Source: Paracholeplasma manati
GTDB lineage: Bacteria; Bacillota_I; Bacilli_A; Acholeplasmatales; UBA5453
DNA length: 64,000 nt
Reading direction: 5' to 3'
NCBI RefSeq assembly: GCF_025742995.1
Contig: NZ_JAOVQM010000002.1
Span: 1-64,000, forward strand
Notes under the pieces: generated by a model
Database searches by the model: none
The model's input: the letters and a program-made list of their open reading frames with translations, nothing else
What the model was told of the DNA's origin: nothing
Part shown: piece by piece, positions 1 through 64,000 of the stretch
Layout: every line of letters begins with the position of its first letter
Position numbering within the stretch: position 1 is the first letter of the stretch
Translations under genes and position numbers: made by a program

Positions 1-16
1 TCTAGTTTTGAGAGAT

Positions 17-125
17 GTCTGGTGACGATGGCGAAGTGGACACACCTGTTCCCATCCCGAACACAGAAGTTAAGCACTTCAGCGCCGAAAATAGTACAAT
101 GTGCGAAGATAGGACGTTGCCAGGC
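17..125 (+). rRNA. rrf: 5S ribosomal RNA
   Basis: This is the 5S rRNA of the large ribosomal subunit. The terminal helix is visible: GTCTGG at 17-22 pairs with CCAGGC at 120-125. Between them lie the conserved CCCATCCCGAACACAGAAGT and TTAAGCACTTCAGCGCC stretches. It is followed 17 nt later by a tRNA array, so it is the end of an rRNA operon whose 16S and 23S genes lie outside the window. The exact ends could be off by one or two bases. Confidence 0.96.
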
Positions 126-142
126 AATTCTCAACCCCATAA

Positions 143-218
143 GGGGGATTAGCTCAGTTGGGAGAGCATCTGCCTTACAAGCAGAGGGTCGGCGGTTCGA
201 GCCCGTCATCCCCCACCA
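143..218 (+). tRNA. tRNA-Val (anticodon TAC)
   Basis: Full cloverleaf: acceptor GGGGGAT pairs with ATCCCCC, the anticodon loop is CTTACAA, the T-loop is GTTCGAG, and CCA is encoded. First tRNA after 5S rRNA. Confidence 0.97.
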
Positions 219-255
219 TAAACTTACTTACTTGAAATCTATGCAAGTGATCTAA

Positions 256-331
256 GCCGAAATAGCTCAACTGGTAGAGCACCTGACTTGTAATCAGGGG
301 GTTGCGGGTTCAAGTCCTGTTTTCGGCACCA
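256..331 (+). tRNA. tRNA-Thr (anticodon TGT)
   Basis: Acceptor GCCGAAA pairs with TTTCGGC, the anticodon loop is CTTGTAA, and CCA is encoded. Confidence 0.97.
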
Positions 332-342
332 TTTGCAAAGTT

Positions 343-418
343 GTCCCGTTAGCTCAGTCGGTAGAGCACTTGACTTTTAATCAAGGGGTCAGAAGTTCGA
401 GCCTTCTACGGGACACCA
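343..418 (+). tRNA. tRNA-Lys (anticodon TTT)
   Basis: Acceptor GTCCCGT pairs with ACGGGAC, the anticodon loop is CTTTTAA, and CCA is encoded. Confidence 0.97.
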
Positions 419-442
419 TTCTTAAGTTTACCAACAACAAAT

Positions 443-530
443 GCCTGGATGGTGAAATAGGTAGACACGTGGGACTTAAAATCCCATGGACGATGAGTCC
501 GTGTCGGTTCAAGTCCGACTCTAGGTACCA
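443..530 (+). tRNA. tRNA-Leu (anticodon TAA)
   Basis: Class II tRNA with a long variable arm (88 nt). Acceptor GCCTGGA pairs with TCTAGGT (with G-T pairs), the anticodon loop is CTTAAAA, and CCA is encoded. Confidence 0.96.
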
Positions 531-548
531 ACTCAATTTTATTAAAGT

Positions 549-624
549 GGGGCTTTAGCTCAGCTGGGAGAGCGCCTGTTTTGCACGCAGGAGGTCGACG
601 GTTCGATCCCGTTAAGCTCCACCA
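549..624 (+). tRNA. tRNA-Ala (anticodon TGC)
   Basis: Acceptor GGGGCTT pairs with AAGCTCC, the anticodon loop is TTTGCAC, and CCA is encoded. The next 77 bases hold only a small hairpin before the following tRNA. Confidence 0.97.
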
Positions 625-637
625 TTTTAATTATTAG

Positions 638-656
638 AGTGTAGAAATACACTTTT
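638..656 (+). terminator. Small hairpin inside the tRNA array
   Basis: AGTGTA-GAAA-TACACT followed by TTTT. It sits in the longest spacer of the array, so it may be a weak terminator or a processing signal. The short stem keeps confidence low. Confidence 0.4.
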
Positions 657-701
657 CGTATATAGTAACATCATAACTTTGGTTTACCCAACACAGGACA
701 T

Positions 702-779
702 GGCGGTGTAGCTCAGCTGGTTTAGAGCGTACGGCTCATACCCGTAAGGTCGAGGGTTCAAGTCCCCCCGCCGCTACCA
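702..779 (+). tRNA. tRNA-Met, elongator (anticodon CAT)
   Basis: Acceptor GGCGGTG pairs with CGCCGCT, the anticodon loop is CTCATAC, and CCA is encoded. It is read as the elongator Met tRNA because the body resembles the Firmicute elongator sequence and it sits before Ile2 and Ser as in Bacillus trnB. Assignment among the three CAT tRNAs is by resemblance. Confidence 0.9.
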
Positions 780-783
780 ATTT

Positions 784-860
784 GGACCCGTAGCTCAGTT
801 GGTTAGAGCCACCGGCTCATAACCGGTTGGTCGTAGGTTCGAGTCCTACCGGGTCCACCA
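784..860 (+). tRNA. tRNA-Ile2 (anticodon CAT, expected lysidine at C34)
   Basis: Acceptor GGACCCG pairs with CGGGTCC, the anticodon loop is CTCATAA, and CCA is encoded. The GGACC start and body resemble the Firmicute/Mollicute AUA-reading tRNA-Ile whose CAT anticodon is modified by TilS. A generic caller could label it Met. Confidence 0.85.
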
Positions 861-901
861 AACCCTGTTTTAAAAAATTTAATCCAATCAATAATTGGCA
901 A

Positions 902-992
902 GGAGAAATACCCAAGTCCGGCTGAAGGGATCGGTCTTGAAAACCGACAGGCTGTAAAAGGCGCGGGGGTTCGAATCCCTCTTTCTCCGCCA
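902..992 (+). tRNA. tRNA-Ser (anticodon TGA)
   Basis: Class II tRNA with a long variable arm. Acceptor GGAGAAA pairs with TTTCTCC, the anticodon is TGA (loop TCTTGAAAA), and the 3' end is GCCA. Confidence 0.96.
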
Positions 993-1003
993 TTATTAAA
1001 TAT

Positions 1004-1080
<77 letters not shown>

Positions 1081-1084
1081 ATTT

Positions 1085-1160
1085 GGTCCGGTGGTGTAGT
1101 GGTTAACATGCCAGTCTGTCACACTGGAGATCGCGGGTTCAATTCCCGTCCGGACCGCCA
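1085..1160 (+). tRNA. tRNA-Asp (anticodon GTC)
   Basis: Acceptor GGTCCGG pairs with CCGGACC, the anticodon loop is CTGTCAC, and the 3' end is GCCA. Confidence 0.97.
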
Positions 1161-1171
1161 TTATTTGGCTT

Positions 1172-1247
<76 letters not shown>

Positions 1248-1277
1248 CTTAACACACCTCAGCATAGCTGTTTACAT

Positions 1278-1302
1278 AAATACCATTTCGATGGTTTTTT
1301 TA
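1278..1302 (+). terminator. Terminator of the rRNA/tRNA transcript
   Basis: ACCAT-TTCG-ATGGT followed by six T. It is the first terminator-like hairpin after tRNA-Phe. Confidence 0.7.
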
Positions 1303-1359
1303 TTTTATGGGGGAGAATTATCGAAAATGATGTTTTTAAGATACATTTTCAAGTAATTT

Positions 1360-1368
1360 TGTTATAAT
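1360..1368 (+). promoter_or_regulatory. Candidate extended -10 promoter upstream of degV
   Basis: TGTTATAAT matches an extended -10 (TGn plus TATAAT) without a clear -35 box. It would give a leader of about 140 nt to degV. The rest of 1303-1440 shows nothing recognisable. Confidence 0.4.
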
Positions 1369-1445
1369 CAATTTGGTCGTATATCTAGAGTTTTTACTGA
1401 TTATTTAGCAATAAAGACTTATTTCTTATTTATAACGTATATGTA

Positions 1446-1473
1446 TTGACATAAACCATAGTTATGTTATGAT
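1446..1473 (+). promoter_or_regulatory. degV-marR promoter
   Basis: TTGACA at 1446-1451, a 16-bp spacer and TATGAT at 1468-1473. A TTTGA-ATA-TCAAA palindrome lies about 15 bp downstream of the -10, close to the expected start of transcription. Confidence 0.8.
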
Positions 1474-1487
1474 ATTGACATGAGTAG

Positions 1488-1500
1488 TTTGAATATCAAA
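1488..1500 (+). promoter_or_regulatory. Putative FabT-type operator
   Basis: TTTGA at 1488-1492, ATA, then TCAAA at 1496-1500. As I recall, the FabT binding site of streptococci is a palindrome of this form, and the second gene of this operon is a FabT-like MarR protein. Its position just after the probable +1 suits autorepression. The regulator-site pairing is inferred. Confidence 0.55.
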
Positions 1501-1517
1501 ACAATAAGGAGAAATTT

Positions 1518-2366
1518 ATGTCAAAAATTGGTATTATGGTTTGTGGGAACTCTGGTGTGGATTATCTTAAGTTGAGTTACCCTGTTAAAGTGATCCATTC
1601 TACATTAAACTTAGGTGGTAAAGAATATGAAGATTTCGTAGATATTACAGCAGATGATTTTTATGCAACGGTTGTCAACAACCCTGACATCGCTATTTCT
1701 ACGTCTCAAACCCCAACAGGAAAAATCGCAGAAGTGTATGAATCATTTATTGAAGAAGGCTACACCGATGTCATCGCGATTACGATTTCATCCAAACTTT
1801 CAGGTACATACCAAGGTGCAGTGTTAGCAGCGTCGATGGTGGATGGTATCAACGTACATGTCGTTGACTCTAGAAGTGTATCCCAAGGTGAAGTGTATTT
1901 AGTACAAGAAGCGATTGATTTAATCAGCGCTGGTAAATCTGCAAAAGAAATCGCAGAAAGATTAGAAGTTTTAAGAAGTAGCATCAAGATTTATGTATTG
2001 GTAGATACTTTAAAGTATCTTGTTAAGAATGGTCGTTTGTCAGCCACTTCAGGGTTCTTAGGCACATTATTAAAGATTAAACCTTTATTACATGTCCTTC
2101 CAGAAGGTACTTTGGTACCCCTTGAAAAGATTCGTACAACGTCCAAAGCGAGAGAAAGATTGTTGGAAATTCTTGTTGGAGATATCCAAGGCAAGAAAGT
2201 AGACATCTTTATCGCTTATACCAATAACAAATCGGATGCAGAAGTCATTAAAAACTTGATTTTAGAACAACGTTCCGATGTTAAAGTCGAATTGGTGCCA
2301 CTCACACCAGTCGTCGGTGCCCATGCTGGCCCAGGTACTTTAGGTGTCGGTTATATAGTGAGGTAA
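1518..2366 (+). CDS. DegV family fatty-acid-binding protein (FakB-like)
   Basis: 282 aa, the usual DegV length. DegV/FakB proteins bind a fatty acid and present it to the FakA kinase for phosphorylation, so that exogenous fatty acids can enter phospholipid synthesis. Family features are visible: the STSQTPTG segment near residue 60, LSGTYQGA near residue 95 and VVDSRSVSQGE near residue 115. The start follows AAGGAGAAATT. It is the first gene of a two-gene operon with a FabT-like regulator 4 nt downstream, which supports a lipid role. No fakA is present in the window. Cargo specificity cannot be read from sequence. Confidence 0.88.
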   Translation: MSKIGIMVCGNSGVDYLKLSYPVKVIHSTLNLGGKEYEDFVDITADDFYATVVNNPDIAISTSQTPTGKIAEVYESFIEEGYTDVIAITISSKLSGTYQGAVLAASMVDGINVHVVDSRSVSQGEVYLVQEAIDLISAGKSAKEIAERLEVLRSSIKIYVLVDTLKYLVKNGRLSATSGFLGTLLKIKPLLHVLPEGTLVPLEKIRTTSKARERLLEILVGDIQGKKVDIFIAYTNNKSDAEVIKNLILEQRSDVKVELVPLTPVVGAHAGPGTLGVGYIVR

Positions 2367-2370
2367 GTAG

Positions 2371-2808
2371 ATGAGTCGTGCAAAAGATGTAATAAATGAA
2401 TTGTTAGTCGAAGTGTTTAACCACATATTATCGATTGAAGGACAAACGCTCAGAGAACGTGGTGTAAAACTATCCATGAGTGAAGTCCATGTATTAGAAG
2501 CAATCAAAAATTCACCAACCAAAACCATGGGTGATGTTGCGAAAAGACTTAGAATTACGCTAGGTACTTTAACCACGTCCATCGATGTTTTGGTCAGAAA
2601 AAAATATGTGACGAGAAACCGTGCGAAGGATGACAAACGAAAAGTGTTATTACAGCTTACAGATTCAGCCCTCGAAACTTTACATATTCATGATGGATTC
2701 CATGATGAAATGATTGAATCGGTCATGGCGGATTTAGAGTTAGAAAAAGACGAAGCTTTGGTCAAATCTCTAGAAAACATCAGCAACTATTTTAAATCCA
2801 AATATTAA
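2371..2808 (+). CDS. MarR family regulator, FabT-like
   Basis: 145 aa winged-helix repressor. The helix-turn-helix lies around residues 50-75 (DVAKRLRITLGTLTTSI) and the wing near 85-95 contains DDKRK. The N-terminal half (INELLVEVFNHILSIEG, then SMSEVHVLEAI) and the TLGTLTTSIDVLVRKKYVTR stretch resemble streptococcal FabT, which represses fatty-acid synthesis genes. It starts 4 nt after degV with its Shine-Dalgarno overlapping the degV stop, so the two are co-expressed. The operator-like palindrome before degV suggests autoregulation. FabT assignment is by remembered similarity. Confidence 0.8.
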   Translation: MSRAKDVINELLVEVFNHILSIEGQTLRERGVKLSMSEVHVLEAIKNSPTKTMGDVAKRLRITLGTLTTSIDVLVRKKYVTRNRAKDDKRKVLLQLTDSALETLHIHDGFHDEMIESVMADLELEKDEALVKSLENISNYFKSKY

Positions 2809-2813
2809 TCGTG

Positions 2814-2845
2814 AAGAATACCCTTTCTCGGGTATTCTTTTTTTC
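2814..2845 (+). terminator. Terminator after the degV-marR operon
   Basis: GAATACCC at 2816-2823 and GGGTATTC at 2830-2837 form an 8-bp stem with a TTTCTC loop, followed by seven T. Confidence 0.92.
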
Positions 2846-2871
2846 GTCTTAATGACTTTACAAAGCCTTCA

Positions 2872-2880
2872 TGTTATAAT
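2872..2880 (+). promoter_or_regulatory. Extended -10 promoter of the ROK kinase operon
   Basis: TGTTATAAT (TGn extension plus consensus -10), with a weak TGACTT 16 bp upstream of the -10. Confidence 0.7.
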
Positions 2881-2917
2881 GAATTTGAACAAAAATCATA
2901 GAAATATAGGTGATCAT

Positions 2918-3862
2918 ATGAAATATGTATTTGGCGTTGATGTCGGTGGCACATCGGTAAAAATTGGCTTTTTAAATCAAGATGGTAATCTCTTAGAATC
3001 CTGGAGTATTCCGACCGATTTACGTAATCATGGCGGTAATATTTTAAGTGATGTTGCTGACAGTATTCGTAAATTTGTAGAACTCAAATCCTTAAACGAT
3101 GACGATATTTTGGGCTTCGGTTTTGGTTTACCCGGACCTGTCGTCAACAATGTCGCAATCAAATGTGTTAACCTTGGTTGGGAAAATGTCGCAGTGGATG
3201 AAGCATTCATTCGTGCGTATGGTAAAAATGTGCTGGTTCAAGCCGGTAATGACGCAACCGTCGCTGCTGCAGGTGAATATTGGCAACAAAAAATCGATGG
3301 TGACATCGTATTTATTACCTTAGGTACAGGTGTGGGTGGCGGTATCATCGCCCATGGTAAAGTCATCGATGGTGCGCATGGTGCTGGTGGTGAAATCGGC
3401 CACATCCGTGCAGAACACAATGAACCACAACTTTGTACTTGTGGGCTTTATGGGTGTTTAGAAACAGAAGTTGCTATCCGTGGCATCAACGCGAGAGCAC
3501 GTAAACTCATTTTAGAAAAGAACCTCAAAACCACATTGGTCGATGATGAGACCTTATCTCCAAAGCGTATCTTTAATGCAGCAAAAGAAGGCGATACTTT
3601 GGCTCTGGCTGTGGTGGATAAAGTAGGTCAATACTTAGGGCAAACCTGTGCAACCTTAGCAGCAACCACAGATCCGAAAGCCTTTTTCATCGGTGGTGGG
3701 ATTGCGAATGCGGGACAAATCCTGATTGACGCCATCAAAAAACACTATGTAAACTATGCCTTTTCGGCACTTCGTAATATGCAGTTTGAATTAGCAACTT
3801 TAGGTAATGATGCAGGCATGTTCGGTGCCGCGTATCTGATCATTGCAGGCTTAAACAAATGA
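2918..3862 (+). CDS. ROK family sugar kinase (glucokinase-like)
   Basis: 314 aa from the ATG at 2918, preceded by AGGTGATC. An upstream ATG at 2852 would precede the promoter and is rejected. ROK kinases phosphorylate glucose or related hexoses with ATP. Visible motifs: the N-terminal phosphate loop VFGVDVGGTSVKIGF, the signature GAGGEIGHI near residue 155, and the zinc-binding CTCGLYGCLE starting at residue 173. It overlaps the next gene (PtsI-like) by 4 nt. Glucokinase is the likeliest activity, but N-acetylmannosamine, N-acetylglucosamine or fructose kinases belong to the same family. Confidence 0.9.
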   Translation: MKYVFGVDVGGTSVKIGFLNQDGNLLESWSIPTDLRNHGGNILSDVADSIRKFVELKSLNDDDILGFGFGLPGPVVNNVAIKCVNLGWENVAVDEAFIRAYGKNVLVQAGNDATVAAAGEYWQQKIDGDIVFITLGTGVGGGIIAHGKVIDGAHGAGGEIGHIRAEHNEPQLCTCGLYGCLETEVAIRGINARARKLILEKNLKTTLVDDETLSPKRIFNAAKEGDTLALAVVDKVGQYLGQTCATLAATTDPKAFFIGGGIANAGQILIDAIKKHYVNYAFSALRNMQFELATLGNDAGMFGAAYLIIAGLNK

Positions 3863-5361
3863 TCCGTTCGGTTTTATCCGCTGGCATTGGTTATGGCAAA
3901 GCATTTACCATTGAAAAATCTGTTACAGATAACAACAAAGCCAGCGATGCGTTGATCGAAATACAGCACTTTATCGAAACCAAACGGGCTGTATATGACA
4001 CACTTGAACGCCTCAAAACACAACAAAGCAGTGATGAAATCATTGGATTTCAACAAGCTATATTGTTAGATCAACTGCTTGAAAATGAGGTCAAGCAAAA
4101 AATCCGAACAAAACATTTGGCTGCTAAAGAAGCATTTAAATCAGCGATACAAAATTACATCGATACCCTTTCACAAGTAGAGGATCCCTATCTTAAAGAA
4201 AGGATCCACGATGTCGCGGATTTGAGTGAACGCTTGTATCTAGCTTTAGATCAAAAAGTAAAACAACGTATTTTAGAACCCATCATCCTAGTAGTAGAGG
4301 TCCTATACCCCTCTTATTTGTTTGAATATGAACCATATATTCACGGCATTTTAGTCAAAGAGGGCAGCGGATTATCCCATGGGGTTATTCTTGCAAAAGA
4401 ACGTAACATTCCCGTGATGGTGGTGAATGATGTCGCGATTGATGCTAACCAGTATATATTCATGGATGGTTATCACTCGAAATTGATACTAAATCCATCT
4501 AAAAAAGAGGTCGAAGGTTGGTTAAAGTCACAAGCAGATGCCAACAATGATCTTAAGCAAACCCACCATCCAAAACGTTTATACTTGAATGTATCTGGTG
4601 AAACACTCATCGATCCCCGCTATGTGGAAGCATCCGACGGGATCGGCTTATATCGATCAGAATTCCTCTACTTTCAGAAGAATGCATTTCCGAGTGTAGA
4701 TAAACAAGTAGAAGTTTATGGCCAATTTTTGAAACAATTTTACCCAAAACCAGTCATCATACGCACTTATGATTTTGGGGATGATAAGAATCCTTTAAAC
4801 TTAGGTCCACTTCAACGTGGTGTATCGGATTATTTCATCACCTATGAAAAACCATTTGTGGAACAATTATCGGCTTTACTCGTTTTAAATGAGTCATACG
4901 ATAACCTTAAAATCATGATTCCAATGGTGAAAGGTAAAGCGGATTTATTAGCTGTGACGTCGCTTTTAGAAAAACTCCATCACAAATTTGGGTTTTCTAG
5001 ACCACTACCGCCTGTGGGAGTCATGATTGAAACGGAAGAAGCTTTCATGCATTTATCCGACTTTACACAAGCAGCCTTCCTGTCTATCGGTTCTAACGAT
5101 TTGGGTAAAAGTTTATTTCAAATCGACCGCAGTTCAGTGATGGACGAGTTAACCTATGCAAAAATGATGGTAAAAGCCATTGAGGAAATCGATCAATTTG
5201 CAAAACACCATCAAATCCCATGTACCGTTTGTGGGGATATTGCCAGTAGACCTGTGGCATTGGCGATGATGCTAGAAAAAAATATCCACGCTTACAGTAT
5301 TCCGATGCCATTTTTAAAAGAAGCGAAACAAATTATTAAGCAATCCAAAACCAGAATATGA
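3859..5361 (+). CDS. PTS enzyme I-like phosphotransferase, divergent
   Basis: 500 aa, shorter than typical enzyme I (about 570). Enzyme I takes phosphate from phosphoenolpyruvate onto a histidine and passes it to HPr. The phospho-histidine motif is seen as GLSHGVILAK with His174. The PEP-binding barrel shows GIGLYRSEFLYF, IIRTYDFGDDKNP, VGVMIETEEAF, IGSNDLGKSLFQIDR and CTVCGD with Cys458 in the place of the catalytic cysteine. The canonical GGDKELP and NPFLGWRAIR segments are altered (GDDKNPLNLG, then LQRGVSDY). The ATGA overlap with the ROK kinase implies coupled translation. No ptsH or enzyme II gene is in the window, so a sugar PTS role is uncertain and a dedicated or regulatory enzyme I is possible. 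Confidence 0.8.
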   Translation: MIRSVLSAGIGYGKAFTIEKSVTDNNKASDALIEIQHFIETKRAVYDTLERLKTQQSSDEIIGFQQAILLDQLLENEVKQKIRTKHLAAKEAFKSAIQNYIDTLSQVEDPYLKERIHDVADLSERLYLALDQKVKQRILEPIILVVEVLYPSYLFEYEPYIHGILVKEGSGLSHGVILAKERNIPVMVVNDVAIDANQYIFMDGYHSKLILNPSKKEVEGWLKSQADANNDLKQTHHPKRLYLNVSGETLIDPRYVEASDGIGLYRSEFLYFQKNAFPSVDKQVEVYGQFLKQFYPKPVIIRTYDFGDDKNPLNLGPLQRGVSDYFITYEKPFVEQLSALLVLNESYDNLKIMIPMVKGKADLLAVTSLLEKLHHKFGFSRPLPPVGVMIETEEAFMHLSDFTQAAFLSIGSNDLGKSLFQIDRSSVMDELTYAKMMVKAIEEIDQFAKHHQIPCTVCGDIASRPVALAMMLEKNIHAYSIPMPFLKEAKQIIKQSKTRI

Positions 5362-5375
5362 CACCCAAAATAGCG

Positions 5376-5391
5376 ATTATTTCAAAATAAT
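5376..5391. repeat. AT-rich palindrome before the S10 promoter
   Basis: ATTATTT-CA-AAATAAT is a perfect 7-bp inverted repeat ending 12 bp before the -35 box. It has no T-run, so it is a poor terminator for the upstream gene. It could be a regulatory site. Confidence 0.4.
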
Positions 5392-5403
5392 GTGCAAAAA
5401 GGG

Positions 5404-5432
5404 TTGCATATTCTTTTTGTTTATCATATAAT
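5404..5432 (+). promoter_or_regulatory. Promoter of the S10-spc-alpha superoperon
   Basis: TTGCAT at 5404-5409, a 17-bp spacer and TATAAT at 5427-5432. It is the only strong promoter seen before rpsJ. Confidence 0.85.
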
Positions 5433-5438
5433 AGATAC

Positions 5439-5566
5439 GCTTACGCACAAGCAAAAGGCTGTGAAATGGAAGGTTGTCGGCACACGGATAGCCGTTGTCT
5501 ATGTGAAGGGTTTTTCCATGGAGCAAGTCTATGACAAGATTATAGGCGAAAGGAGACATTTTAAAA
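5439..5566 (+). promoter_or_regulatory. Leader RNA of the S10 operon
   Basis: A leader of about 128 nt runs from the expected +1 to rpsJ. Small inverted repeats are visible (GCTT/AAGC at 5439-5452 and CGGC/GCCG at 5478-5494). There is no intrinsic terminator. Leaders of this operon are autoregulated by ribosomal protein L4 in other bacteria; whether that holds here is not shown. Confidence 0.5.
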
Positions 5567-5875
5567 ATGGCAAAAGAAGTTATCAAAATTCGTTTAAAGG
5601 CATATGATCACAGACTAATTGATCAATCCGCGAAGAAGATTATCGAAAGCGTAACCAAGACTGGTGCAAAGGTACATGGTCCAATTCCACTACCAACTGA
5701 AAAAGAAATTTTCACCATTCTACGTTCCCCACACGTCAACAAAGATTCACGTGAACAATTCGAACGTCGTACTCACAAGAGATTAATCGAAATCTTGGAT
5801 CCAAATGCACAAACAATTGAAGCTTTAATGCATATCGACTTACCTTCTGGTGTTGATATCGTGTTAAAGAAGTAA
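5567..5875 (+). CDS. rpsJ: 30S ribosomal protein S10
   Basis: 102 aa, full length. S10 (NusE) sits in the 30S head and also joins NusB in antitermination. Recognised by [18 protein letters not shown], the [10 protein letters not shown] segment and the C-terminal DIVLKK. The start follows AAAGGAGACATTTT. First gene of the S10 operon. Confidence 0.98.
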
Positions 5876-5913
5876 GTAGTAAAACAAACAAAGACTAAAA
5901 AGGAGAAAGAAAC

Positions 5914-6552
5914 ATGGCCAAAGGAATCTTAGGTAGAAAATTAGGTATGACCCAAATCTGGAATGCAGATGGTCAACTAGTCCCTGTAACTGTGATCGAT
6001 GTTGCTCAAAACGTAGTGCTTCAACAAAAAACTGTTGAAACTGACGGATACGTTGCGACCCAAATCGGTTTCGAAGACAAAAGGGAAAAATTAAGCAACA
6101 AGCCAGAACAAGGGCACGTCGCAAAAGCTAACACAGCACCTAAGCGCTTCATTAAAGAAATTCGCTTTAACGAAACGCTTAACGAATTAGCGGATTTAGC
6201 GGTTGGGACTGTCGTTTCTGGAAATATTTTCAAAGCAGGCGAATTGATCGACGTTACTGGTACTTCAAAAGGTAAAGGTTTCGCCGGTGTTATCAAACGC
6301 CACAATCAAAGCAGAGGACCAATGGGACACGGCTCGATGTATCACCGTTCACCAGGTTCGATGGGTGCCATCAAAGGCAACATGAAAGGTAAAAATCTAC
6401 CAGGGCATATGGGTGCTGAACAAGTTACAGTTCAAAACTTAGCTGTCGTAGCATTTGACGCCGAAAGAGAAGTACTACTTGTTAGCGGTAGCGTACCTGG
6501 ACCAAACAATGGTTTAGTCGTCGTTAGAACTGCCATCAAGAGTATTAAGTAA
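5914..6552 (+). CDS. rplC: 50S ribosomal protein L3
   Basis: 212 aa. L3 is an early-assembling protein whose loop reaches the peptidyl transferase centre. Seen: [13 protein letters not shown] at the N-terminus, the [11 protein letters not shown] segment, and the central loop [18 protein letters not shown]. It carries the Gln at the site methylated by PrmB in enterobacteria (AEQVTVQNL). Second gene of the S10 operon, start after AAGGAGAAAG. Confidence 0.98.
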
Positions 6553-6564
6553 GGAGGAACCAAG

Positions 6565-7188
6565 ATGCCTAAATTACAAGTATTAAATCAACAAGGTTCA
6601 AAAGTAACTGACCTTACATTAAATGATTATGTATTCGGTATTGCCCCACATAACCAAGCATTATATGACGTTGTTAACGCTCAAAGAGCAGCAATGCGTC
6701 AAGGGACTCACGATACTAAAACACGTGCTGAAGTTTCCGGTGGTGGTAAAAAACCTTGGAAACAAAAAGGTACTGGTAGAGCTCGTCAAGGGTCTACAAG
6801 AAGCCCACAATGGAGACATGGTGGTATCGTATTCGGTCCTACACCTAGAAGCTACGATGTTAAAGTAAACAGAAAAGTTGCTCAACTTGCAATGCGTTCT
6901 GCATTATCTTATCATCAAGCAAATAACTCTTTAGTCGTTGTTGACGCATTAGCCGTTGAACAAGCTAAGACCAAAGAATTCGCAGCATTATTAAGCAAGT
7001 TAAACATTACTGAAAAAGTATTGATCGTTGACACAGTATTCGCAGACAGTGTGTTCTTAGCAGCACGCAACCTACCGAATGTTATGCTAGTTCAAGCTTC
7101 TCACGCGAGTGTTTATGACTTATTAAACTGCAAACAATTATTATTAACTCAAAATGCAGTTCAATACTTCGAGGAGGTGCTTGCATAA
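6565..7188 (+). CDS. rplD: 50S ribosomal protein L4
   Basis: 207 aa. L4 lines the peptide exit tunnel with an extended loop, visible here as a Lys/Arg/Gly-rich stretch near residues 45-80 (SGGGKKPWKQKGTGRARQG). In many bacteria L4 represses its own operon at the S10 leader. Starts after AAGGAGGAACC. Its stop overlaps the rplW start by one base. Confidence 0.98.
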   Translation: MPKLQVLNQQGSKVTDLTLNDYVFGIAPHNQALYDVVNAQRAAMRQGTHDTKTRAEVSGGGKKPWKQKGTGRARQGSTRSPQWRHGGIVFGPTPRSYDVKVNRKVAQLAMRSALSYHQANNSLVVVDALAVEQAKTKEFAALLSKLNITEKVLIVDTVFADSVFLAARNLPNVMLVQASHASVYDLLNCKQLLLTQNAVQYFEEVLA

Positions 7189-7475
7189 TGACTAAATATT
7201 ACGACATTATCAAAGCTCCAATCATCACTGAACAATCTTCTAAGTTGATTGAATCCCAAAACGCTTATACTTTCGAAGTCGATCGTAAAGCAAACAAAGT
7301 GGAAATCAAAAAAGCTGTAGAAGCTATCTTCAATGTGACAGTAGTCAGAGTCAACACCGTAAACGTATTACCTAAGTTCAAGAGAATGGGCAAATACGAA
7401 GGTTACAAACAAGCATACAAAAAAGCAATCGTAAAACTAGCTGAAGGTCAAAAGATTGACCAATTCACAGTTTAA
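7188..7475 (+). CDS. rplW: 50S ribosomal protein L23
   Basis: 95 aa. L23 lies at the exit-tunnel rim and docks trigger factor and SRP. Recognised by YDIIKAPIITEQSSKL and by VNVLPKFKRMG. The start codon overlaps the rplD stop (TAATG) and a GAGGAGGTG Shine-Dalgarno lies inside rplD. Confidence 0.97.
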   Translation: MTKYYDIIKAPIITEQSSKLIESQNAYTFEVDRKANKVEIKKAVEAIFNVTVVRVNTVNVLPKFKRMGKYEGYKQAYKKAIVKLAEGQKIDQFTV

Positions 7476-7505
7476 GATTAGTGAAATGTTAAAGGAGAAT
7501 TAACT

Positions 7506-8336
7506 ATGGCGGTTAAAGTTTATAAGCCGACGTCCGCTGGACGCCGCAACATGAGCGTTTTAACGTTCGAAGAAATCACAACATCCACTCCTGAAAAATC
7601 ACTACTCGAGCCAATTCACAAAAATGGTGGACGTAATAACTCAGGTAAGATTACTGTTCGTCATCAAGGTGGCGGCGCTAAGCGCAAATATCGTGTAATT
7701 GATTTCAAGAGAAACAAAGATGGTATCGTAGGTAAGGTTGCAACAATCGAATACGATCCAAACAGAAGTGCAAATATCGCTTTGATCAACTATGTAGATG
7801 GTGAAAAGCGTTATATCATCGCGCCAAAAGGCTTAGAAGTTGGTATGTCCATCGAATCCGGTGAACATGCAGACATCAAGACTGGTAACGCATTGCCTAT
7901 TTTCAATATCCCAGTAGGTACTGTCATTCATAACATTGAATTACACCCTGGTAAAGGTGGACAATTGGTCCGTTCCGCTGGTACTTCCGCACAAATCTTA
8001 GGTAGAGAAGAACGCTATGTCCTTGTTCGCTTAAGCTCTGGCGAAGTGAGAAAGATTTTAGGTACTTGCCGCGCAACCGTTGGTGAAGTTGGTAACGAAA
8101 CTTACGAACTTGTCAGAATTGGTAAGGCAGGCCGTACTAGACACATGGGTATCCGCCCAACTGTCCGTGGTGCTGTTATGAACCCGAACGATCACCCACA
8201 CGGTGGTGGTGAAGGTAAGAACCCAGTCGGTAGAAAATCACCAATGACACCTTGGGGTAAACCTGGTCGCGGTATTAAGACAAGAGATTCTAAGAAGGCA
8301 TCGAACGATTTAATCGTAAGACGTCGTACAAAGTAG
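7506..8336 (+). CDS. rplB: 50S ribosomal protein L2
   Basis: 276 aa, full length. L2 is needed for subunit association and peptidyl transfer. Seen: [13 protein letters not shown], the [15 protein letters not shown] segment and the C-terminal [13 protein letters not shown] loop with the conserved histidine. It starts after AAAGGAGAATTA. Confidence 0.98.
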
Positions 8337-8346
8337 GAGGGTAAAC

Positions 8347-8625
8347 ATGGCACGTTCAATTAAAAAAGGTCCTTTTTGTGACGATTACCTATTAAATAAG
8401 GTAAGAACAGCTAAAAAGGCAAAAGATAACAAAGTAATCCAAACTTGGTCAAGACGTTCAACCGTATTCCCTGACTTTGTAGGATTAACGATTGCAGTAT
8501 ATAACGGTAGAGAACATGTACCTGTATACATCACAGAAGACATGGTTGGTCACAAACTAGGTGAATTCTCACCTACACGTACTTTCCGTGGACACGGCGC
8601 TGACAAGAAAGCAGCTAAGAAATAA
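8347..8625 (+). CDS. rpsS: 30S ribosomal protein S19
   Basis: 92 aa. S19 forms a complex with S13 in the 30S head. Typical start [15 protein letters not shown] and C-terminal [12 protein letters not shown]. Its stop codon overlaps an upstream in-frame ATG of rplV. Confidence 0.98.
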
Positions 8626-8639
8626 TGACGGAGGTTAAT

Positions 8640-8975
8640 ATGGAATCTAGAGCTATGGCAAATACGGTGCGTATTGCACCAAGAAAAGCAAGACTAGTGA
8701 TTGATCTCATCAAGGGTTTAGAAATCAAAGAAGCACAAGCTATTTTGAAATATACCCCTAAAGCTGCCGCTCCAATTATTTTAAAGGTGCTTAACAGTGC
8801 AGTCGCAAACGCAGATCATAACTACAACATGGATGTAAACAACTTATACATCAAAGAGGCGTTCGTCAATGAAGGCGTACGCATGAAGAGAATGATGCCT
8901 AATTCCAAAGGACAAGGCAACATTATCGTTAAAAAGACGAGCCACATCACAATCGTTGTGGCAGAAAGAGTTTAG
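8640..8975 (+). CDS. rplV: 50S ribosomal protein L22
   Basis: 111 aa from the ATG at 8640. L22 has a hairpin lining the exit tunnel at the erythromycin-sensitive constriction. Recognised by [17 protein letters not shown] and the conserved hairpin [14 protein letters not shown]. The ATG at 8625 is also in frame, but the GGAGGT at 8630-8635 lies between the two and fits only the 8640 start. Confidence 0.97.
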
Positions 8976-8986
8976 GAGGATATACG

Positions 8987-9688
8987 ATGGGTCAAAAAGT
9001 TAGTCCAGTCGGCTTACGCATGGGGATTACCCGTAATTGGGATGCGAAATGGTATGCAGAAAAAAATCAAGTTCCGGCTCTTTTAAAAGAAGATATTGAA
9101 ATCAGAAAGTATTTAAAAGACACTTTCAAAAAGGCTTCCGTTTCTCAAATCGAAATCGAACGTCTTAAAGGTAAAGCTAAAGATAGAGTGAAAGTCACTT
9201 TATACACCGCTAAACCTGGCGTTGTCATCGGTAGAGATGCAGAATCCAAAAACAAAGCAGTTAAAACACTTGAACACATGACTAAAAAGGAAATCATCCT
9301 TAACGTCGTTGAAGTCAAACGTTCAGAACTCAATGCAGAACTCGTTGCGCAAAGCATTGCTGAACAATTAGAAAACCGTGCATCTTTCCGCCGTGTGCAA
9401 AAGATGGCTATGCAAAGAGCATTAAAAGCGGGTGCTAAAGGGGTTAAGACACTTGTGTCTGGACGTCTTGGCGGTGCTGAAATCGCTCGTAGCGAAGGCT
9501 ATTCAGAAGGCCGCGTGCCTCTACACACTTTACGTGCTGACATCGATTATGCAACTGCAGAAGCGACCACCACTTATGGTAAGTTAGGCGTTAAAGTATG
9601 GATTTTCAAAGGCGAAGTTCTACCTGGTCAAAAAGTTAGATCTGAAGCTGCACCAAGAAGAGACAAGCGCAGTAAAGGAGGCAAGTAA
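8987..9688 (+). CDS. rpsC: 30S ribosomal protein S3
   Basis: 233 aa. S3 lies at the mRNA entry channel and has helicase-like activity with S4 and S5. Seen: [14 protein letters not shown], the KH domain [14 protein letters not shown], and the [17 protein letters not shown] motif. The basic C-terminal tail ([10 protein letters not shown]) is normal. Confidence 0.98.
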
Positions 9689-9690
9689 TT

Positions 9691-10107
9691 ATGTTAATGC
9701 CAAAAAGAACTAAATTCCGCCGTCCTCATCGCGTAAGTTATGAAGGAAAGGCAAAAGGTAATCTTGAATTACAACACGGCAACTGGGGTTTACAAGCTAC
9801 TGAAGGTGCTTGGATTACAAACCGTCAAATCGAAGCTGCCCGTATTGCAATCACAAGACATATGAAACGTACAGGTAATGTATGGATCAACATTTTCCCT
9901 CATTTAGCAAAAACTAAAAAACCACTAGAAGTACGTATGGGTTCCGGTAAAGGTGCACCAGATTCATGGGTTGCTGTTGTTAAGACTGGCAAAATCATGT
10001 TCGAAGTTGCAGGTGTTTCTGACGAAATCGCTCATGAAGCATTAAGACTTGCTTCCCATAAACTTCCGGTTTCCACAAAGATTATTCGTAAGGTAGGTGA
10101 CCAATAA
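9691..10107 (+). CDS. rplP: 50S ribosomal protein L16
   Basis: 138 aa. L16 contacts A-site tRNA and 5S rRNA. The [14 protein letters not shown] start and [15 protein letters not shown] motif are diagnostic. The GGAGG at 9677-9681 fits the ATG at 9691. Confidence 0.98.
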
Positions 10108-10108
10108 T

Positions 10109-10297
10109 ATGAAAGCGACTGAAATTCGTAAAATCAGCACAGCTGACTTAAACAAACGCATCAACGAATTAAAAATTGAATTATTCAACTTACGTTTTCA
10201 ACTAGCTGTTGGTCAATTAGAAAATACCGCACGCATAAGACAAGTTAGAAAATTAATTGCACAAATGAAGACAATCATTAGTGAACGTAGCGAATAA
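10109..10297 (+). CDS. rpmC: 50S ribosomal protein L29
   Basis: 62 aa from the ATG at 10109. L29 sits next to L23 at the tunnel exit. Recognised by [16 protein letters not shown] and [14 protein letters not shown]. An in-frame start at 10097 would overlap rplP; the AGGTAGGTGA at 10091-10100 points to 10109. Confidence 0.96.
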
Positions 10298-10308
10298 AGG
10301 AGGATACT

Positions 10309-10563
10309 ATGGAAAGAAACAATAGAAAAGTGTTCACAGGAACTGTGGTATCAACCAAAATGCAAAAAACGATCACAGTGGTAGTTGACACATACAAAAA
10401 ACACAGCTTATACGGGAAACGTGTTAAAGTTTCCAAAAAATATCATGCACACGACGAAAACAATCTTGCGAAAGTTGGCGATGTAGTAACCATTATGGAA
10501 ACTAGACCACTTTCCGCTACTAAACGTTTTAGATTAGTAGAAGTTGTTACGAAGGCAGAATAA
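10309..10563 (+). CDS. rpsQ: 30S ribosomal protein S17
   Basis: 84 aa. S17 is a primary 16S rRNA-binding OB-fold protein. Typical [19 protein letters not shown] start and [18 protein letters not shown] motif. Start follows AAAGGAGGATACT. Confidence 0.98.
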
Positions 10564-10575
10564 GGAGGGACTATC

Positions 10576-10944
10576 ATGATTCAACAAGAAACTAGATTAA
10601 ACGTCGCTGATAATAGCGGCGCACGTGAAGTCTTAGTCATTAAAGTTTTAGGTGGTACCCGCCGTCGTTATGCTAACATCGGCGATGTGGTTGTCGTTGC
10701 AGTTAAAAAAGCAACGCCAGGCGGCATCGTTAAAAAAGGTGACGTAGCAAAAGCGGTTATCGTCAGAACCGTGTCTGGCTTAAGACGCGCAGATGGCTCA
10801 TACATCAAATTTGATGACAATGCAGCTGTCATTATTAAAGAAGATTTAAACCCACGTGGAACCCGTATTTTCGGACCTGTGGCAAGAGAGCTTAGAGATA
10901 AGAACTTCATGAAGATCGTATCCCTTGCTCCAGAAGTATTATAA
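10576..10944 (+). CDS. rplN: 50S ribosomal protein L14
   Basis: 122 aa. L14 is at the subunit interface and binds RsfS. Recognised by [19 protein letters not shown] and the [13 protein letters not shown] motif near the C-terminus. Confidence 0.98.
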
Positions 10945-10954
10945 GGAGGACATC

Positions 10955-11296
10955 ATGAACATTAAAGCTGGAGATACCGTTGTTGTTATTGCTGGTAAAG
11001 ACAAGTTCTCTAAGGACAAAAAAGGCAATAAAGTCAAAACAACTGGTAAAGTATTAAAAGCAATTCCTAGCGAAGACCGTGTCATCGTTGAAGGCGTCAA
11101 TAAAGTTAAAAAACACCAAAGACCAACCCAACAAAACGAAAAAGGTCAAATCTTGGAAGTTGAAGCACCAATCCATGTATCTAACGTGATGATTCTCGAT
11201 CCAAAGAAGAATGTTCCAACTCGCGTTGGTTACAAAATCGTAGACGGTAAGAAAGTCCGTTATGCGAAAAAATCAGGCGCAAGCCTTGATAAATAA
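10955..11296 (+). CDS. rplX: 50S ribosomal protein L24
   Basis: 113 aa from the ATG at 10955, which follows AAGGAGGACATC. A longer in-frame start at 10925 would overlap rplN. L24 initiates 50S assembly. The KOW segment is visible as [13 protein letters not shown] and GKVLKAIP, with the NKVKKHQRP motif after it. Confidence 0.97.
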
Positions 11297-11310
11297 GAAG
11301 GAGTTTGACT

Positions 11311-11850
11311 ATGAGTAGATTAAGAGAAAAATACGATAACCTCACCAAACCCGAATTAATGAAAGCATTCAACTACACTTCCGTCATGCAAGTACCAAAG
11401 ATCGAAAAGATCGTTATTAACATGGGTATCGGCGATGCAGTAGCAAACCCTAAAGCACTCGACGATGCAGTAGAAGAATTAACCGTAATCACTGGTCAAA
11501 AACCAGTTGTAACCAAAGCAAGAAAATCCATTGCGAACTTCAAATTACGTGAAGGTATGCCAATCGGTTGCAAAGTTACATTACGTGGCGAAAGAATGTA
11601 CTATTTCTTGGATAAATTAGTTTCTGTTTCTCTTCCACGTGTAAGAGACTTCCGCGGTATCTCTAAAGATGCATTCGACGGTCGTGGTAACTACACACTA
11701 GGAATCAAAGAACAACTCATTTTCCCTGAAATCAATTTCGATAAAGTGAAGAAAGTACGTGGCATGGACATTGTCATCGTAACAACGGCGCAATCTGACG
11801 AAGAAGGTAAAGCATTACTAACTTCCCTTGGATTACCGTTCAAGAAATAA
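11311..11850 (+). CDS. rplE: 50S ribosomal protein L5
   Basis: 179 aa. L5 binds 5S rRNA and contacts the P-site tRNA. Seen: [11 protein letters not shown], the [19 protein letters not shown] segment and [14 protein letters not shown] near the end. Start at the ATG at 11311 (GGAG at 11300-11303) rather than an in-frame TTG at 11305. Confidence 0.97.
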
Positions 11851-11861
11851 GGAGAATAAAC

Positions 11862-12047
11862 ATGGCTAAAAAATCTATGATTGCGAAGCAACAACGCGTG
11901 GCTAAGTTTTCAACACAAGCTTACACAAGATGCACACGTTGTGGCCGTCCGCACGCAGTATACCAAAAATTTGGAATTTGCCGTATTTGTTTTCGCGAAT
12001 TAGCCTATAAAGGCGAACTACCTGGCGTTAAAAAAGCTAGCTGGTAA
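11862..12047 (+). CDS. rpsN: 30S ribosomal protein S14, zinc-binding short form
   Basis: 61 aa, the short type Z form. Four cysteines form a zinc ribbon: CTRCGRP and CRIC. S14 completes assembly of the 30S head. A zinc-independent paralogue is not in the window. Confidence 0.97.
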
Positions 12048-12062
12048 GAAGGAGGAAATAAT

Positions 12063-12461
12063 ATGGTTATGACTGATCCAATCGCGGATTTACTAACTCG
12101 TATCCGCAACGCGAATTCAATGCGTCATGAAACGGTAGAAATCCCTGCATCCAGACTTAAAGCAGACATTCTAAATGTCTTGAAACAAGAAGGTTTCATT
12201 GTAGATTATGTATCTAAAAATGAAGCAGTAGGTTCTACACTCGTAGTAACATTGAAATACGCCGCTAATAACGAACGCGTTATTAAAGGTTTAAAGAGGA
12301 TATCGAAACCGGGCTTACGTGTTTACGCACAAGCTAGCCAATTACCTAAAGTTCTTAACGGACTTGGTATTGCGATTATTTCGACATCAAAAGGCATTCT
12401 TACTGATAGAGAAGCCAGAAAACAACAAATCGGTGGCGAAGTGCTCGCCTACGTTTGGTAA
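12063..12461 (+). CDS. rpsH: 30S ribosomal protein S8
   Basis: 132 aa. S8 binds the central domain of 16S rRNA and in enterobacteria represses the spc operon. Recognised by [15 protein letters not shown] and the C-terminal [20 protein letters not shown]. The ATG at 12063 fits the GGAGG at 12051-12055; an internal ATG at 12069 is less well spaced. Confidence 0.97.
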
Positions 12462-12476
12462 TAGGGAGGATAACAT

Positions 12477-13019
12477 ATGTCACGTATAGGTAATAAAGTG
12501 ATTATTGTTCCTGCTGGCGTTACCGTCACTGTAGGAGAAGGGAACTTAGTCACAGTCAAAGGGCCAAAAGGCACTTTATCATTTCAATTTTCTGATCGCG
12601 TAAGCATCGAACAAGAAAATAATCAAATCACAATTAAGAGAGAATCTGATATCAATAACGACCGTAAATTACACGGTACCACAAGAGCCGTTCTTGCGAA
12701 CATGGTCACAGGTGTTTCAACAGGATTTACTAGATCCTTAGAAATCATCGGTGTCGGTTACAGAGCGTCTATTGAAGGTAAGACTTTGGTCATCAACGCT
12801 GGTTATTCACATTTAGTTGAATTAGCCATCCCTGAAGGTGTCACCGTCGCTTTACCTAAAAATACAGAAGTTATTTTATCAGGTGCAGACAAGCAAGTCA
12901 TTGGTGAATTTGCAGCAAACATTCGCGCTATTCGTAAACCAGAACCTTACAAAGGTAAAGGTATTCGTTACAAAGGTGAAAATGTTCGTCGCAAAGAAGG
13001 CAAGACTGCTAAGAAGTAG
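12477..13019 (+). CDS. rplF: 50S ribosomal protein L6
   Basis: 180 aa. L6 lies near the factor-binding centre. Seen: [16 protein letters not shown], the EIIGVGYRA segment and the C-terminal [13 protein letters not shown]. Confidence 0.98.
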
Positions 13020-13031
13020 GAGGGCATATAT

Positions 13032-13385
13032 ATGATCAGTAAACAATCAAGCAATGTAACACGCCAAAAGAGACATTTACGTATTCGTCAAACTCTTTCT
13101 GGTACCGCAGCAAGACCTCGTTTAAGTGTATATCGCTCTAATACAGCCTTCTATGCACAACTAATTGACGACGTTAACCAAACCACTTTATTCGCAGCAA
13201 GAAGCCAAGAACTAAACTTAAAAGGTTCTAGCATCGCGACTGCGTCAGCGGTTGGTAAATTGATCGCAGAACGCGCTATCGCAGGCGGCGTTACTGAGGT
13301 CGTATTCGACAGAAGTGGTTATTTATACCACGGACGTGTAAAGGCATTGGCCGAAGCAGCTAGAGCAGCTGGATTGAAATTCTAA
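13032..13385 (+). CDS. rplR: 50S ribosomal protein L18
   Basis: 117 aa. L18 binds 5S rRNA with L5. Recognised by [10 protein letters not shown]-like [17 protein letters not shown] and by the C-terminal [19 protein letters not shown]. Confidence 0.97.
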
Positions 13386-13396
13386 GGAGGGTAATC

Positions 13397-13897
13397 ATGC
13401 GTAAAGTTAGAGAAAAAGAAGTCGAATTATTCGAAGACCGCGTGGTTGCTATCAACCGCGTAACTAAAGTAGTAAAAGGTGGTAGACGTTTCAGATTCGC
13501 AGCACTAGTCGTTATTGGTGACCATAATGGGACTGTTGGGTTTGGTTTAGGCAAAGCTCAAGAAGTACCAGATGCAATCAAAAAAGCGGTTGAAAATGCG
13601 AAAAAGAACTTAATTAAAGTTGCAGTTGTCAACAGTACAATCCCACACGTAGTGACCGGAGAATTCGGCGCTGGGAAAGTATTCTTAAGACCTGCTGCTG
13701 AAGGTACCGGAGTCATCGCCGGTGGTGCGATTCGTACCATTTGTGAATTGGCTGGTATCCACAATATTTTATCCAAATCTTTAGGATCCAAAGCTCCAAT
13801 CAACATGGTTAGAGCAGCATTTGCTGGACTTGAATCATTGAAGACAAAAGAAGACGTTGCTGCGCTTAGAGGCGTTGCAGTAGAAAGCTTGGTGTAA
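13397..13897 (+). CDS. rpsE: 30S ribosomal protein S5
   Basis: 166 aa. S5 contributes to decoding accuracy and the mRNA entry site. Seen: [38 protein letters not shown] and the C-terminal GVAVESLV. Starts after AAGGAGGGTAATC. Confidence 0.98.
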
Positions 13898-13901
13898 GAC
13901 T

Positions 13902-14081
13902 ATGACATTAGAAATTACATTAAAGAAGTCTTTAATTGGACGCAATCCAAATCAAGTGAGAACAGCTCATGCATTGGGATTAAAGAAATTAAACCAAACT
14001 GTAGTTAAAGAATCCAACGACGCGATCGTGGGTATGGTGAAAACCATTGCTCACCTTGTGGTTGTTAAAGAAATCGCGTAA
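13902..14081 (+). CDS. rpmD: 50S ribosomal protein L30
   Basis: 59 aa. It is recognised by [18 protein letters not shown], the [13 protein letters not shown] segment and [13 protein letters not shown]30 is a small surface protein of the 50S subunit. It begins 4 nt after the rpsE stop with no obvious Shine-Dalgarno, so translation is probably coupled to rpsE. Confidence 0.95.
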
Positions 14082-14095
14082 GGAGGGACACATCA

Positions 14096-14533
14096 ATGTT
14101 AAATGAATTAAGACCAAATGCAGGCGCACGTAAGAATCGTAAAAGACTCGGACGTGGTACAGCTACCGGCCAAGGTAAAACTGCTGGTAGAGGACAAAAA
14201 GGTCAAGGCGCTAGAACCGGCGGCGGTACTCGCTTAGGGTTTGAAGGTGGACAAATTCCTTTCTTCCAACGTCTTCCAAAACGTGGATTTTCCAACGTTA
14301 ACCGTAAAGATTTCGCCATTGTTAACTTAACACAACTCAATGTGTTTGAAGATGGCACAGTCGTTACACCAGAATTATTATTAGAAACTAAACTCATTGG
14401 TAAATTACAATCAGGCGTTAAAGTGTTAGCGAACGGTGCGTTAGAAAAGAAATTAACCATCAAAGCAAACCACTTCTCTAAACAAGCCCTTGTTTTAATT
14501 GAACAAGCTGGCGGAACGGCTGAGGTAATCTAA
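14096..14533 (+). CDS. rplO: 50S ribosomal protein L15
   Basis: 145 aa. L15 is a late-assembling 23S rRNA-binding protein. The glycine- and arginine-rich N-terminal extension ([20 protein letters not shown]) and [17 protein letters not shown] are diagnostic. It ends one base before secY. Confidence 0.98.
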
Positions 14534-14534
14534 C

Positions 14535-15836
14535 ATGTACCGTATCAAAGCGATATTTTCAAACGTACAACTTTTAAAAAGAATTGGTATTACCCTAGCA
14601 TTGTTATTTATCTTCCGTATCACGACTTGGATTCCAATCCCGCTCATCGATACGTCAAGCATCTCTGAGTTCATCAGCGGTAATGACTTCTTAGCCATTT
14701 TAAATAACTTTACAGGTAATGCATTAGGACGTTTTTCCATCATGGCTATGGGTATATCGCCTTACATTACGGCGTCCATCGTAGTTCAAATGCTACAAAT
14801 GGATATCGTGCCTATTCTTAAAGAATGGAGCGAACAAGGCGAGACTGGTAAACAAAAGCTCAACAAACTAACCCGTATCCTCGGTTTAGTGTTGGCATTC
14901 GTTCAGTCACTTGTATTATTACTTGGTTTAGGGGTTGCAGGTAGCGAATTCTTACCAGACATCCTATCACCTTCCCCAATCTTATATATTTACATGTCCT
15001 TAGTGGTTACAGCAGGTGCTGCATTCGCAATGTACATCGCAGACTTAATCACAAGAAAGGGCATTGGGAATGGTACAAGCTTACTTATCGTAGCTGGTAT
15101 CATCACCTCATTACCTTCGATGATTACCTTATTATGGGGTAAATACATCACCAATGGTAATGGTGGATGGGATATTGTCCTATTCATCGCAGTCATCTTA
15201 ATTTACTTAGCAGTACTTCTTGGTGTCACTTTCCTTGAACTTGCAAAAAGAAGAATTCCAATTCAATATGCAAACCGTCAAGCGGGTCAAGGCAAAACCA
15301 ACTCAGATTTACCAATTAAGTTAAATACTGCAGGCGTTATCCCGGTTATCTTCGCATCCACAATCTTAAGTATTCCACTATCTATTTCAGGTATGTTTGG
15401 GTTAAATACATCCTCTTCATTGGGTTCATGGTTGGATCAAATCTTCAACTATCAACAACCAATCGGATTTGTATTATACATCGGACTCATCGTTGTGTTC
15501 ACATTCTTCTATTCTTTCTTGATGTTGAATCCAGAAACAGTAGCAGGCAACCTATCGAAGTCCAATGCCTACATCCCTGGGGTTAGACCAGGTTTGGATA
15601 CACAAAATTATATTGCAAGATTGATGTTTAAAATTACCTTATTGGGTACAGTGTACTTAGTAATTCTTGCGGCTATGCCAATCGTTACATCGATTGTCTT
15701 CGGCTTCAACTCTACAGAATCACAAGCCATTGTCCTCGGGGGTACATCCTTACTCATCGTTGTAGGGGTTGCGATTGAAACCACCAATCAAGTTGAAACA
15801 GAAGCAAACGATCAAGAATACAAAGGCATATTTTAA
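14535..15836 (+). CDS. secY: Protein translocase channel subunit SecY
   Basis: 433 aa, ten predicted membrane segments. SecY is the pore of the Sec translocon, with SecE (encoded at 47.8 kb) and SecG. Seen: the first membrane helix ALLFIFRITTWIPIPLID, MGISPYITASIVVQML, the cytoplasmic loop with ERRIPIQYA-like KRRIPIQYANR, and GVRPGLDTQNYI. It starts one base after rplO, with GAGGTAA inside the rplO end. Confidence 0.98.
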   Translation: MYRIKAIFSNVQLLKRIGITLALLFIFRITTWIPIPLIDTSSISEFISGNDFLAILNNFTGNALGRFSIMAMGISPYITASIVVQMLQMDIVPILKEWSEQGETGKQKLNKLTRILGLVLAFVQSLVLLLGLGVAGSEFLPDILSPSPILYIYMSLVVTAGAAFAMYIADLITRKGIGNGTSLLIVAGIITSLPSMITLLWGKYITNGNGGWDIVLFIAVILIYLAVLLGVTFLELAKRRIPIQYANRQAGQGKTNSDLPIKLNTAGVIPVIFASTILSIPLSISGMFGLNTSSSLGSWLDQIFNYQQPIGFVLYIGLIVVFTFFYSFLMLNPETVAGNLSKSNAYIPGVRPGLDTQNYIARLMFKITLLGTVYLVILAAMPIVTSIVFGFNSTESQAIVLGGTSLLIVVGVAIETTNQVETEANDQEYKGIF

Positions 15837-15861
15837 GCCAAACAAGAGAGAGGTATGAACC

Positions 15862-16512
15862 ATGAGACTAATCATTATGGGCCCACCGGGCGTTGGCAAA
15901 GGATCACTTGCTAGTGATCTCACAAAGCATTATCATATACCTCATATTTCAACGGGAGAAATGTTTCGCGCCGAAATCAAGAAAGGTTCTCCCGTTGGGA
16001 AACTTGTTCAAAATCAGATCAATGCAGGCAAGTTTGTCAACGATTCGTTAACCAACGACATCGTACGCATCCGCTTACAAGCCAGAGACGTTAAGGAAGG
16101 CTTCCTCATGGATGGCTACCCACGTAACTTAAAACAAGCGGAAGATTTCGATCATATTTTGATGCAATATGGTTGGACTGTCGATTATGTCATTTATTTG
16201 GACTCACCTGAAGAAGTCATCCTAGACCGTATTACCGGTCGCCGTGTTTGTCCAACCTGTGGTAGAACATACCATGTGCGTAACAACAAACCGATGGTTG
16301 AAGGGATTTGCGATAACGACCAAACCCCACTTGTTCAACGTCCAGATGATACTGTCGCAATCACCAAAGAACGTTTAGTCATTTATCATGACCAAACCCA
16401 ACCGATCATTGAATATTACCGCAGTAAAGGTAACATCCTCTGTATCGATGGTAAAGGTTCGATTGAAGAAGTGTCTAGACGTGTTATTGAAGAATTAGAT
16501 GGTAAAAAATGA
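15862..16512 (+). CDS. adk: Adenylate kinase, zinc-lid type
   Basis: 216 aa. It interconverts ATP plus AMP and two ADP. The P-loop is [11 protein letters not shown], with Ser where most enzymes have Thr. The [14 protein letters not shown] segment and the zinc-binding lid are visible: [10 protein letters not shown] and CDND, i.e. three Cys and one Asp. It sits between secY and map as in Bacillus. It overlaps map by 4 nt (ATGA), so the two are translationally coupled. Confidence 0.97.
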
Positions 16513-17258
16513 TTACATTAAAATCACAAAGAGAAATTGACATCATGCGTGAAGCTGGCCGAATGGTTGCCCTCACTCGTGAAGAAGTAAAAAAACATAT
16601 CAGACCAGGCATATCAACAAAAGCACTGGATGAAATCGCGGAAAACTATATTGTGTCCTTAGGCGGCAAACCGTCGTTCAAAGGGTATCATGGCTTTCCT
16701 GGTTCTGTCTGTCTTTCGGTCAATGAAGTCGTTGTCCATGGGATTCCATCTGAAAAGATGATTCTAAAAGAAGGCGACATCGTGACGCTCGATATTGGGG
16801 TTTACTACAAAGGTTACCACGCCGATAGTGCATGGACTTACGCAGTAGGCAACATTTCAAAAGCGGACCAACAATTGTTAGATGTTACGCTTGCATCCTT
16901 GTATGAGGGGCTCAAACAAGCGATTCCTGGCAATCGAGTATCAGATATTTCCGCTGCGATTGAAGCTTATGTCAAACCGTATGGTTACGGCATTGTGGAA
17001 GAATTCACAGGCCATGGCATTGGTAAACAATTGCACGAAGATCCTTACATCCCAAACTTCGGTCAACCCGGGATGGGTGCCTTATTAAAACCAGGCATGA
17101 CATTCTGTGTCGAACCCATGGTTAATATTGGGACAAAACGCGTGAAGATTTTACAAGATAACTGGACCACAGTGACCATGGACAAATCGAAAAGCGCACA
17201 TTTTGAACATATGATCGCCATCACAGAGACAGGCTATCAAATATTAACCGAACTTTAA
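16509..17258 (+). CDS. map: Methionine aminopeptidase type I
   Basis: 249 aa. It removes the initiator Met from nascent proteins. Metal-ligand regions are visible: [16 protein letters not shown], the [14 protein letters not shown] histidines, and [12 protein letters not shown] followed by the final [12 protein letters not shown]. No N-terminal zinc extension. It overlaps adk by 4 nt. Confidence 0.97.
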
Positions 17259-17270
17259 AGGAGGCTATTT

Positions 17271-17489
17271 ATGGCAAGAGAAGATTTAATTGAAGTACAA
17301 GCAAAAGTAGTCGAAGTACTACCAAATACCAAATTTAAAGTTGAACTTGAAAATGGGCATGTAGTACTCGCACACGTATCCGGTAAAATCCGCATGAACA
17401 ACATTCGCATTTTACCTGGTGATAGCGTTACAGTTGAGTTATCACCATATGATTTAACACGCGGCAGAATCACGTATCGCCGAAAGTAG
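17271..17489 (+). CDS. infA: Translation initiation factor IF-1
   Basis: 72 aa, one OB-fold. IF-1 occupies the A site during initiation. Recognised by [34 protein letters not shown] and [20 protein letters not shown]. Shine-Dalgarno AAGGAGGC. Confidence 0.98.
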
Positions 17490-17500
17490 GAGGAAATCAA

Positions 17501-17614
17501 ATGAAAGTTAGAGCATCAGTAAAACCTATTTGCGACAAATGCAAGGTTGTAAAGCGCAAGGGTAGAGTAATGGTTATTTGTGAAAATCCAAAACACAAAC
17601 AACGTCAAGGATAA
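17501..17614 (+). CDS. rpmJ: 50S ribosomal protein L36, zinc form
   Basis: 37 aa. It reads [20 protein letters not shown] at its start, followed by a second ligand pair Cys-x4-His. This is the zinc-binding C+ form. Shine-Dalgarno TAGGAGGAAATC precedes it. Confidence 0.97.
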
Positions 17615-17626
17615 TAGGAGAATAAT

Positions 17627-17992
17627 ATGGCACGTATAGCAGGTATCGACATTCCACGCGAAAAACGCGTAGTTATTAGCTTAACTTACGTTTACGGGAT
17701 TGGAAGAAGTCTATCAGAACAAATTTTAAAAGACGCTCATGTATCAGAAGATACCAGAGTCAAGAACTTAACAGAAGATGAACTAAACCGCATTCGTACT
17801 GAAGTTGCAAAATACCAAGTCGAAGGTGATTTAAGAAGAGAAATCACATTAAACATCAAACGTTTAATGGAAATTGGTTCATATCGTGGAATTCGTCATA
17901 GAAAAGGTTTACCAGTAAGAGGACAAAACACAAGAACAAATGCGCGTACTCGTAAAGGTAAAGCTAAAACTATCGCGAATAAGAAGAAATAA
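17627..17992 (+). CDS. rpsM: 30S ribosomal protein S13
   Basis: 121 aa. S13 is in the 30S head and contacts P-site tRNA. Seen: [32 protein letters not shown] and the C-terminal [18 protein letters not shown] tail. Confidence 0.98.
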
Positions 17993-18003
17993 GGAGGGTC
18001 ATC

Positions 18004-18390
18004 ATGGCAGGTAAAAAAACAACTAAACGTCGTGTAAAGAAGAATATTCCGCTTGGAATGGCTCACATTCATACCACGTTTAATAATACAATCGTCACCA
18101 TCACAGACCAAGGCGGTAACGCAATCGCTTGGAGCAGTGCAGGTGCATTAGGTTTCAAAGGTTCCCGTAAATCAACCCCATTTGCTGCACAAATGTCAGC
18201 CGAAGCAGCTGCTAAAGCCGCTATCGAACATGGTGTCATCAAAGTTGAAGTATCCGTTAAAGGCCCAGGCCCAGGTAGAGAAGCTGCGATCCGTTCGATC
18301 CAAGCAGCAGGTCTTGAAATCACTGCGATTAAAGACGTTACACCAGTACCACACAACGGATGCCGCCCACCAAAACGTCCTCGTGGATAA
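18004..18390 (+). CDS. rpsK: 30S ribosomal protein S11
   Basis: 128 aa. S11 lies on the 30S platform by the exit of mRNA. Recognised by [26 protein letters not shown]-like [14 protein letters not shown] and the C-terminal [13 protein letters not shown]-like [12 protein letters not shown]. Confidence 0.98.
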
Positions 18391-18420
18391 TATCTATAAC
18401 AAATAAAGGAGGTAATCATT

Positions 18421-19425
18421 TTGCAAGATCTTAAGTTTTCGAAACCAGAAGTAAAGGTTGAGTCTATATCAGGCGATAATACCAAAGCAATTTGCACCAT
18501 CAGCCCACTCGAAAGAGGCTATGGGATTACCATTGGTAACTCACTACGTCGTGTACTTTTATCATCATTACCAGGCGCTGCGATTGTCAATGTGAAGATT
18601 GAAGGAGCTGAACACGAATTCTCTACACTCGAAGGTGTAATGGAAGACGTAATGAGTATTGTTTTGAATCTTAAAAAAGTGGTTTTATCTGTAGATTCTA
18701 CAGATCCTAATTTCGAAAAAGAAATTGAAATCCACCAAAACGGTGCAGGTGTCGTTACCGCTTCAGATATTATTCATGACAGTGATATTAAGATTATTAA
18801 CCCAGACCAAGTCATCGCGACTGTGGTTGAAGGTGGTAAATTATCGATGTATATGACCGTCAGACGTGGTATTGGGTATGTGGGTTCTGTGAAGAACAAG
18901 GCTTACTCGAATTCCGTCGGCGTTATCGCGATCGACTCGATCTATACACCGATCAATCGTGTTGCTTACGAAGTTGAAAAAACCCGTGTCAACAACGATG
19001 CTGATTATGACAAATTGATTATGGAAGTTGAAACCAATGGCGCTATCAAAGCTCATGAAGCTTTATCATTAGCTGCTAAGATGATGATTGATTATCTATC
19101 CGTCATCGTTGACTTGGACGCAACCACCCATGACATCAGTTTCATGTCTGAAAAAGTAAGCGAAACCAACACTCACAAGCTTGAAAAACCGATTGAAGAA
19201 TTGGATTTATCCGTTCGTTCATTCAACTGCTTGAAGAGAGCTGGCATCAACACGCTCGCAGAATTAACAAAGAAGACTGAAGAAGAAATGATGCGCGTCC
19301 GTAACTTAGGACGTAAGTCTTTAAAAGAAGTAAAAGAGAAGTTAGAAGATTTAGGTTTAGGATTTGCTGCTGGTTATGCTAACGGTAGAAAACTAGACGT
19401 TGCTTCTGACGATGACAACGAATAA
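18421..19425 (+). CDS. rpoA: RNA polymerase alpha subunit
   Basis: 334 aa. The alpha dimer scaffolds RNA polymerase assembly. The N-terminal domain shows [20 protein letters not shown]. The C-terminal domain (about residues 255-315) has [19 protein letters not shown] and [10 protein letters not shown], keeping the Arg, Asn and GRKS residues used for UP-element DNA contact. The start is TTG at 18421, 8 nt after AAAGGAGG; no ATG is suitably placed. This intact C-terminal domain is the reference for the similar units seen at the start of RpoC. Confidence 0.98.
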
Positions 19426-19436
19426 GGAGAACTACT

Positions 19437-19799
19437 ATGGCAGGATATAGCAGATTAAGACGTAACAGTTCACAAAGAAGAGCACTTCTTAGAGACTTGG
19501 TTACAGACTTAATTATTTATGGACAAATTGAAACCACACAAGCTAAAGCTAAAGAACTCAGCAAACTTGCTGACAAGATGGTCACCCTTGGTAAGAAAGG
19601 CACATTAGCTGCAAGACGCCAAGCTTTAACAATCGTTAGAGACGAACTTGTCAAAGAAGGACAAACTGCAGTTCAAAAATTGTTTGGTGAAATTGCCCCT
19701 AAGTTTAAAGATCGTAACGGTGGTTACACCCGTGTGATCAAAACGTTGCCACGTCTTGGTGATTCAGCCCCAATGGCTATCATCCAATTTGTGGAATAA
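19437..19799 (+). CDS. rplQ: 50S ribosomal protein L17
   Basis: 120 aa. L17 is near the tunnel exit. Recognised by [18 protein letters not shown], then TTQAKAKEL and [17 protein letters not shown]. Last gene of the superoperon, followed by a strong terminator. Confidence 0.98.
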
Positions 19800-19813
19800 C
19801 AAAATCAAAACAT

Positions 19814-19844
19814 ACACAGAAGTCATCGATTTCTGTGTTTTTTT
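19814..19844 (+). terminator. Terminator of the S10-spc-alpha superoperon
   Basis: ACACAGAA at 19814-19821 pairs with TTCTGTGT at 19831-19838, followed by a T-run to 19844. Confidence 0.92.
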
Positions 19845-19886
19845 GTCGTTTTCTAATATAAATTGTGAGGAATTGTGACCATAAAG

Positions 19887-19895
19887 TGGTATACT
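19887..19895 (+). promoter_or_regulatory. pepF promoter (extended -10)
   Basis: TGGTATACT is an extended -10. Two TTGTGA boxes at 19863 and 19873 are off the ideal -35 spacing. Confidence 0.55.
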
Positions 19896-19924
19896 ATTCA
19901 TAAATTATTAGGAGGAAATCTCAA

Positions 19925-21616
19925 ATGAAATTTCAAGATTACGTCTATCAAAGACCCGATGTAGATGCGATTAAACAAAAGTATGTCGCATTTACTGAAG
20001 CATTTAAAGCCGCTAAAGATGCTAACGAACAAACTGAGATCATTAAACAAGTATTTGGTCTCATCGATGAGGTCGATACCATGTATCAACTCGTTTCAAT
20101 TCGTTATTCTTTAAACACCCAGGATGATTTCTATGAAGCTGAAATGAACTTCATGGATGAAGTCTCACCTGAACTTCAAAACTACGTGAATGAATTTAAT
20201 AAGTTGGTGTACGCATCCCCATTTAAACCTGAACTTGTCAACGTATTTGGACAACACTATTTCAATCAACTAGAAGTCTCTCTTCAATCGTTTGATGAAA
20301 AAATTATCCCACTCTTACAAGAAGAAAACAAACTGAACAGTAAATACTCTAAAGTGGTTGCATCCGCACAAATTGAATTCGATGGCGGGGTTTATAACTT
20401 ATCTCAAATGAGTCCATTTACCCAAAGTAAAGACCGTGAAACTAGACACCGTGCCCAACTCAAAATATCTGAATTTTTCGAATCAAAAGAAGCGGAACTC
20501 GACGATATTTATGATCAATTGGTCTCGGTAAGAAATCAGGCTGCACAAGCGTTAGGTTACGCCAATTTCGTCGAATTGGGTTACAAACGCTTGGGTAGAA
20601 CCGATTACGGTTCGAAGGAAGTTAAGGCCTATAGAGAGCAAATTAAGCGCGATGTGGTGCCATTTGTTGAAAAGCTTGTCGCACGCAAAGCGAAGCGTTT
20701 GGGCATTCAAGATTTGAAGAGCTATGATACGATTTCATTCTTATCTGGTAATCCAACACCTAAAGGTGATTTGGATTGGCAAGTGGCTCAAGCAACCACG
20801 ATGTATAAAGCATTATCCAAAGAAACCGATGAATTCTTTACCTTCATGAAAGACTCAGGATTACTTGAGTTAGACTCTAAAAAAGGTAAAGCAGGTGGCG
20901 GTTATTGTACCTTCATTCCAGGCTATAAAGCCCCGTTCATTTTCGCGAACTTTAACGGAACTTCTCACGATGTTGACGTTTTAACCCACGAAGCAGGACA
21001 TGCGTTCCAAGTGTATCAATCCAGAGAGTTCATCAACCCGATGCAACGATTCCCTGGGTATGAAGCGTGTGAAATTCACTCGATGAGTATGGAATTCTTT
21101 GCGTGGCCGTGGGTACCACTATTCTTCAAAGAAGATGCACAAAAATACTATTTCTCCCACTTATCAGGCGCTATCTCATTCTTACCTTATGGGGCACTCG
21201 TAGATGAATTCCAACATGAAATCTATGAAAACCCATCGATGTCTAAAGATGAACGTAAAGCAACTTGGAGAAGACTAGAAAAACAATACATCCCTTCCAG
21301 AGATTATGACGATGACAAATTTATGGAAAAAGGGACTTACTGGTTCCGTCAAGGCCATATTTTCCAATCCCCATTCTATTACATCGATTATACCCTCGCA
21401 CAAGTCTGTGCATTCCAATACTGGATCAGAGACCATAAGGACCACCAAGAAGCTTGGTCTTCCTATGTCGATTTATGTAAATTGGGCGGCTCTAAAGGGT
21501 TTGTCGCGTTGATGAAGGATGCGAAACTCGATAGCCCGTTTGAAGATGGTACCATTTTAAGAACCATTCAGCCACTTGAAGCGTTCTTAAACACCATTGA
21601 TGATACAAAACTTTAA
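19925..21616 (+). CDS. M3 family oligoendopeptidase (PepF-like)
   Basis: 563 aa. Cytoplasmic zinc oligopeptidase that breaks down short peptides. The zinc site is visible as LTHEAGHAFQ near residue 357, with a downstream YEACEIHSMSMEFFAWP segment holding the third ligand. The family name in annotation is usually M3 oligoendopeptidase, of which PepF is the best-known member. Single-gene unit with its own promoter and terminator. Peptide specificity cannot be told. Confidence 0.93.
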   Translation: MKFQDYVYQRPDVDAIKQKYVAFTEAFKAAKDANEQTEIIKQVFGLIDEVDTMYQLVSIRYSLNTQDDFYEAEMNFMDEVSPELQNYVNEFNKLVYASPFKPELVNVFGQHYFNQLEVSLQSFDEKIIPLLQEENKLNSKYSKVVASAQIEFDGGVYNLSQMSPFTQSKDRETRHRAQLKISEFFESKEAELDDIYDQLVSVRNQAAQALGYANFVELGYKRLGRTDYGSKEVKAYREQIKRDVVPFVEKLVARKAKRLGIQDLKSYDTISFLSGNPTPKGDLDWQVAQATTMYKALSKETDEFFTFMKDSGLLELDSKKGKAGGGYCTFIPGYKAPFIFANFNGTSHDVDVLTHEAGHAFQVYQSREFINPMQRFPGYEACEIHSMSMEFFAWPWVPLFFKEDAQKYYFSHLSGAISFLPYGALVDEFQHEIYENPSMSKDERKATWRRLEKQYIPSRDYDDDKFMEKGTYWFRQGHIFQSPFYYIDYTLAQVCAFQYWIRDHKDHQEAWSSYVDLCKLGGSKGFVALMKDAKLDSPFEDGTILRTIQPLEAFLNTIDDTKL

Positions 21617-21627
21617 AATAATGATGC

Positions 21628-21657
21628 AAAACCTGGGACAAAACCCAGGTTTTTTTG
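21628..21657 (+). terminator. Terminator after pepF
   Basis: ACCTGGG-ACAAAA-CCCAGGT followed by a run of T. The end of the T-run abuts the next promoter's TGTTATACT. Confidence 0.93.
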
Positions 21658-21664
21658 TTATACT
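21656..21664 (+). promoter_or_regulatory. Promoter of the MhqR-like regulator
   Basis: TGTTATACT extended -10, starting inside the T-run of the pepF terminator. Confidence 0.65.
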
Positions 21665-21673
21665 ATGAATAGT

Positions 21674-21689
21674 ATTTCGAATTTAAAAT
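21674..21689 (+). promoter_or_regulatory. Putative MhqR-type operator, regulator copy
   Basis: ATTTCGAATTTAAAAT matches the perfect palindrome at 49670-49685 at 14 of 16 positions. It lies just after the predicted transcription start of the MarR gene, a suitable place for autorepression. Confidence 0.5.
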
Positions 21690-21712
21690 AAATACAATAG
21701 AAAGAGGCCCCT

Positions 21713-22150
21713 ATGTCACACGATTTAAAAACCATCACTGTGCTATTTCGCGCAAAGAATAGCCTTGAAAACTTAATTAAACAAGATATCCAAAGTTATG
21801 GTTTAAATCCTTCTGAATTTGGGACATTAGAAGCGTTATATCATAAAGGGGCACTGACCGTACAACAAATCATCGATAAAGTTTTGATTGCGAACTCATC
21901 CATGACATATGTGCTAGATAATCTTGTCAAACGCGATTTAATCACTCGAACCAAAGACCCAATCGACAAACGCATCTTCAAGGTAGAACTCACCCCTAAA
22001 GGTGTAGCATTTATGGCTGACATTTATCCTCAGCATGAAAAAAATATGATGACCGTATTGAATGTCTTATCCAAAGAAGAACAAGATCAACTTCAAGCAT
22101 TGTTAAAAACATTGGGATTGAATGCGAAAAACTTTAAATGCACGAAATAA
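21713..22150 (+). CDS. MarR family regulator, MhqR-like
   Basis: 145 aa winged-helix repressor. The segment IQSYGLNPSEFGTLEALYHKG and the recognition-helix region VLIANSSMTYVLDNLVKRDLI resemble Bacillus MhqR, which senses quinones and electrophiles and represses ring-cleavage dioxygenase genes. Wing residues DPIDKR are visible near position 85. There are no cysteines until Cys143 at the end (KNFKCTK), so a redox-sensing N-terminal Cys is not evident. A candidate operator overlaps the start of its own transcript, and a better copy controls the dioxygenase-like gene at 48.8-49.6 kb. Confidence 0.8.
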   Translation: MSHDLKTITVLFRAKNSLENLIKQDIQSYGLNPSEFGTLEALYHKGALTVQQIIDKVLIANSSMTYVLDNLVKRDLITRTKDPIDKRIFKVELTPKGVAFMADIYPQHEKNMMTVLNVLSKEEQDQLQALLKTLGLNAKNFKCTK

Positions 22151-22178
22151 CAGACTTCGGTCTGTTTTATTTTTTTTC
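22150..22178 (+). terminator. Terminator after the MhqR-like gene
   Basis: ACAGAC-TTCG-GTCTGT followed by TTTATTTTTTTT. The stem begins at the last base of the stop codon. Confidence 0.92.
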
Positions 22179-22208
22179 ATGGATGGGAAAAATTCATCCT
22201 TCTATATA

Positions 22209-22217
22209 TGTTATACT
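22209..22217 (+). promoter_or_regulatory. Promoter of the GH20 gene (extended -10)
   Basis: TGTTATACT, the same extended -10 as found before the MhqR-like gene. Confidence 0.65.
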
Positions 22218-22240
22218 GTTATCGAAATGAGTGTGATCTT

Positions 22241-24067
22241 ATGAACAACGCATTAAAACAGGCCATCCATCAACTTGAAATGGTATTGAACTTAGACCTT
22301 AAATCCATTCAACATGTGAATTTCATAGAAAGAAATGCCCCTGGCTATGAAATTCATAAAACAGATGAGAAAGTCAAAATTGAATATAACAACATCAATG
22401 ATGCTTTAACAGCTTTGGGTATATGGTTATCTAACCCTAAAACGAACTATATCTATATTGAAAAACGCGCCTTTAAACGGGTGGGTTTAATGTTGGATGT
22501 AGCGAGAATGGCCGTACCTAAAATTGAAACTCTGGAAAAATATATTTTAATTTTGTCTTTACTTGGATATAACTACCTTGGTTTATATTTGGAAGATGTA
22601 TTCGAAGTGGATAACGAACCACAATTTGGTTATATGCGTGGTCGTTATACACAAGCAGAACTCAAACGTTTAGACGATTACGCTGCGAAACTCGATTTCG
22701 AAATTGTCCCATACATTCAAACCTTAGCACACCTTTCGTCGATTTTTAAACACCACACTTATGGCCCAATCAAAGACATCGATGACATTCTATTGGTCGG
22801 TGAACCAAGAACGTATGAGCTCATCGAAAATATGTTAAAAACCACCAAAAAAGTCTTTAGAAGCCAAGAAATTAATATCGGCATGGATGAAGCATGGATG
22901 CTTGGCTTAGGTAAATACCTTCAAAAGTATGGGTATCAAGATAGACTAAAAATCATGTTCGAACACTTAGAAAAAGTGAATGCATTGTGTGTGAAATACG
23001 GGTATCGACCAGCCATGTGGGCAGACATGTTTTTCCACTTGGTGGGCGGGCATTACTTTAATGATCAAGTCGAATTCAGTGAAGACATCACTTCTAAAAT
23101 ACCTAAAAATATCAAACTGATTTATTGGGACTATTATCAAACTGATATTCAAAGATACCACGCCAAATTCAAATCCTTGAATCAATTGACCGATAATTAT
23201 GGTTATGCAGGTGGCGCATGGAAGTGGATTGGTTTCGCACCAAATAATGATGTAACGATGCGAACCATGCGTCTCGCCATTGAAGCTGCGAAACAGTATC
23301 AGATTGAAGATTTTATCGTCACGTCTTGGGGAGATAATGGTGGAGAAGCGTCACAATTTTCCATACTACCTGGTTTGTGTTACATCATCGAACAAATCAA
23401 TGGAGATGATCGTTTGAATAAAGACAATCTGTTATCATTGATTAGTAATCTCACTTATCAGAACTGGTTAGACCTCGATTTACCGAATAAACTCTATTCG
23501 AATCCGCTGGCTATTCCAGTGAATCCATCTAAATATTTATTGTATGAAGACCCATTTTTAGGACTCTACAATCAAAAGTTACATCCGTGTTATGCAGCTT
23601 ATTACCAACGATATAAAAAGATATTAAAAACCGACACAAAGGTAGCAGGACCATACACCTATTTGTTTGATACTTTGTATAAATTAACGGATGTATTGAC
23701 TCTTAAATCCACTTTGAGTATACGCCTTAAAAAAGCATATGATGATAAAGATATGCCTGCATTACACGACATCACCTATCACGAAATCCCAACCATCATT
23801 CGAAAAATCGAACTATTTTATCAAGCGTTTTATACCCAGTGGCATCTGGAAAATAAACCCTTTGGATTTGAACATCATAGCCATCGTTTAGGTGGGTTAA
23901 AACAAAGATTAACCGATATCGCCAATACACTTCATGACTTTATAAACGCGACCATTAGCCATATTCCAGAATTGGATGAAAGAATCATTGATATCGCTAA
24001 TGATGATTATAATGGTTGTCGCTACCTAAACTATTACGGTGATTATACATCGTTTGGAAAGATGTAA
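22241..24067 (+). CDS. GH20 family beta-N-acetylhexosaminidase
   Basis: 608 aa from the ATG at 22241, after GTGTGATC. An upstream in-frame start at 22208 would lie in the -10 box. GH20 enzymes remove terminal beta-linked GlcNAc or GalNAc. The catalytic Asp-Glu pair is visible in IGMDEAWMLGLG (about residue 220), as in the streptococcal GcnA group. RVGLMLDVARMAVPKIETL marks the barrel start, and GGAWKWIGFAPNN and VTSWGDNGGEAS follow. No signal peptide is present, so it is probably cytoplasmic and acts on imported oligosaccharides. Confidence 0.85.
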   Translation: MNNALKQAIHQLEMVLNLDLKSIQHVNFIERNAPGYEIHKTDEKVKIEYNNINDALTALGIWLSNPKTNYIYIEKRAFKRVGLMLDVARMAVPKIETLEKYILILSLLGYNYLGLYLEDVFEVDNEPQFGYMRGRYTQAELKRLDDYAAKLDFEIVPYIQTLAHLSSIFKHHTYGPIKDIDDILLVGEPRTYELIENMLKTTKKVFRSQEINIGMDEAWMLGLGKYLQKYGYQDRLKIMFEHLEKVNALCVKYGYRPAMWADMFFHLVGGHYFNDQVEFSEDITSKIPKNIKLIYWDYYQTDIQRYHAKFKSLNQLTDNYGYAGGAWKWIGFAPNNDVTMRTMRLAIEAAKQYQIEDFIVTSWGDNGGEASQFSILPGLCYIIEQINGDDRLNKDNLLSLISNLTYQNWLDLDLPNKLYSNPLAIPVNPSKYLLYEDPFLGLYNQKLHPCYAAYYQRYKKILKTDTKVAGPYTYLFDTLYKLTDVLTLKSTLSIRLKKAYDDKDMPALHDITYHEIPTIIRKIELFYQAFYTQWHLENKPFGFEHHSHRLGGLKQRLTDIANTLHDFINATISHIPELDERIIDIANDDYNGCRYLNYYGDYTSFGKM

Positions 24068-24072
24068 AAACC

Positions 24073-24252
24073 ATGACATATACCAAAGAGGAACTACTTG
24101 AAGGGATTCAAGCGATGGACTCCCTGATCAAAAAAAGCGAGAAGACACTACCTAATCTCGTACCTGGTACTGGACCGCATACCACGCTGACTAGAAGACT
24201 CAAAGCATTCAAATTAACCAAAGCTATTTTAGAAGAAAAATTATCCGAATAA
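24073..24252 (+). CDS. Small conserved-looking hypothetical protein
   Basis: 59 aa. It starts MTYTKEELLEGIQAMDSLI and continues with KSEKTLPNLVPGTGPHTTL and a helical, basic end. It begins 5 nt after the GH20 stop with no clear Shine-Dalgarno, so translation would depend on coupling. Coding-like composition and a good terminator right after it support a real gene. It reminds me of small uncharacterised Firmicute proteins of the same size; no function is known to me. Confidence 0.65.
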   Translation: MTYTKEELLEGIQAMDSLIKKSEKTLPNLVPGTGPHTTLTRRLKAFKLTKAILEEKLSE

Positions 24253-24261
24253 TTAAGAAAA

Positions 24262-24300
24262 AACGATAGAAATCAGTTTGATCTCTATCGTTATTTTTTT
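24262..24300. terminator. Bidirectional terminator between GH20 operon and trx genes
   Basis: AACGATAGA at 24262-24270 pairs with TCTATCGTT at 24284-24292. On the plus strand it is followed by ATTTTTTT. On the minus strand it is followed by a T-run (AAAAAA at 24258-24263 on the plus strand). It overlaps the stop codon of the minus-strand reductase gene. Confidence 0.88.
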
Positions 24301-25139
24301 AGTTGTTTTTTAATCGCGATGGCCGCGTGCATCCCATCGGCTGCTGCTTTCGCAACTTGTAATACCCCACCGACGGTATCGCCTGCGGCGTATAACCCTT
24401 CGATGTTGGTCATGAAATTGTCATCGACAACAATGTTGGTGTTTTCAACAATCGCGCCAATACGTGTTGCGAATTCAACTGCACCAGGCGAACCTAACGC
24501 AATAAATATCCCTTCAACATCATATGAACCATTGGTTGTTACGATGGTGGTTGCTTTATCTTCGTCACCGGTGATCTCCGTGATTTGTTCATGAACGACT
24601 GGATAATCCACGTCGACAGTCAAAGCATTTCCGTTGGTGAAGATTTGAATGTCTTCCGTTAGAAACTCCATGTCTTTGAGTTCATGTAACATATACTCAT
24701 TATAACCAATGAGTGCGAGTTTTTTCTTTCTGAAGAAGAACCCATCACAGGTCACACAAAAGCTGATGCCTTTACCGCGATATTTTTGAAACCCTTTAAT
24801 CTTTAATGTGGTTCTTGGTTTACCCGTAGCGAGTAATACGGTTTTACCTTCATAGACACCTTTTTTAGTGGTGACTGTAAAATGTTCATACTTGTCAATA
24901 GCGATGACTTCATCATGTAAAACGTCGATGCCCAATTCATTGGCTTGTTTTACCCCGCGCTCAATGAGCTCAGTGCCAGTAATTCCCCCAGGAAAGCCAT
25001 AGTAATTGTCAATAACCACCCCGTCATAGAGTGATCCATTGTCTTTACCAATGACTAAAACGTTCTTGTTAGAACGCTTGAGGTAAATCGCGGCTGAGAT
25101 CCCTGAAGGACCCTTACCGATAATGATTGTATCGAACAT
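24291..25139 (-). CDS. Thioredoxin reductase-like flavoprotein, FFTR type
   Basis: 282 aa, shorter than NADPH-dependent TrxB (about 310). The FAD motif GKGPSGISAAIYL and the C-terminal GLYAAGDTVGG are intact, and the redox pair is CVTC in SFCVTCDGFFFRKKK. The NADPH motif normally reading GGGxSAxEEA is replaced by IGYNEYMLHEL, and the HRR phosphate-binding motif is missing. These changes match ferredoxin-linked flavin thioredoxin reductases of Clostridium, where ferredoxin rather than NADPH supplies electrons. It lies one base downstream of trxA on the minus strand. The electron donor is an inference; a degenerate NADPH enzyme is the alternative. Confidence 0.85.
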   Translation of the reverse strand: MFDTIIIGKGPSGISAAIYLKRSNKNVLVIGKDNGSLYDGVVIDNYYGFPGGITGTELIERGVKQANELGIDVLHDEVIAIDKYEHFTVTTKKGVYEGKTVLLATGKPRTTLKIKGFQKYRGKGISFCVTCDGFFFRKKKLALIGYNEYMLHELKDMEFLTEDIQIFTNGNALTVDVDYPVVHEQITEITGDEDKATTIVTTNGSYDVEGIFIALGSPGAVEFATRIGAIVENTNIVVDDNFMTNIEGLYAAGDTVGGVLQVAKAAADGMHAAIAIKKQLKK

Positions 25140-25140
25140 C

Positions 25141-25452
25141 TTAAACGCCTAGAGCTTTTCTAAGTTCGTCTTTTGAGCGTACGCCAATGATGGAGTTTAC
25201 AACTTTACCACCCTTAAACACCAAAACGGTTGGGATGGACATGATTCTAAATTGGTTTGCAAGTTCTGCTTGTTCGTCGACATTTACTTTGCCAACCACT
25301 GCTAAACCTTTAACTTCTTCGGATAAAGATTCAACGATGGGTCCTAACATTTGGCAAGGACGGCACCATGCTGCCCAGAAATCCACTAAAACAGGTTCAC
25401 TGGATTCCAAAACAACGCTTTTAAAATTTTCTTTGGTAATAGCTATAGCCAT
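25141..25452 (-). CDS. trxA: Thioredoxin with WCRPC active site
   Basis: 103 aa, standard length. Thioredoxin reduces protein disulphides and ribonucleotide reductase. The active site reads WAAWCRPCQMLGP, so Arg replaces the usual Gly of WCGPC. The conserved MSIPTVLVFKGGK with its cis-Pro is present. Shine-Dalgarno AGGAGG precedes the start. It forms an operon with the reductase, the natural partner. The CRPC variant may change redox potential or partner choice. Confidence 0.95.
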   Translation of the reverse strand: MAIAITKENFKSVVLESSEPVLVDFWAAWCRPCQMLGPIVESLSEEVKGLAVVGKVNVDEQAELANQFRIMSIPTVLVFKGGKVVNSIIGVRSKDELRKALGV

Positions 25453-25487
25453 ATTCTGATTCCTCCTATATAGAAATAACAGTTAGT

Positions 25488-25493
25488 ATTATA
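25488..25493 (-). promoter_or_regulatory. -10 box of the trxA operon
   Basis: TATAAT on the minus strand, about 35 bases upstream of the trxA start codon. No good -35 box. Confidence 0.5.
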
Positions 25494-25536
25494 CCTATTT
25501 GGCGAAGAGAAATCTAGTGGTTTGCAACAATTATTA

Positions 25537-25545
25537 TGTTATAAT
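25537..25545 (+). promoter_or_regulatory. Promoter of the ecf operon (extended -10)
   Basis: TGTTATAAT. A TTGCAA at 25522 is too close to serve as a normal -35. Confidence 0.65.
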
Positions 25546-25571
25546 AGATAAGAACTCTAGTAGGTGATTAA

Positions 25572-26387
25572 ATGTCTAAAATTAAGGTTGAAAACCTCAA
25601 ATTTTCATATAATAACAAAGACGAAGCCATTCAAAATCTCTCCTTCGACATTGAAGCAGGGTCGTGGGTATGTGTGGTCGGACACAATGGGTCCGGCAAA
25701 AGCACACTCGCAAAGCTCTTGATTGGTCTTTTAAAAGCAGATGCAGGGCACATTTTGATCGATGGTCTTGAAATGAATGAAAATAACGTTCGCGATATCC
25801 GTAAAAAAGTCGGTATCGTGTTTCAAAATCCAGATAATCAATTTGTCGGTGTCACGGTGAAACATGACATCGCTTTTGGTCTTGAAAACCAATGTGTTCC
25901 ACAACCGAAAATGGTAGAGTTGATTGATGAATACGTCGATTTGGTCGGTATGAAGGATTATTTAGACAAAGAACCACACCAATTATCCGGTGGTCAAAAA
26001 CAACGTGTCGCTATCGCTGGCGCACTCGCGATGAATCAAGACATCATGATATTCGATGAAGCAACCTCGATGCTAGACCCTGAAGGCGTCAGAGACATCA
26101 CAGAATTCATCGTTAAACTCAACAAAGAATATAAGAAAACCATCATCACCATCACCCATGATTTAGAGTTTGCGAAAAGAGCAGACCAAATCATCGTACT
26201 CAATAAAGGCAAAGTTGTATTATCCGGTACCCCTGACGATGTCTTCAGCCACAAAGACATTTTAGAAAGTACTGACCTCAATATCCCATTCGGGATGCGC
26301 GTCTATGACCAAGTAATCAAAGACGACCACTTACAGAAAGATGAAGCATTGGTAAAAGCGTTATGGGCATACAGTTTAACCAAGTAA
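25572..26387 (+). CDS. ecfA1: ECF transporter ATPase A1
   Basis: 271 aa ABC ATPase of the energy-coupling factor module that powers vitamin and metal uptake with interchangeable S components. Walker A is GHNGSGKSTL, the Q-loop is VFQNPDNQFVG, the signature is LSGGQKQRVAIAGALA and Walker B is IMIFDEATSML. ecfA2 starts inside its last 25 bases. Same order as in Bacillus, though there it directly follows rplQ. Confidence 0.96.
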   Translation: MSKIKVENLKFSYNNKDEAIQNLSFDIEAGSWVCVVGHNGSGKSTLAKLLIGLLKADAGHILIDGLEMNENNVRDIRKKVGIVFQNPDNQFVGVTVKHDIAFGLENQCVPQPKMVELIDEYVDLVGMKDYLDKEPHQLSGGQKQRVAIAGALAMNQDIMIFDEATSMLDPEGVRDITEFIVKLNKEYKKTIITITHDLEFAKRADQIIVLNKGKVVLSGTPDDVFSHKDILESTDLNIPFGMRVYDQVIKDDHLQKDEALVKALWAYSLTK

Positions 26388-27214
26388 GTTATTTTTATCG
26401 TGGCGTTAAAAATGAGACTTACGAAGCCATCAATCAAATCAGTTTAGCCATTAACGACGGTGAATTTGTCGCGATTTGTGGACAAACCGGTAGTGGCAAA
26501 ACCACATTGGTTCAACACATGAACGCGTTATTAAAACCCACCCGTGGAACCGTTCAAATCTACGAACACACCCTACCATTAGCGGATAAAAACACCAAAA
26601 TCGGTCCAATCCGTAAAAAAGTTGGGCTTGTTTTCCAATTTCCTGAATACCAATTATTCGAAGAAACCATTCTTAAAGACATCATGTTTGGACCGTTAAA
26701 CTTCGGATTATCCTTAAAAGATGCTGAAGAAAAAGCCAGACACGCTGCCGCATTGGTGGGTTTAGATGAAGAAATTCTCCAAAAATCTCCGTTTAGAATC
26801 AGTGGCGGACAAATGAGAAGGGTCGCCATCGCGGGCATTTTAGCGATGGAGCCAGAAATGCTTGTTTTAGATGAACCCACCCGTGGATTAGACCCCAAAG
26901 GTTCAGATGAAATGATGGCACTATTCAATGAGTTACATGAAAAACATGGGAAAACCATCGTTTTAATTACCCATGATATGGATATTGTCGCTCGTTATGC
27001 GAAACGTATATTAGTCATGGATAAAGGTAAAATCAAGTTTGATGGCACCAGAGAATTGTTGTTTATGACCGACGAATTTGAAAAGCTTCATTTGGCCAAA
27101 CCTCAAGCCTATCGGATGATGGAATACCTATCCAAAACCTTAGGATACCCTTTTAAACAAATCTTTACAGAAGAAGACCTCATTCAATATTTGAAGGAGG
27201 TGCACCATGAATAA
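26363..27214 (+). CDS. ecfA2: ECF transporter ATPase A2
   Basis: 283 aa ABC ATPase, partner of EcfA1. Walker A GQTGSGKTTLVQHM, signature ISGGQMRRVAIAGILA, Walker B EMLVLDEPTRGLDP. It starts 25 nt upstream of the ecfA1 stop, and its end overlaps ecfT by 8 nt, so expression is tightly coupled. Confidence 0.96.
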   Translation: MGIQFNQVSYFYRGVKNETYEAINQISLAINDGEFVAICGQTGSGKTTLVQHMNALLKPTRGTVQIYEHTLPLADKNTKIGPIRKKVGLVFQFPEYQLFEETILKDIMFGPLNFGLSLKDAEEKARHAAALVGLDEEILQKSPFRISGGQMRRVAIAGILAMEPEMLVLDEPTRGLDPKGSDEMMALFNELHEKHGKTIVLITHDMDIVARYAKRILVMDKGKIKFDGTRELLFMTDEFEKLHLAKPQAYRMMEYLSKTLGYPFKQIFTEEDLIQYLKEVHHE

Positions 27215-28181
27215 CATCACGATTGGTCAATATGTTCATGGTAATACTTGGATTTATAAAATGGACCCTCGCGTTAAAATCATCGCTTTGATGTTATCGA
27301 TGGTCATCACGTTCATCATCCCTTCATTTACTTTGATGGCGATTTTATTGGGATTAACCATCATCATGGTTTTGACCACAGGAATCCCATTCATGAAAAT
27401 GATTCGCGGGATGAAAGCCTTACTGTTCTTGCTTACGTTTACGTTCATTATCCAAATATTTAATATCCGAACCGGTGATTTATTGCTAGACGTCGATATG
27501 ACCCTTGGTTGGGTTTCAATCGCAGCGATTGTCCTCATCATCGTTTTATATAATGTCTACAAACGCCAGTTCAAATACCGCTCAACGATGTTTTTATTGA
27601 TGGTATTTTCCTTATTTTTGGTTCAATATCTACTCCCTTATGGTAAAATTTGGTCTTATGATTTCATGGTTTATTCCGATGGATTGTTCCGGACAGGGTT
27701 CTTGCTCTTTAGAATCATGGTCATCATTTTATTGTCATCACTATTGACTTTTACAACCATGACCACCGACTTAAACAATGGTTTAGAAGCCGTCATGAAA
27801 CCACTCGAATGGGTAAAATTTCCAGTTGCTGAACTGTCTATGATGTTATCATTAACCTTGCGTTTTATCCCAACCTTATTGGAAGAAACTCAAAAAATCA
27901 TGAAAGCTCAAGCCTCTCGTGGGGTTGAATTCAGTGAATCGACGTTAAAAAAGAAAATTTCTCAGATGATTTCGTTATTAATCCCAATTTTTATCATTTC
28001 GTTTAAGCGCGCAGAAGATTTGGCAAATGCGATGGAATCTAGAGGGTATATCATCGGTGAAAAACGCACCAAGATTGATGTCATGAGCATTCAATATTTG
28101 GATATCTTGACCATCATCACCTTGTTGGGGTTACTTACCGTGGTCATTTTAATGAATACAGGCGTCATCTATGCGCTATAA
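27207..28181 (+). CDS. ecfT: ECF transporter transmembrane subunit T, enlarged
   Basis: 324 aa; typical EcfT is about 265. It links the ATPases to substrate-binding S subunits. Hydrophobic helices start near residue 25. The coupling-helix motifs are visible as QASRGVEF and AMESRGYI. The extra length seems to lie in the middle (roughly residues 90-150, around YNVYKRQFKYRSTMFLLMVF), which adds membrane segments. Shine-Dalgarno GAAGGAGGTG lies within ecfA2. It overlaps truA by 11 nt. Confidence 0.93.
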   Translation: MNNITIGQYVHGNTWIYKMDPRVKIIALMLSMVITFIIPSFTLMAILLGLTIIMVLTTGIPFMKMIRGMKALLFLLTFTFIIQIFNIRTGDLLLDVDMTLGWVSIAAIVLIIVLYNVYKRQFKYRSTMFLLMVFSLFLVQYLLPYGKIWSYDFMVYSDGLFRTGFLLFRIMVIILLSSLLTFTTMTTDLNNGLEAVMKPLEWVKFPVAELSMMLSLTLRFIPTLLEETQKIMKAQASRGVEFSESTLKKKISQMISLLIPIFIISFKRAEDLANAMESRGYIIGEKRTKIDVMSIQYLDILTIITLLGLLTVVILMNTGVIYAL

Positions 28182-28893
28182 ATTAACCATCGCTTATGAC
28201 GGTACCAACTATCAAGGATTTCAAAGCCAAAATAACGGCTTAGGCATCCAACAAGTGCTCGAAGAAACCTTGAGTCAAATCGCGAAAGAATCCATCCAAG
28301 TGGTCGCTTCGGGCAGAACCGATAAAGGGGTACACGCACTCGGACAGGTGTGTCATTTTGATACCCAAAATCCGATGACTGATTCTGCTTGGTTAAGGGC
28401 ACTTAATACCTATTTACCGAACGATATCGCTGTTTTAGACATCGTTTTGGTAGATGAATCATTTCATGCAAGATTTTCAGCGGTTAAAAAATGCTATGTG
28501 TATGTGCTTGCGAAAGACTATAATATTTTCAGGCGAAACTACGAAGCCTATATTAAATACCCACTCAATGTCGATTGGATGCAACAGGCGATTCAAAAAC
28601 TCGAAGGCACCCATGATTTTAAAGGTTTTGGTGTATTTGTAGAACATAAACCCACCGTTCGTACGATGTTTCAAGCAACCCTAGAAGAAACCGATACCCA
28701 TTATATTTTCACATTCATCGCGGATGGTTTCTTGAAATATATGGTTCGTAGTATGGTAGGTACCATCACCGATATCGGTCGAGGTAAAAGACCCTTATCG
28801 ATTATGGATGACATTCTAGAACACCAAGATCGATCCAAAGTAGGTAAAACTGCTTCGCCCGAAGGGCTCTATCTAAAACAAGTTTGGTACTAA
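28171..28893 (+). CDS. truA: tRNA pseudouridine(38-40) synthase
   Basis: 240 aa. It converts U38-U40 of the anticodon stem to pseudouridine. Catalytic Asp is in ASGRTDKGVHALGQ. The YDGTNYQGFQSQ start is typical, and MVRSMVGTI marks the C-terminal half. Follows ecfT as in Bacillus. Confidence 0.96.
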   Translation: MRYKLTIAYDGTNYQGFQSQNNGLGIQQVLEETLSQIAKESIQVVASGRTDKGVHALGQVCHFDTQNPMTDSAWLRALNTYLPNDIAVLDIVLVDESFHARFSAVKKCYVYVLAKDYNIFRRNYEAYIKYPLNVDWMQQAIQKLEGTHDFKGFGVFVEHKPTVRTMFQATLEETDTHYIFTFIADGFLKYMVRSMVGTITDIGRGKRPLSIMDDILEHQDRSKVGKTASPEGLYLKQVWY

Positions 28894-28905
28894 GAGGAGG
28901 CAATC

Positions 28906-29520
28906 ATGTTTATTACATTTGAAGGTGGCGAAGGTTCTGGTAAAACAACCTTAATTCAAACCTTAGTGAAGTGGCTTAAAGAACACAATATTGGCTGTGT
29001 CGCGACCCGAGAACCGGGCGGATCAGACATTGCTGAAAAGATTAGAGCCATCATTTTAGATCAAGACAATACGCACATGAGAGCGAGAACGGAAGCCCTC
29101 CTTTTTGCTGCAGCACGTGTTCAACACCTAGAAGAAACCGTGATACCAGCATTAGAAAAGAATCAAGTCGTTCTTTGTGATCGTTATATCGATAGCTCTT
29201 TAGCCTACCAAGGGTATGCCCGCGGTTTGGGCTTTGATGCCATCTTAAAAATCAACACATTCGCGTTAGAACACATGCCTGACATAACTGTGTATATCAA
29301 TTCTGACCCACAAATCGGATTATCAAGAATCAAATCCAGAGAAAACAATCGTTTGGATTTGGAAAAATTAGAATTCCACCAAAAAGTACGTGAGGGTTAT
29401 TTGAAACTCGCTGACATGTACCCACAACGCTATTTGGTCATCAATGGTGACCGCACCATGCAAGAAGTCATCGACGATGTAAAAGCCCATTTAAAGGATG
29501 TGCTTTTATGCCAAAAATAA
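28906..29520 (+). CDS. tmk: Thymidylate kinase
   Basis: 204 aa. It phosphorylates dTMP to dTDP. P-loop FEGGEGSGKTTLIQTL, the DR(Y/H) motif CDRYIDSSLAYQG and the REPGG motif are visible. It overlaps holB by 13 nt. Confidence 0.97.
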   Translation: MFITFEGGEGSGKTTLIQTLVKWLKEHNIGCVATREPGGSDIAEKIRAIILDQDNTHMRARTEALLFAAARVQHLEETVIPALEKNQVVLCDRYIDSSLAYQGYARGLGFDAILKINTFALEHMPDITVYINSDPQIGLSRIKSRENNRLDLEKLEFHQKVREGYLKLADMYPQRYLVINGDRTMQEVIDDVKAHLKDVLLCQK

Positions 29521-30446
29521 AACAACAAGCCATTCTAGATCAATTTAAAAGAGCGATTGCTAAAGACCGTCTAAGTCATTTATATTTATTCACTGGTCCG
29601 AAAGGTTCCGGAAAGAAAGAACTGGCATTCGAGATTGCGAACGCATTACTATTAAATAAGACAGATGGTGCAGAATTGCTCAAAACCAATGGGCATGTGA
29701 ATTTAATGTTCATCGAACCTGCTGGTCAAAACATTAAAAAGGAACAAATCGCTGATTTACAAAGCGAATTTTCCAAGACATCTTTAACCAAAGGTGCACG
29801 TGTATACATCATCGATGAAGTCGATAAATTATCTACCGCTGCGGCCAATGGTCTATTAAAATTTTTAGAAGAACCCCTATCCAAACAAACCGTAGGGTTT
29901 TTATTGTCAGATAATCCAGAACTCGTCTTACCTACCATTCAGTCACGTAGTCAAATCATCTTCTTAAAACCAAGAAGTGAGCATGAACTCACTTTAGAAT
30001 TGAAGGAAGCAGGGGTTGACCCCTATTTGGCAGAATTCCTACCTTATTTAAATAAAGACCGCGCCATCGTTATGGAAATGGCCAAAAAAGATGATGTCAT
30101 TGAACTCATAAACTGTGTCAAAAATTACCACAAAACCTTATTAAAGAAAGAGCCTTTGTGGTTATTATTTGAAACCAAAATGAGCATCATTCGTTCGGAT
30201 AAAGCGGTGCTTATTCAATTTTTAGAACTGATCATGATTTATTATCTAGACTTATTGAAAACGAAAAATCAGGAGATCATTGCGTTCGATGTGTTCAGCG
30301 AAGAGTATGAAACCATCGCGGGTATGCTCACCATGGAAGATATTTTAAAGCATTTAAAACAAATACAAACGCTTTTGTATAGATTAAACTATAATATTAA
30401 TATAGAGATGGCACTCACACAGTTGGTGCTTGACTTAGAGAGTTAG
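29508..30446 (+). CDS. holB: DNA polymerase III delta' subunit
   Basis: 312 aa clamp-loader subunit. Walker A-like GPKGSGKKELAFEI, the DEVDKLSTAAANGLLKFLEEP segment and the sensor motif IQSRSQIIFLKP are visible. The Cys-rich zinc module seen in many delta' proteins is not evident. It lies between tmk and ricT as in Bacillus, but the intervening yaaQ and yaaR genes are missing. Confidence 0.93.
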   Translation: MPKIKQQAILDQFKRAIAKDRLSHLYLFTGPKGSGKKELAFEIANALLLNKTDGAELLKTNGHVNLMFIEPAGQNIKKEQIADLQSEFSKTSLTKGARVYIIDEVDKLSTAAANGLLKFLEEPLSKQTVGFLLSDNPELVLPTIQSRSQIIFLKPRSEHELTLELKEAGVDPYLAEFLPYLNKDRAIVMEMAKKDDVIELINCVKNYHKTLLKKEPLWLLFETKMSIIRSDKAVLIQFLELIMIYYLDLLKTKNQEIIAFDVFSEEYETIAGMLTMEDILKHLKQIQTLLYRLNYNINIEMALTQLVLDLES

Positions 30447-30457
30447 AAGGTGAATAC

Positions 30458-31261
30458 ATGCTTGTTGCACAAGTACAATTTAGACAAGCTGGCAAAAGAT
30501 ACTATTTTAATCCCAATACATTACCGGTTCAAGACCAAACATTGGTTGTGGTCGAAACCGTTCGTGGCATTGAATTGGGCAAAGTAGTAGGGAAGCTTGT
30601 AGAAGTCAAAGAAGAAGAATTACAAACAGAACTCAAACCGATTTTACGGCTAGCCACCGATAACGATATCGAAGAAAATGATTATAACAAAAGTTTAGAA
30701 CTCCAAGTGATTAAGGTCACTAAAGAATTGGTTAAGCGCAATGAACTCGATATGAAGCTATTAGCCGCTGAATATACTTTAGACCGCGATCGTTTGGTCG
30801 TTTACTTCGAATCTGAGAACCGTGTGGATTTTAGACAACTGGTCAAAGATTTGTCTGAAAGTTTTAAAACACGTATTGAACTTAGACAAGTGGGTTCAAG
30901 AGACGGGGCTAAATTCATTGGCGGGATCGGGCCATGTGGCTTAATTACCTGCTGTACTACATTCATTGGTGAATTCGATAACGTATCCATCAAAATGGCT
31001 AAAAATCAAAACTTATCTTTAAACCCACAAAAAATCAGTGGGAACTGCGGTAAGTTATTATGCTGCATCAAGTTTGAAAATAGCGTCTATGAAGAACTCC
31101 GTCAAAACATGCCGGATGTGGGCGATAAAATCAAAACCAAAGATGGTGGCGCAACCGTGATTTCCATCAATATTTTGAGACAACAACTCAAAGTAGCCTA
31201 TGAAGATGGTTCCTTTGGTTATGTGCTTCTAAAGGACATTGAAAAGAAACATGCAAATTGA
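30458..31261 (+). CDS. ricT: PSP1 domain protein, RicT (YaaT) homologue
   Basis: 267 aa. In Bacillus RicT works with RicA and RicF, binds iron-sulphur clusters and directs RNase Y to process transcripts. The PSP1 signature is visible: GPCGLITCCTTF, VSIKMAKNQNLSLNPQKISG and NCGKLLCCIKFE, keeping the cysteines. RicA and RicF are not in the window. Ends in TGA overlapping the next gene. Confidence 0.92.
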   Translation: MLVAQVQFRQAGKRYYFNPNTLPVQDQTLVVVETVRGIELGKVVGKLVEVKEEELQTELKPILRLATDNDIEENDYNKSLELQVIKVTKELVKRNELDMKLLAAEYTLDRDRLVVYFESENRVDFRQLVKDLSESFKTRIELRQVGSRDGAKFIGGIGPCGLITCCTTFIGEFDNVSIKMAKNQNLSLNPQKISGNCGKLLCCIKFENSVYEELRQNMPDVGDKIKTKDGGATVISINILRQQLKVAYEDGSFGYVLLKDIEKKHAN

Positions 31262-32009
31262 AAATGATTTATTGGGATACCCGCGATTAAAAATCATCCA
31301 AGACCCGGATATGTTTTCATTTTCCATCGACTCGATGTTGTTAGGTGATTTTGTCAAAATCAAAAAGAATACGAAACGTATTATGGATTTATGTACTGGT
31401 AACGCAGCGATACCGCTGTATTTATCGGTAAAAACAAAGGCTGAGATTCACGGGGTTGAAATCCAACAAGCGGTCTTTGATATGGCTTTAAAAGGGGTTC
31501 AAGTCAACCACCTTGAAGATCAAATTCATCTACACCACCGCGATTTAAAGGGTATTTCTAAAGAGGTTGGTAAATTGTCATTCGACATCGTTACAGCGAA
31601 CCCACCCTTCTTCAAAGTACCCAATGAACCACACTTAAACAAAAATGATTATTTGACCATCGCGAGACATGAAGTGATGTTAACCTTAGAGGAACTCATC
31701 ATCGAAGCGCATTCTTTATTAAATAACGGTGGATCGTTCTATTTGGTCCATCGACCAGACCGTTTAACCGATATCTTAAGCTTATTAAGAAAGCATGACT
31801 TAGAGCCAAAACGGATGCGTTTGGTTCAACCTAGAAGAAACACCAAACCCAATCATGTGTTGATTGAAGCTTCAAAAAACAGATTAGAAGGTGGCTTAAT
31901 TGTCGAGACCCCATTGGTGGTTTATCACAAAGACAATTGGACAAAAGCCATATTGGACATATATAACATTGGGAGGGATTCATATGTTACTCAGTCTACT
32001 AAACCGTAA
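31251..32009 (+). CDS. tRNA1(Val) A37 N6-methyltransferase (YabB/TrmN6-like)
   Basis: 252 aa from the ATG at 31251; an in-frame TTG at 31239 is possible. SAM-dependent class I methyltransferase. Seen: FSIDSMLLGDFV near the N-terminus, MDLCTGNAAIPLYL (SAM site) and the catalytic ANPPFFKV. It occupies the yabB position between ricT and rsmI. Target assignment rests on family and synteny. Confidence 0.88.
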   Translation: MQIENDLLGYPRLKIIQDPDMFSFSIDSMLLGDFVKIKKNTKRIMDLCTGNAAIPLYLSVKTKAEIHGVEIQQAVFDMALKGVQVNHLEDQIHLHHRDLKGISKEVGKLSFDIVTANPPFFKVPNEPHLNKNDYLTIARHEVMLTLEELIIEAHSLLNNGGSFYLVHRPDRLTDILSLLRKHDLEPKRMRLVQPRRNTKPNHVLIEASKNRLEGGLIVETPLVVYHKDNWTKAILDIYNIGRDSYVTQSTKP

Positions 32010-32394
32010 GGAAAAACTTAAATTCCTCGATTTGGCGATTCATATGGTCGCGATTGATGGAGAACCAAATGCGTATGAAAAACGTATTTTAAACATGATG
32101 TTGGCTGAAGTTGGCGATGATATTTATAAAGAGTATACATTCTCATTAGCCAGCGACAAAGAAGCAACAGTAGCCTATTTTGTCTCTCAACCTAAAGCAA
32201 CCCGTCACATCGTCTTACTCAACCTATTGAAACTTTCCATGTTTGACGACTTATACAATACCAGTGAGCATTTCTTCATCGATAATGTGAGAAGACAGTT
32301 CAAAATTGGGGTTGCGAAAAGAAAAGAATTGATGAGAGTCATCTACGCAGAACGCGATTGGCACGAACAAGCCAAACGTGTTTGTTTGGAGTAA
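31984..32394 (+). CDS. Hypothetical helical protein in the yazA position
   Basis: 136 aa from the ATG at 31984, after GGGAGGG. I do not recognise it firmly. It is all-helical, with FLDLAIHMVAIDGEPNAYE near the N-terminus, which recalls the acidic first helices of TerB-like proteins. It overlaps the methyltransferase end by 26 nt and ends just before rsmI. In Bacillus this place is held by YazA, a GIY-YIG protein, and this is not one. Confidence 0.72.
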   Translation: MLLSLLNRKEKLKFLDLAIHMVAIDGEPNAYEKRILNMMLAEVGDDIYKEYTFSLASDKEATVAYFVSQPKATRHIVLLNLLKLSMFDDLYNTSEHFFIDNVRRQFKIGVAKRKELMRVIYAERDWHEQAKRVCLE

Positions 32395-32395
32395 T

Positions 32396-33244
32396 ATGAT
32401 TCGCCAAAGTTTCGTTGAAACCAAACCCACTTTGTATTTGATTTCAACCCCTATAGGCAATTTAAAAGACATCACACTCAGAGCACTTGAAACGCTAAAA
32501 ACGGTTCAAGTGATTTTTGCTGAAGATACCCGTAATACATTAAAGTTACTCAGTCATTATGAAATATCGAAACCCGTTAAAAGCTATCACGAACACAATA
32601 AAGTGAGTGCGGGTCAAGAGATCTTAAAACATCTCGAAAATGGCGATTCTGTGGGATTGGTCACCGATGCTGGCACCCCGGCCATTTCAGATCCAGGCTT
32701 CGAAGTCGTTCAATTGGTTAAAGATCATTTTCCGGTAGTTCCGATTCCTGGCGCGAGCGCTGTGTTAGCCGCATTAGTGGCCTCTGGTCTGGTACCACAA
32801 CCATTCACTTTTTTTGGGTTTCTAGACCGTACCGTCTCTAAGCGACAACTCGCATTGAACAAACTTTCAGGTTTACCACACACCCTTGTTTTTTATGAAC
32901 GCGGTGACCGCGTCAAAGAAACCCTGGGTGATATGAAATTGGTTTTAGGTAACCGTTTGGTTGTCCTTGCTAAAGAACTTACCAAACAGTTTGAGACATT
33001 CTATGAAGGTGATATCGAAACCTTACTCAATTCGGATATTCACGAAAAAGGGGAATTTGTAATCCTGGTTTCTGGGAAAGCAGAAAGTGCCACATCTTCA
33101 GGTGATATTCTGACCGATGTGAAGGAATATGTGCTTCTAGGTTACACTGAAAAAGAGGCCATCAAAAAGGTCGCAAGCGAGTTAGGTGTTCATAAAAATG
33201 AAGTCTATCAGCAAGTCGTTAAGGCTGGCGGGATTAAAAAATAA
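32396..33244 (+). CDS. rsmI: 16S rRNA C1402 2'-O-methyltransferase
   Basis: 282 aa from the ATG at 32396 (GGAG at 32388). RsmI methylates the ribose of C1402 in the decoding centre. Recognised by LYLISTPIGNLKDITLRALE, FAEDTRNTLKLL, VTDAGTPAISDPG and PIPGASAVLAALVASGL. A GTG at 32378 would overlap the previous gene. Confidence 0.96.
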   Translation: MIRQSFVETKPTLYLISTPIGNLKDITLRALETLKTVQVIFAEDTRNTLKLLSHYEISKPVKSYHEHNKVSAGQEILKHLENGDSVGLVTDAGTPAISDPGFEVVQLVKDHFPVVPIPGASAVLAALVASGLVPQPFTFFGFLDRTVSKRQLALNKLSGLPHTLVFYERGDRVKETLGDMKLVLGNRLVVLAKELTKQFETFYEGDIETLLNSDIHEKGEFVILVSGKAESATSSGDILTDVKEYVLLGYTEKEAIKKVASELGVHKNEVYQQVVKAGGIKK

Positions 33245-33292
33245 GCGTTCATTTTGTTTTAAAAATCACTGAAAAAACACTGCATAAATGTG

Positions 33293-33321
33293 TTGTTTTT
33301 AGAGTGGTTATTATATATAAT
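33293..33321 (+). promoter_or_regulatory. metG promoter
   Basis: TTGTTT at 33293-33298, a 17-bp spacer and TATAAT at 33316-33321. A weak AACAC/GTGTT hairpin ending in TTTTT overlaps the -35 and may end the upstream transcript. Confidence 0.75.
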
Positions 33322-33324
33322 AGG

Positions 33325-33550
33325 GTTACAGGCTTGGATAAAGAGAGTATGACTGTGGTTTTAAGCAAGAGAGTTTGTGGCTGGTGCGAACAAACAGAAC
33401 CCAATCAGAAGATGACTTTGGAGCCGTTCAATCGATAGGTAGATTGAGCCGTGAGCACGCGTTAAGTGTTTGAGGGCTATGGGCAACCATAGAACTAAGG
33501 TGGTACCGCGATCTTTTCGTCCTTAGCGTTTTTAAGGGCGATTTTTTTAC
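33325..33550 (+). promoter_or_regulatory. T-box riboswitch controlling metG
   Basis: The core T-box AAGGTGGTACCGCG is at 33497-33510. After it comes an intrinsic terminator: TCGTCCTTA at 33517-33525 pairs fully with TAAGGGCGA at 33533-33541, then seven T. Upstream are an AGAGAGTATGA segment (stem I AGUA-like) and a candidate specifier codon ATG at 33412-33414 followed by A. Uncharged tRNA-Met would pair its end with UGGU of the T-box and its anticodon with ATG, preventing termination. The variable T in UGGT matches discriminator A of the Met tRNAs here. This accounts for nearly all of the gene-free stretch 33245-33572. Confidence 0.92.
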
Positions 33551-33572
33551 GAAAAAATGGAGGTAGAAGAAG

Positions 33573-35129
33573 ATGAAAAAACCATTTTATATTTCAACAG
33601 CGATTGCTTATGCGTCGGCTATCCCACACGTTGGTAACGTGTATGAAGCCATTCTCGCTGACGCGATTGCACGTTTTAAACGTTTGGATGGCTACGATGT
33701 GTATTTCCAAACAGGGACCGATGAACACGGTCAAAAAATTGAATCTCGTGCCGCAGGCAAAGGTATGGATCCACAATCCTATACGGACCTGATTTCTGGT
33801 GAAATTAAACGCATTTACGCTGCTGTTGGTGTAGAATACGATCATTTTATTCGTACAACCGATGAAAACCACCGCCAAGTCGTTCAAACTATCTTCAAAA
33901 AACTATATGATCAAGGCGACATTTATTTAGGTAAATATGCAGGTTGGTATAGTGTTTCTGAAGAGTCATTTATTTCTGAAAAAGACATCGTTGATGGCAA
34001 GGGTCCAAATGGGGATACCCTGGTTTGGACTGAAGAAGAAACGTTCTTTTTCGACCTTAAAAAATACCAAGCAAGATTGGTAGAACACATCCAAAACCAC
34101 CCAGAATTTATCGCACCTGATTCACGTAAAAATGAAATGTTAAACAACTTCTTGAGCGAACCTTTACAAGATTTATCGGTCTCAAGAACCTCATTCAAAT
34201 GGGGCATTCCAACCTTCGATCCTAAACACGTGACTTACGTTTGGATTGATGCCTTAACCAACTATATCAGCGGGTTGGATTTGGACGCGTCTTTAACCCC
34301 ATCCGAGAAGTTTAAAAAGTATTGGCCAGCCGATATACATTTAATTGGTAAAGATATTTTAAGATTCCATACCATCTATTGGCCAATCATGTTGATGGCT
34401 TTGGGTCTAGAACTCCCTAAAACCGTCTTTGGTCACCCATGGGTCTTAATCGATAAATCCAAGATGAGCAAGTCTTTAGGCAACACATTGTATGTCGATG
34501 ACATCTTAAAATTCTTTAAGAAAGACACACTCAGATATTATGTCTTACATGAGATTCCATTCGCAGCCGATGGTAACTTAACCTATGAACTGCTCATTGA
34601 ACGTAACAACACAGACTTAGCCAACACCCTTGGTAACTTAGTCAACCGTACGATTGGTATGGCTAATAAATACCGTGGTGGCGTTATTAAGAAAGCGAAC
34701 ACGCAAAAAACTTATGAGGTTTCATTGGTGGATGCGACAGCGCACCTCTTAGATCAAGTCCGCGCTAAAATGGATGAATACCGTGTCGCTGACGCGATTG
34801 AAGAAATCATGAAAGTACTTCGACAAGCCAACAAGTTTATCGATGTAACAGAACCATGGAAACTCTTTAAAGACGAAACCGCACAAGCAGAACTCGATGG
34901 TGTCTTGTATGAATTATTGGAAACCATTCGTATCACTGCCGTGGTTTTACGTGCCTTCATCCCAGATACTGCAAATGAAATTTTAAGACAAATTAATACA
35001 ACCAACCATACCTTTGAATCCATCACCACATTTGGTGGCTTTGAAGATGGTGTTAAGCTCAATCCACCTGTGGTGTTATTCGAACGTTATAACCCACAAG
35101 AGAAACTTGAAGAAATCTTAAAAGGATAA
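33573..35129 (+). CDS. metG: Methionyl-tRNA synthetase
   Basis: 518 aa class I synthetase. Signatures: STAIAYASAIPHVGN (HIGH-type) and SKMSKSLGN. The zinc-knuckle cysteines are absent (GWYSVSEESF), and there is no C-terminal tRNA-binding domain of the kind that brings Bacillus MetS to about 660 aa. Expression is set by the T-box upstream. Confidence 0.97.
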   Translation: MKKPFYISTAIAYASAIPHVGNVYEAILADAIARFKRLDGYDVYFQTGTDEHGQKIESRAAGKGMDPQSYTDLISGEIKRIYAAVGVEYDHFIRTTDENHRQVVQTIFKKLYDQGDIYLGKYAGWYSVSEESFISEKDIVDGKGPNGDTLVWTEEETFFFDLKKYQARLVEHIQNHPEFIAPDSRKNEMLNNFLSEPLQDLSVSRTSFKWGIPTFDPKHVTYVWIDALTNYISGLDLDASLTPSEKFKKYWPADIHLIGKDILRFHTIYWPIMLMALGLELPKTVFGHPWVLIDKSKMSKSLGNTLYVDDILKFFKKDTLRYYVLHEIPFAADGNLTYELLIERNNTDLANTLGNLVNRTIGMANKYRGGVIKKANTQKTYEVSLVDATAHLLDQVRAKMDEYRVADAIEEIMKVLRQANKFIDVTEPWKLFKDETAQAELDGVLYELLETIRITAVVLRAFIPDTANEILRQINTTNHTFESITTFGGFEDGVKLNPPVVLFERYNPQEKLEEILKG

Positions 35130-35131
35130 CC

Positions 35132-36031
35132 ATGAGCAACCTATTTAAGAATAACGAAAAACTCTTTCTTGAATTACGTGCTTTGTTCGCTGTGACCTTC
35201 TTTACCATCATCTATGGTATCGGGGTAAGCTGGTTTCTAGAAGCCGCAGCAGAACCGCTTTATACTGGGGGTATTCCTGGGATTGGCCAGTTGACTCGTA
35301 ACGTGTTGAATTCACATTTCGGGCTCAATTTAGGCAATAGTTTCTTAGGGATATTTATCATGTTGGGTAACATCCCAATCCTGATTTTGGGTTGGTTTGG
35401 TGTTTCCAAACGATTTACCATTTACTCCATCATCTCTGTCGTGATCCAATCGACCATCTTAGGGTTTATTCCGGTGGTTAATATGGGGATTTCAGATACA
35501 TTCGTGCTCGCTGTTATGGGTGGGCTATTGATTGGTGTTGGTGTCGGTGGCGCATTGAAATATGGCACATCAACCGGTGGGCTAGATATCATTGCACAAT
35601 ATTATTCGTTACGTCATGGCACTTCAGTCGGATTCATATCTTTAGTGCTCAATGTCGGCATCGCCTTGGTCGGTGCATTCGTCTTTGGTAGTGCGAGTGT
35701 CGCAGCATTCACCATCATTCGTATCATTGTTTCGACGATTGTCACAGATAAATTACATACAGCGTATAACTTTATGAAAGTTGAAATCATCACAGAATCG
35801 CCAGCACAACTCACGCAATTGATCTTAGAGAAAGTTTATCGTGGGGTTACATTGGCGAAAGTGGAAGGGGCTTATTCTCACAAAGAAAAGACCATGGTCA
35901 TCGTCGTGATTTCGTCTTATGAGTTGACTCAAATCAGAAAATTAGTGAAAGATTTTGATCCAAAAGCCTTTATGATTACCCAACCGGTAAAAACCATACA
36001 AGGTAACTTTGCAAGAAAAACCATCGTATAA
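35132..36031 (+). CDS. YitT family membrane protein
   Basis: 299 aa. Five or so hydrophobic segments in residues 15-200 (for example FFTIIYGIGVSWFLEAAAEP) followed by a soluble C-terminal domain with VVISSYELTQIRKLVKDFDP. This is the DUF161 plus DUF2179 layout of Bacillus YitT. GTSTGGLDIIAQY is a family hallmark. Function is unknown. It begins 2 nt after metG. Confidence 0.88.
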   Translation: MSNLFKNNEKLFLELRALFAVTFFTIIYGIGVSWFLEAAAEPLYTGGIPGIGQLTRNVLNSHFGLNLGNSFLGIFIMLGNIPILILGWFGVSKRFTIYSIISVVIQSTILGFIPVVNMGISDTFVLAVMGGLLIGVGVGGALKYGTSTGGLDIIAQYYSLRHGTSVGFISLVLNVGIALVGAFVFGSASVAAFTIIRIIVSTIVTDKLHTAYNFMKVEIITESPAQLTQLILEKVYRGVTLAKVEGAYSHKEKTMVIVVISSYELTQIRKLVKDFDPKAFMITQPVKTIQGNFARKTIV

Positions 36032-36083
36032 GTGGTGTTATTTTGAATCAAAACGGTGCAGTTGAAATTACTACATATTATGG

Positions 36084-36112
36084 TTGACAATTACCACTAC
36101 TTATAGTAAGAT
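36084..36112 (+). promoter_or_regulatory. rplM-rpsI promoter
   Basis: TTGACA at 36084-36089, a 17-bp spacer and TAAGAT at 36107-36112. The leader of about 60 nt may correspond to the L13 leader described in other Firmicutes, but I could not fold it convincingly. Confidence 0.85.
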
Positions 36113-36180
36113 TTATACGGTACGTTTTAAAAAAGCCCAAAATAGCCCTTATTACAACCACAATAAGGAGGAGAATTACA

Positions 36181-36618
36181 ATGATGAAAACAACAACAAT
36201 GCCCAACCCGGCGAACATCCAAAGAAAATGGTATGTCGTTGACGCGGATGGTGCAACCCTTGGTCGCTTAGCGACTCAAGTAGCAGCAATTTTAAAAGGT
36301 AAGAATAACCCATACTACGCTCCTCACGTAGACACTGGCGATAACGTTATCATTATTAATGCTGAAAAAATTCAATTAACAGGGAAGAAATGGACTGGTA
36401 AAGTCTATTATTCACACAGTGATTATGCTGGTAGCTTAAAGACAACCATGGCTAAAGATGTTATGGCTAAGTTCCCAACCAGAATGGTAGAAAAAGCAGT
36501 AGAAGGTATGTTACCGCACAACCGTTTAGGTAAGCAAATGTTTAAGAAATTATACGTTTATGCTGGTAGCGAACATCCACATGTTGCTCAACAACCAGTT
36601 AAGTTGGAGGTATTATAA
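36181..36618 (+). CDS. rplM: 50S ribosomal protein L13
   Basis: 145 aa. L13 is an early 50S assembly protein. Recognised by [38 protein letters not shown] and [15 protein letters not shown]. Strong Shine-Dalgarno AAGGAGGAG. Forms an operon with rpsI. Confidence 0.98.
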
Positions 36619-36620
36619 TC

Positions 36621-37016
36621 ATGGCAAAAGCGGTTCAATATTTAGGCACAGGACGTCGTAAGAGTTCAGTTGCAAGAGTTATCCTAACAAGTGGTACTGG
36701 TAAGTTCGTCGTAAATGACAGACCATTCGAAGAATATATCCCTTCAGCAGCAACCCGTCTTGACGTTTTACAACCATTAGCAATTACCGAATCAGAAGGT
36801 CGTTTCGACGTTTCTGTTAACGTATATGGCGGCGGTTTAACCGGCCAAGCTGGTGCAATCCGTTTGGGTATCACCAGAGCATTGATGGAAATCAATCCTG
36901 ACTTGAGAGCAACCTTAAAACCTGCTGGACTAGTCACCAGAGATCCACGTGCTAAAGAACGTAAAAAATACGGTCTTAAGAAAGCTCGTAGAGCATCACA
37001 ATTCTCAAAACGTTAA
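36621..37016 (+). CDS. rpsI: 30S ribosomal protein S9
   Basis: 131 aa. S9 reaches the P site with its C-terminal tail, here ending RRASQFSKR. Seen: [14 protein letters not shown] and [15 protein letters not shown]. Its GGAGGTATT lies in the end of rplM. Confidence 0.98.
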
Positions 37017-37023
37017 TTTTTAT

Positions 37024-37050
37024 GGGCAATCTTCGGATTGCCCTTTTTTT
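37024..37050 (+). terminator. Terminator of rplM-rpsI
   Basis: GGGCAATC-TTCG-GATTGCCC, then a run of T. Confidence 0.95.
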
Positions 37051-37052
37051 TC

Positions 37053-37081
37053 TTGTAAGAAAACACCATATATCGTATAAT
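37053..37081 (+). promoter_or_regulatory. gltX promoter
   Basis: TTGTAA at 37053-37058, 17-bp spacer, TATAAT at 37076-37081. Confidence 0.8.
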
Positions 37082-37106
37082 GATATATGCGAAAGAGGGT
37101 TTTTGT

Positions 37107-38450
37107 ATGAATAAAGTACGTGTTAGATACGCACCAAGTCCTACCGGGCTACTACATATAGGTAACGCTAGAACAGCGATTTTTAACTATTTGTTTGCGA
37201 GAAGCCATGGGGGCGATTTTTTAATTCGAATTGAAGATACTGACGTGAAGAGAAATGTCATTGGCGGTGAAGCATCACAACTAGACAACCTAAGATGGTT
37301 GGGCTTAGATTGGGATGAGTCTCCTGATAAAGGTGGCCCTTATGGTCCATACAGACAACTTGAACGTTTGGATTTATATAAAGAGTACGCAGAAAAACTA
37401 TTAGACATGGGTATGGCTTACAAAGAATACAAAGAAGGTTCTAGCAAATACGCCATTCGTTTCAAAGTCCCAGCAGATAAAGAATATGTCTTTAATGACA
37501 TGGTCAGAGGGACATTGAGATTCCAATCCAAAGAAGTAGAAGATTGGATCATGATTAAAGACAACGGCATTCCTACCTACAATTTCGCTGTGGTTATCGA
37601 TGACCACTTTATGAAGATTACCCACATTTTAAGAGGGGAAGAACACATTACCAATACCCCAAAACAAATGATGGTGTATGAAGCATTTGGTTGGGAAATT
37701 CCGACGTTTGGTCACATGACCATCATCGTGAATGAGAAGAAAAAGAAATTGTCCAAACGTGACCAATCGATTGTTCAATTCATCTCTCAATACCGTGAAC
37801 TCGGTTATTTACCAGAAGCGATGATGAACTTCATCGCACTTCTTGGATGGAGCCCTGCAGTTAACCAAGAAATCTTATCCAAAGAAGAAATCATCCATCA
37901 TTTTGATTCTTCTAGACTATCGAAAGCACCTGCCATGTTTGATGTGGTAAAACTCGCCTATATCAACAAAGAATATGTGAAGAAAATGTCTCATGAAGCG
38001 TTCGTTGAATTGTGTAAACCACACCTAGAAAAAGCAGGCATTGATGTGTCAAATCCAGTTTGGGTATCCGATCTTTGCAGTCTATTGCACGAAAGAACGG
38101 CTTACGGCGCACAAATCGTCGAATTACATAACGAATTTTTCCATGGTTCATTTGAATATGAAACAGAAGCGCTTGACTTCTTAAAATCAGAAGACACCTT
38201 ACCAGTCATCAAAGCATTCAGACGCCAATTATCCATGAGCAGCTTCAACGCAGATGACATCAAAGAATCGATTAAAGATGTGGGCAAACGTTTAAATGTC
38301 AAAGGCAAATCCTTGTTTATGCCTTGTAGAATCGCGACCACAGGCGCGATGCATGGACCAGATTTACCTAAATCCTTATCCCTTTTAGGTAAAGAAGTCG
38401 CGTTGAGCCGTATCGACAAAACTATAGAAAAATTGGAGAATAAAGCATGA
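37107..38450 (+). CDS. gltX: Glutamyl-tRNA synthetase
   Basis: 447 aa from the ATG at 37107 (an in-frame start at 37080 lies in the -10 box). Class I synthetase. The HIGH motif is in PSPTGLLHIGNARTA, the KMSKS motif reads KLSKRDQS, and IEDTDVKRN is typical. It is about 35 residues shorter than the Bacillus enzyme. In relatives lacking glutaminyl-tRNA synthetase it also charges tRNA-Gln for amidation; that cannot be settled here. It overlaps the lipoprotein gene by 4 nt. Confidence 0.96.
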   Translation: MNKVRVRYAPSPTGLLHIGNARTAIFNYLFARSHGGDFLIRIEDTDVKRNVIGGEASQLDNLRWLGLDWDESPDKGGPYGPYRQLERLDLYKEYAEKLLDMGMAYKEYKEGSSKYAIRFKVPADKEYVFNDMVRGTLRFQSKEVEDWIMIKDNGIPTYNFAVVIDDHFMKITHILRGEEHITNTPKQMMVYEAFGWEIPTFGHMTIIVNEKKKKLSKRDQSIVQFISQYRELGYLPEAMMNFIALLGWSPAVNQEILSKEEIIHHFDSSRLSKAPAMFDVVKLAYINKEYVKKMSHEAFVELCKPHLEKAGIDVSNPVWVSDLCSLLHERTAYGAQIVELHNEFFHGSFEYETEALDFLKSEDTLPVIKAFRRQLSMSSFNADDIKESIKDVGKRLNVKGKSLFMPCRIATTGAMHGPDLPKSLSLLGKEVALSRIDKTIEKLENKA

Positions 38451-40099
38451 AAAAATTTCTGACATTAATCGCATTTGTTCTAACTTTAGTTTTACTAGCC
38501 GGTTGTAATGCCAAATCAGACGTGAAGATTTCCATCAAAAATGTCACACCAGCAAGAACCACCATTTATATGGAGTTTGATGTGGTTGACCCGAAAGAAG
38601 AAATCACCGAAGATGGGATTACTGTGGTCTTATATTACTTAGGTAATGAAGTCACTCGTAAGGCACCAACCTATGCTAATGATTTGACATCGATTATTTT
38701 TGAAGGCTTATCTGTTGGTTACAAATACACATTCAGTGTGTTCGCAACCTATGGTGGGAAAGCCCATAAGATGGCTTCCGGTGAAGCAACCACAACCACA
38801 GAAGGTGGTAGTGCAACCGAACCGAAACTCATTTCAACCATTCAAGATTTCCTCAACATTCCTAACGATTTAACGGCGTTCTATCGCTTAGAAAATGACT
38901 TGGATTTTGAAGACGCAGCATTCCAAAACCCATTTGGTTCAAAACAATTCGCAGGGACTTTTGATGGTAATAATAAAACCATTAAAAACTTGAAAATGGA
39001 TTTAACCACCACCTATATCGGCTTGTTTGGATATAACCGTGGCACCATTAAGAATTTAACCGTTGAAAATGTCATTGTCGATTTTAAAACCAGCACCCAA
39101 AATATCGGGATCATCGCTGGTAAAAATGCCGGTCTCATTGAAAACGTTACTTTAAAGAATTCCAGCATCGCGGCTGCGTTCTCTAGAACCGGCCAAATCT
39201 ATATTGGCGGGATTACCGGTTTATCAGAAACGGGTGGTAAACTCACCGATATCACCATTGAAAATGTCGATTTAAACTTAGCCATCACAGGTCGTACAGA
39301 ACCACACGCAGGTCTCTTAGTCGGTAGAGCACAAGCGACCCAAGTGACCGATGTGAGCGCGACTGGTTCGATTGTGGTAACCGCTCAAGACGTTACCAAC
39401 GTTGGTGGTTTAATCGGTAAGATTGAAAACGTGGGTTTGAGTGGTTCATCCATTACAAACGCCAGCGCAGATGTTGAAATAGAAGTCTCAGTAGACATCA
39501 CCACGACGACCACAAACGATACCGCACAAGCCATTTATATTGGTGGTTTATTAGGCACATCGATTGGAACAAACGTCAATAGCGTTTATGCGAAAGGTCA
39601 AATCGATTTATTGAAAGCGTCAAATACCTCTACCAATGACCGAAATGACGATGAGTTATCGGTTGGTGGGTTGGTTGGTTTCACCACATCAGGTATCATC
39701 AATGCCTACGCAAATGTGGACATTGTTGTCGGTAGTTCAACCGAAGTAACCATCGTATCATTCGATAGAATGTTTGTAGGTGGATTAGCCGGCATCCAAT
39801 TGGGTGGCGAACGCTTAGAAAAAGCAGCGTATTTGATGGGCACCATCATGGTTTATCCAGGCGAGAATACAACGTTACAAGCGTCTAAAGTGGTTGGTAA
39901 CATGAACCCTACCAAGTCGGTTACCGTTGATTCCGCTGTCTTAACCATTGGTTCAGATGTGATTGTTGGACGTGTTGTTAATGTCTATGGCGATACCCCA
40001 AGTAGCACACCAAGTGCTGTTGAAGCCGTGACTTATGCAAGCTTACAAACCTATTTCACCAGCAGCTTCATTTTAGAAACCTTAATTTTCAGTGAATAA
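38447..40099 (+). CDS. Surface lipoprotein with GLUG-type repeats
   Basis: 550 aa. The signal peptide ends in the lipobox LLAGC (Cys20), so the mature protein is lipid-anchored outside the membrane. Residues about 25-120 look like one fibronectin III or Ig-like domain. Residues about 130-500 hold around eight imperfect GLUG-like repeats, such as IGLFGYNRGTIKNLTV, VGGLIGKIENVGLSGSS and VGGLVGFTTSGIINAY, expected to form a right-handed beta-helix. Likely an adhesin or surface scaffold; no enzymatic motif seen. It is joined to gltX by an ATGA overlap. Confidence 0.85.
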   Translation: MKKFLTLIAFVLTLVLLAGCNAKSDVKISIKNVTPARTTIYMEFDVVDPKEEITEDGITVVLYYLGNEVTRKAPTYANDLTSIIFEGLSVGYKYTFSVFATYGGKAHKMASGEATTTTEGGSATEPKLISTIQDFLNIPNDLTAFYRLENDLDFEDAAFQNPFGSKQFAGTFDGNNKTIKNLKMDLTTTYIGLFGYNRGTIKNLTVENVIVDFKTSTQNIGIIAGKNAGLIENVTLKNSSIAAAFSRTGQIYIGGITGLSETGGKLTDITIENVDLNLAITGRTEPHAGLLVGRAQATQVTDVSATGSIVVTAQDVTNVGGLIGKIENVGLSGSSITNASADVEIEVSVDITTTTTNDTAQAIYIGGLLGTSIGTNVNSVYAKGQIDLLKASNTSTNDRNDDELSVGGLVGFTTSGIINAYANVDIVVGSSTEVTIVSFDRMFVGGLAGIQLGGERLEKAAYLMGTIMVYPGENTTLQASKVVGNMNPTKSVTVDSAVLTIGSDVIVGRVVNVYGDTPSSTPSAVEAVTYASLQTYFTSSFILETLIFSE

Positions 40100-40108
40100 A
40101 TAAGATCA

Positions 40109-40137
40109 ATGTTACGACCAAACTCGTAACATTTTTT
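40109..40137 (+). terminator. Terminator after gltX-lipoprotein
   Basis: ATGTTACGA-CCAAAC-TCGTAACAT followed by TTTTT. Confidence 0.93.
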
Positions 40138-40160
40138 CTTTCCAAAAAGCCCCTCTTTAA

Positions 40161-40186
40161 AAATATATAAATAGATTTATATATTT
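40161..40186. repeat. 26-bp AT-rich palindrome upstream of the DUF2779 promoter
   Basis: AAATATATAAAT-AG-ATTTATATATTT: two perfect 12-bp arms around a 2-bp centre, ending 7 bp before the -35 box. It has no T-run after it, so it is an operator or curvature element rather than a terminator. Confidence 0.7.
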
Positions 40187-40192
40187 GATGAC

Positions 40193-40220
40193 TTGCATAA
40201 AAAAAACAATCCGCTATAAT
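40193..40220 (+). promoter_or_regulatory. Promoter of the DUF2779 gene
   Basis: TTGCAT at 40193-40198, 16-bp spacer, TATAAT at 40215-40220. Confidence 0.8.
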
Positions 40221-40241
40221 GACATCAAGAGGTGATTTGTC

Positions 40242-42062
40242 ATGAGAATATCCAAGACCGGGTTTACCAACATCATTCGCTGTAGTCGTTATGGCGCACT
40301 CGAAGAAATTTACCGTAAAAAAGGTGAAGCCATTGTTACATTTTCTGAAGACATGGATGATTTGATGACCGCTGAAAATGGAATCAAAAGAGATGAACTA
40401 TTAAACGATATGTATGAAGGTGATGAAGACCTCATCATGAAGGATGACCCACAACTCAACGTGATGATGCCATTCTATAACGCCATTGAAGGCTTAACTG
40501 CACAAGCGGTTAGAGCTCATTTTAGCGGTTCTTTTCAATTCAATATGCTCGATACCTACAAACAAAAACGATTTGAAATGGAAAAAGATGGGTATCACTT
40601 TTACTGTTTCTTAGACGGCTTCTTACAACAAGAAGATGGGTTCAAAATCTTCGAAACCAAAGCGACCACATCGCGTAAATACATCGATATGACCCATGAT
40701 AAAGAGTCGATGTTCGCCTTTTCACCCGATGGGATCCTCATGCTGACCAAAGACTTGGGTTTTCCAACCGATGAAAAGTACGACAAGAAACTTCAAAAAC
40801 TCTATGACCGTTATTCCGATGAAGGTCGATATGTGTATGACTTAGCGTTCCAACGATATGTCATCGAACACAGTAAAGACGCACCTACAGGCAAACAAGG
40901 GTACTACTTAGCTGTGTTAAACAAAGACTACATTTTCGATGGTAAATACGATGAAAACAACAAACCAGTGTATGGCTCAGACATCATTGTTTTGGTAGAT
41001 TTCACCAGCATTACAGAACGCTATATGCCCATCATTGAAGCGGATATGAATACCGTCATAAGCTATTTAAACCATATGAATGCGAACCCGGTAGATATCG
41101 GTAAACACTGTCAACGTAAAGACCGAAAACAATGTCAATTTTACAATATATGTTGGTCCAAAGTCCCTGAGAAGAATAGCATTCTTACCTACCTCAATAA
41201 TCATAATGGATTTACCGACGAATACGGTGAAAAAAGAGACCGTTTTGAGCTGATTAATGAAGGGATAGTCAATGCCTTAGACATCCCTGAATCGTGGCTA
41301 AAACGGGAAAATAACGTCATTCAAAGACGTGTCATTGAATCACATGAGCCGTATTATAATTTTAGAAAAATCAGAGAAGGTATTCTAGAGCTCAGGTACC
41401 CGATTTATCATCTAGACTTTGAATCATTCCCTTGTCCATTACCACGATTTAAAGGGGAAGGTCCTTACATGCAATCCCTATTTCAATTCTCGATTCACGT
41501 CGAACATGAACCCAATGTATGTGATAAAAATGAAGACAACTATTCGTTTTTAGCTAGCGACCACAGTGACCAAAGAGAGGCTTTGATTCAAGCGATGATC
41601 GATGTCATCAAACCCGATGGTGGTTCTGTTCTGGTCTACAATATCGCATTTGAAAAAACCCGCATTCATGAGCTAGCAAGGCTCTTTCCAGCTTACAAAG
41701 ATCGCTTGATTGACATCGCTGACCGGTTATTCGATTTAATGGATATTGTTAAAGGCAATACCAAACTATACAAGAACTTAGGCTATGACGAAGAAGAAGC
41801 GAAGAAAATCAATTACTATCACAATGATTTAAATGGCTCTTATTCGATTAAAAAAGTCCTACCATTGTTCTCAAACTTAACCTACAAGGGCATGCCTGTA
41901 GCGAATGGTAATGACGCGATTGTTCAGTATGCGCAATTACCTTTATATGACCCGCAAACCAAGGAAAGGGTCCGAAGAGACATGCTCGAATACTGTAAAC
42001 AAGATACGTGGGCCATGGTCGAAATCTTACAACAATTACGGACGATTGCTTCCGTTAGGTAA
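40242..42062 (+). CDS. DUF2779 protein: RecB/Cas4-like nuclease with Fe-S site
   Basis: 606 aa. The N-terminal half has the marks of a PD-(D/E)xK nuclease: Asp125 (CFLDGF) and Glu138-x-Lys140 (IFETKA). Four cysteines, Cys14, Cys290, Cys298 and Cys304, are placed as in the iron-sulphur cluster of AddB and Cas4. The C-terminal DUF2779 region begins with YHLDFESFPCPLPR (Asp392, Glu394) and continues with VYNIAFEKTRIHEL and DLMDIVK, which recalls a DEDD/RNase H-like exonuclease. No cas genes or helicase are nearby. Probably a DNA repair or defence nuclease; its biological role is unknown. AGGTGAT precedes the ATG. Confidence 0.82.
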   Translation: MRISKTGFTNIIRCSRYGALEEIYRKKGEAIVTFSEDMDDLMTAENGIKRDELLNDMYEGDEDLIMKDDPQLNVMMPFYNAIEGLTAQAVRAHFSGSFQFNMLDTYKQKRFEMEKDGYHFYCFLDGFLQQEDGFKIFETKATTSRKYIDMTHDKESMFAFSPDGILMLTKDLGFPTDEKYDKKLQKLYDRYSDEGRYVYDLAFQRYVIEHSKDAPTGKQGYYLAVLNKDYIFDGKYDENNKPVYGSDIIVLVDFTSITERYMPIIEADMNTVISYLNHMNANPVDIGKHCQRKDRKQCQFYNICWSKVPEKNSILTYLNNHNGFTDEYGEKRDRFELINEGIVNALDIPESWLKRENNVIQRRVIESHEPYYNFRKIREGILELRYPIYHLDFESFPCPLPRFKGEGPYMQSLFQFSIHVEHEPNVCDKNEDNYSFLASDHSDQREALIQAMIDVIKPDGGSVLVYNIAFEKTRIHELARLFPAYKDRLIDIADRLFDLMDIVKGNTKLYKNLGYDEEEAKKINYYHNDLNGSYSIKKVLPLFSNLTYKGMPVANGNDAIVQYAQLPLYDPQTKERVRRDMLEYCKQDTWAMVEILQQLRTIASVR

Positions 42063-42106
42063 TCCCTATATAAAGGGATTGTCTAATGATTTGTAAGGGT
42101 CAATGC

Positions 42107-42135
42107 TTGTAATTATTTACATTTTCTACTATAAT
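42107..42135 (+). promoter_or_regulatory. cysS promoter
   Basis: TTGTAA at 42107-42112, 17-bp spacer, TATAAT at 42130-42135. Confidence 0.8.
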
Positions 42136-42155
42136 TTATCTAATGAGGTGAAACC

Positions 42156-43469
42156 TTGAATATATATAACTCGCTTTCGGGTAAAGAAGAAGTCTTTACA
42201 CCCGAAAAACCCAATCAAATTTCCATGTATGTGTGCGGTCCAACCGTATACAACTATATTCATATCGGCAACGCAAGACCTGTTGTCTTTTTCGATGTTG
42301 TTAAACGCTATTTTACATACTTAGGCTATAAAGTGACCTATGTTTCTAACATTACCGATGTTGATGACAAAATCATCGATGAGGCACAAAAGTTAAACAT
42401 CGATGAAAAAGTATTAACACAAACCTTCACTGAAGCGTTCATTAAAGATACACTTGCGCTTGGCAGTGACTTACCAGATTTGATGCCTAAGGCTACTAAC
42501 TACATCACAGACATGATTTTTTACATCAATGATTTGATTGAAAAAGGTTATGCCTACCATAATGGTGATTCCGTATACTTCCGTGTTCAAAAAATCGGAA
42601 ATTATGGTGCTTTATCGAAACAGATCTTAGAAAACCTCAACGTTGGTGCGAGAATCGATGTCGATAGTCAAAAAGAAACCCCGTTTGATTTTACCTTATG
42701 GAAACAAACCAATGTGGGGGTAGCTTTTGAGTCCCCATGGGGTAAAGGTAGACCAGGTTGGCATACCGAATGTGCCGTGATGAACCATTCGATTTTTAAC
42801 CATAAAATCGACATCCACGGTGGTGGCTCGGATTTAAAATTCCCACACCATGAAAACGAAATGGCACAAAGTTGTGCTCATGATAACCATGAATTAGCCA
42901 ATACTTGGATGCATGTCGGTAGGCTCGATTTTGGCAATGAAAAGATGAGTAAATCGATTGGTAACATCATTTTAGTGAAGGATTTACTAGAAAATTATGA
43001 GTACCAATCCTTTAGATTACTGTTGTTATCACATCACTACCGTCAACCCATCAATTATTCAGATGACTTGATGAAACAATTTGATAACGAGTGGCAACGC
43101 ATCAAACGTGCCATGAAACAAGCGTTTGTCGATATTTCTATCCAACGCTATAACACCATTGAAGTTCATTTGGATGCGTTAGAAAAATTCCGTCAAGCGA
43201 TGGAAGATGATTTCAATATATCGAATGTCATGACGGTGGTTTATGAATCACTGAAAGCCATGAACCGCTCGAAAGAAGTCAAAGAAATTGCGAGATATTA
43301 CCATACCATTTCATTGATTTTATCTGTATTGGGCATCAAGTTGGATTTGATGCCACTATCGGATGAACAAATCGAACGTTACCAAGCGTGGCAACAAGCA
43401 CGAGCAGAAAAACGTTATAGTGACGCGGATCGAATCCGTATGGAACTCGTTGAATTGGGATTGCTGTAA
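42156..43469 (+). CDS. cysS: Cysteinyl-tRNA synthetase
   Basis: 437 aa class I synthetase, starting with TTG after GAGGTGA. Zinc and signature motifs: MYVCGPTVYNYIHIGNARP, PGWHTECAVM, GGGSDLKFPHHENE and KMSKSIGN. The C-terminal anticodon-binding part is short. First gene of a run matching Bacillus cysS-mrnC-rlmB. Its stop overlaps the mrnC start. Confidence 0.97.
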   Translation: MNIYNSLSGKEEVFTPEKPNQISMYVCGPTVYNYIHIGNARPVVFFDVVKRYFTYLGYKVTYVSNITDVDDKIIDEAQKLNIDEKVLTQTFTEAFIKDTLALGSDLPDLMPKATNYITDMIFYINDLIEKGYAYHNGDSVYFRVQKIGNYGALSKQILENLNVGARIDVDSQKETPFDFTLWKQTNVGVAFESPWGKGRPGWHTECAVMNHSIFNHKIDIHGGGSDLKFPHHENEMAQSCAHDNHELANTWMHVGRLDFGNEKMSKSIGNIILVKDLLENYEYQSFRLLLLSHHYRQPINYSDDLMKQFDNEWQRIKRAMKQAFVDISIQRYNTIEVHLDALEKFRQAMEDDFNISNVMTVVYESLKAMNRSKEVKEIARYYHTISLILSVLGIKLDLMPLSDEQIERYQAWQQARAEKRYSDADRIRMELVELGLL

Positions 43470-43852
43470 TGGAAGCTCATTTAATCAACGGGGTTGCTTT
43501 AGCGTATATTGGGGATGCATACTACGAATTACGCATTCGAAAACATTTATTATCCCTTGGCATCACCAAGGTCAACGAATTACATAAATCAGCCATCAAA
43601 TTTACTGCAGGTGCCGTTCAAGCAACCTTGATGGATGCGTTCATTGAACGTGAATTACTCACAGAAACCGAAATTAGCTATTTTAAAAAAGGTCGTAATG
43701 CCTCTGGACCAGGTCGAAAAAACATCGACATGGCGACCTACCATAAATCCACAGGATTTGAATCCATGATGGGGTATTTATACTTAACAGACATTGCGCG
43801 TTGTGACGCGCTGATAGACCAAGCCATACAAATTTTGACAGAAAAGGTGTGA
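43469..43852 (+). CDS. mrnC: Mini-ribonuclease III
   Basis: 127 aa. It is an RNase III catalytic domain without a dsRNA-binding domain; the Bacillus enzyme trims 23S rRNA precursors. Recognised by NGVALAYIGDAYYELRIRKH and KKGRNASGPGRKN. Starts at TAATG overlapping cysS. Confidence 0.94.
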   Translation: MEAHLINGVALAYIGDAYYELRIRKHLLSLGITKVNELHKSAIKFTAGAVQATLMDAFIERELLTETEISYFKKGRNASGPGRKNIDMATYHKSTGFESMMGYLYLTDIARCDALIDQAIQILTEKV

Positions 43853-43857
43853 TTCCA

Positions 43858-46323
43858 TTGGAAGACATTAAACCGATTAAAAAGTCTAAAAAGGAACTGA
43901 AAAATGTGGTAGAGATTGAGCGTATCAACCCTGAAATTGAACAAGGGTTAACGTATCAACAAGTCGAAGAACGCATTTTGGCAGGCTTATCCAATAAAGT
44001 CTCGTCAGGTTCGACCAAAACTGTACCATCCATCGTAATTTCGAACATCATGACGTTGTTCAACCTCATGAATATTGGGATTGCTACATGGTTAATCACT
44101 GTAGGTGCTTTTAAGGACCTGTTTTTCATTGTGATTGTTTCGTTAAACGTCGGCATTGGGATTTTCCAAGAAATCAGAGCGAAGAAAACCATCGATAAAT
44201 TATCGTTGTTATCCGCTCCAACCGGTGTGGTTATCCGCGATGGTGAAGAACAAGAAATCATGATTTCTGATTTGGTTATAGATGATTTAATGAAACTAGC
44301 CACCGGTAAACAGATCAGTGCCGATTCTGTGGTTAGAGAAGGTCAAATTGAAGTCAATGAGTCCTTACTGACTGGTGAGTCCGATCCAATTGTTAAAAAA
44401 GTTGGGGATGAGCTATTCTCAGGATCATTCGTAGTTTCAGGACACTGTGTCGCACAAGTAACGAAAATCGGTAAAGAGTCTTACATTGAAAATCTTGCAA
44501 AACAAGCAAAGAAATACCGTAAACCAAAATCCGACCTATTGAAGTCGTTGAGAAATATCATTCGTACCGTTGGGTTCTTAATTATCCCAATCGGTGGAAC
44601 CTTATTCTACATGCAAATCCATGGTGGCGCTGCCTACAATGACGCGGTTAGAGGCGTCGCGGGCGCCGTCATAGGTATGATTCCTTCGGGATTGTTCCTA
44701 TTAACCTCCGTAACCTTAGCGGTTGGGGTCTTAAGACTCGCTCAAAACAACACCTTGGTTCAAGAGTTGTATTGTATTGAAATGCTCGCTCGTATCGATA
44801 CCCTCTGTTTAGACAAAACCGGTACCATCACCGATGGCACTATGGCGGTTAAGTCGGTCATTGAATATGTCAATCCTTCAGGGTTGCCAATCAAAAAAGC
44901 AATCCCAACCATGATGGCGTCACTGGAAGAAAAGAACTTAACCTCAGAAGCCCTTGAACAAAAATTTGGTACGACAAAACGCATTAAAACCAAAGCAGTG
45001 ATTCCATTCTCAAGTGCACGTAAACTCTCAGCAGTTGAATTTGAAAAATATGGCACATTCGCCTTAGGTGCACCTGAATTTGTCTTAAAAAAGGATGCTT
45101 ATGCAGATGTCGCAGCTGACGTGGAAAAGAACGCCAAAGAAGGCTATCGCGTCATTGCGATTGCCCATTCGGCTCAATCCATCGATGGCGATAAACTCCC
45201 ATCAGATATCAAAGCGATTGGTCTAGTGGTCATTGAAGATACCATTCGCCCTGACGCGATTGTTACCATTGAATATTTTAAAACCCACAATGTGGACGTG
45301 AAGGTCATCTCCGGGGATAACCCAATGACGGTCGCACACATTTCTAAACGTGCCGGTATTGAAGATGCCGACAAGTTCATCAGTTTAGAGGGTGTTTCGG
45401 ATAAAGATGTCATTCGTTATGCGGATAAATATACAGTCTTTGGTCGTGTATCGCCAACCCAAAAGAAATTATTAATCGAATCCCTAAAACGCAGCGGTCG
45501 AACCGTCGCCATGACCGGTGATGGTGTTAACGATATTTTAGCCCTTAAAGAAGCCGATACATCCATCGCGATGGCGTCCGGTTCTGAAGCGGCTCGTAAC
45601 GTATCACACTTGGTTTTGATGGACTCGAATTTCTCATCCATGCCTAAAGTCGTGAATGAAGGCCGTAGGGTCATCAACAACGTTCAAAGGGTTGCCATCT
45701 TGTTCTTAACCAAAACCATTTTCTCATTCATGTTATCGATGGTTGCGATTCTATCGAGAGGTATTTATCCGATTACCCCATCACAATTATCGATGATCGA
45801 CTTCCTCGTTATTGGTCTACCATCGTTCTTCTTAGCGTTAGAACCAAACACCAACCAAGTCAAAGGTCGTTTCTTACTCAACGTCTTGAAGCGCGCATTA
45901 CCTGGTGCACTGGTGGTAGTCATCAACGTTTTAATCATCTTCGCACTAACGCCGATCTTACAAATCGATAAGACCCAATCATCAACCCTTATTGTCATCT
46001 CTGCCACCTTTACAGCGATGATGGTATTGTTACGTGTTTTAAAACCGATGAACATGGTTCGTACGATTTTATTTGGCGTGATGTTTACAGCGTTTATCGC
46101 AGCGACGATTTTCGCCCCTGATTTCTTTGAATTCAATTCCTTCTTTAGGGATTATTATTCATCTTCAACAGGCGCACTCGTGCCAAGATTACCAGTTGAA
46201 CACATATTGTTATTGATTGTTTTGGTTCAAACCGCTTATCCAGCGATGGGCATCATCGCGAACATTCCAGGATACATTTCCAAAGCCATCAAGTTTGTTT
46301 TGATGAAATTATCCAGCATTTAA
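43858..46323 (+). CDS. P-type cation-transporting ATPase
   Basis: About 821 aa. The start is unclear: TTG at 43858 or GTG at 43849, both near AAAGGTGTGA. Phosphorylation motif DKTGTITDG, actuator LLTGESDPI and hinge MTGDGVNDILALKEAD are intact, with several membrane segments. The layout, with few N-terminal domains and a long HAD region ending VSHLVLMDSNFSSMP, resembles the CtpE/YoaB group, of which mycobacterial CtpE moves calcium. There is no CPx heavy-metal motif and no N-terminal metal-binding domain. It is inserted between mrnC and rlmB, which are adjacent in Bacillus. The ion is not determined. Confidence 0.9.
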   Translation: MEDIKPIKKSKKELKNVVEIERINPEIEQGLTYQQVEERILAGLSNKVSSGSTKTVPSIVISNIMTLFNLMNIGIATWLITVGAFKDLFFIVIVSLNVGIGIFQEIRAKKTIDKLSLLSAPTGVVIRDGEEQEIMISDLVIDDLMKLATGKQISADSVVREGQIEVNESLLTGESDPIVKKVGDELFSGSFVVSGHCVAQVTKIGKESYIENLAKQAKKYRKPKSDLLKSLRNIIRTVGFLIIPIGGTLFYMQIHGGAAYNDAVRGVAGAVIGMIPSGLFLLTSVTLAVGVLRLAQNNTLVQELYCIEMLARIDTLCLDKTGTITDGTMAVKSVIEYVNPSGLPIKKAIPTMMASLEEKNLTSEALEQKFGTTKRIKTKAVIPFSSARKLSAVEFEKYGTFALGAPEFVLKKDAYADVAADVEKNAKEGYRVIAIAHSAQSIDGDKLPSDIKAIGLVVIEDTIRPDAIVTIEYFKTHNVDVKVISGDNPMTVAHISKRAGIEDADKFISLEGVSDKDVIRYADKYTVFGRVSPTQKKLLIESLKRSGRTVAMTGDGVNDILALKEADTSIAMASGSEAARNVSHLVLMDSNFSSMPKVVNEGRRVINNVQRVAILFLTKTIFSFMLSMVAILSRGIYPITPSQLSMIDFLVIGLPSFFLALEPNTNQVKGRFLLNVLKRALPGALVVVINVLIIFALTPILQIDKTQSSTLIVISATFTAMMVLLRVLKPMNMVRTILFGVMFTAFIAATIFAPDFFEFNSFFRDYYSSSTGALVPRLPVEHILLLIVLVQTAYPAMGIIANIPGYISKAIKFVLMKLSSI

Positions 46324-46359
46324 AAAAGTAATTTTTCTTGGAGAGAGGGTATATATCAT

Positions 46360-47055
46360 ATGATTATCTATGGAAAAAACACAGTTAAAGAGGCCATTCT
46401 CGCCAAAAGACCCATCTATCAAGTATGGATTGATGAAAAGAAAACAGATTTCAAATGGGTGCCTTTTTTGAATGAGCATCACATTAAATACCAATTGGTT
46501 TCCAAACACCAATTGAATGAAAAAACCGACAATCAAAACCATCAAGGGATTGTTGCGGATGTAAAACCTTATGACTATGCAGACTTAAATGTCTTGTTTG
46601 ACGGTCAAAAGAAAAAGGTTTTAATCCTCGATCAAATTGAAGACCCACATAACTTAGGTGCTATTTTAAGAAGCGTTGAAGCGACTAAAATTGATGCTGT
46701 GATTTTGCCTAAAAATCGTAGCGTCGATATTACTGGCACGGTTGCGAAAACCGCTGTTGGGGCTTTAGAATATACCACCATCATCCAAGTAACCAACCTC
46801 ACTCAAACCATTGAGAAACTCAAACAACATGGCTTTTGGGTCGTTGGTACCGATATGGTCGCTGAAAAAACCTACAAAGACATCGACACCTCTACCTCAG
46901 TAGCGGTGGTGATTGGCAATGAGGGTGAAGGTATATCTCGTTTGGTTAAACAATCATGTGACTATTTGGTCACCATCCCGATGATAGGGAAAGTTAACTC
47001 ATTGAATGCCAGTGTTGCCGCGGCACTGATATTATACAAACTTGCAGATCTTTAG
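46360..47055 (+). CDS. rlmB: 23S rRNA G2251 2'-O-methyltransferase (TrmH family)
   Basis: 231 aa SPOUT methyltransferase. Motifs: DQIEDPHNLGAILRSVE, VIGNEGEGISRLVKQSCD and the knot IPMIGKVNSLNASVAAALIL. MIIYGKNTVKEAI is the usual substrate-binding start. In the Bacillus yacO position after mrnC. Ends before a TAGGAGG for the sigma factor. Confidence 0.93.
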   Translation: MIIYGKNTVKEAILAKRPIYQVWIDEKKTDFKWVPFLNEHHIKYQLVSKHQLNEKTDNQNHQGIVADVKPYDYADLNVLFDGQKKKVLILDQIEDPHNLGAILRSVEATKIDAVILPKNRSVDITGTVAKTAVGALEYTTIIQVTNLTQTIEKLKQHGFWVVGTDMVAEKTYKDIDTSTSVAVVIGNEGEGISRLVKQSCDYLVTIPMIGKVNSLNASVAAALILYKLADL

Positions 47056-47063
47056 GAGGATTC

Positions 47064-47594
47064 ATGTCATACAAAGCCTACAATGATTACGAACTCATTT
47101 ATATGGTTCAAGATCAACAGGACATGATGGCTTTAGACATACTATTTACGAAGTACGACAAGTTTATACACAAGAAAATCAGTCAGTTTTATGTGTTTGA
47201 TAGTGAGCGTGAAGATTTCTATCAAGAAGGATTGATCAGCCTTCATAAGGCGATTTTGTCCTTTAAAGACACGTACAACAAAACGTTCATGCGGTATTTT
47301 GAAACCGTTCTAGAGCGTAAATTCATCAATTTAAATCAGAAACGAAAAAGGTATCAACAAGAGATGGATAACCTCGTCAATGAAGCGAGGTATATGCCCA
47401 TTTGTGTGGAAGAACAGCCTAGTGAACACTATTGTAAACAGGTATTCAAATCGGCATTAGAAGAAGCCATCTACGATGCTTATTTCAAAGAAAACCAAAA
47501 GATACCCTCGATTGCGAGAACGTATCAACTCGACCCAAAGCAAGTTTATAACGCTATTTATCGGATTAAGAAAAAGCTAACACAAACACCCTAA
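47064..47594 (+). CDS. Sigma-70 family factor in the sigH position
   Basis: 176 aa. Region 2 is visible as YDKFIHKKISQFYVFDSEREDFYQEGLISLHKAI (two parts of the helix that binds core and -10 DNA). A C-terminal helix-turn-helix like region 4 reads IPSIARTYQLDPKQVYNAI, followed by RIKKKL. Between rlmB and rpmG-secE-nusG it sits exactly where Bacillus has sigH (there with yacP before it). SigH/ComX-type factors control competence or stationary-phase genes. Sequence divergence is high, so the regulon is unknown. Confidence 0.85.
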   Translation: MSYKAYNDYELIYMVQDQQDMMALDILFTKYDKFIHKKISQFYVFDSEREDFYQEGLISLHKAILSFKDTYNKTFMRYFETVLERKFINLNQKRKRYQQEMDNLVNEARYMPICVEEQPSEHYCKQVFKSALEEAIYDAYFKENQKIPSIARTYQLDPKQVYNAIYRIKKKLTQTP

Positions 47595-47600
47595 ATGGTG

Positions 47601-47606
47601 TATAAT
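47601..47606 (+). promoter_or_regulatory. -10 box of rpmG-secE-nusG
   Basis: TATAAT just after the sigma factor gene. The predicted transcript begins near 47613, only a few bases before AAGGTGAT. Confidence 0.6.
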
Positions 47607-47628
47607 ATATTGACTAAGGTGATGTGTC

Positions 47629-47670
47629 ATGTTAAAATACATGTGCACTAACCACAGAGGTGGTTTTTTT
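47629..47670 (+). promoter_or_regulatory. Leader peptide frame and attenuator-like hairpin before rpmG
   Basis: An ATG at 47629 with a good AAGGTGAT opens a frame ([14 protein letters not shown]) continuous with rpmG. Inside it, AACCAC-AGAG-GTGGTT and seven T (47650-47670 region) form an intrinsic-terminator-like hairpin that ends right at the rpmG ATG and covers its AGAGGTGG Shine-Dalgarno. Confidence 0.65.
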
Positions 47671-47820
47671 ATGCGAGAAAAAGTGATTTTAATTTGTGAG
47701 GAATGTTTAAATCGTAATTACCAAACGACCAAGAATAAAGCCGTTCAAAAAGAGCGTCTTGAAATCAAGAAGTTTTGTGTAAAGTGTAACAAACATACCC
47801 TACATAAAGAAAGTAAATAG
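47671..47820 (+). CDS. rpmG: 50S ribosomal protein L33, zinc form
   Basis: 49 aa from the ATG at 47671, the length and start expected for L33. Two pairs of cysteines, CEEC and CVKC, make it the zinc-binding type. It may instead begin at 47629 with 14 extra residues, since that ATG has the better Shine-Dalgarno. rpmG-secE-nusG order as in Bacillus. Confidence 0.93.
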
Positions 47821-47832
47821 GAGGCTATTAAA

Positions 47833-48243
47833 ATGGCAGTCAAACAAAAAGCTACAGAACAAAAGAGTAAGTTAGTTGAAGTATTAACCACTGAGTACAG
47901 ATGGGAAAATTTACTACTTGGTGTTCTAGCGTCTTTATCCCTAGCTTTATCCATCATGATTTTAAGTGGTATCTTAACCACAGAAGATGGTCCAATCCCA
48001 CTAATTTCAGACTATCCTAATCTATTTGCAGGTATTTTATTGGGTATTTCCATCATTGGTTTGTTACTTGTTATTTATCCGTTCTTCGTACCAGCATTAC
48101 CAGAATTAAAGAAAATGTCTTGGCCAACCTGGGCAGTTTATTTAGATGCAAGCGTACGCGTGATGATTTTCGTCATCTTCTTCGCAATGTTATTCTTCGC
48201 ATTCGACTTACTGATCGCTAACGTTACAGGGAACTTATTCTAA
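47833..48243 (+). CDS. secE: Preprotein translocase subunit SecE, three-helix form
   Basis: 136 aa, about twice the usual Gram-positive SecE (about 60). The SecE core is at the end: ALPELKKMSWPTWAVY and one membrane helix. Before it are two more hydrophobic segments, around residues 25-50 and 65-90, giving a layout like the three-helix SecE of E. coli. It overlaps nusG by one base (TAATG). Confidence 0.92.
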   Translation: MAVKQKATEQKSKLVEVLTTEYRWENLLLGVLASLSLALSIMILSGILTTEDGPIPLISDYPNLFAGILLGISIIGLLLVIYPFFVPALPELKKMSWPTWAVYLDASVRVMIFVIFFAMLFFAFDLLIANVTGNLF

Positions 48244-48785
48244 TGATTGATCCACGTCGCTGGTATATCGTGCAAACCTATTCCGGTTACGAATCGTCTG
48301 TCAAGGAAGACCTTGAACGCCGTATCGAATCGATGGGGATGCAAAACCTGATTTTTAGAGTGGTTTTGCCGGAAGAAACTTATATTGAAAAAGATAAGAA
48401 TGGCAATCCAAAAGAGAAAGTAAGAAAGATGTTCCCAGGGTATGTCTTTGTTGAGATGATCATCACTGATGATTCTTGGCACGTCATCCGTAATACACCA
48501 AAAGTAACTGGCTTCTTAGGGTCATCCGGTGGTAGAACCAAACCGGTTCCACTCCCACAAGATGAAATCAATGCCATCCTTCTTAAAGTTGGTATCATTG
48601 AAAAACCAACCTTCAAACACCCAATTGGGTCAGTTGTCAATATTATTTCAGGCCCATTTGCAGGTCAATCTGGTCAAGTTATTTCCTTTGATAATGATAA
48701 AGAAACAGCCATCATTTCGATTGAATTCTTCGGCCGTGGTACCCCAACTGAAGTATCCTTTGATCAAGTAGAAAATCAAAAGTGA
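48243..48785 (+). CDS. nusG: Transcription elongation/antitermination factor NusG
   Basis: 180 aa. NGN domain with RRWYIVQTYSGYESSVKEDL and FPGYVFVEM, then the KOW domain with ISGPFAGQSGQVISF. NusG binds RNA polymerase and couples it to ribosomes or Rho. Its TGA stop lies in one arm of the convergent terminator. Confidence 0.97.
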   Translation: MIDPRRWYIVQTYSGYESSVKEDLERRIESMGMQNLIFRVVLPEETYIEKDKNGNPKEKVRKMFPGYVFVEMIITDDSWHVIRNTPKVTGFLGSSGGRTKPVPLPQDEINAILLKVGIIEKPTFKHPIGSVVNIISGPFAGQSGQVISFDNDKETAIISIEFFGRGTPTEVSFDQVENQK

Positions 48786-48806
48786 GTCCGCGGACTCACT
48801 TTTTTA
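48777..48806. terminator. Shared convergent terminator of nusG and the dioxygenase-like gene
   Basis: AGTGAGTCCGCGGACTCACT at 48781-48800 is a perfect 20-bp palindrome flanked by A on the left and T on the right, so it works on both strands. Both genes' TGA stops are inside its arms. Confidence 0.93.
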
Positions 48807-49638
48807 ATATTAATTTTACGCCATCGGTGTCTTCGGTGTGAATGATACCCTGATGGATGGTATAAGGCATCTTCAAATCATCTAAGGCTTGGATGGCGCG
48901 ATTGTATGCTTCATCTGTGCTCAGAACATAAGTGACATCCAAAAGACCTACCGAATCTGCTTTAGCTTTCACTGGATTTGCCCAAGTGTTTAACGCTAAA
49001 TGATGATGGTATGCTTTTGAAGACAAGAAATGTGCACTGTGTACATTTAAAAACAGGTTGTATCCCAAAACTTTCTGATAGAAATTGGAACTGTTTTTCA
49101 AATTGATTGTATGTTGGTGCATATGACCTAAAATGGTATTCGAATCTATTTTTGTAAATATGCTCGGATTGATTTTTAGATAATAATCATAGTCAAATGG
49201 TTGATTTTCAACCTTTTCAGGGTGTGTATCGATGTCTTTCCAATAGGTAGGGTCTTTATCGACATAGAGCTCAATACCATTGCCATCGGGGTCATTTAAA
49301 TATAGGGCATCCGAAATGCCGTGATCTGCGCCACCTGTAATGGGGTATTTGTTTTTCGCGATGTGATAGACCAATTGTCCTAAAGCCTTTTTAGTAGGTA
49401 GTAGGTATGCGACGTGATACAAACCTTGAACAGGTTGTCTCGGTGACGCATTTAAGTCGATAAAAGTCTTTAAAATCACATCGCTACCATTAATGGTATA
49501 ATAAATGTGTTCAGGCGTTTCTTCATAGATAGAAAAGCCTAAAATATGTGTATAAAAATATTTAGATTTTTCCACATTTCGAATTTTTAATGATAACGAT
49601 ACTGGATAGACAGCATCGGGTTGATGATAGATACTCAT
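48796..49638 (-). CDS. Catechol-2,3-dioxygenase-like VOC protein (CatE/MhqA type)
   Basis: 280 aa, with two vicinal-oxygen-chelate halves. The first half shows SLKIRNVEKSKYFYTHILGF, GLYHVAYLLPT (His ligand) and ALYLNDPDGNGIELYVDK (Glu ligand). The second starts GHMHQHTINLKNSSNFYQ. This is the Bacillus CatE/MhqA/MhqE arrangement, proteins that protect against catechols and quinones by ring cleavage. Its promoter holds a perfect MhqR-like palindrome between the -35 and -10 boxes. Activity as ring-cleaving dioxygenase is inferred; glyoxalase-type activity is possible. Confidence 0.85.
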   Translation of the reverse strand: MSIYHQPDAVYPVSLSLKIRNVEKSKYFYTHILGFSIYEETPEHIYYTINGSDVILKTFIDLNASPRQPVQGLYHVAYLLPTKKALGQLVYHIAKNKYPITGGADHGISDALYLNDPDGNGIELYVDKDPTYWKDIDTHPEKVENQPFDYDYYLKINPSIFTKIDSNTILGHMHQHTINLKNSSNFYQKVLGYNLFLNVHSAHFLSSKAYHHHLALNTWANPVKAKADSVGLLDVTYVLSTDEAYNRAIQALDDLKMPYTIHQGIIHTEDTDGVKLILKK

Positions 49639-49661
49639 GGTGATTCACCTCACATATGGAT

Positions 49662-49690
49662 AGTATAACATTTCGAATTCGAAATATAAA
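49662..49690 (-). promoter_or_regulatory. Promoter of the dioxygenase-like gene
   Basis: On the minus strand: weak TTTATA, then extended -10 TGTTATACT (-10 hexamer at 49662-49667). The -35 to -10 spacer is 17 bp and is filled by the palindrome. Confidence 0.7.
49670..49685. promoter_or_regulatory. Putative MhqR-type operator (perfect palindrome)
   Basis: ATTTCGAATTCGAAAT, 16 bp with perfect symmetry. The Bacillus MhqR box, as I recall it, has the same CGAATTCG core with ATCT/AGAT arms. It also lies upstream of the divergent hypothetical gene. Confidence 0.75.
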
Positions 49691-49713
49691 ATGATTTGCT
49701 TAAGGAGATAGTT

Positions 49714-50103
49714 ATGAAGACATTACAAATGATTGAATTGCTCAAAATCCATGAAGATTTAGCGAGCTTAAAACCGATGAGAATCGGAGTTTTACCCAAC
49801 GATGGGTTGATTATTCCTGGATTTCCGGAAGCATTGTTAACATTCGATTTGGATCAATTCACGATTTATACCTTTGAAGGACTCATTAAACTGACGTACG
49901 AACATCAAAAATACACCTTTTCATTCAGTGAGATTAAAGAGATCGAAATGGGTAAATATAACTTCAAAGATCGCTATCTTAAAATTACCTTTAAAGATGA
50001 TAGGTACGTCGCTTTCAGCTATCATTTAAATGATAAAAAGTACCCTGATCAAAGCACACTCATAGAGGCCTTCATGCATAAACTGGAGTCTCTGGCAAAT
50101 TAG
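49714..50103 (+). CDS. Hypothetical protein divergent from the dioxygenase gene
   Basis: 129 aa from the ATG at 49714 after AAGGAG. I do not recognise it. It is a soluble alpha/beta protein with a beta-rich middle (LLTFDLDQFTIYTFEGLIKL, then KYTFSFSEIKEIEMG), somewhat like PH-type domains of bacterial stress proteins. It shares the intergenic palindrome with the dioxygenase gene and may be co-regulated. Confidence 0.75.
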   Translation: MKTLQMIELLKIHEDLASLKPMRIGVLPNDGLIIPGFPEALLTFDLDQFTIYTFEGLIKLTYEHQKYTFSFSEIKEIEMGKYNFKDRYLKITFKDDRYVAFSYHLNDKKYPDQSTLIEAFMHKLESLAN

Positions 50104-50116
50104 TTTTCATTTTTGA

Positions 50117-50145
50117 TTGACATTATTACTATGTAATGATAAAAT
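50117..50145 (+). promoter_or_regulatory. rplK-rplA promoter
   Basis: TTGACA at 50117-50122, 17-bp spacer, TAAAAT at 50140-50145. The leader of about 85 nt contains GTGTA-TGGA-TACAC at 50154-50167. Confidence 0.85.
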
Positions 50146-50236
50146 AACAAGGCGTGTATGGATACACCGTAGTGGAAGGATGGCGTAAAGCAGATCCGCT
50201 GACCACATACTCATAGGATAAAGGAGGTTGTGTCAC

Positions 50237-50662
50237 ATGGCTAAAAAAGTAGTCAAAGTTGTCAAATTGCAAATTGCAGCAGGTAAGGCGAATCCAGCCC
50301 CACCAGTAGGACCAGCACTTGGTCAAGCAGGGGTTAACATTCCTCAATTCTGCACCCAATTCAACGAAGCAACAAAAGACAAAGTCGGTTATGTTATTCC
50401 GGTAGTGATTTCAGTATTTGATGATCGTTCATTTACATTCGTAACAAAAACACCACCAGCAAGCGACTTAATCAAGAAAGCAGCAAATATTCAAAGCGGC
50501 TCTAAAAATGCATTAAAACAAAAAGTTGGTTCGATCAAACGTGATAAGTTGAAAGAATTAGCTACATTGAAGATGCCAGATTTGAATGCCTACACAGTTG
50601 AAGCAGCAATGAAGATTCTTGAAGGAACTGCAAGACAAATGGGCGTTACCATCGAAGACTAA
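50237..50662 (+). CDS. rplK: 50S ribosomal protein L11
   Basis: 141 aa from the ATG at 50237, 9 nt after GGAGGT. L11 forms the GTPase-associated centre base and is needed for RelA-type stringent sensing. Recognised by [20 protein letters not shown] and the C-terminal [15 protein letters not shown]. Confidence 0.98.
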
Positions 50663-50682
50663 TTCGGTGGCAGTACCAAAAT

Positions 50683-50749
50683 AATTTAGATATCATCATC
50701 TAAATTGTGGGAGGATATCCCGCTAGACCACATTTTAGGAGGAAACCAT
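50683..50749 (+). promoter_or_regulatory. Structured rplK-rplA intergenic region
   Basis: AATTTAGAT-ATCATC-ATCTAAATT is a 9-bp hairpin at 50683-50706 without a T-run. A GTGG...CCAC arrangement follows before rplA. It may be a ribosomal-protein binding site or processing signal. Confidence 0.5.
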
Positions 50750-51442
50750 ATGAAGAGAGGAAAAAAATACGTCGAAGCTGCAAAATTAGTTGACAAAACT
50801 AAGAAATATGCAACAGCTGAGGCGTTCGATTTAGTTGGTAAAACATCGACTACTAAGTTTGATGCAACTGTCGAAATTGCTTTTCGCTTAAACATTGACC
50901 CACGTAAGGCTGAACAAAACCTTCGTGGCGCAATCGTTTTACCTCATGGAACCGGAAAAACCCAACGCGTTGTAGTTATTGCACGCGGTGAAAAAGCTAA
51001 AGAAGCTCTTGCAGCTGGCGCAGATTTTGCAGGCGACACTGAATTGATTCAAAAAATAGCTGGCGGCTGGTTCGATTTCGATGTCATGGTTGCGACACCA
51101 GATATGATGGCTGAACTTGGTAAATTAGGTAGAGTTTTAGGTCCTAAAGGCCTAATGCCAAACCCTAAGACAGGTACAGTTACATTGGACGTAACTAAGG
51201 CAGTTAAAGAAATCAAGAATGGTAAAATTGAGTACCGTGTTGATAAGGTTGGTAACATTCAAGCGCCAATCGGTAAAGTATCATTCGGTTCTGAAAAATT
51301 AGCAGAAAATGCAAAGACAATTTATCAAGTATTAAATCGTATTAAACCAACAACCGTTAAAGGTGTATACATGAAGAACATCACTGTATCATCCACAATG
51401 GGACCTGGCATCCGTCTTGATGAAGAATCATTAAGAGGATAA
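50750..51442 (+). CDS. rplA: 50S ribosomal protein L1
   Basis: 230 aa from the ATG at 50750 (TTAGGAGGAAACC). L1 forms the stalk that moves deacylated tRNA out of the E site and often represses its own operon. Seen: [39 protein letters not shown] and [11 protein letters not shown]. Confidence 0.98.
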
Positions 51443-51454
51443 TTACTTAAAAAT

Positions 51455-51560
51455 CTAATATCGCCATAGACAGTAGGTGCCACTGAGCTTAATTTCCTAC
51501 CGAGGATATAATGTTGTATTTTAACCCTCTTTTGTCTTGGCAAAGAGGGTTTATTTTTAG
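51455..51560 (+). promoter_or_regulatory. L10 leader with attenuator before rplJ
   Basis: The leader contains GCCATAGACAGTAGGTGCC and AATTTCCTACCGAGGATATA, features I recall from the Firmicute ribosomal protein L10 leader family that binds L10(L12)4. It ends in a strong terminator: AACCCTCTTT at 51523-51532 pairs with AAAGAGGGTT at 51542-51551, followed by TATTTTT. L10 binding would shift the balance to termination. Confidence 0.85.
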
Positions 51561-51582
51561 AAAAAAACAAGGAGGAAACCAG

Positions 51583-52083
51583 ATGAACAGTTCTATTTTA
51601 GAACGCAAGAAGAGTCAAGTCGATTTACTGGTTGGCAGAATCCAAGAAGCAAAAACGATCGTTGCGTTTGATTATGCCGGACTATCTGTAAAAGACTTTA
51701 CTGACTTACGTATCCAATTACGTAAAGCTGGTTGCGACGCGCAAGTATTTAAAAACAATATCGCTCGTCGTGCCGTTGAAGTAACTGGTCACGCTGAACT
51801 TGCAGAACATTTCGTAGGGGCTAAAGCAATTGCTTTCTCTAACGATGATGTTGTCGCTCCAGCGCGCGTTATTTTCGATTTCGCAAAGAAAAATGAACAT
51901 GTTTCCATGAAGGCTGGTATCATCGAAGGCAAATCTGCATCCTTAAAGGACTTAAATGCACTTGCTACATTACCATCTTACGAAACATTGTTAACCCAAC
52001 TCGCAGCAGGTATGTTAATGCCTCTACGCGAATTAGCAATCGGTTTGAACATGATTGCAAACCCAGAAACAGCCACCGAATAA
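51583..52083 (+). CDS. rplJ: 50S ribosomal protein L10
   Basis: 166 aa from the ATG at 51583 after AAGGAGGAAACC; a longer in-frame start at 51511 lies in the terminator. L10 anchors the L7/L12 stalk. Recognised by [34 protein letters not shown] and the C-terminal L12-binding helix. Confidence 0.97.
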
Positions 52084-52111
52084 CACTAAACTAATAAAGG
52101 AGAATATTATC

Positions 52112-52483
52112 ATGGCAAAATTAACAAAAGCAGCTTTTATTGAAGCATTAAAAGAAATGTCAATTCTTGAAATCAAAGAATTAGTTGACGGATTAAAAGA
52201 AGAATTTGGTATCGATCCATCAGCAGTATCCGCAGCAGCACCAGCAGCAGCTGCAGCAGTCGTTGAAGAACAAACAGAATTCAACGTCGTTCTTAAGTCT
52301 TTCGGCGCTAAGAAACTTGAAGTTATCAAAGTTGTTCGTGAATTAACTGGTCTTGGACTAGTTGAAGCGAAGACTTTAACTGAAACTCCAAACAGCATCG
52401 TTAAAGAAAAAGTGAAGAAAGAAGACGCTCAAGCAGCTAAAGAAAAACTAGTTGCAGCAGGCGCAGAAGTTGAAATTAAGTAA
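52112..52483 (+). CDS. rplL: 50S ribosomal protein L7/L12
   Basis: 123 aa from the ATG at 52112 after AAAGGAGAAT. Stalk protein recruiting translation factors. The dimerisation helix, Ala-rich hinge ([15 protein letters not shown]) and C-terminal [20 protein letters not shown] are present. Confidence 0.98.
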
Positions 52484-52499
52484 TTAACGAAACTTTTTG

Positions 52500-52523
52500 A
52501 ACCAGAGGATAACTCTGGTTTTT
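52500..52523 (+). terminator. Terminator after rplL
   Basis: AACCAGAG-GATAA-CTCTGGTT followed by TTT. The next gene starts 24 nt on, so some readthrough is likely. Confidence 0.8.
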
Positions 52524-52546
52524 CGCTTTACAAAAGAGGATATTGA

Positions 52547-53146
52547 ATGAGTGGACAATACTTTGAAAACAATCCAGGTTTAAAACACGACATCCACGAG
52601 TACAGTTTGTCAATGAACGGAAAAACTTTCCGTTTTTTGACCGACAGTGGCGTGTTTTCGCGTAACTATTTCGATTTTGGATCTAAGACTTTGGTAGAGA
52701 TATTCAAACCGTTTGAAGGTGCAAAATCGTTTTTAGACTTGGGCTGTGGATATGGTCCGATAGGAACCATCGTTAAAAAAACATACCCCAACTTAGAGGT
52801 TTCTCTATCAGATGTGAACCCTAGAGCGGTGGAACTTGCGAAACAAAATTTATTAAAGAATGATGTTTCTGCAACCGTTATGTGTAGCGATGGATTTAAT
52901 CAAATCAACCAAACATACGATATCATTCTGCTCAATCCACCCATCCGTGCTGGTAAACAAACTGTATTTAATCTCTACGTCGAGAGTTATGAACACCTGA
53001 ATCCATTGGGTGAATTATGGATTGTCATCCAAAAAAAGCAAGGTGCGGAGTCGAGTTTAAAGTTTCTTAAAGAACACTTTCAAATGGTTGAAATAGTCGA
53101 TAAAAATAAAGGGTATTTCATCATTCGCAATAAAAAAATAGTTTAA
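52547..53146 (+). CDS. Class I SAM methyltransferase, YbxB/RsmC-like
   Basis: 199 aa. SAM motif SFLDLGCGYGPIGTIV, acidic loop SLSDVNPRAVELA and the N6/N2-methyltransferase motif LLNPPIRAGK. Bacillus has ybxB at this place between rplL and rpoB. RsmC-like enzymes methylate 16S rRNA guanines; the target here is unverified. Confidence 0.9.
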   Translation: MSGQYFENNPGLKHDIHEYSLSMNGKTFRFLTDSGVFSRNYFDFGSKTLVEIFKPFEGAKSFLDLGCGYGPIGTIVKKTYPNLEVSLSDVNPRAVELAKQNLLKNDVSATVMCSDGFNQINQTYDIILLNPPIRAGKQTVFNLYVESYEHLNPLGELWIVIQKKQGAESSLKFLKEHFQMVEIVDKNKGYFIIRNKKIV

Positions 53147-53152
53147 ATGTTA

Positions 53153-53181
53153 TTGACATATATAAATATATGTGATAATAT
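53153..53181 (+). promoter_or_regulatory. rpoB-rpoC promoter
   Basis: TTGACA at 53153-53158, 17-bp spacer, TAATAT at 53176-53181 (GATAAT at 53174 is an alternative). The spacer is filled by the palindrome CATATA-TAAA-TATATG. Confidence 0.75.
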
Positions 53182-53222
53182 TGTAAAATGCATAAAGACG
53201 TGCTTTATATATAAATATATAA
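53157..53222. repeat. Paired AT-rich palindromes at the rpoB promoter
   Basis: CATATA-TAAA-TATATG at 53157-53172 and TTATATA-TAAA-TATATAA at 53205-53222 share the identical 14-mer ATATATAAATATAT, 49 bp apart. The first sits between -35 and -10, the second in the early leader. Confidence 0.7.
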
Positions 53223-53257
53223 CCGTTTTACCCCAAAAAAGATAGGAGAGTGGCTAT

Positions 53258-56200
53258 ATGGGATATCGTACAGTGCAGTACGGTAAGAAAGCAGTTAGAC
53301 GCAACTACTCTAAAATGCGTCATGAGATTGAATTGCCAGATTTGATCGAATTACAGACTAAATCATTCGATTGGTTTGTGAATGAAGGGTTAGCAAAATT
53401 ATTTGAGGACATCTCACCGATCGAGTCATATAATGGCGATTTCAAACTGTACTTTACTAACCACCGTTTTGAAGAACCGAAATACGACATCGTACAATCG
53501 AAAATTCGTGACACCAGTTATTCAAGACCATTATTTGTTACAGTAAGACTTGAAAATGTAATCCAAGGTACCGTGATTGAGAAACAACTATTTATGGGTG
53601 ATTTCCAATACATGACACCTGTGGGTACTTTTATCATTAATGGCGCTGAACGTGTCGTAGTTTCACAAATCGTTAGATCTGCCGGTGTATATTTCACCAG
53701 CGATTTCGATAAAAAGACCAACACTCACCGTTATCTATCCCAAGTCATCCCAACCAGAGGTGCTTGGCTTGAATATGAAATGGGTGCCAAGAACATATTC
53801 TATGGCAAACTAGACAGAAGTAAAAAAGTATCCTTAACCGCACTCTTACAAGCATTCGGTTTTGATGGTATTGAAGAAATCAAAAAGCTATTCCCAACCT
53901 ACAAGAAGATGTTAGATGAAACCTTCAAGAAGGATGAAAAGGAAGGCATTTTAAGTTCGGATACAGCCATCGAAGACTTATATTCTAAGCTTAGACAAGG
54001 CGAAAAGATTCCTGTGTCTGCTGCGAAAGAATTCGTTCGTACCCGTTTATTTGATTCAAGACGTTACGATTTAGAAGAAGTTGGACGTTATAAATTCAAA
54101 CAAAAGCTGGATATTACCAATCGCTTAATGACCATCGCACAAGGCATTACTGCGCCGAACCAACCAGCCATTTACAAATATGCACAAGATGTGATTGACC
54201 CAGTAACCAAGGCAATCTTGGTTGCGAAAGATCAAATCGTGGATGTGGCTTCCGTTGAACTACTCAGCCAACACAGAGACGCTTTACGTAAAGTTGTGTT
54301 ATCGAAAGAATCCAGTCTACAAAACGAATCCGAAAATGAAGTTTTCGGTATCAAGACCTCCGATTTATTCGAACAATACGCTAAAGACGACATCTTATAC
54401 ATCCCTGCGGATGCGAAGGAAGCCGGTTTATTGGTTCCAGCCAGAACCAAGATTACCCCAGAAATTCGCAACTTGATCTACAAAAACAGAAATAACCTCG
54501 TATTCCAAAAGAAAGACGTCAATGGCAACAATGTCGTTGAAAAAGACGCTTCTAAAGCGAAGCTACTTGTCGACCTTTATGGCAAGATCGATGGCATTAC
54601 ACCAATCGAATATGCGAAAGAAATCATTGTTGAACAAAACATCGTGAACCTCTTAACAGGTGAAGTGATTGTGGAAGCTGGCAGTGTATTGACCCCTGAA
54701 GTGAGACAAACTTTACTTGTAAATAGAGAAGGTTTGAACTATGCTTCTTTAAGATACCTTCGTACATTCATTGACCATGACATCTTACTTGCGGATGACT
54801 CCGTACTCTTCTATGAAGGCACTGAAGTTACCGACGAAGTGTATTTCCAAATCTATGAAAACAAACAAAACCTTAAATCGCTTGAAGACTTAAAATACGC
54901 AACCGTTTATGCGAAACAAGACATCGATATCCTCGAAGACTATCGCAGACACGAATCCGTTGAAAGCCAAAGAGACCACAAGCCAATCATGTATTGTGGG
55001 TATGAAATTACCGATGAAAACTTACTTGAATTACAAATCAACCGTAACAAGTTGGATGAAAATGTCATCAAGTATTTCTTAGTTGCTGGTAAAAAAGGTG
55101 AATTCTACCGTAAGGAATCACAACGTCGTGCTACCTTCGTTGAAGTCATTCAAATCAAAGCAGCGAAAGATGCTAAAGATGATAAAGATGTCATTGAACT
55201 CATTGGTCACGACTCTCGTGAAACCAGACTTCACATCACCGTATCTGACATCATCGCTTCGATTTCATATTACTTAAATCTTTATGATGGCGTTGGTAAG
55301 ATCGATGATATCGACCACTTATCCAACCGTCGTTTAAGATTGATTGGTGAATTGCTCAAGAACCAATTCCGTATTGGTTTAGCGAAACTTGAAAAGAACA
55401 TCAAAGACAAGATGTCGACTGCGGATGCGAAGGAAGCTTCGTTACAATCCCTAATCAACATCAAACCGTTGACTGCTTCCTTGAAAGAATTCTTCGGTAG
55501 TTCCCAATTGTCTCAGTTCATGGATCAAATCAACCCACTCGCTGAATTAACTCAAAAACGTAGAGTATCCGCGCTTGGTACAGGTGGTCTTGCGAGAGAC
55601 CGTGCCGGCGTTGAAGTTCGTGACGTTCACGAGTCTCACTATGGCCGTATTTGTCCAATTGAAACCCCAGAAGGTCCATCCATTGGTCTGATTTCCTCTT
55701 TAGCAAGCTATGCGAAAGTCGACCAATATGGATTCATTCAAACCCCATACTTAAAAGTGGATAAGTCAGACCCTGAACATCCATTTGTCACATCCGAATA
55801 TGTCTACTTCACTGCTGGTGAAGAAGAACACCACATCATCGCTTCCGCCGACTCTCAAACCGATGAAAATGGCCATTTCAAGACAGAAACTGTCATTGGA
55901 CGTTTTATGGGCGATACCCGTTCATACCCATCGAAGAAAGTCGATTATATGGACGTCTCACCTAAACAAATCGTTTCGGTTGCGACATCATCCATTCCAT
56001 TCCTAGAACACGATGACGCCTCCCGTGCCTTGATGGGCGCGAACATGCAACGTCAAGCCGTGCCTCTACTTGTCCCAGATTCTCCAATCGTTGGTACAGG
56101 TATTGAATACCGTTCTGCGAAAGACTCCGGTAGTGCGATTGTTGCCCATGTCGATGGTGTTGTTACTTATGCTGACGGTCGTAAGATTGTCATCGCTGTT

Positions 56201-57715
56201 AAACCAGAAGCTTCAATTAAGACGACCAGAGGTAAACTTGTTTATGACAAGGATACCGAATTCAACTGGGAAGCATACGATCAAATTCGTCAAGCGAAGA
56301 TGACCGATTTACTCCGTTTTGAAACCTATCCATTAACCCAATTCTTACGCTCTAACCAAGATACTTCCATCCTTCAAAAGCCAATCGTTCAAATTGGTGA
56401 AAAGATCGATAAAGGCGATGTCATCGCCGATGGTCCATCCATCAATAAAGGTGAATTAGCCCTTGGTAGAAACGTCGTTGTCGCATTCATGACCTGGGAA
56501 GGTTATAACTATGAAGACGCCGTCATCATGAGTGAAGATTTGGTTAAAAACGACGTGTACACTTCGATTCACATCGATGAACATCAAGTCGAATCTCGCG
56601 ATACCAAGTTAGGTAAAGAAGAGATTACCAGAGAAATTCCAAACGTATCTCCAGATGCACTTAAATTCTTAGACGACCGTGGGGTAGTTATTCCAGGTAC
56701 TGAAGTCAAAGAAGGCGACATCTTGGTAGGTAAGATTACACCTAAAGGACAAACCGAACCAACCCCAGAAGAAAAACTCCTTCAAGCCATCTTTAACGAG
56801 AAGGCAAGAGAAGTCAGAGATACTTCCTTGAAAGTACCTCATGGCGGTGGTGGTATTGTTCATTCCATCCAATACTTCAGCAAGTCCAATGGCGATGAAC
56901 TTGGGCCAGGCGTCAACGAAGTGATCCGTGTTTATATCGTGAAGAAACGCAAAATCTCCGAAGGGGATAAGATGGCGGGACGTCACGGTAATAAAGGGGT
57001 TATCTCGAAGATTCTACCAAGAGAAGATATGCCATACATGGCTGATGGTACACCGGTTGACATCATGTTAAACCCACTTGGGGTACCATCACGTATGAAC
57101 ATCGGACAAGTCTTAGAAATCCATTTAGGTATGGCTGCTAAGAAACTTGGTATCAAAGTTGCTACCCCAGTATTTGACGGATTAACCCAACTCGATTTAG
57201 AACAAGTGATGGCCGAAGCAGGCATGGCTTCTGATGGTAAGCAAGTACTCTATGATGGACGTACTGGTGAACCTTATGAAAACAGAGTCTCCGTCGGTGT
57301 CATGTATATGATCAAACTTTCTCACATGGTTGACGATAAGCTCCATGCGCGTTCCGTTGGTCCTTACACTTTAGTCACCCAACAACCAATGGGTGGTAAA
57401 GCTCAAAACGGGGGACAACGTTTCGGGGAAATGGAAGTTTGGGCGCTCTACGCTTATGGTGCAGCGCATACCCTTAAAGAAATTCTTACCGTTAAGTCAG
57501 ATGATATCATCGGACGTAACAAAGTATACCGTGCGATTACCGATGGTAAACCAATCCCAGATTCACACATTCCAGAATCCTTCCGCGTATTGACCAGAGA
57601 ACTCCAATCCTTAGGTCTATATGTTGAGTTGATCGATGCTGAAACGGGCGAAAATGAGGTTAACAAATCATTGGTCGATCAAACCAATCCATTCGAACGT
57701 AAAGGGGGATTCTAA
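53258..57715 (+). CDS. rpoB: RNA polymerase beta subunit, enlarged
   Basis: 1485 aa; Bacillus RpoB is about 1190. Catalytic-half motifs are normal: GSSQLSQFMDQINPLAELTQ (rifampicin region, from residue 747), RDVHESHYGRICPIETPEG, MTWEGYNYEDAVIMSE and GDKMAGRHGNKGVIS. The extra 285 or so residues all lie before residue 747. In this part four copies of a short unit with a G/A-x3-(I/L/V)-T-(P/D)-E core appear at Thr400, Thr479, Thr525 and Thr585. Gln766 stands where E. coli has His526, with Ile758 and Ala762 at the 518 and 522 positions. Starts after TAGGAGAG. Confidence 0.97.
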   Translation: MGYRTVQYGKKAVRRNYSKMRHEIELPDLIELQTKSFDWFVNEGLAKLFEDISPIESYNGDFKLYFTNHRFEEPKYDIVQSKIRDTSYSRPLFVTVRLENVIQGTVIEKQLFMGDFQYMTPVGTFIINGAERVVVSQIVRSAGVYFTSDFDKKTNTHRYLSQVIPTRGAWLEYEMGAKNIFYGKLDRSKKVSLTALLQAFGFDGIEEIKKLFPTYKKMLDETFKKDEKEGILSSDTAIEDLYSKLRQGEKIPVSAAKEFVRTRLFDSRRYDLEEVGRYKFKQKLDITNRLMTIAQGITAPNQPAIYKYAQDVIDPVTKAILVAKDQIVDVASVELLSQHRDALRKVVLSKESSLQNESENEVFGIKTSDLFEQYAKDDILYIPADAKEAGLLVPARTKITPEIRNLIYKNRNNLVFQKKDVNGNNVVEKDASKAKLLVDLYGKIDGITPIEYAKEIIVEQNIVNLLTGEVIVEAGSVLTPEVRQTLLVNREGLNYASLRYLRTFIDHDILLADDSVLFYEGTEVTDEVYFQIYENKQNLKSLEDLKYATVYAKQDIDILEDYRRHESVESQRDHKPIMYCGYEITDENLLELQINRNKLDENVIKYFLVAGKKGEFYRKESQRRATFVEVIQIKAAKDAKDDKDVIELIGHDSRETRLHITVSDIIASISYYLNLYDGVGKIDDIDHLSNRRLRLIGELLKNQFRIGLAKLEKNIKDKMSTADAKEASLQSLINIKPLTASLKEFFGSSQLSQFMDQINPLAELTQKRRVSALGTGGLARDRAGVEVRDVHESHYGRICPIETPEGPSIGLISSLASYAKVDQYGFIQTPYLKVDKSDPEHPFVTSEYVYFTAGEEEHHIIASADSQTDENGHFKTETVIGRFMGDTRSYPSKKVDYMDVSPKQIVSVATSSIPFLEHDDASRALMGANMQRQAVPLLVPDSPIVGTGIEYRSAKDSGSAIVAHVDGVVTYADGRKIVIAVKPEASIKTTRGKLVYDKDTEFNWEAYDQIRQAKMTDLLRFETYPLTQFLRSNQDTSILQKPIVQIGEKIDKGDVIADGPSINKGELALGRNVVVAFMTWEGYNYEDAVIMSEDLVKNDVYTSIHIDEHQVESRDTKLGKEEITREIPNVSPDALKFLDDRGVVIPGTEVKEGDILVGKITPKGQTEPTPEEKLLQAIFNEKAREVRDTSLKVPHGGGGIVHSIQYFSKSNGDELGPGVNEVIRVYIVKKRKISEGDKMAGRHGNKGVISKILPREDMPYMADGTPVDIMLNPLGVPSRMNIGQVLEIHLGMAAKKLGIKVATPVFDGLTQLDLEQVMAEAGMASDGKQVLYDGRTGEPYENRVSVGVMYMIKLSHMVDDKLHARSVGPYTLVTQQPMGGKAQNGGQRFGEMEVWALYAYGAAHTLKEILTVKSDDIIGRNKVYRAITDGKPIPDSHIPESFRVLTRELQSLGLYVELIDAETGENEVNKSLVDQTNPFERKGGF

Positions 57716-57718
57716 TTT

Positions 57719-60700
57719 ATGGCAAAAGATAACAAAAAAGTGTCCATTGTAGATTTAAAATTATCTGCAGAAACCACAGAATACCTAACCCTTTCGGGGA
57801 TCGATACCTTAGAAGATTTCAATACATTTACACTCAAAGAATTGCGTTTACTTTTAAAGACAGATGCGGCTTTTAACGAAGTTGTCCCTGTCTTAAAGAA
57901 GTACGTATTACCGAGCGCAGTTGAAAACTTAGCACTTTCTAAAGAACTTGGAAATGCTTTAAATGACCTTGGTATTGTTGAAACGAAAGCCTTATTGGCA
58001 TTAACCAAAGAAGCCCTTCATGACATCATTAATCACGATGGACTCCTATACGACGAACTTGCAAAACTATTCAACATGTATGGTGTTTTACTACCAGATA
58101 AAGAAGATTTGGTACATGACCACCACCACGATGAAGACTTGGTCCAAGACGTCGATGCGGAAGTCAACATCAACACCCCAATCAGTGTTGATGCTTATGT
58201 CAAAGCGGCTCAAGCAAAACCTAAAAACAAAGCCTATGGTTCTACCGACTATTCACACTTAAAGATTCGTCTCGCGTCTCCAGAAGAAATTCGTTCTTGG
58301 AGTTATGGTGAAGTCTTAAAACACGAAACCATCAACTATAGAACGTTAAAACCTGAAGAAGGCGGTCTATTCTGCGAACGTATCTTCGGTCCAACCAAAG
58401 ATTACCAATGCTTATGTGGTAAAAAACGTAACCTTGACAAAGGTCAAATCTGCGACAAGTGCGGCGTTGAAATCACAGAATCTAAAGTCAGAAGAGAACG
58501 CATGGGACACATCGAACTCGAAGCCCCAGTCGTACACACTTGGTACTTAAAGAACTCCCCTTCAAGATTGGCTTTATTACTCGATATTAAAGCGAAAGAC
58601 TTAGAAGAAGTTGTTTATTTAGCAAGCTACATCGTTACTGACCCAGGTGATACTCCATTATCGAAGAAACAAATTCTTTCCGAAATGGAATATAACCAAT
58701 ACTACGAACAATATGGCAATAAGTTCAAAGCGATGACTGGTGCAGAAGCCGTTAAAAAGCTTTTACAAGACATCGATTTAGACAAAGAAGTGAAGTCATT
58801 AAGACGTAAACTAAAATCCCCATCGAAACAAAAACGTGACCGTGTCATCAAGAGACTCGAAGTCGTTGAAGCCTTCAACAATTCAGACAACAAACCTGAA
58901 TGGATGGTTTTAGACGTTCTACCTGTCATCCCACCAGACATTCGTCCGATGGTTGCATTAGATGGTGGTCGTTTCGCAACCACCGACTTAAACGACTTAT
59001 ATCGCCGTATCTTAAACCGTAACAACCGTCTCAAACGTCAAAAGGAACAAAATGCACCACGCCTCATCATGAAGAATGAAAAGCGTATGTTGCAAGAAGC
59101 GGTTGACGCTTTGATTGATAACGCTAAACGTGGTAAGAAAGCCGTTGTTGAAAGAAATAGACACTTGAAATCCTTATCCGATATGCTTCGTGGTAAGCAA
59201 GGTCGTTTCCGTCAAAACTTACTTGGTAAGCGCGTTGACTTCTCTGGTCGTTCCGTTATTATCGTCGGACCAGACCTTGAAATGTACCAATGTGGTATCC
59301 CAAGAGAAATGGCAATCATTTTATTCAAACCATTCGTTTTAAGAGAACTCACCAAACGTAAAGAAACCATCCAAGCCGCTAAACGTTCCTATGAAGCATT
59401 AGATGATGATGCATGGAGCGCATTAGAAGCCGTTGTGGTTGAACATCCAGTGTTGTTAAACCGTGCGCCTACCCTCCACAGACTTGGGATTCAAGCATTT
59501 GAACCTAAGTTGATTGAAGGTAAAGCAATCCGTCTACACCCACTCGTTACCACAGCGTTCAACGCGGACTTCGACGGTGACCAAATGGCAGTCCACGTGC
59601 CACTTTCTCACGAAGCACAAGCTGAAGCGAGATTGTTGATGTTGGCTTCCAATAACATCTTGAACCCTAAAGATGGTAAACCAGTCGTTACCCCATCCCA
59701 AGATATGGTCTTGGGTAACTACTACTTAACCATGTCCAAACGCAATGAACCAAACGAAGGTCATTTCTATACCGGTTACGATGAAGCTTATATGGCTTAT
59801 AAGAACGGTGAAATCACCCTTCATACCTTGATTGTGTTTGATCCAAAAACCTTGCCACATGCGTTTACTGAAGAGCAAAGAAATGCGTATTTAGTAACCA
59901 CTTTAGGTAAGGCAATATTCAACCAAATCTTACCACCAAGCTTCCCATTCCTAAATGAACCGACTTCATCGAATTTAATCGATAAGACACCGGATAAATA
60001 CTTTGTTAAGAAGGGGTTAAACGTCAGAGAAATCATCAAAGAGATGCCTCTACCTAAACCATTCGATAAGAAATATCTATCCTTGATCATTGCGGAAGTA
60101 TTCAAACAATTCCAAATCAATGAAACTTCTAAGATGCTAGACCGTTTGAAAGACTTAGGCTTTAAATACTCTACCGTTGCAGGTATTACCGTATCTGCAT
60201 CCGACATGGTTGTTTATACTAAGAAACAAGACCGTCTAAAACAAGCCGAAGAAAAGATTGCGGAAATTGACGAATACTTTGACGATGGTGTCCTTACCGA
60301 ATCTGAACGTAAGAAACTCGTTGTCAACGAATGGAAAGTCGCTGGGGAAGATATCCAAGCGGGCGTCATGAGCGAATTCGACACCACCGGTCAATTATTC
60401 ATCATTTTTGACTCCGGTGCGCGTGGTAACAAATCGCACTTCTCGCAATTACTTGGTATGCGTGGTCTGATGACCAACCCTACCGGGGAAACCATTGAAA
60501 TTCCAGTTAAAGCGAACTTTAGAGAAGGTCTATCCGTATCCGAATTCTTTATTTCCACCCATGGTGCGCGTAAAGGTTCTACCGATACCGCGTTAAAGAC
60601 TGCGGAATCGGGTTACTTAACCAGACGTCTCGCTGACGTATCACAAGACGTGATCGTTGACCTAGAAGATTGCCAAACTGAAAAAGGCGTTGTGATGGAA

Positions 60701-61837
60701 GCCATCCGTGACAATGACGGCAAAGAAACTGTATCCTTATTCGACCGTATCATTGGCCGTTATGCATCGTCACCAGTCATCCATCCAACCACCAAAGAAG
60801 TCCTAGTCGACCGTAACCAACTCATTACCAATGAACTTGGTGAAGTCGTTGTTAAAGCAGGCGTTAAGTCTGTTGAAATCCGTAGCGTGCTCACCTGTAA
60901 TTCTGTCAATGGCGTATGTAAATTATGCTATGGTAGAAACCTCGCAACCAACAAGTCTGTTGAAGTTGGGGAAGCGGTTGGGGTCATCGCTGCACAATCG
61001 ATTGGTGAACCAGGTACTCAGTTAACCATGCGTACATTCCACACAGGTGGGGTTGCTTCAGCATCCGACATCACCGCCGGTCTTCCACGTATTCAAGAAT
61101 TGTTCGAAGCACGTAAACCTAAAGGGGTCTCTGTGATTTCTGAAGTTGCGGGTAAAGTGAAGATGATTGAAACGTCTAAGGCAGGCTCTGTGGTAACCGT
61201 TGTTTCTGATCAAACACTCAATGGTGAACCAAAAGAATACAAATACACATTAGATTCGAGTGCACAACTCTTAGTCAAGAAGAACCAAGTCGTCAAGGCT
61301 GGGGATCGTCTAAACAAGGGTTCCATCCATCCGAAAGAATTACTACGCGTATCCTCAGCGGAAGCGGTTGAAAAATACATCGTTGAAGAAGCTCAAAAAG
61401 TATACCGTGCTCAAGGGGTAGAAATCAGCGATAAGCACTTCGAAATCATTGTGCATCAAATGTTGAGAAAGATTTCCGTCATATTTGAAGGCGACACCGA
61501 ATTATTACCAGGATCCAAAGTCTCGATTGCAGAATTCAAAGCTGCAAACAAGAAAGCCATCGCAGCTAGACAACGTCCAGCGGTTGGTCAACCAGAACTC
61601 TTAGGTATTACCCGTGCGTCCCTACAAAGCGATTCCTTCTTATCAGCAGCATCCTTCCAAGAAACCACACGTATTCTTACTGACGCCGCTATTCACGGTA
61701 AGACCGATGAATTACACGGCTTAAAAGAAAACGTCATCATTGGTGGATTGATTCCTGCAGGTACAGGTATCCTCAAAGACAAGTTCTTCCACTACGAAGA
61801 ACCAGTCATTGACGACGAAGAATTCGATCAAGCATAA
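57719..61837 (+). CDS. rpoC: RNA polymerase beta' subunit with N-terminal alpha-CTD-like repeats
   Basis: 1372 aa; Bacillus RpoC is about 1200. The canonical protein begins near residue 181 ([19 protein letters not shown]). It has the zinc site [20 protein letters not shown], the active-site [16 protein letters not shown] at 615-630 and the C-terminal zinc cysteines [11 protein letters not shown]. Residues about 9-63 and 68-125 each read like an RNA polymerase alpha C-terminal domain: [19 protein letters not shown] and [19 protein letters not shown] His/acidic linker with HDHHHDED follows at 133-140. DNA-contact Arg and GRKS residues of true alpha-CTD are not kept. The ATG follows AAAGGGGGATT inside the end of rpoB, and the frame is open throughout, so the extension is part of the gene. 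Confidence 0.97.
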
Positions 61838-61852
61838 AAAACAGTAGATACA

Positions 61853-61883
61853 GGCGCGCACTCACGTGTGCGCCTTATTATTT
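61853..61883 (+). terminator. Terminator of rpoB-rpoC
   Basis: GGCGCGCAC-TCAC-GTGTGCGCC (one G-T pair) followed by TTATTATTT. Confidence 0.9.
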
Positions 61884-61905
61884 ACAAATATTTTGATAAA
61901 AACGG

Positions 61906-61934
61906 TTGACATTAAAAACCATAAAAGGTATAAT
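61906..61934 (+). promoter_or_regulatory. Promoter of the str operon
   Basis: Full consensus: TTGACA at 61906-61911, 17-bp spacer, TATAAT at 61929-61934. Confidence 0.93.
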
Positions 61935-61941
61935 AAAAACG

Positions 61942-62054
61942 CTGTAAAAAAGAGACTCAGCCCAATTCATTTTGGCCCTTCAATAAGCCAAAATAAATTT
62001 TTTGAGAAAAAAAAGAAACACACGGTCATGTGTTAATCTAGAAAGGAGAAAAAT
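61942..62054 (+). promoter_or_regulatory. Leader RNA of the str operon
   Basis: About 110 nt before rpsL. Two hairpins: ATTTTGGC/GCCAAAAT (61969-61994), followed shortly by TTTTTT and so possibly an attenuator, and AACACA-CGGTCA-TGTGTT (62017-62034). Regulation by S7 or S12 is possible but not shown. Confidence 0.6.
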
Positions 62055-62507
62055 ATGCCTACAATTGCACAACTCGTTAGAGACGGTAGACAAGACAAGG
62101 TAACAAAATCGAAAGCCCCATATCTAGGGATTGGATTAAACACGCTTAAGAAAAAAGAAACTAGTGTTAACTCACCACAAAAACGCGGGGTATGTGTTCG
62201 TGTTACTACCATGACACCTAAGAAACCTAACTCGGCGTTACGTAAGTATGCGCGTGTTAGATTATCTAACGGTATTGAAGTCAACGCGTACATTCCAGGT
62301 GAAGGACATTCACTACAAGAACACAGCGTCGTCCTTATCCGTGGTGGTCGTGTCAAAGACTTACCAGGGGTTAGATACCATATCGTTCGTGGCACATTAG
62401 ATACATCTGGTGTTGCTAACCGCAAACAAGCTCGTTCAAAATACGGTGCTAAGCGTCCTAAAGCTGCTCCAGCAGGAAAAGCTGCTACACCAGCAAAGAA
62501 AAAATAA
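62055..62507 (+). CDS. rpsL: 30S ribosomal protein S12
   Basis: 150 aa with a Lys/Ala-rich C-terminal extension of about 12 residues. S12 is at the decoding site. [15 protein letters not shown] and [13 protein letters not shown] keep the lysines (43 and 88 in E. coli) whose loss gives streptomycin resistance. First gene of the str operon. Confidence 0.98.
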
Positions 62508-62553
62508 CATCTAATTTACAATTATTCAGTATATCTGAAAGGAGGATATAAAT

Positions 62554-63024
62554 ATGCCAAGAAAAGGACATATCGCTAAACGTGATGTTTTACCTGACCC
62601 AATTTACAATTCTAAACTTGTAACACGTATTATCAATACAATCATGCTAGATGGTAAAAAAGGCACGGCTCAAGGAATTTTATACGGTGCTTTTGATCGT
62701 ATTAAAGCTGAAACCGGTCGTGAACCAATCGAAGTTTTCAATGAAGCATTAAAAAATATCATGCCAGTACTTGAAGTACGTTCAAGACGTATTGGCGGAC
62801 AAAACTATCAAGTTCCAGTTGAGGTGCGTGCTGAGCGTAAAACAACTTTAGGTTTAAGATGGTTAATCAACTACTCTCGCTTAAGACATGAAAAAACCAT
62901 GGAAGAAAAATTAGCGAAAGAAATTATGGACGCTGCAAATGGACAAGGCGCAGCTGTCAAGAAACGTGAAGATACCCACAGAATGGCCGAAGCTAACAGA
63001 GCTTTCGCACATTACCGTTGGTAG
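62554..63024 (+). CDS. rpsG: 30S ribosomal protein S7
   Basis: 156 aa. S7 nucleates 30S head assembly. Seen: [38 protein letters not shown] and the C-terminal [18 protein letters not shown]. Start after GAAAGGAGGATAT. Confidence 0.98.
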
Positions 63025-63042
63025 TCAGAAGGAGTTATTAGT

Positions 63043-64000
63043 ATGCCTCGTGAATTTCCTTTAAATAAGACTCGTAATATCGGTATTATGGCCCATATTG
63101 ACGCGGGTAAAACAACAACAACTGAACGCATTCTGTTCCACACAGGTAAAATCCATAAGATGGGTGAAACACACGATGGTGCATCCCAAATGGACTGGAT
63201 GGAACAAGAACAAGAACGCGGTATTACGATCACATCAGCAGCAACGACTGCTTATTGGAGAGGTCACCGTATTAACGTTATCGATACCCCAGGACACGTC
63301 GACTTCACCGTTGAAGTTCAACGCAGCCTAAGAGTATTGGATGGCGCTGTTACCGTTCTAGATGCACAAGCCGGCGTAGAGCCACAAACAGAAACCGTTT
63401 GGAGACAAGCGACAGAATATAAAGTTCCACGTGTTATTTTCGTCAATAAGATGGATAAAACTGGTGCGGATTTCTTCTATTCTATCAACACCATCCATAA
63501 CCGTTTAGGGGTTAAGGCTTCCCCAATCCAAATTCCAATTGGAGCAGAAACCTTCTTTGAAGGGATCATCGACATCGTCTCAATGAAAGCTTACCATTTC
63601 GATGGTAACGCAGAAGAAATTTCTACCGAAATTCCTATCCCTGAAAAGTTAGTGGACGTTGTAAAACAAAAGAGAATTGAATTGATTGAAGCAGTTGCAG
63701 AATTTGATGAAGATATGATGGTTGCATACCTTGAAGGTGAAGAAATCACCCCTGAGGTATTAAAAGGTGCAATCCGTAAGGGTACCCTTTCAGTTGAATT
63801 CTTCCCAGTCATCTGCGGATCTGCTTTCAAAAACAAAGGCGTTAAATTGATGTTAGATGCAGTCGTAGATTATTTACCTGCACCAACCGACATCGCTGAC
63901 GTCGTTGGTCACGATGAACACGGTCAAGAAATGCACCGTCCAACCGATGACAACCAACCTTTCACAGCGCTTGCTTTTAAAGTTATGACAGACCCATTCG
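63043..64000 (+). CDS. fusA: Elongation factor G (partial, runs off the window)
   Basis: About 319 codons of an expected 690 or so are present; the rest lies beyond the end. EF-G drives translocation of the ribosome. G-domain motifs: [15 protein letters not shown] (G1), [11 protein letters not shown] (G2), DTPGHVDFT (G3), [10 protein letters not shown] (G4) and GSAFKNKGV (G5). The start follows AAGGAGTTATT, 18 nt after rpsG. Confidence 0.97.

Follow-up and report, generated by a model that had tools for sequence, protein, structure and literature searches.

A trxA-linked, putative TRi-type thioredoxin reductase in Paracholeplasma manati and its mollicute order

The reductase gene and its locus

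The window analyzed here is a 64,000-nucleotide stretch of the Paracholeplasma manati genome (NCBI RefSeq assembly GCF_025742995.1, contig NZ_JAOVQM010000002.1, positions 1 to 64,000). Three features on its minus strand make up the locus under study:

24262..24292, minus strand: terminator-like stem-loop of 14 pairs with a T run, from a consensus scan only
24291..25139, minus strand: putative TRi-type thioredoxin reductase (P0001), 282 aa, with an FAD domain and a CVTC redox disulfide
25141..25452, minus strand: trxA, thioredoxin of 103 aa with a WCRPC active site (TIGR01068, 117.3 bits, above its cut-off)

The trxA gene lies upstream of the reductase gene with a gap of 1 nt and is presumed to be the first gene of a two-gene unit, the members of which are probably cotranscribed. 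By consensus scan, the stem-loop is directly 3′ of the reductase stop codon, while a promoter scan at the locus performed no better than chance. The reductase reading frame contains no internal stops under translation table 11, and no codon in it is read differently under table 4.

By profile, the predicted protein is a low-molecular-weight flavin thioredoxin reductase, with a score of 181.7 bits against NCBIfam TRX_reduct (TIGR01292) that falls well short of the 343.45 bits set as its equivalog cut-off. Both the FAD motif (GKGPSG, residues 8 to 13) and the CVTC pair (residues 128 to 131) are intact, as the sequence-only reading of this DNA had described, and a C-terminal AAGD motif is present. 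In an alignment of 84 proteins, IGYNEYMLHEL (residues 144 to 154) occupies the position of the GGGxxAxEEA pyrophosphate motif and IFTNGN (residues 166 to 171) that of HRRxxxR, with TNGN (residues 168 to 171) in place of HRRD; the loss of both NADPH motifs noted in that reading is thereby confirmed. The thioredoxin contact residues of TRi, G(R/K)G and FF, are present in the same alignment (GKG ... CVTCDGFFF). The motif replacement is due neither to chance nor to sequencing error, since 91 of the 160 genomes in the order contain an ortholog, the frame is open in every listed case, and the alignment shows the replacement motifs to be conserved.

Relationship to TRi, FFTR, and NADPH-dependent enzymes

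Valette et al. (2017, PMC5627308) defined TRi by a degenerate pyrophosphate motif together with TQ/NGK replacing HRRD. The EYxLHE and TNG residues, previously taken to match clostridial FFTR enzymes, proved to be consensus residues of TRi proteins from Clostridia and elsewhere (e.g., GSGEYALHEA and LLTNG), whereas FFTRs carry other residues at the same sites (e.g., GYNKEAESE ... YKD) and GxPYQ near the C terminus. After TNG, the P. manati protein has N, versus the K of the published motif (17 sequences); because tree-supported TRi members outside the order have A, E, Q, or R at this position, the K does not define the wider TRi clade.

Among proteins of known structure, the best sequence match was DvTRi of Desulfovibrio vulgaris (PDB 5nii; 152.8 bits, E 1e-43), ahead of the clostridial FFTR structures 6gna and 6gnd (122 and 117 bits, respectively) and of NADPH-dependent TrxB proteins (NTRs). 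A tree of 82 rows joined the TRi proteins, including DvTRi and the P. manati reductase, with support of 98/99 and separated the FFTR rows, this reductase not among them, by a branch with 100/100 support. Within the TRi group, the reductase fell inside a 30-row subclade (100/99) that comprises the order of the window, further members of the class, and one Anaeroplasmataceae record (L176), and the TRi rows outside the order came from Clostridia, Fibrobacter, Treponema, and other class members. A Candidatus Woesearchaeota record (L178:5001-5891) also encodes a TRi-like protein with IFTNG, which groups with DvTRi. In a 51-row tree, which leaves out most long or odd branches and was picked after the 82-row outcome had been seen, the mollicute and TRi rows formed one side of a branch (100/98), with the FFTR rows separate at 100/99 and the NTR rows separate at 100/99.

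Forcing the mollicute rows together with FFTR was rejected by the approximately unbiased (AU) test on 51 rows (p-AU 0.009), as was forcing them with NTR (p-AU 0.008), whereas the 82 rows, which include long branches, were compatible with the FFTR grouping (p-AU 0.15). With the two AU tests in disagreement, the trees favor TRi placement strongly without settling it, and the assignment therefore leans in part on the motifs and on the structural match. A template-free AlphaFold model of the reductase (pLDDT 91.3) superposed on 5nii with a TM score of 0.90 and an rmsd of 2.4, compared with 0.73 to 0.75 for the nearest FFTRs (6gna and 6gnd) and approximately 0.58 for NTRs, in which the domains adopt a different rotation. 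As 5nii had been public long before, this likeness may partly reflect recall of training data. Together, the sequence, motif, tree, and fold comparisons support assignment of the predicted reductase to the TRi clade of low-molecular-weight flavin thioredoxin reductases.

Two other identities were considered and set aside. An NTR is discounted by the loss of both GGGxxAxE and HRRxxxR and by the separate NTR clade, the tree having placed the reductase elsewhere, and a clostridial FFTR by differing motifs and by a phylogeny that groups the protein with TRi, subject to the two p values above. Given the loss of both binding motifs and the kinship to DvTRi, which is reduced by neither NADPH nor NADH (PMC5627308), the reductase is probably independent of NAD(P)H.

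Distribution, trxA linkage, and candidate carriers

Across the order, a small-genome genus (g15), which we take to be phytoplasma-like, had an ortholog in none of its 29 genomes. This genus and the Anaeroplasmataceae record nested in the subclade are grounds for regarding the order as Acholeplasmatales-like. The trxA gene is directly upstream of the reductase gene in 46 of the 50 loci read; in most of them the two genes overlap by 4 bases or lie a few bases apart. The count includes L035, as well as L058/L059, whose partner thioredoxins have TCKSC or ACKSC. TrxA is the probable substrate of the reductase. Partner thioredoxins in genus g5 (L058, L059, L061, L062, L064, and L066) display TCKSC, ACKSC, WCKSC, WCRSC, WCKGC, and WCRGC, without the usual proline. 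The ortholog is missing from some g20 genomes, and the four loci read from such genomes (L149 to L152) all carry genuine FFTRs, the FFTR call for the ~285-aa matches of this genus resting on these four loci; their FFTR genes adjoin a glutathione-peroxidase-like gene and, where seen, trxA.

Family and pattern searches, the only means by which carriers were sought, recovered three candidate components of an electron supply in the P. manati genome:

C5:26213-29692: PFOR
L146:2617-2793, at G000:C3:219116-219292: 2[4Fe-4S] ferredoxin
L145:5917-6330, at G000:C1:430916-431329: short flavodoxin, ~5 kb upstream of the rnf operon

The same genome also encodes a VOR/KOR-like cluster, an rnf operon, and a YumC-like FNR. 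Rnf genes have been noted in Acholeplasma in a review (PMC5861303). The RnfB at the end of the P. manati operon (L145:17167-17478, G000:C1) is 103 aa long, matches the first ~80 of 190 profile positions, and lacks the ferredoxin-like domains; besides rnf, there is an Nqr-like cluster with an NqrF-type protein (L273, G000:C3:118500-121500). A second thioredoxin, with the usual WCGPC, is encoded beside a mutS2-like gene (L252, G000:C3:177124-177414). The canonical trxB (L004:1453-2367, G000:C1), beside a whiA-like gene, keeps GGGNS and has lost HRRxxxR (VQNL or VQDM ... LT), a state also read in eight relatives of this type (L258 to L264 and L271). The canonical trxB product of the order may therefore use NADH, and the order may be without a classical NADPH-dependent TrxB.

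A single carrier that co-occurs with the reductase across the whole order was looked for in 160 genomes and not found. Either PFOR or a flavodoxin of the families searched was present in 90 of the 91 enzyme-carrying genomes, the exception being 64% complete. Fifteen enzyme-carrying genomes, several of them more than 90% complete, were without a short flavodoxin of the families searched (PF00258 or PF12682), and 14 of these have PFOR. Conversely, ten genomes of genera g5 to g7 have the enzyme and a short flavodoxin and are without PFOR. No free ferredoxin was found in these ten by the CxxCxxCxxxCP pattern, which altered cluster motifs would escape, or by Fer4_15 and Fer2 searches. Where the frames of pattern matches were fetched and read, the matches belonged to an RnfC pair (~432-aa frames) or a QueG-like site (~303-aa frames) or met an in-frame stop; Fer4_15 gave no match, and Fer2 matched only in ~360-aa frames, the one such frame read (from the P. 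manati genome) lying within the Nqr-like cluster. A YumC-like FNR was detected at E < 1e-70 in nine of the ten. Co-occurrence of carrier and enzyme is weak evidence, since genomes that lack the enzyme commonly have PFOR and flavodoxin too. Among about two dozen TRi loci outside the order, adjacency to a flavodoxin gene was clear only in another genome of the class (L161), where a flavodoxin-domain gene (PF12724, 56 bits) immediately precedes the TRi gene, and weak in a further one (L157), where the preceding flavodoxin-domain gene scored 20.9 bits, below the cut-off.

Electron supply and comparison with known systems

We propose, with a probability of roughly 0.72, that the gene encodes a TRi-type reductase that works independently of NAD(P)H, receives its electrons from flavodoxin or ferredoxin as a low-potential one-electron carrier, and reduces its own TrxA. 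The steps are drawn by analogy from work on DvTRi and FFTR (PMC5627308, PMC12796991). The carrier, flavodoxin or ferredoxin depending on the genome, would reduce the FAD in two one-electron steps; a domain rotation would then bring the CVTC disulfide to the flavin, electrons would pass to it, and the resulting dithiol would turn outward to reduce the TrxA encoded just upstream. In P. manati, reduced carrier could come from PFOR, the YumC-like FNR, or Rnf. That the donor is a one-electron carrier is itself a probable rather than a direct reading, and a carrier differing by genome is favored because no single one is universal and yet nearly every enzyme-carrying genome has PFOR or a searched flavodoxin.

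The choice of carrier separates two narrower readings. The physiological donor could be flavodoxin specifically, for all TRi enzymes including this one, making the reductase a flavodoxin-dependent thioredoxin reductase. The ten g5 to g7 genomes and their FNR point this way, as do the loci at which a TRi gene follows a flavodoxin-domain gene and the judgment of Valette et al. (PMC5627308) that, for DvTRi, ferredoxin is unlikely and flavodoxin possible. Such exclusivity is nonetheless doubtful, as 15 enzyme-carrying genomes have no short flavodoxin of the searched families, all but one of them having PFOR, and linkage to flavodoxin was seen at only two of the loci outside the order. A reductase specific for ferredoxin, in effect a functional FFTR, was the view of the sequence-only reading. 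A search of the P. manati genome did reveal a ferredoxin and a ferredoxin-reducing enzyme, with the VOR/KOR-like cluster in addition, and the GYN at the pyrophosphate site is common to the reductase and 6gna; ferredoxin is accordingly a possible donor in this genome. Specificity for it is rather unlikely, however, given the position of the protein outside the FFTR clade in both trees, the missing FFTR residues, and the g5 to g7 genomes, which carry the enzyme and in which neither PFOR nor free ferredoxin was found. Of that earlier view, then, the loss of the NADPH motifs stands, and the ferredoxin link is reduced to a possibility in P. manati that finds no counterpart in those other enzyme-carrying genomes.

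Departures from the proposed chemistry at either end appear much less probable. Residual use of NADH through a degenerate Rossmann site would fit a lineage whose canonical TrxB has lost HRRxxxR and keeps GGGNSAVEE, but in the reductase the GGGxxA motif is gone as well, and DvTRi, with its better preserved GEGxxA motif, accepts neither NADH nor NADPH (PMC5627308); we regard it as very unlikely. Equally improbable is a flavoprotein acting on some disulfide outside thioredoxin: the four loci without trxA directly upstream would allow it, while the linkage at the remaining 46 and the retained GKG and FF contacts argue against it.

The preferred reading, a TRi-type enzyme fed by either carrier, bears on the TRi group at large. 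A literature search found no identification of the TRi electron donor after 2017, and a search for ferredoxin- or flavodoxin-linked thioredoxin reductases of Mollicutes or Acholeplasma brought up no study that bears on this enzyme; nor was an earlier report of TRi in this mollicute group found in the literature examined. TRi thus appears as a common, trxA-linked enzyme of a mollicute order, part of which offers a natural subtraction, with enzyme and flavodoxin present and PFOR and free ferredoxin not found, that leaves a small number of candidate donor proteins. We tentatively suggest, at less than even odds, that flavodoxin, either by itself or interchangeably with ferredoxin, is the reductant sought for the group. 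If so, genera of the g5 to g7 type (enzyme and flavodoxin, no ferredoxin detected) would run NADPH to FNR to flavodoxin to TRi to TrxA. The case illustrates how a thioredoxin system can be uncoupled from NADPH.

Of the systems described so far, DvTRi is the closest. Once artificially reduced, it reduces thioredoxin 1, and no physiological reductant was identified for it (PMC5627308). The mollicute reductase shares its clade, the degenerate pyrophosphate motif, T-N/Q-G for HRR, the GKG and FF thioredoxin contacts, and the modeled domain arrangement (TM 0.90). The two differ in sequence (~32% identity), in TNGN versus TQGK, and in gene context, DvTRi being monocistronic and the mollicute enzyme encoded with trxA. 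They differ also in host, as all 17 TRi published in 2017 came from Deltaproteobacteria and Clostridia (PMC5627308). Clostridial FFTRs (6gna to 6gnd; C. difficile TrxB1, PMC10880999) resemble the mollicute protein in the loss of NAD(P)H motifs, the CxxC, a similar length, and a gene often beside trxA; they form a separate clade, with other residues at the pseudo-NADPH site and near the C terminus and a more distant fold match (TM 0.73 to 0.75 for 6gna/6gnd). NTRs share the fold, the FAD motif, and the CxxC, but they keep the GGGxxAxE and HRRxxxR motifs that the mollicute reductase has lost and constitute a clade of their own (100/99, 51 rows).
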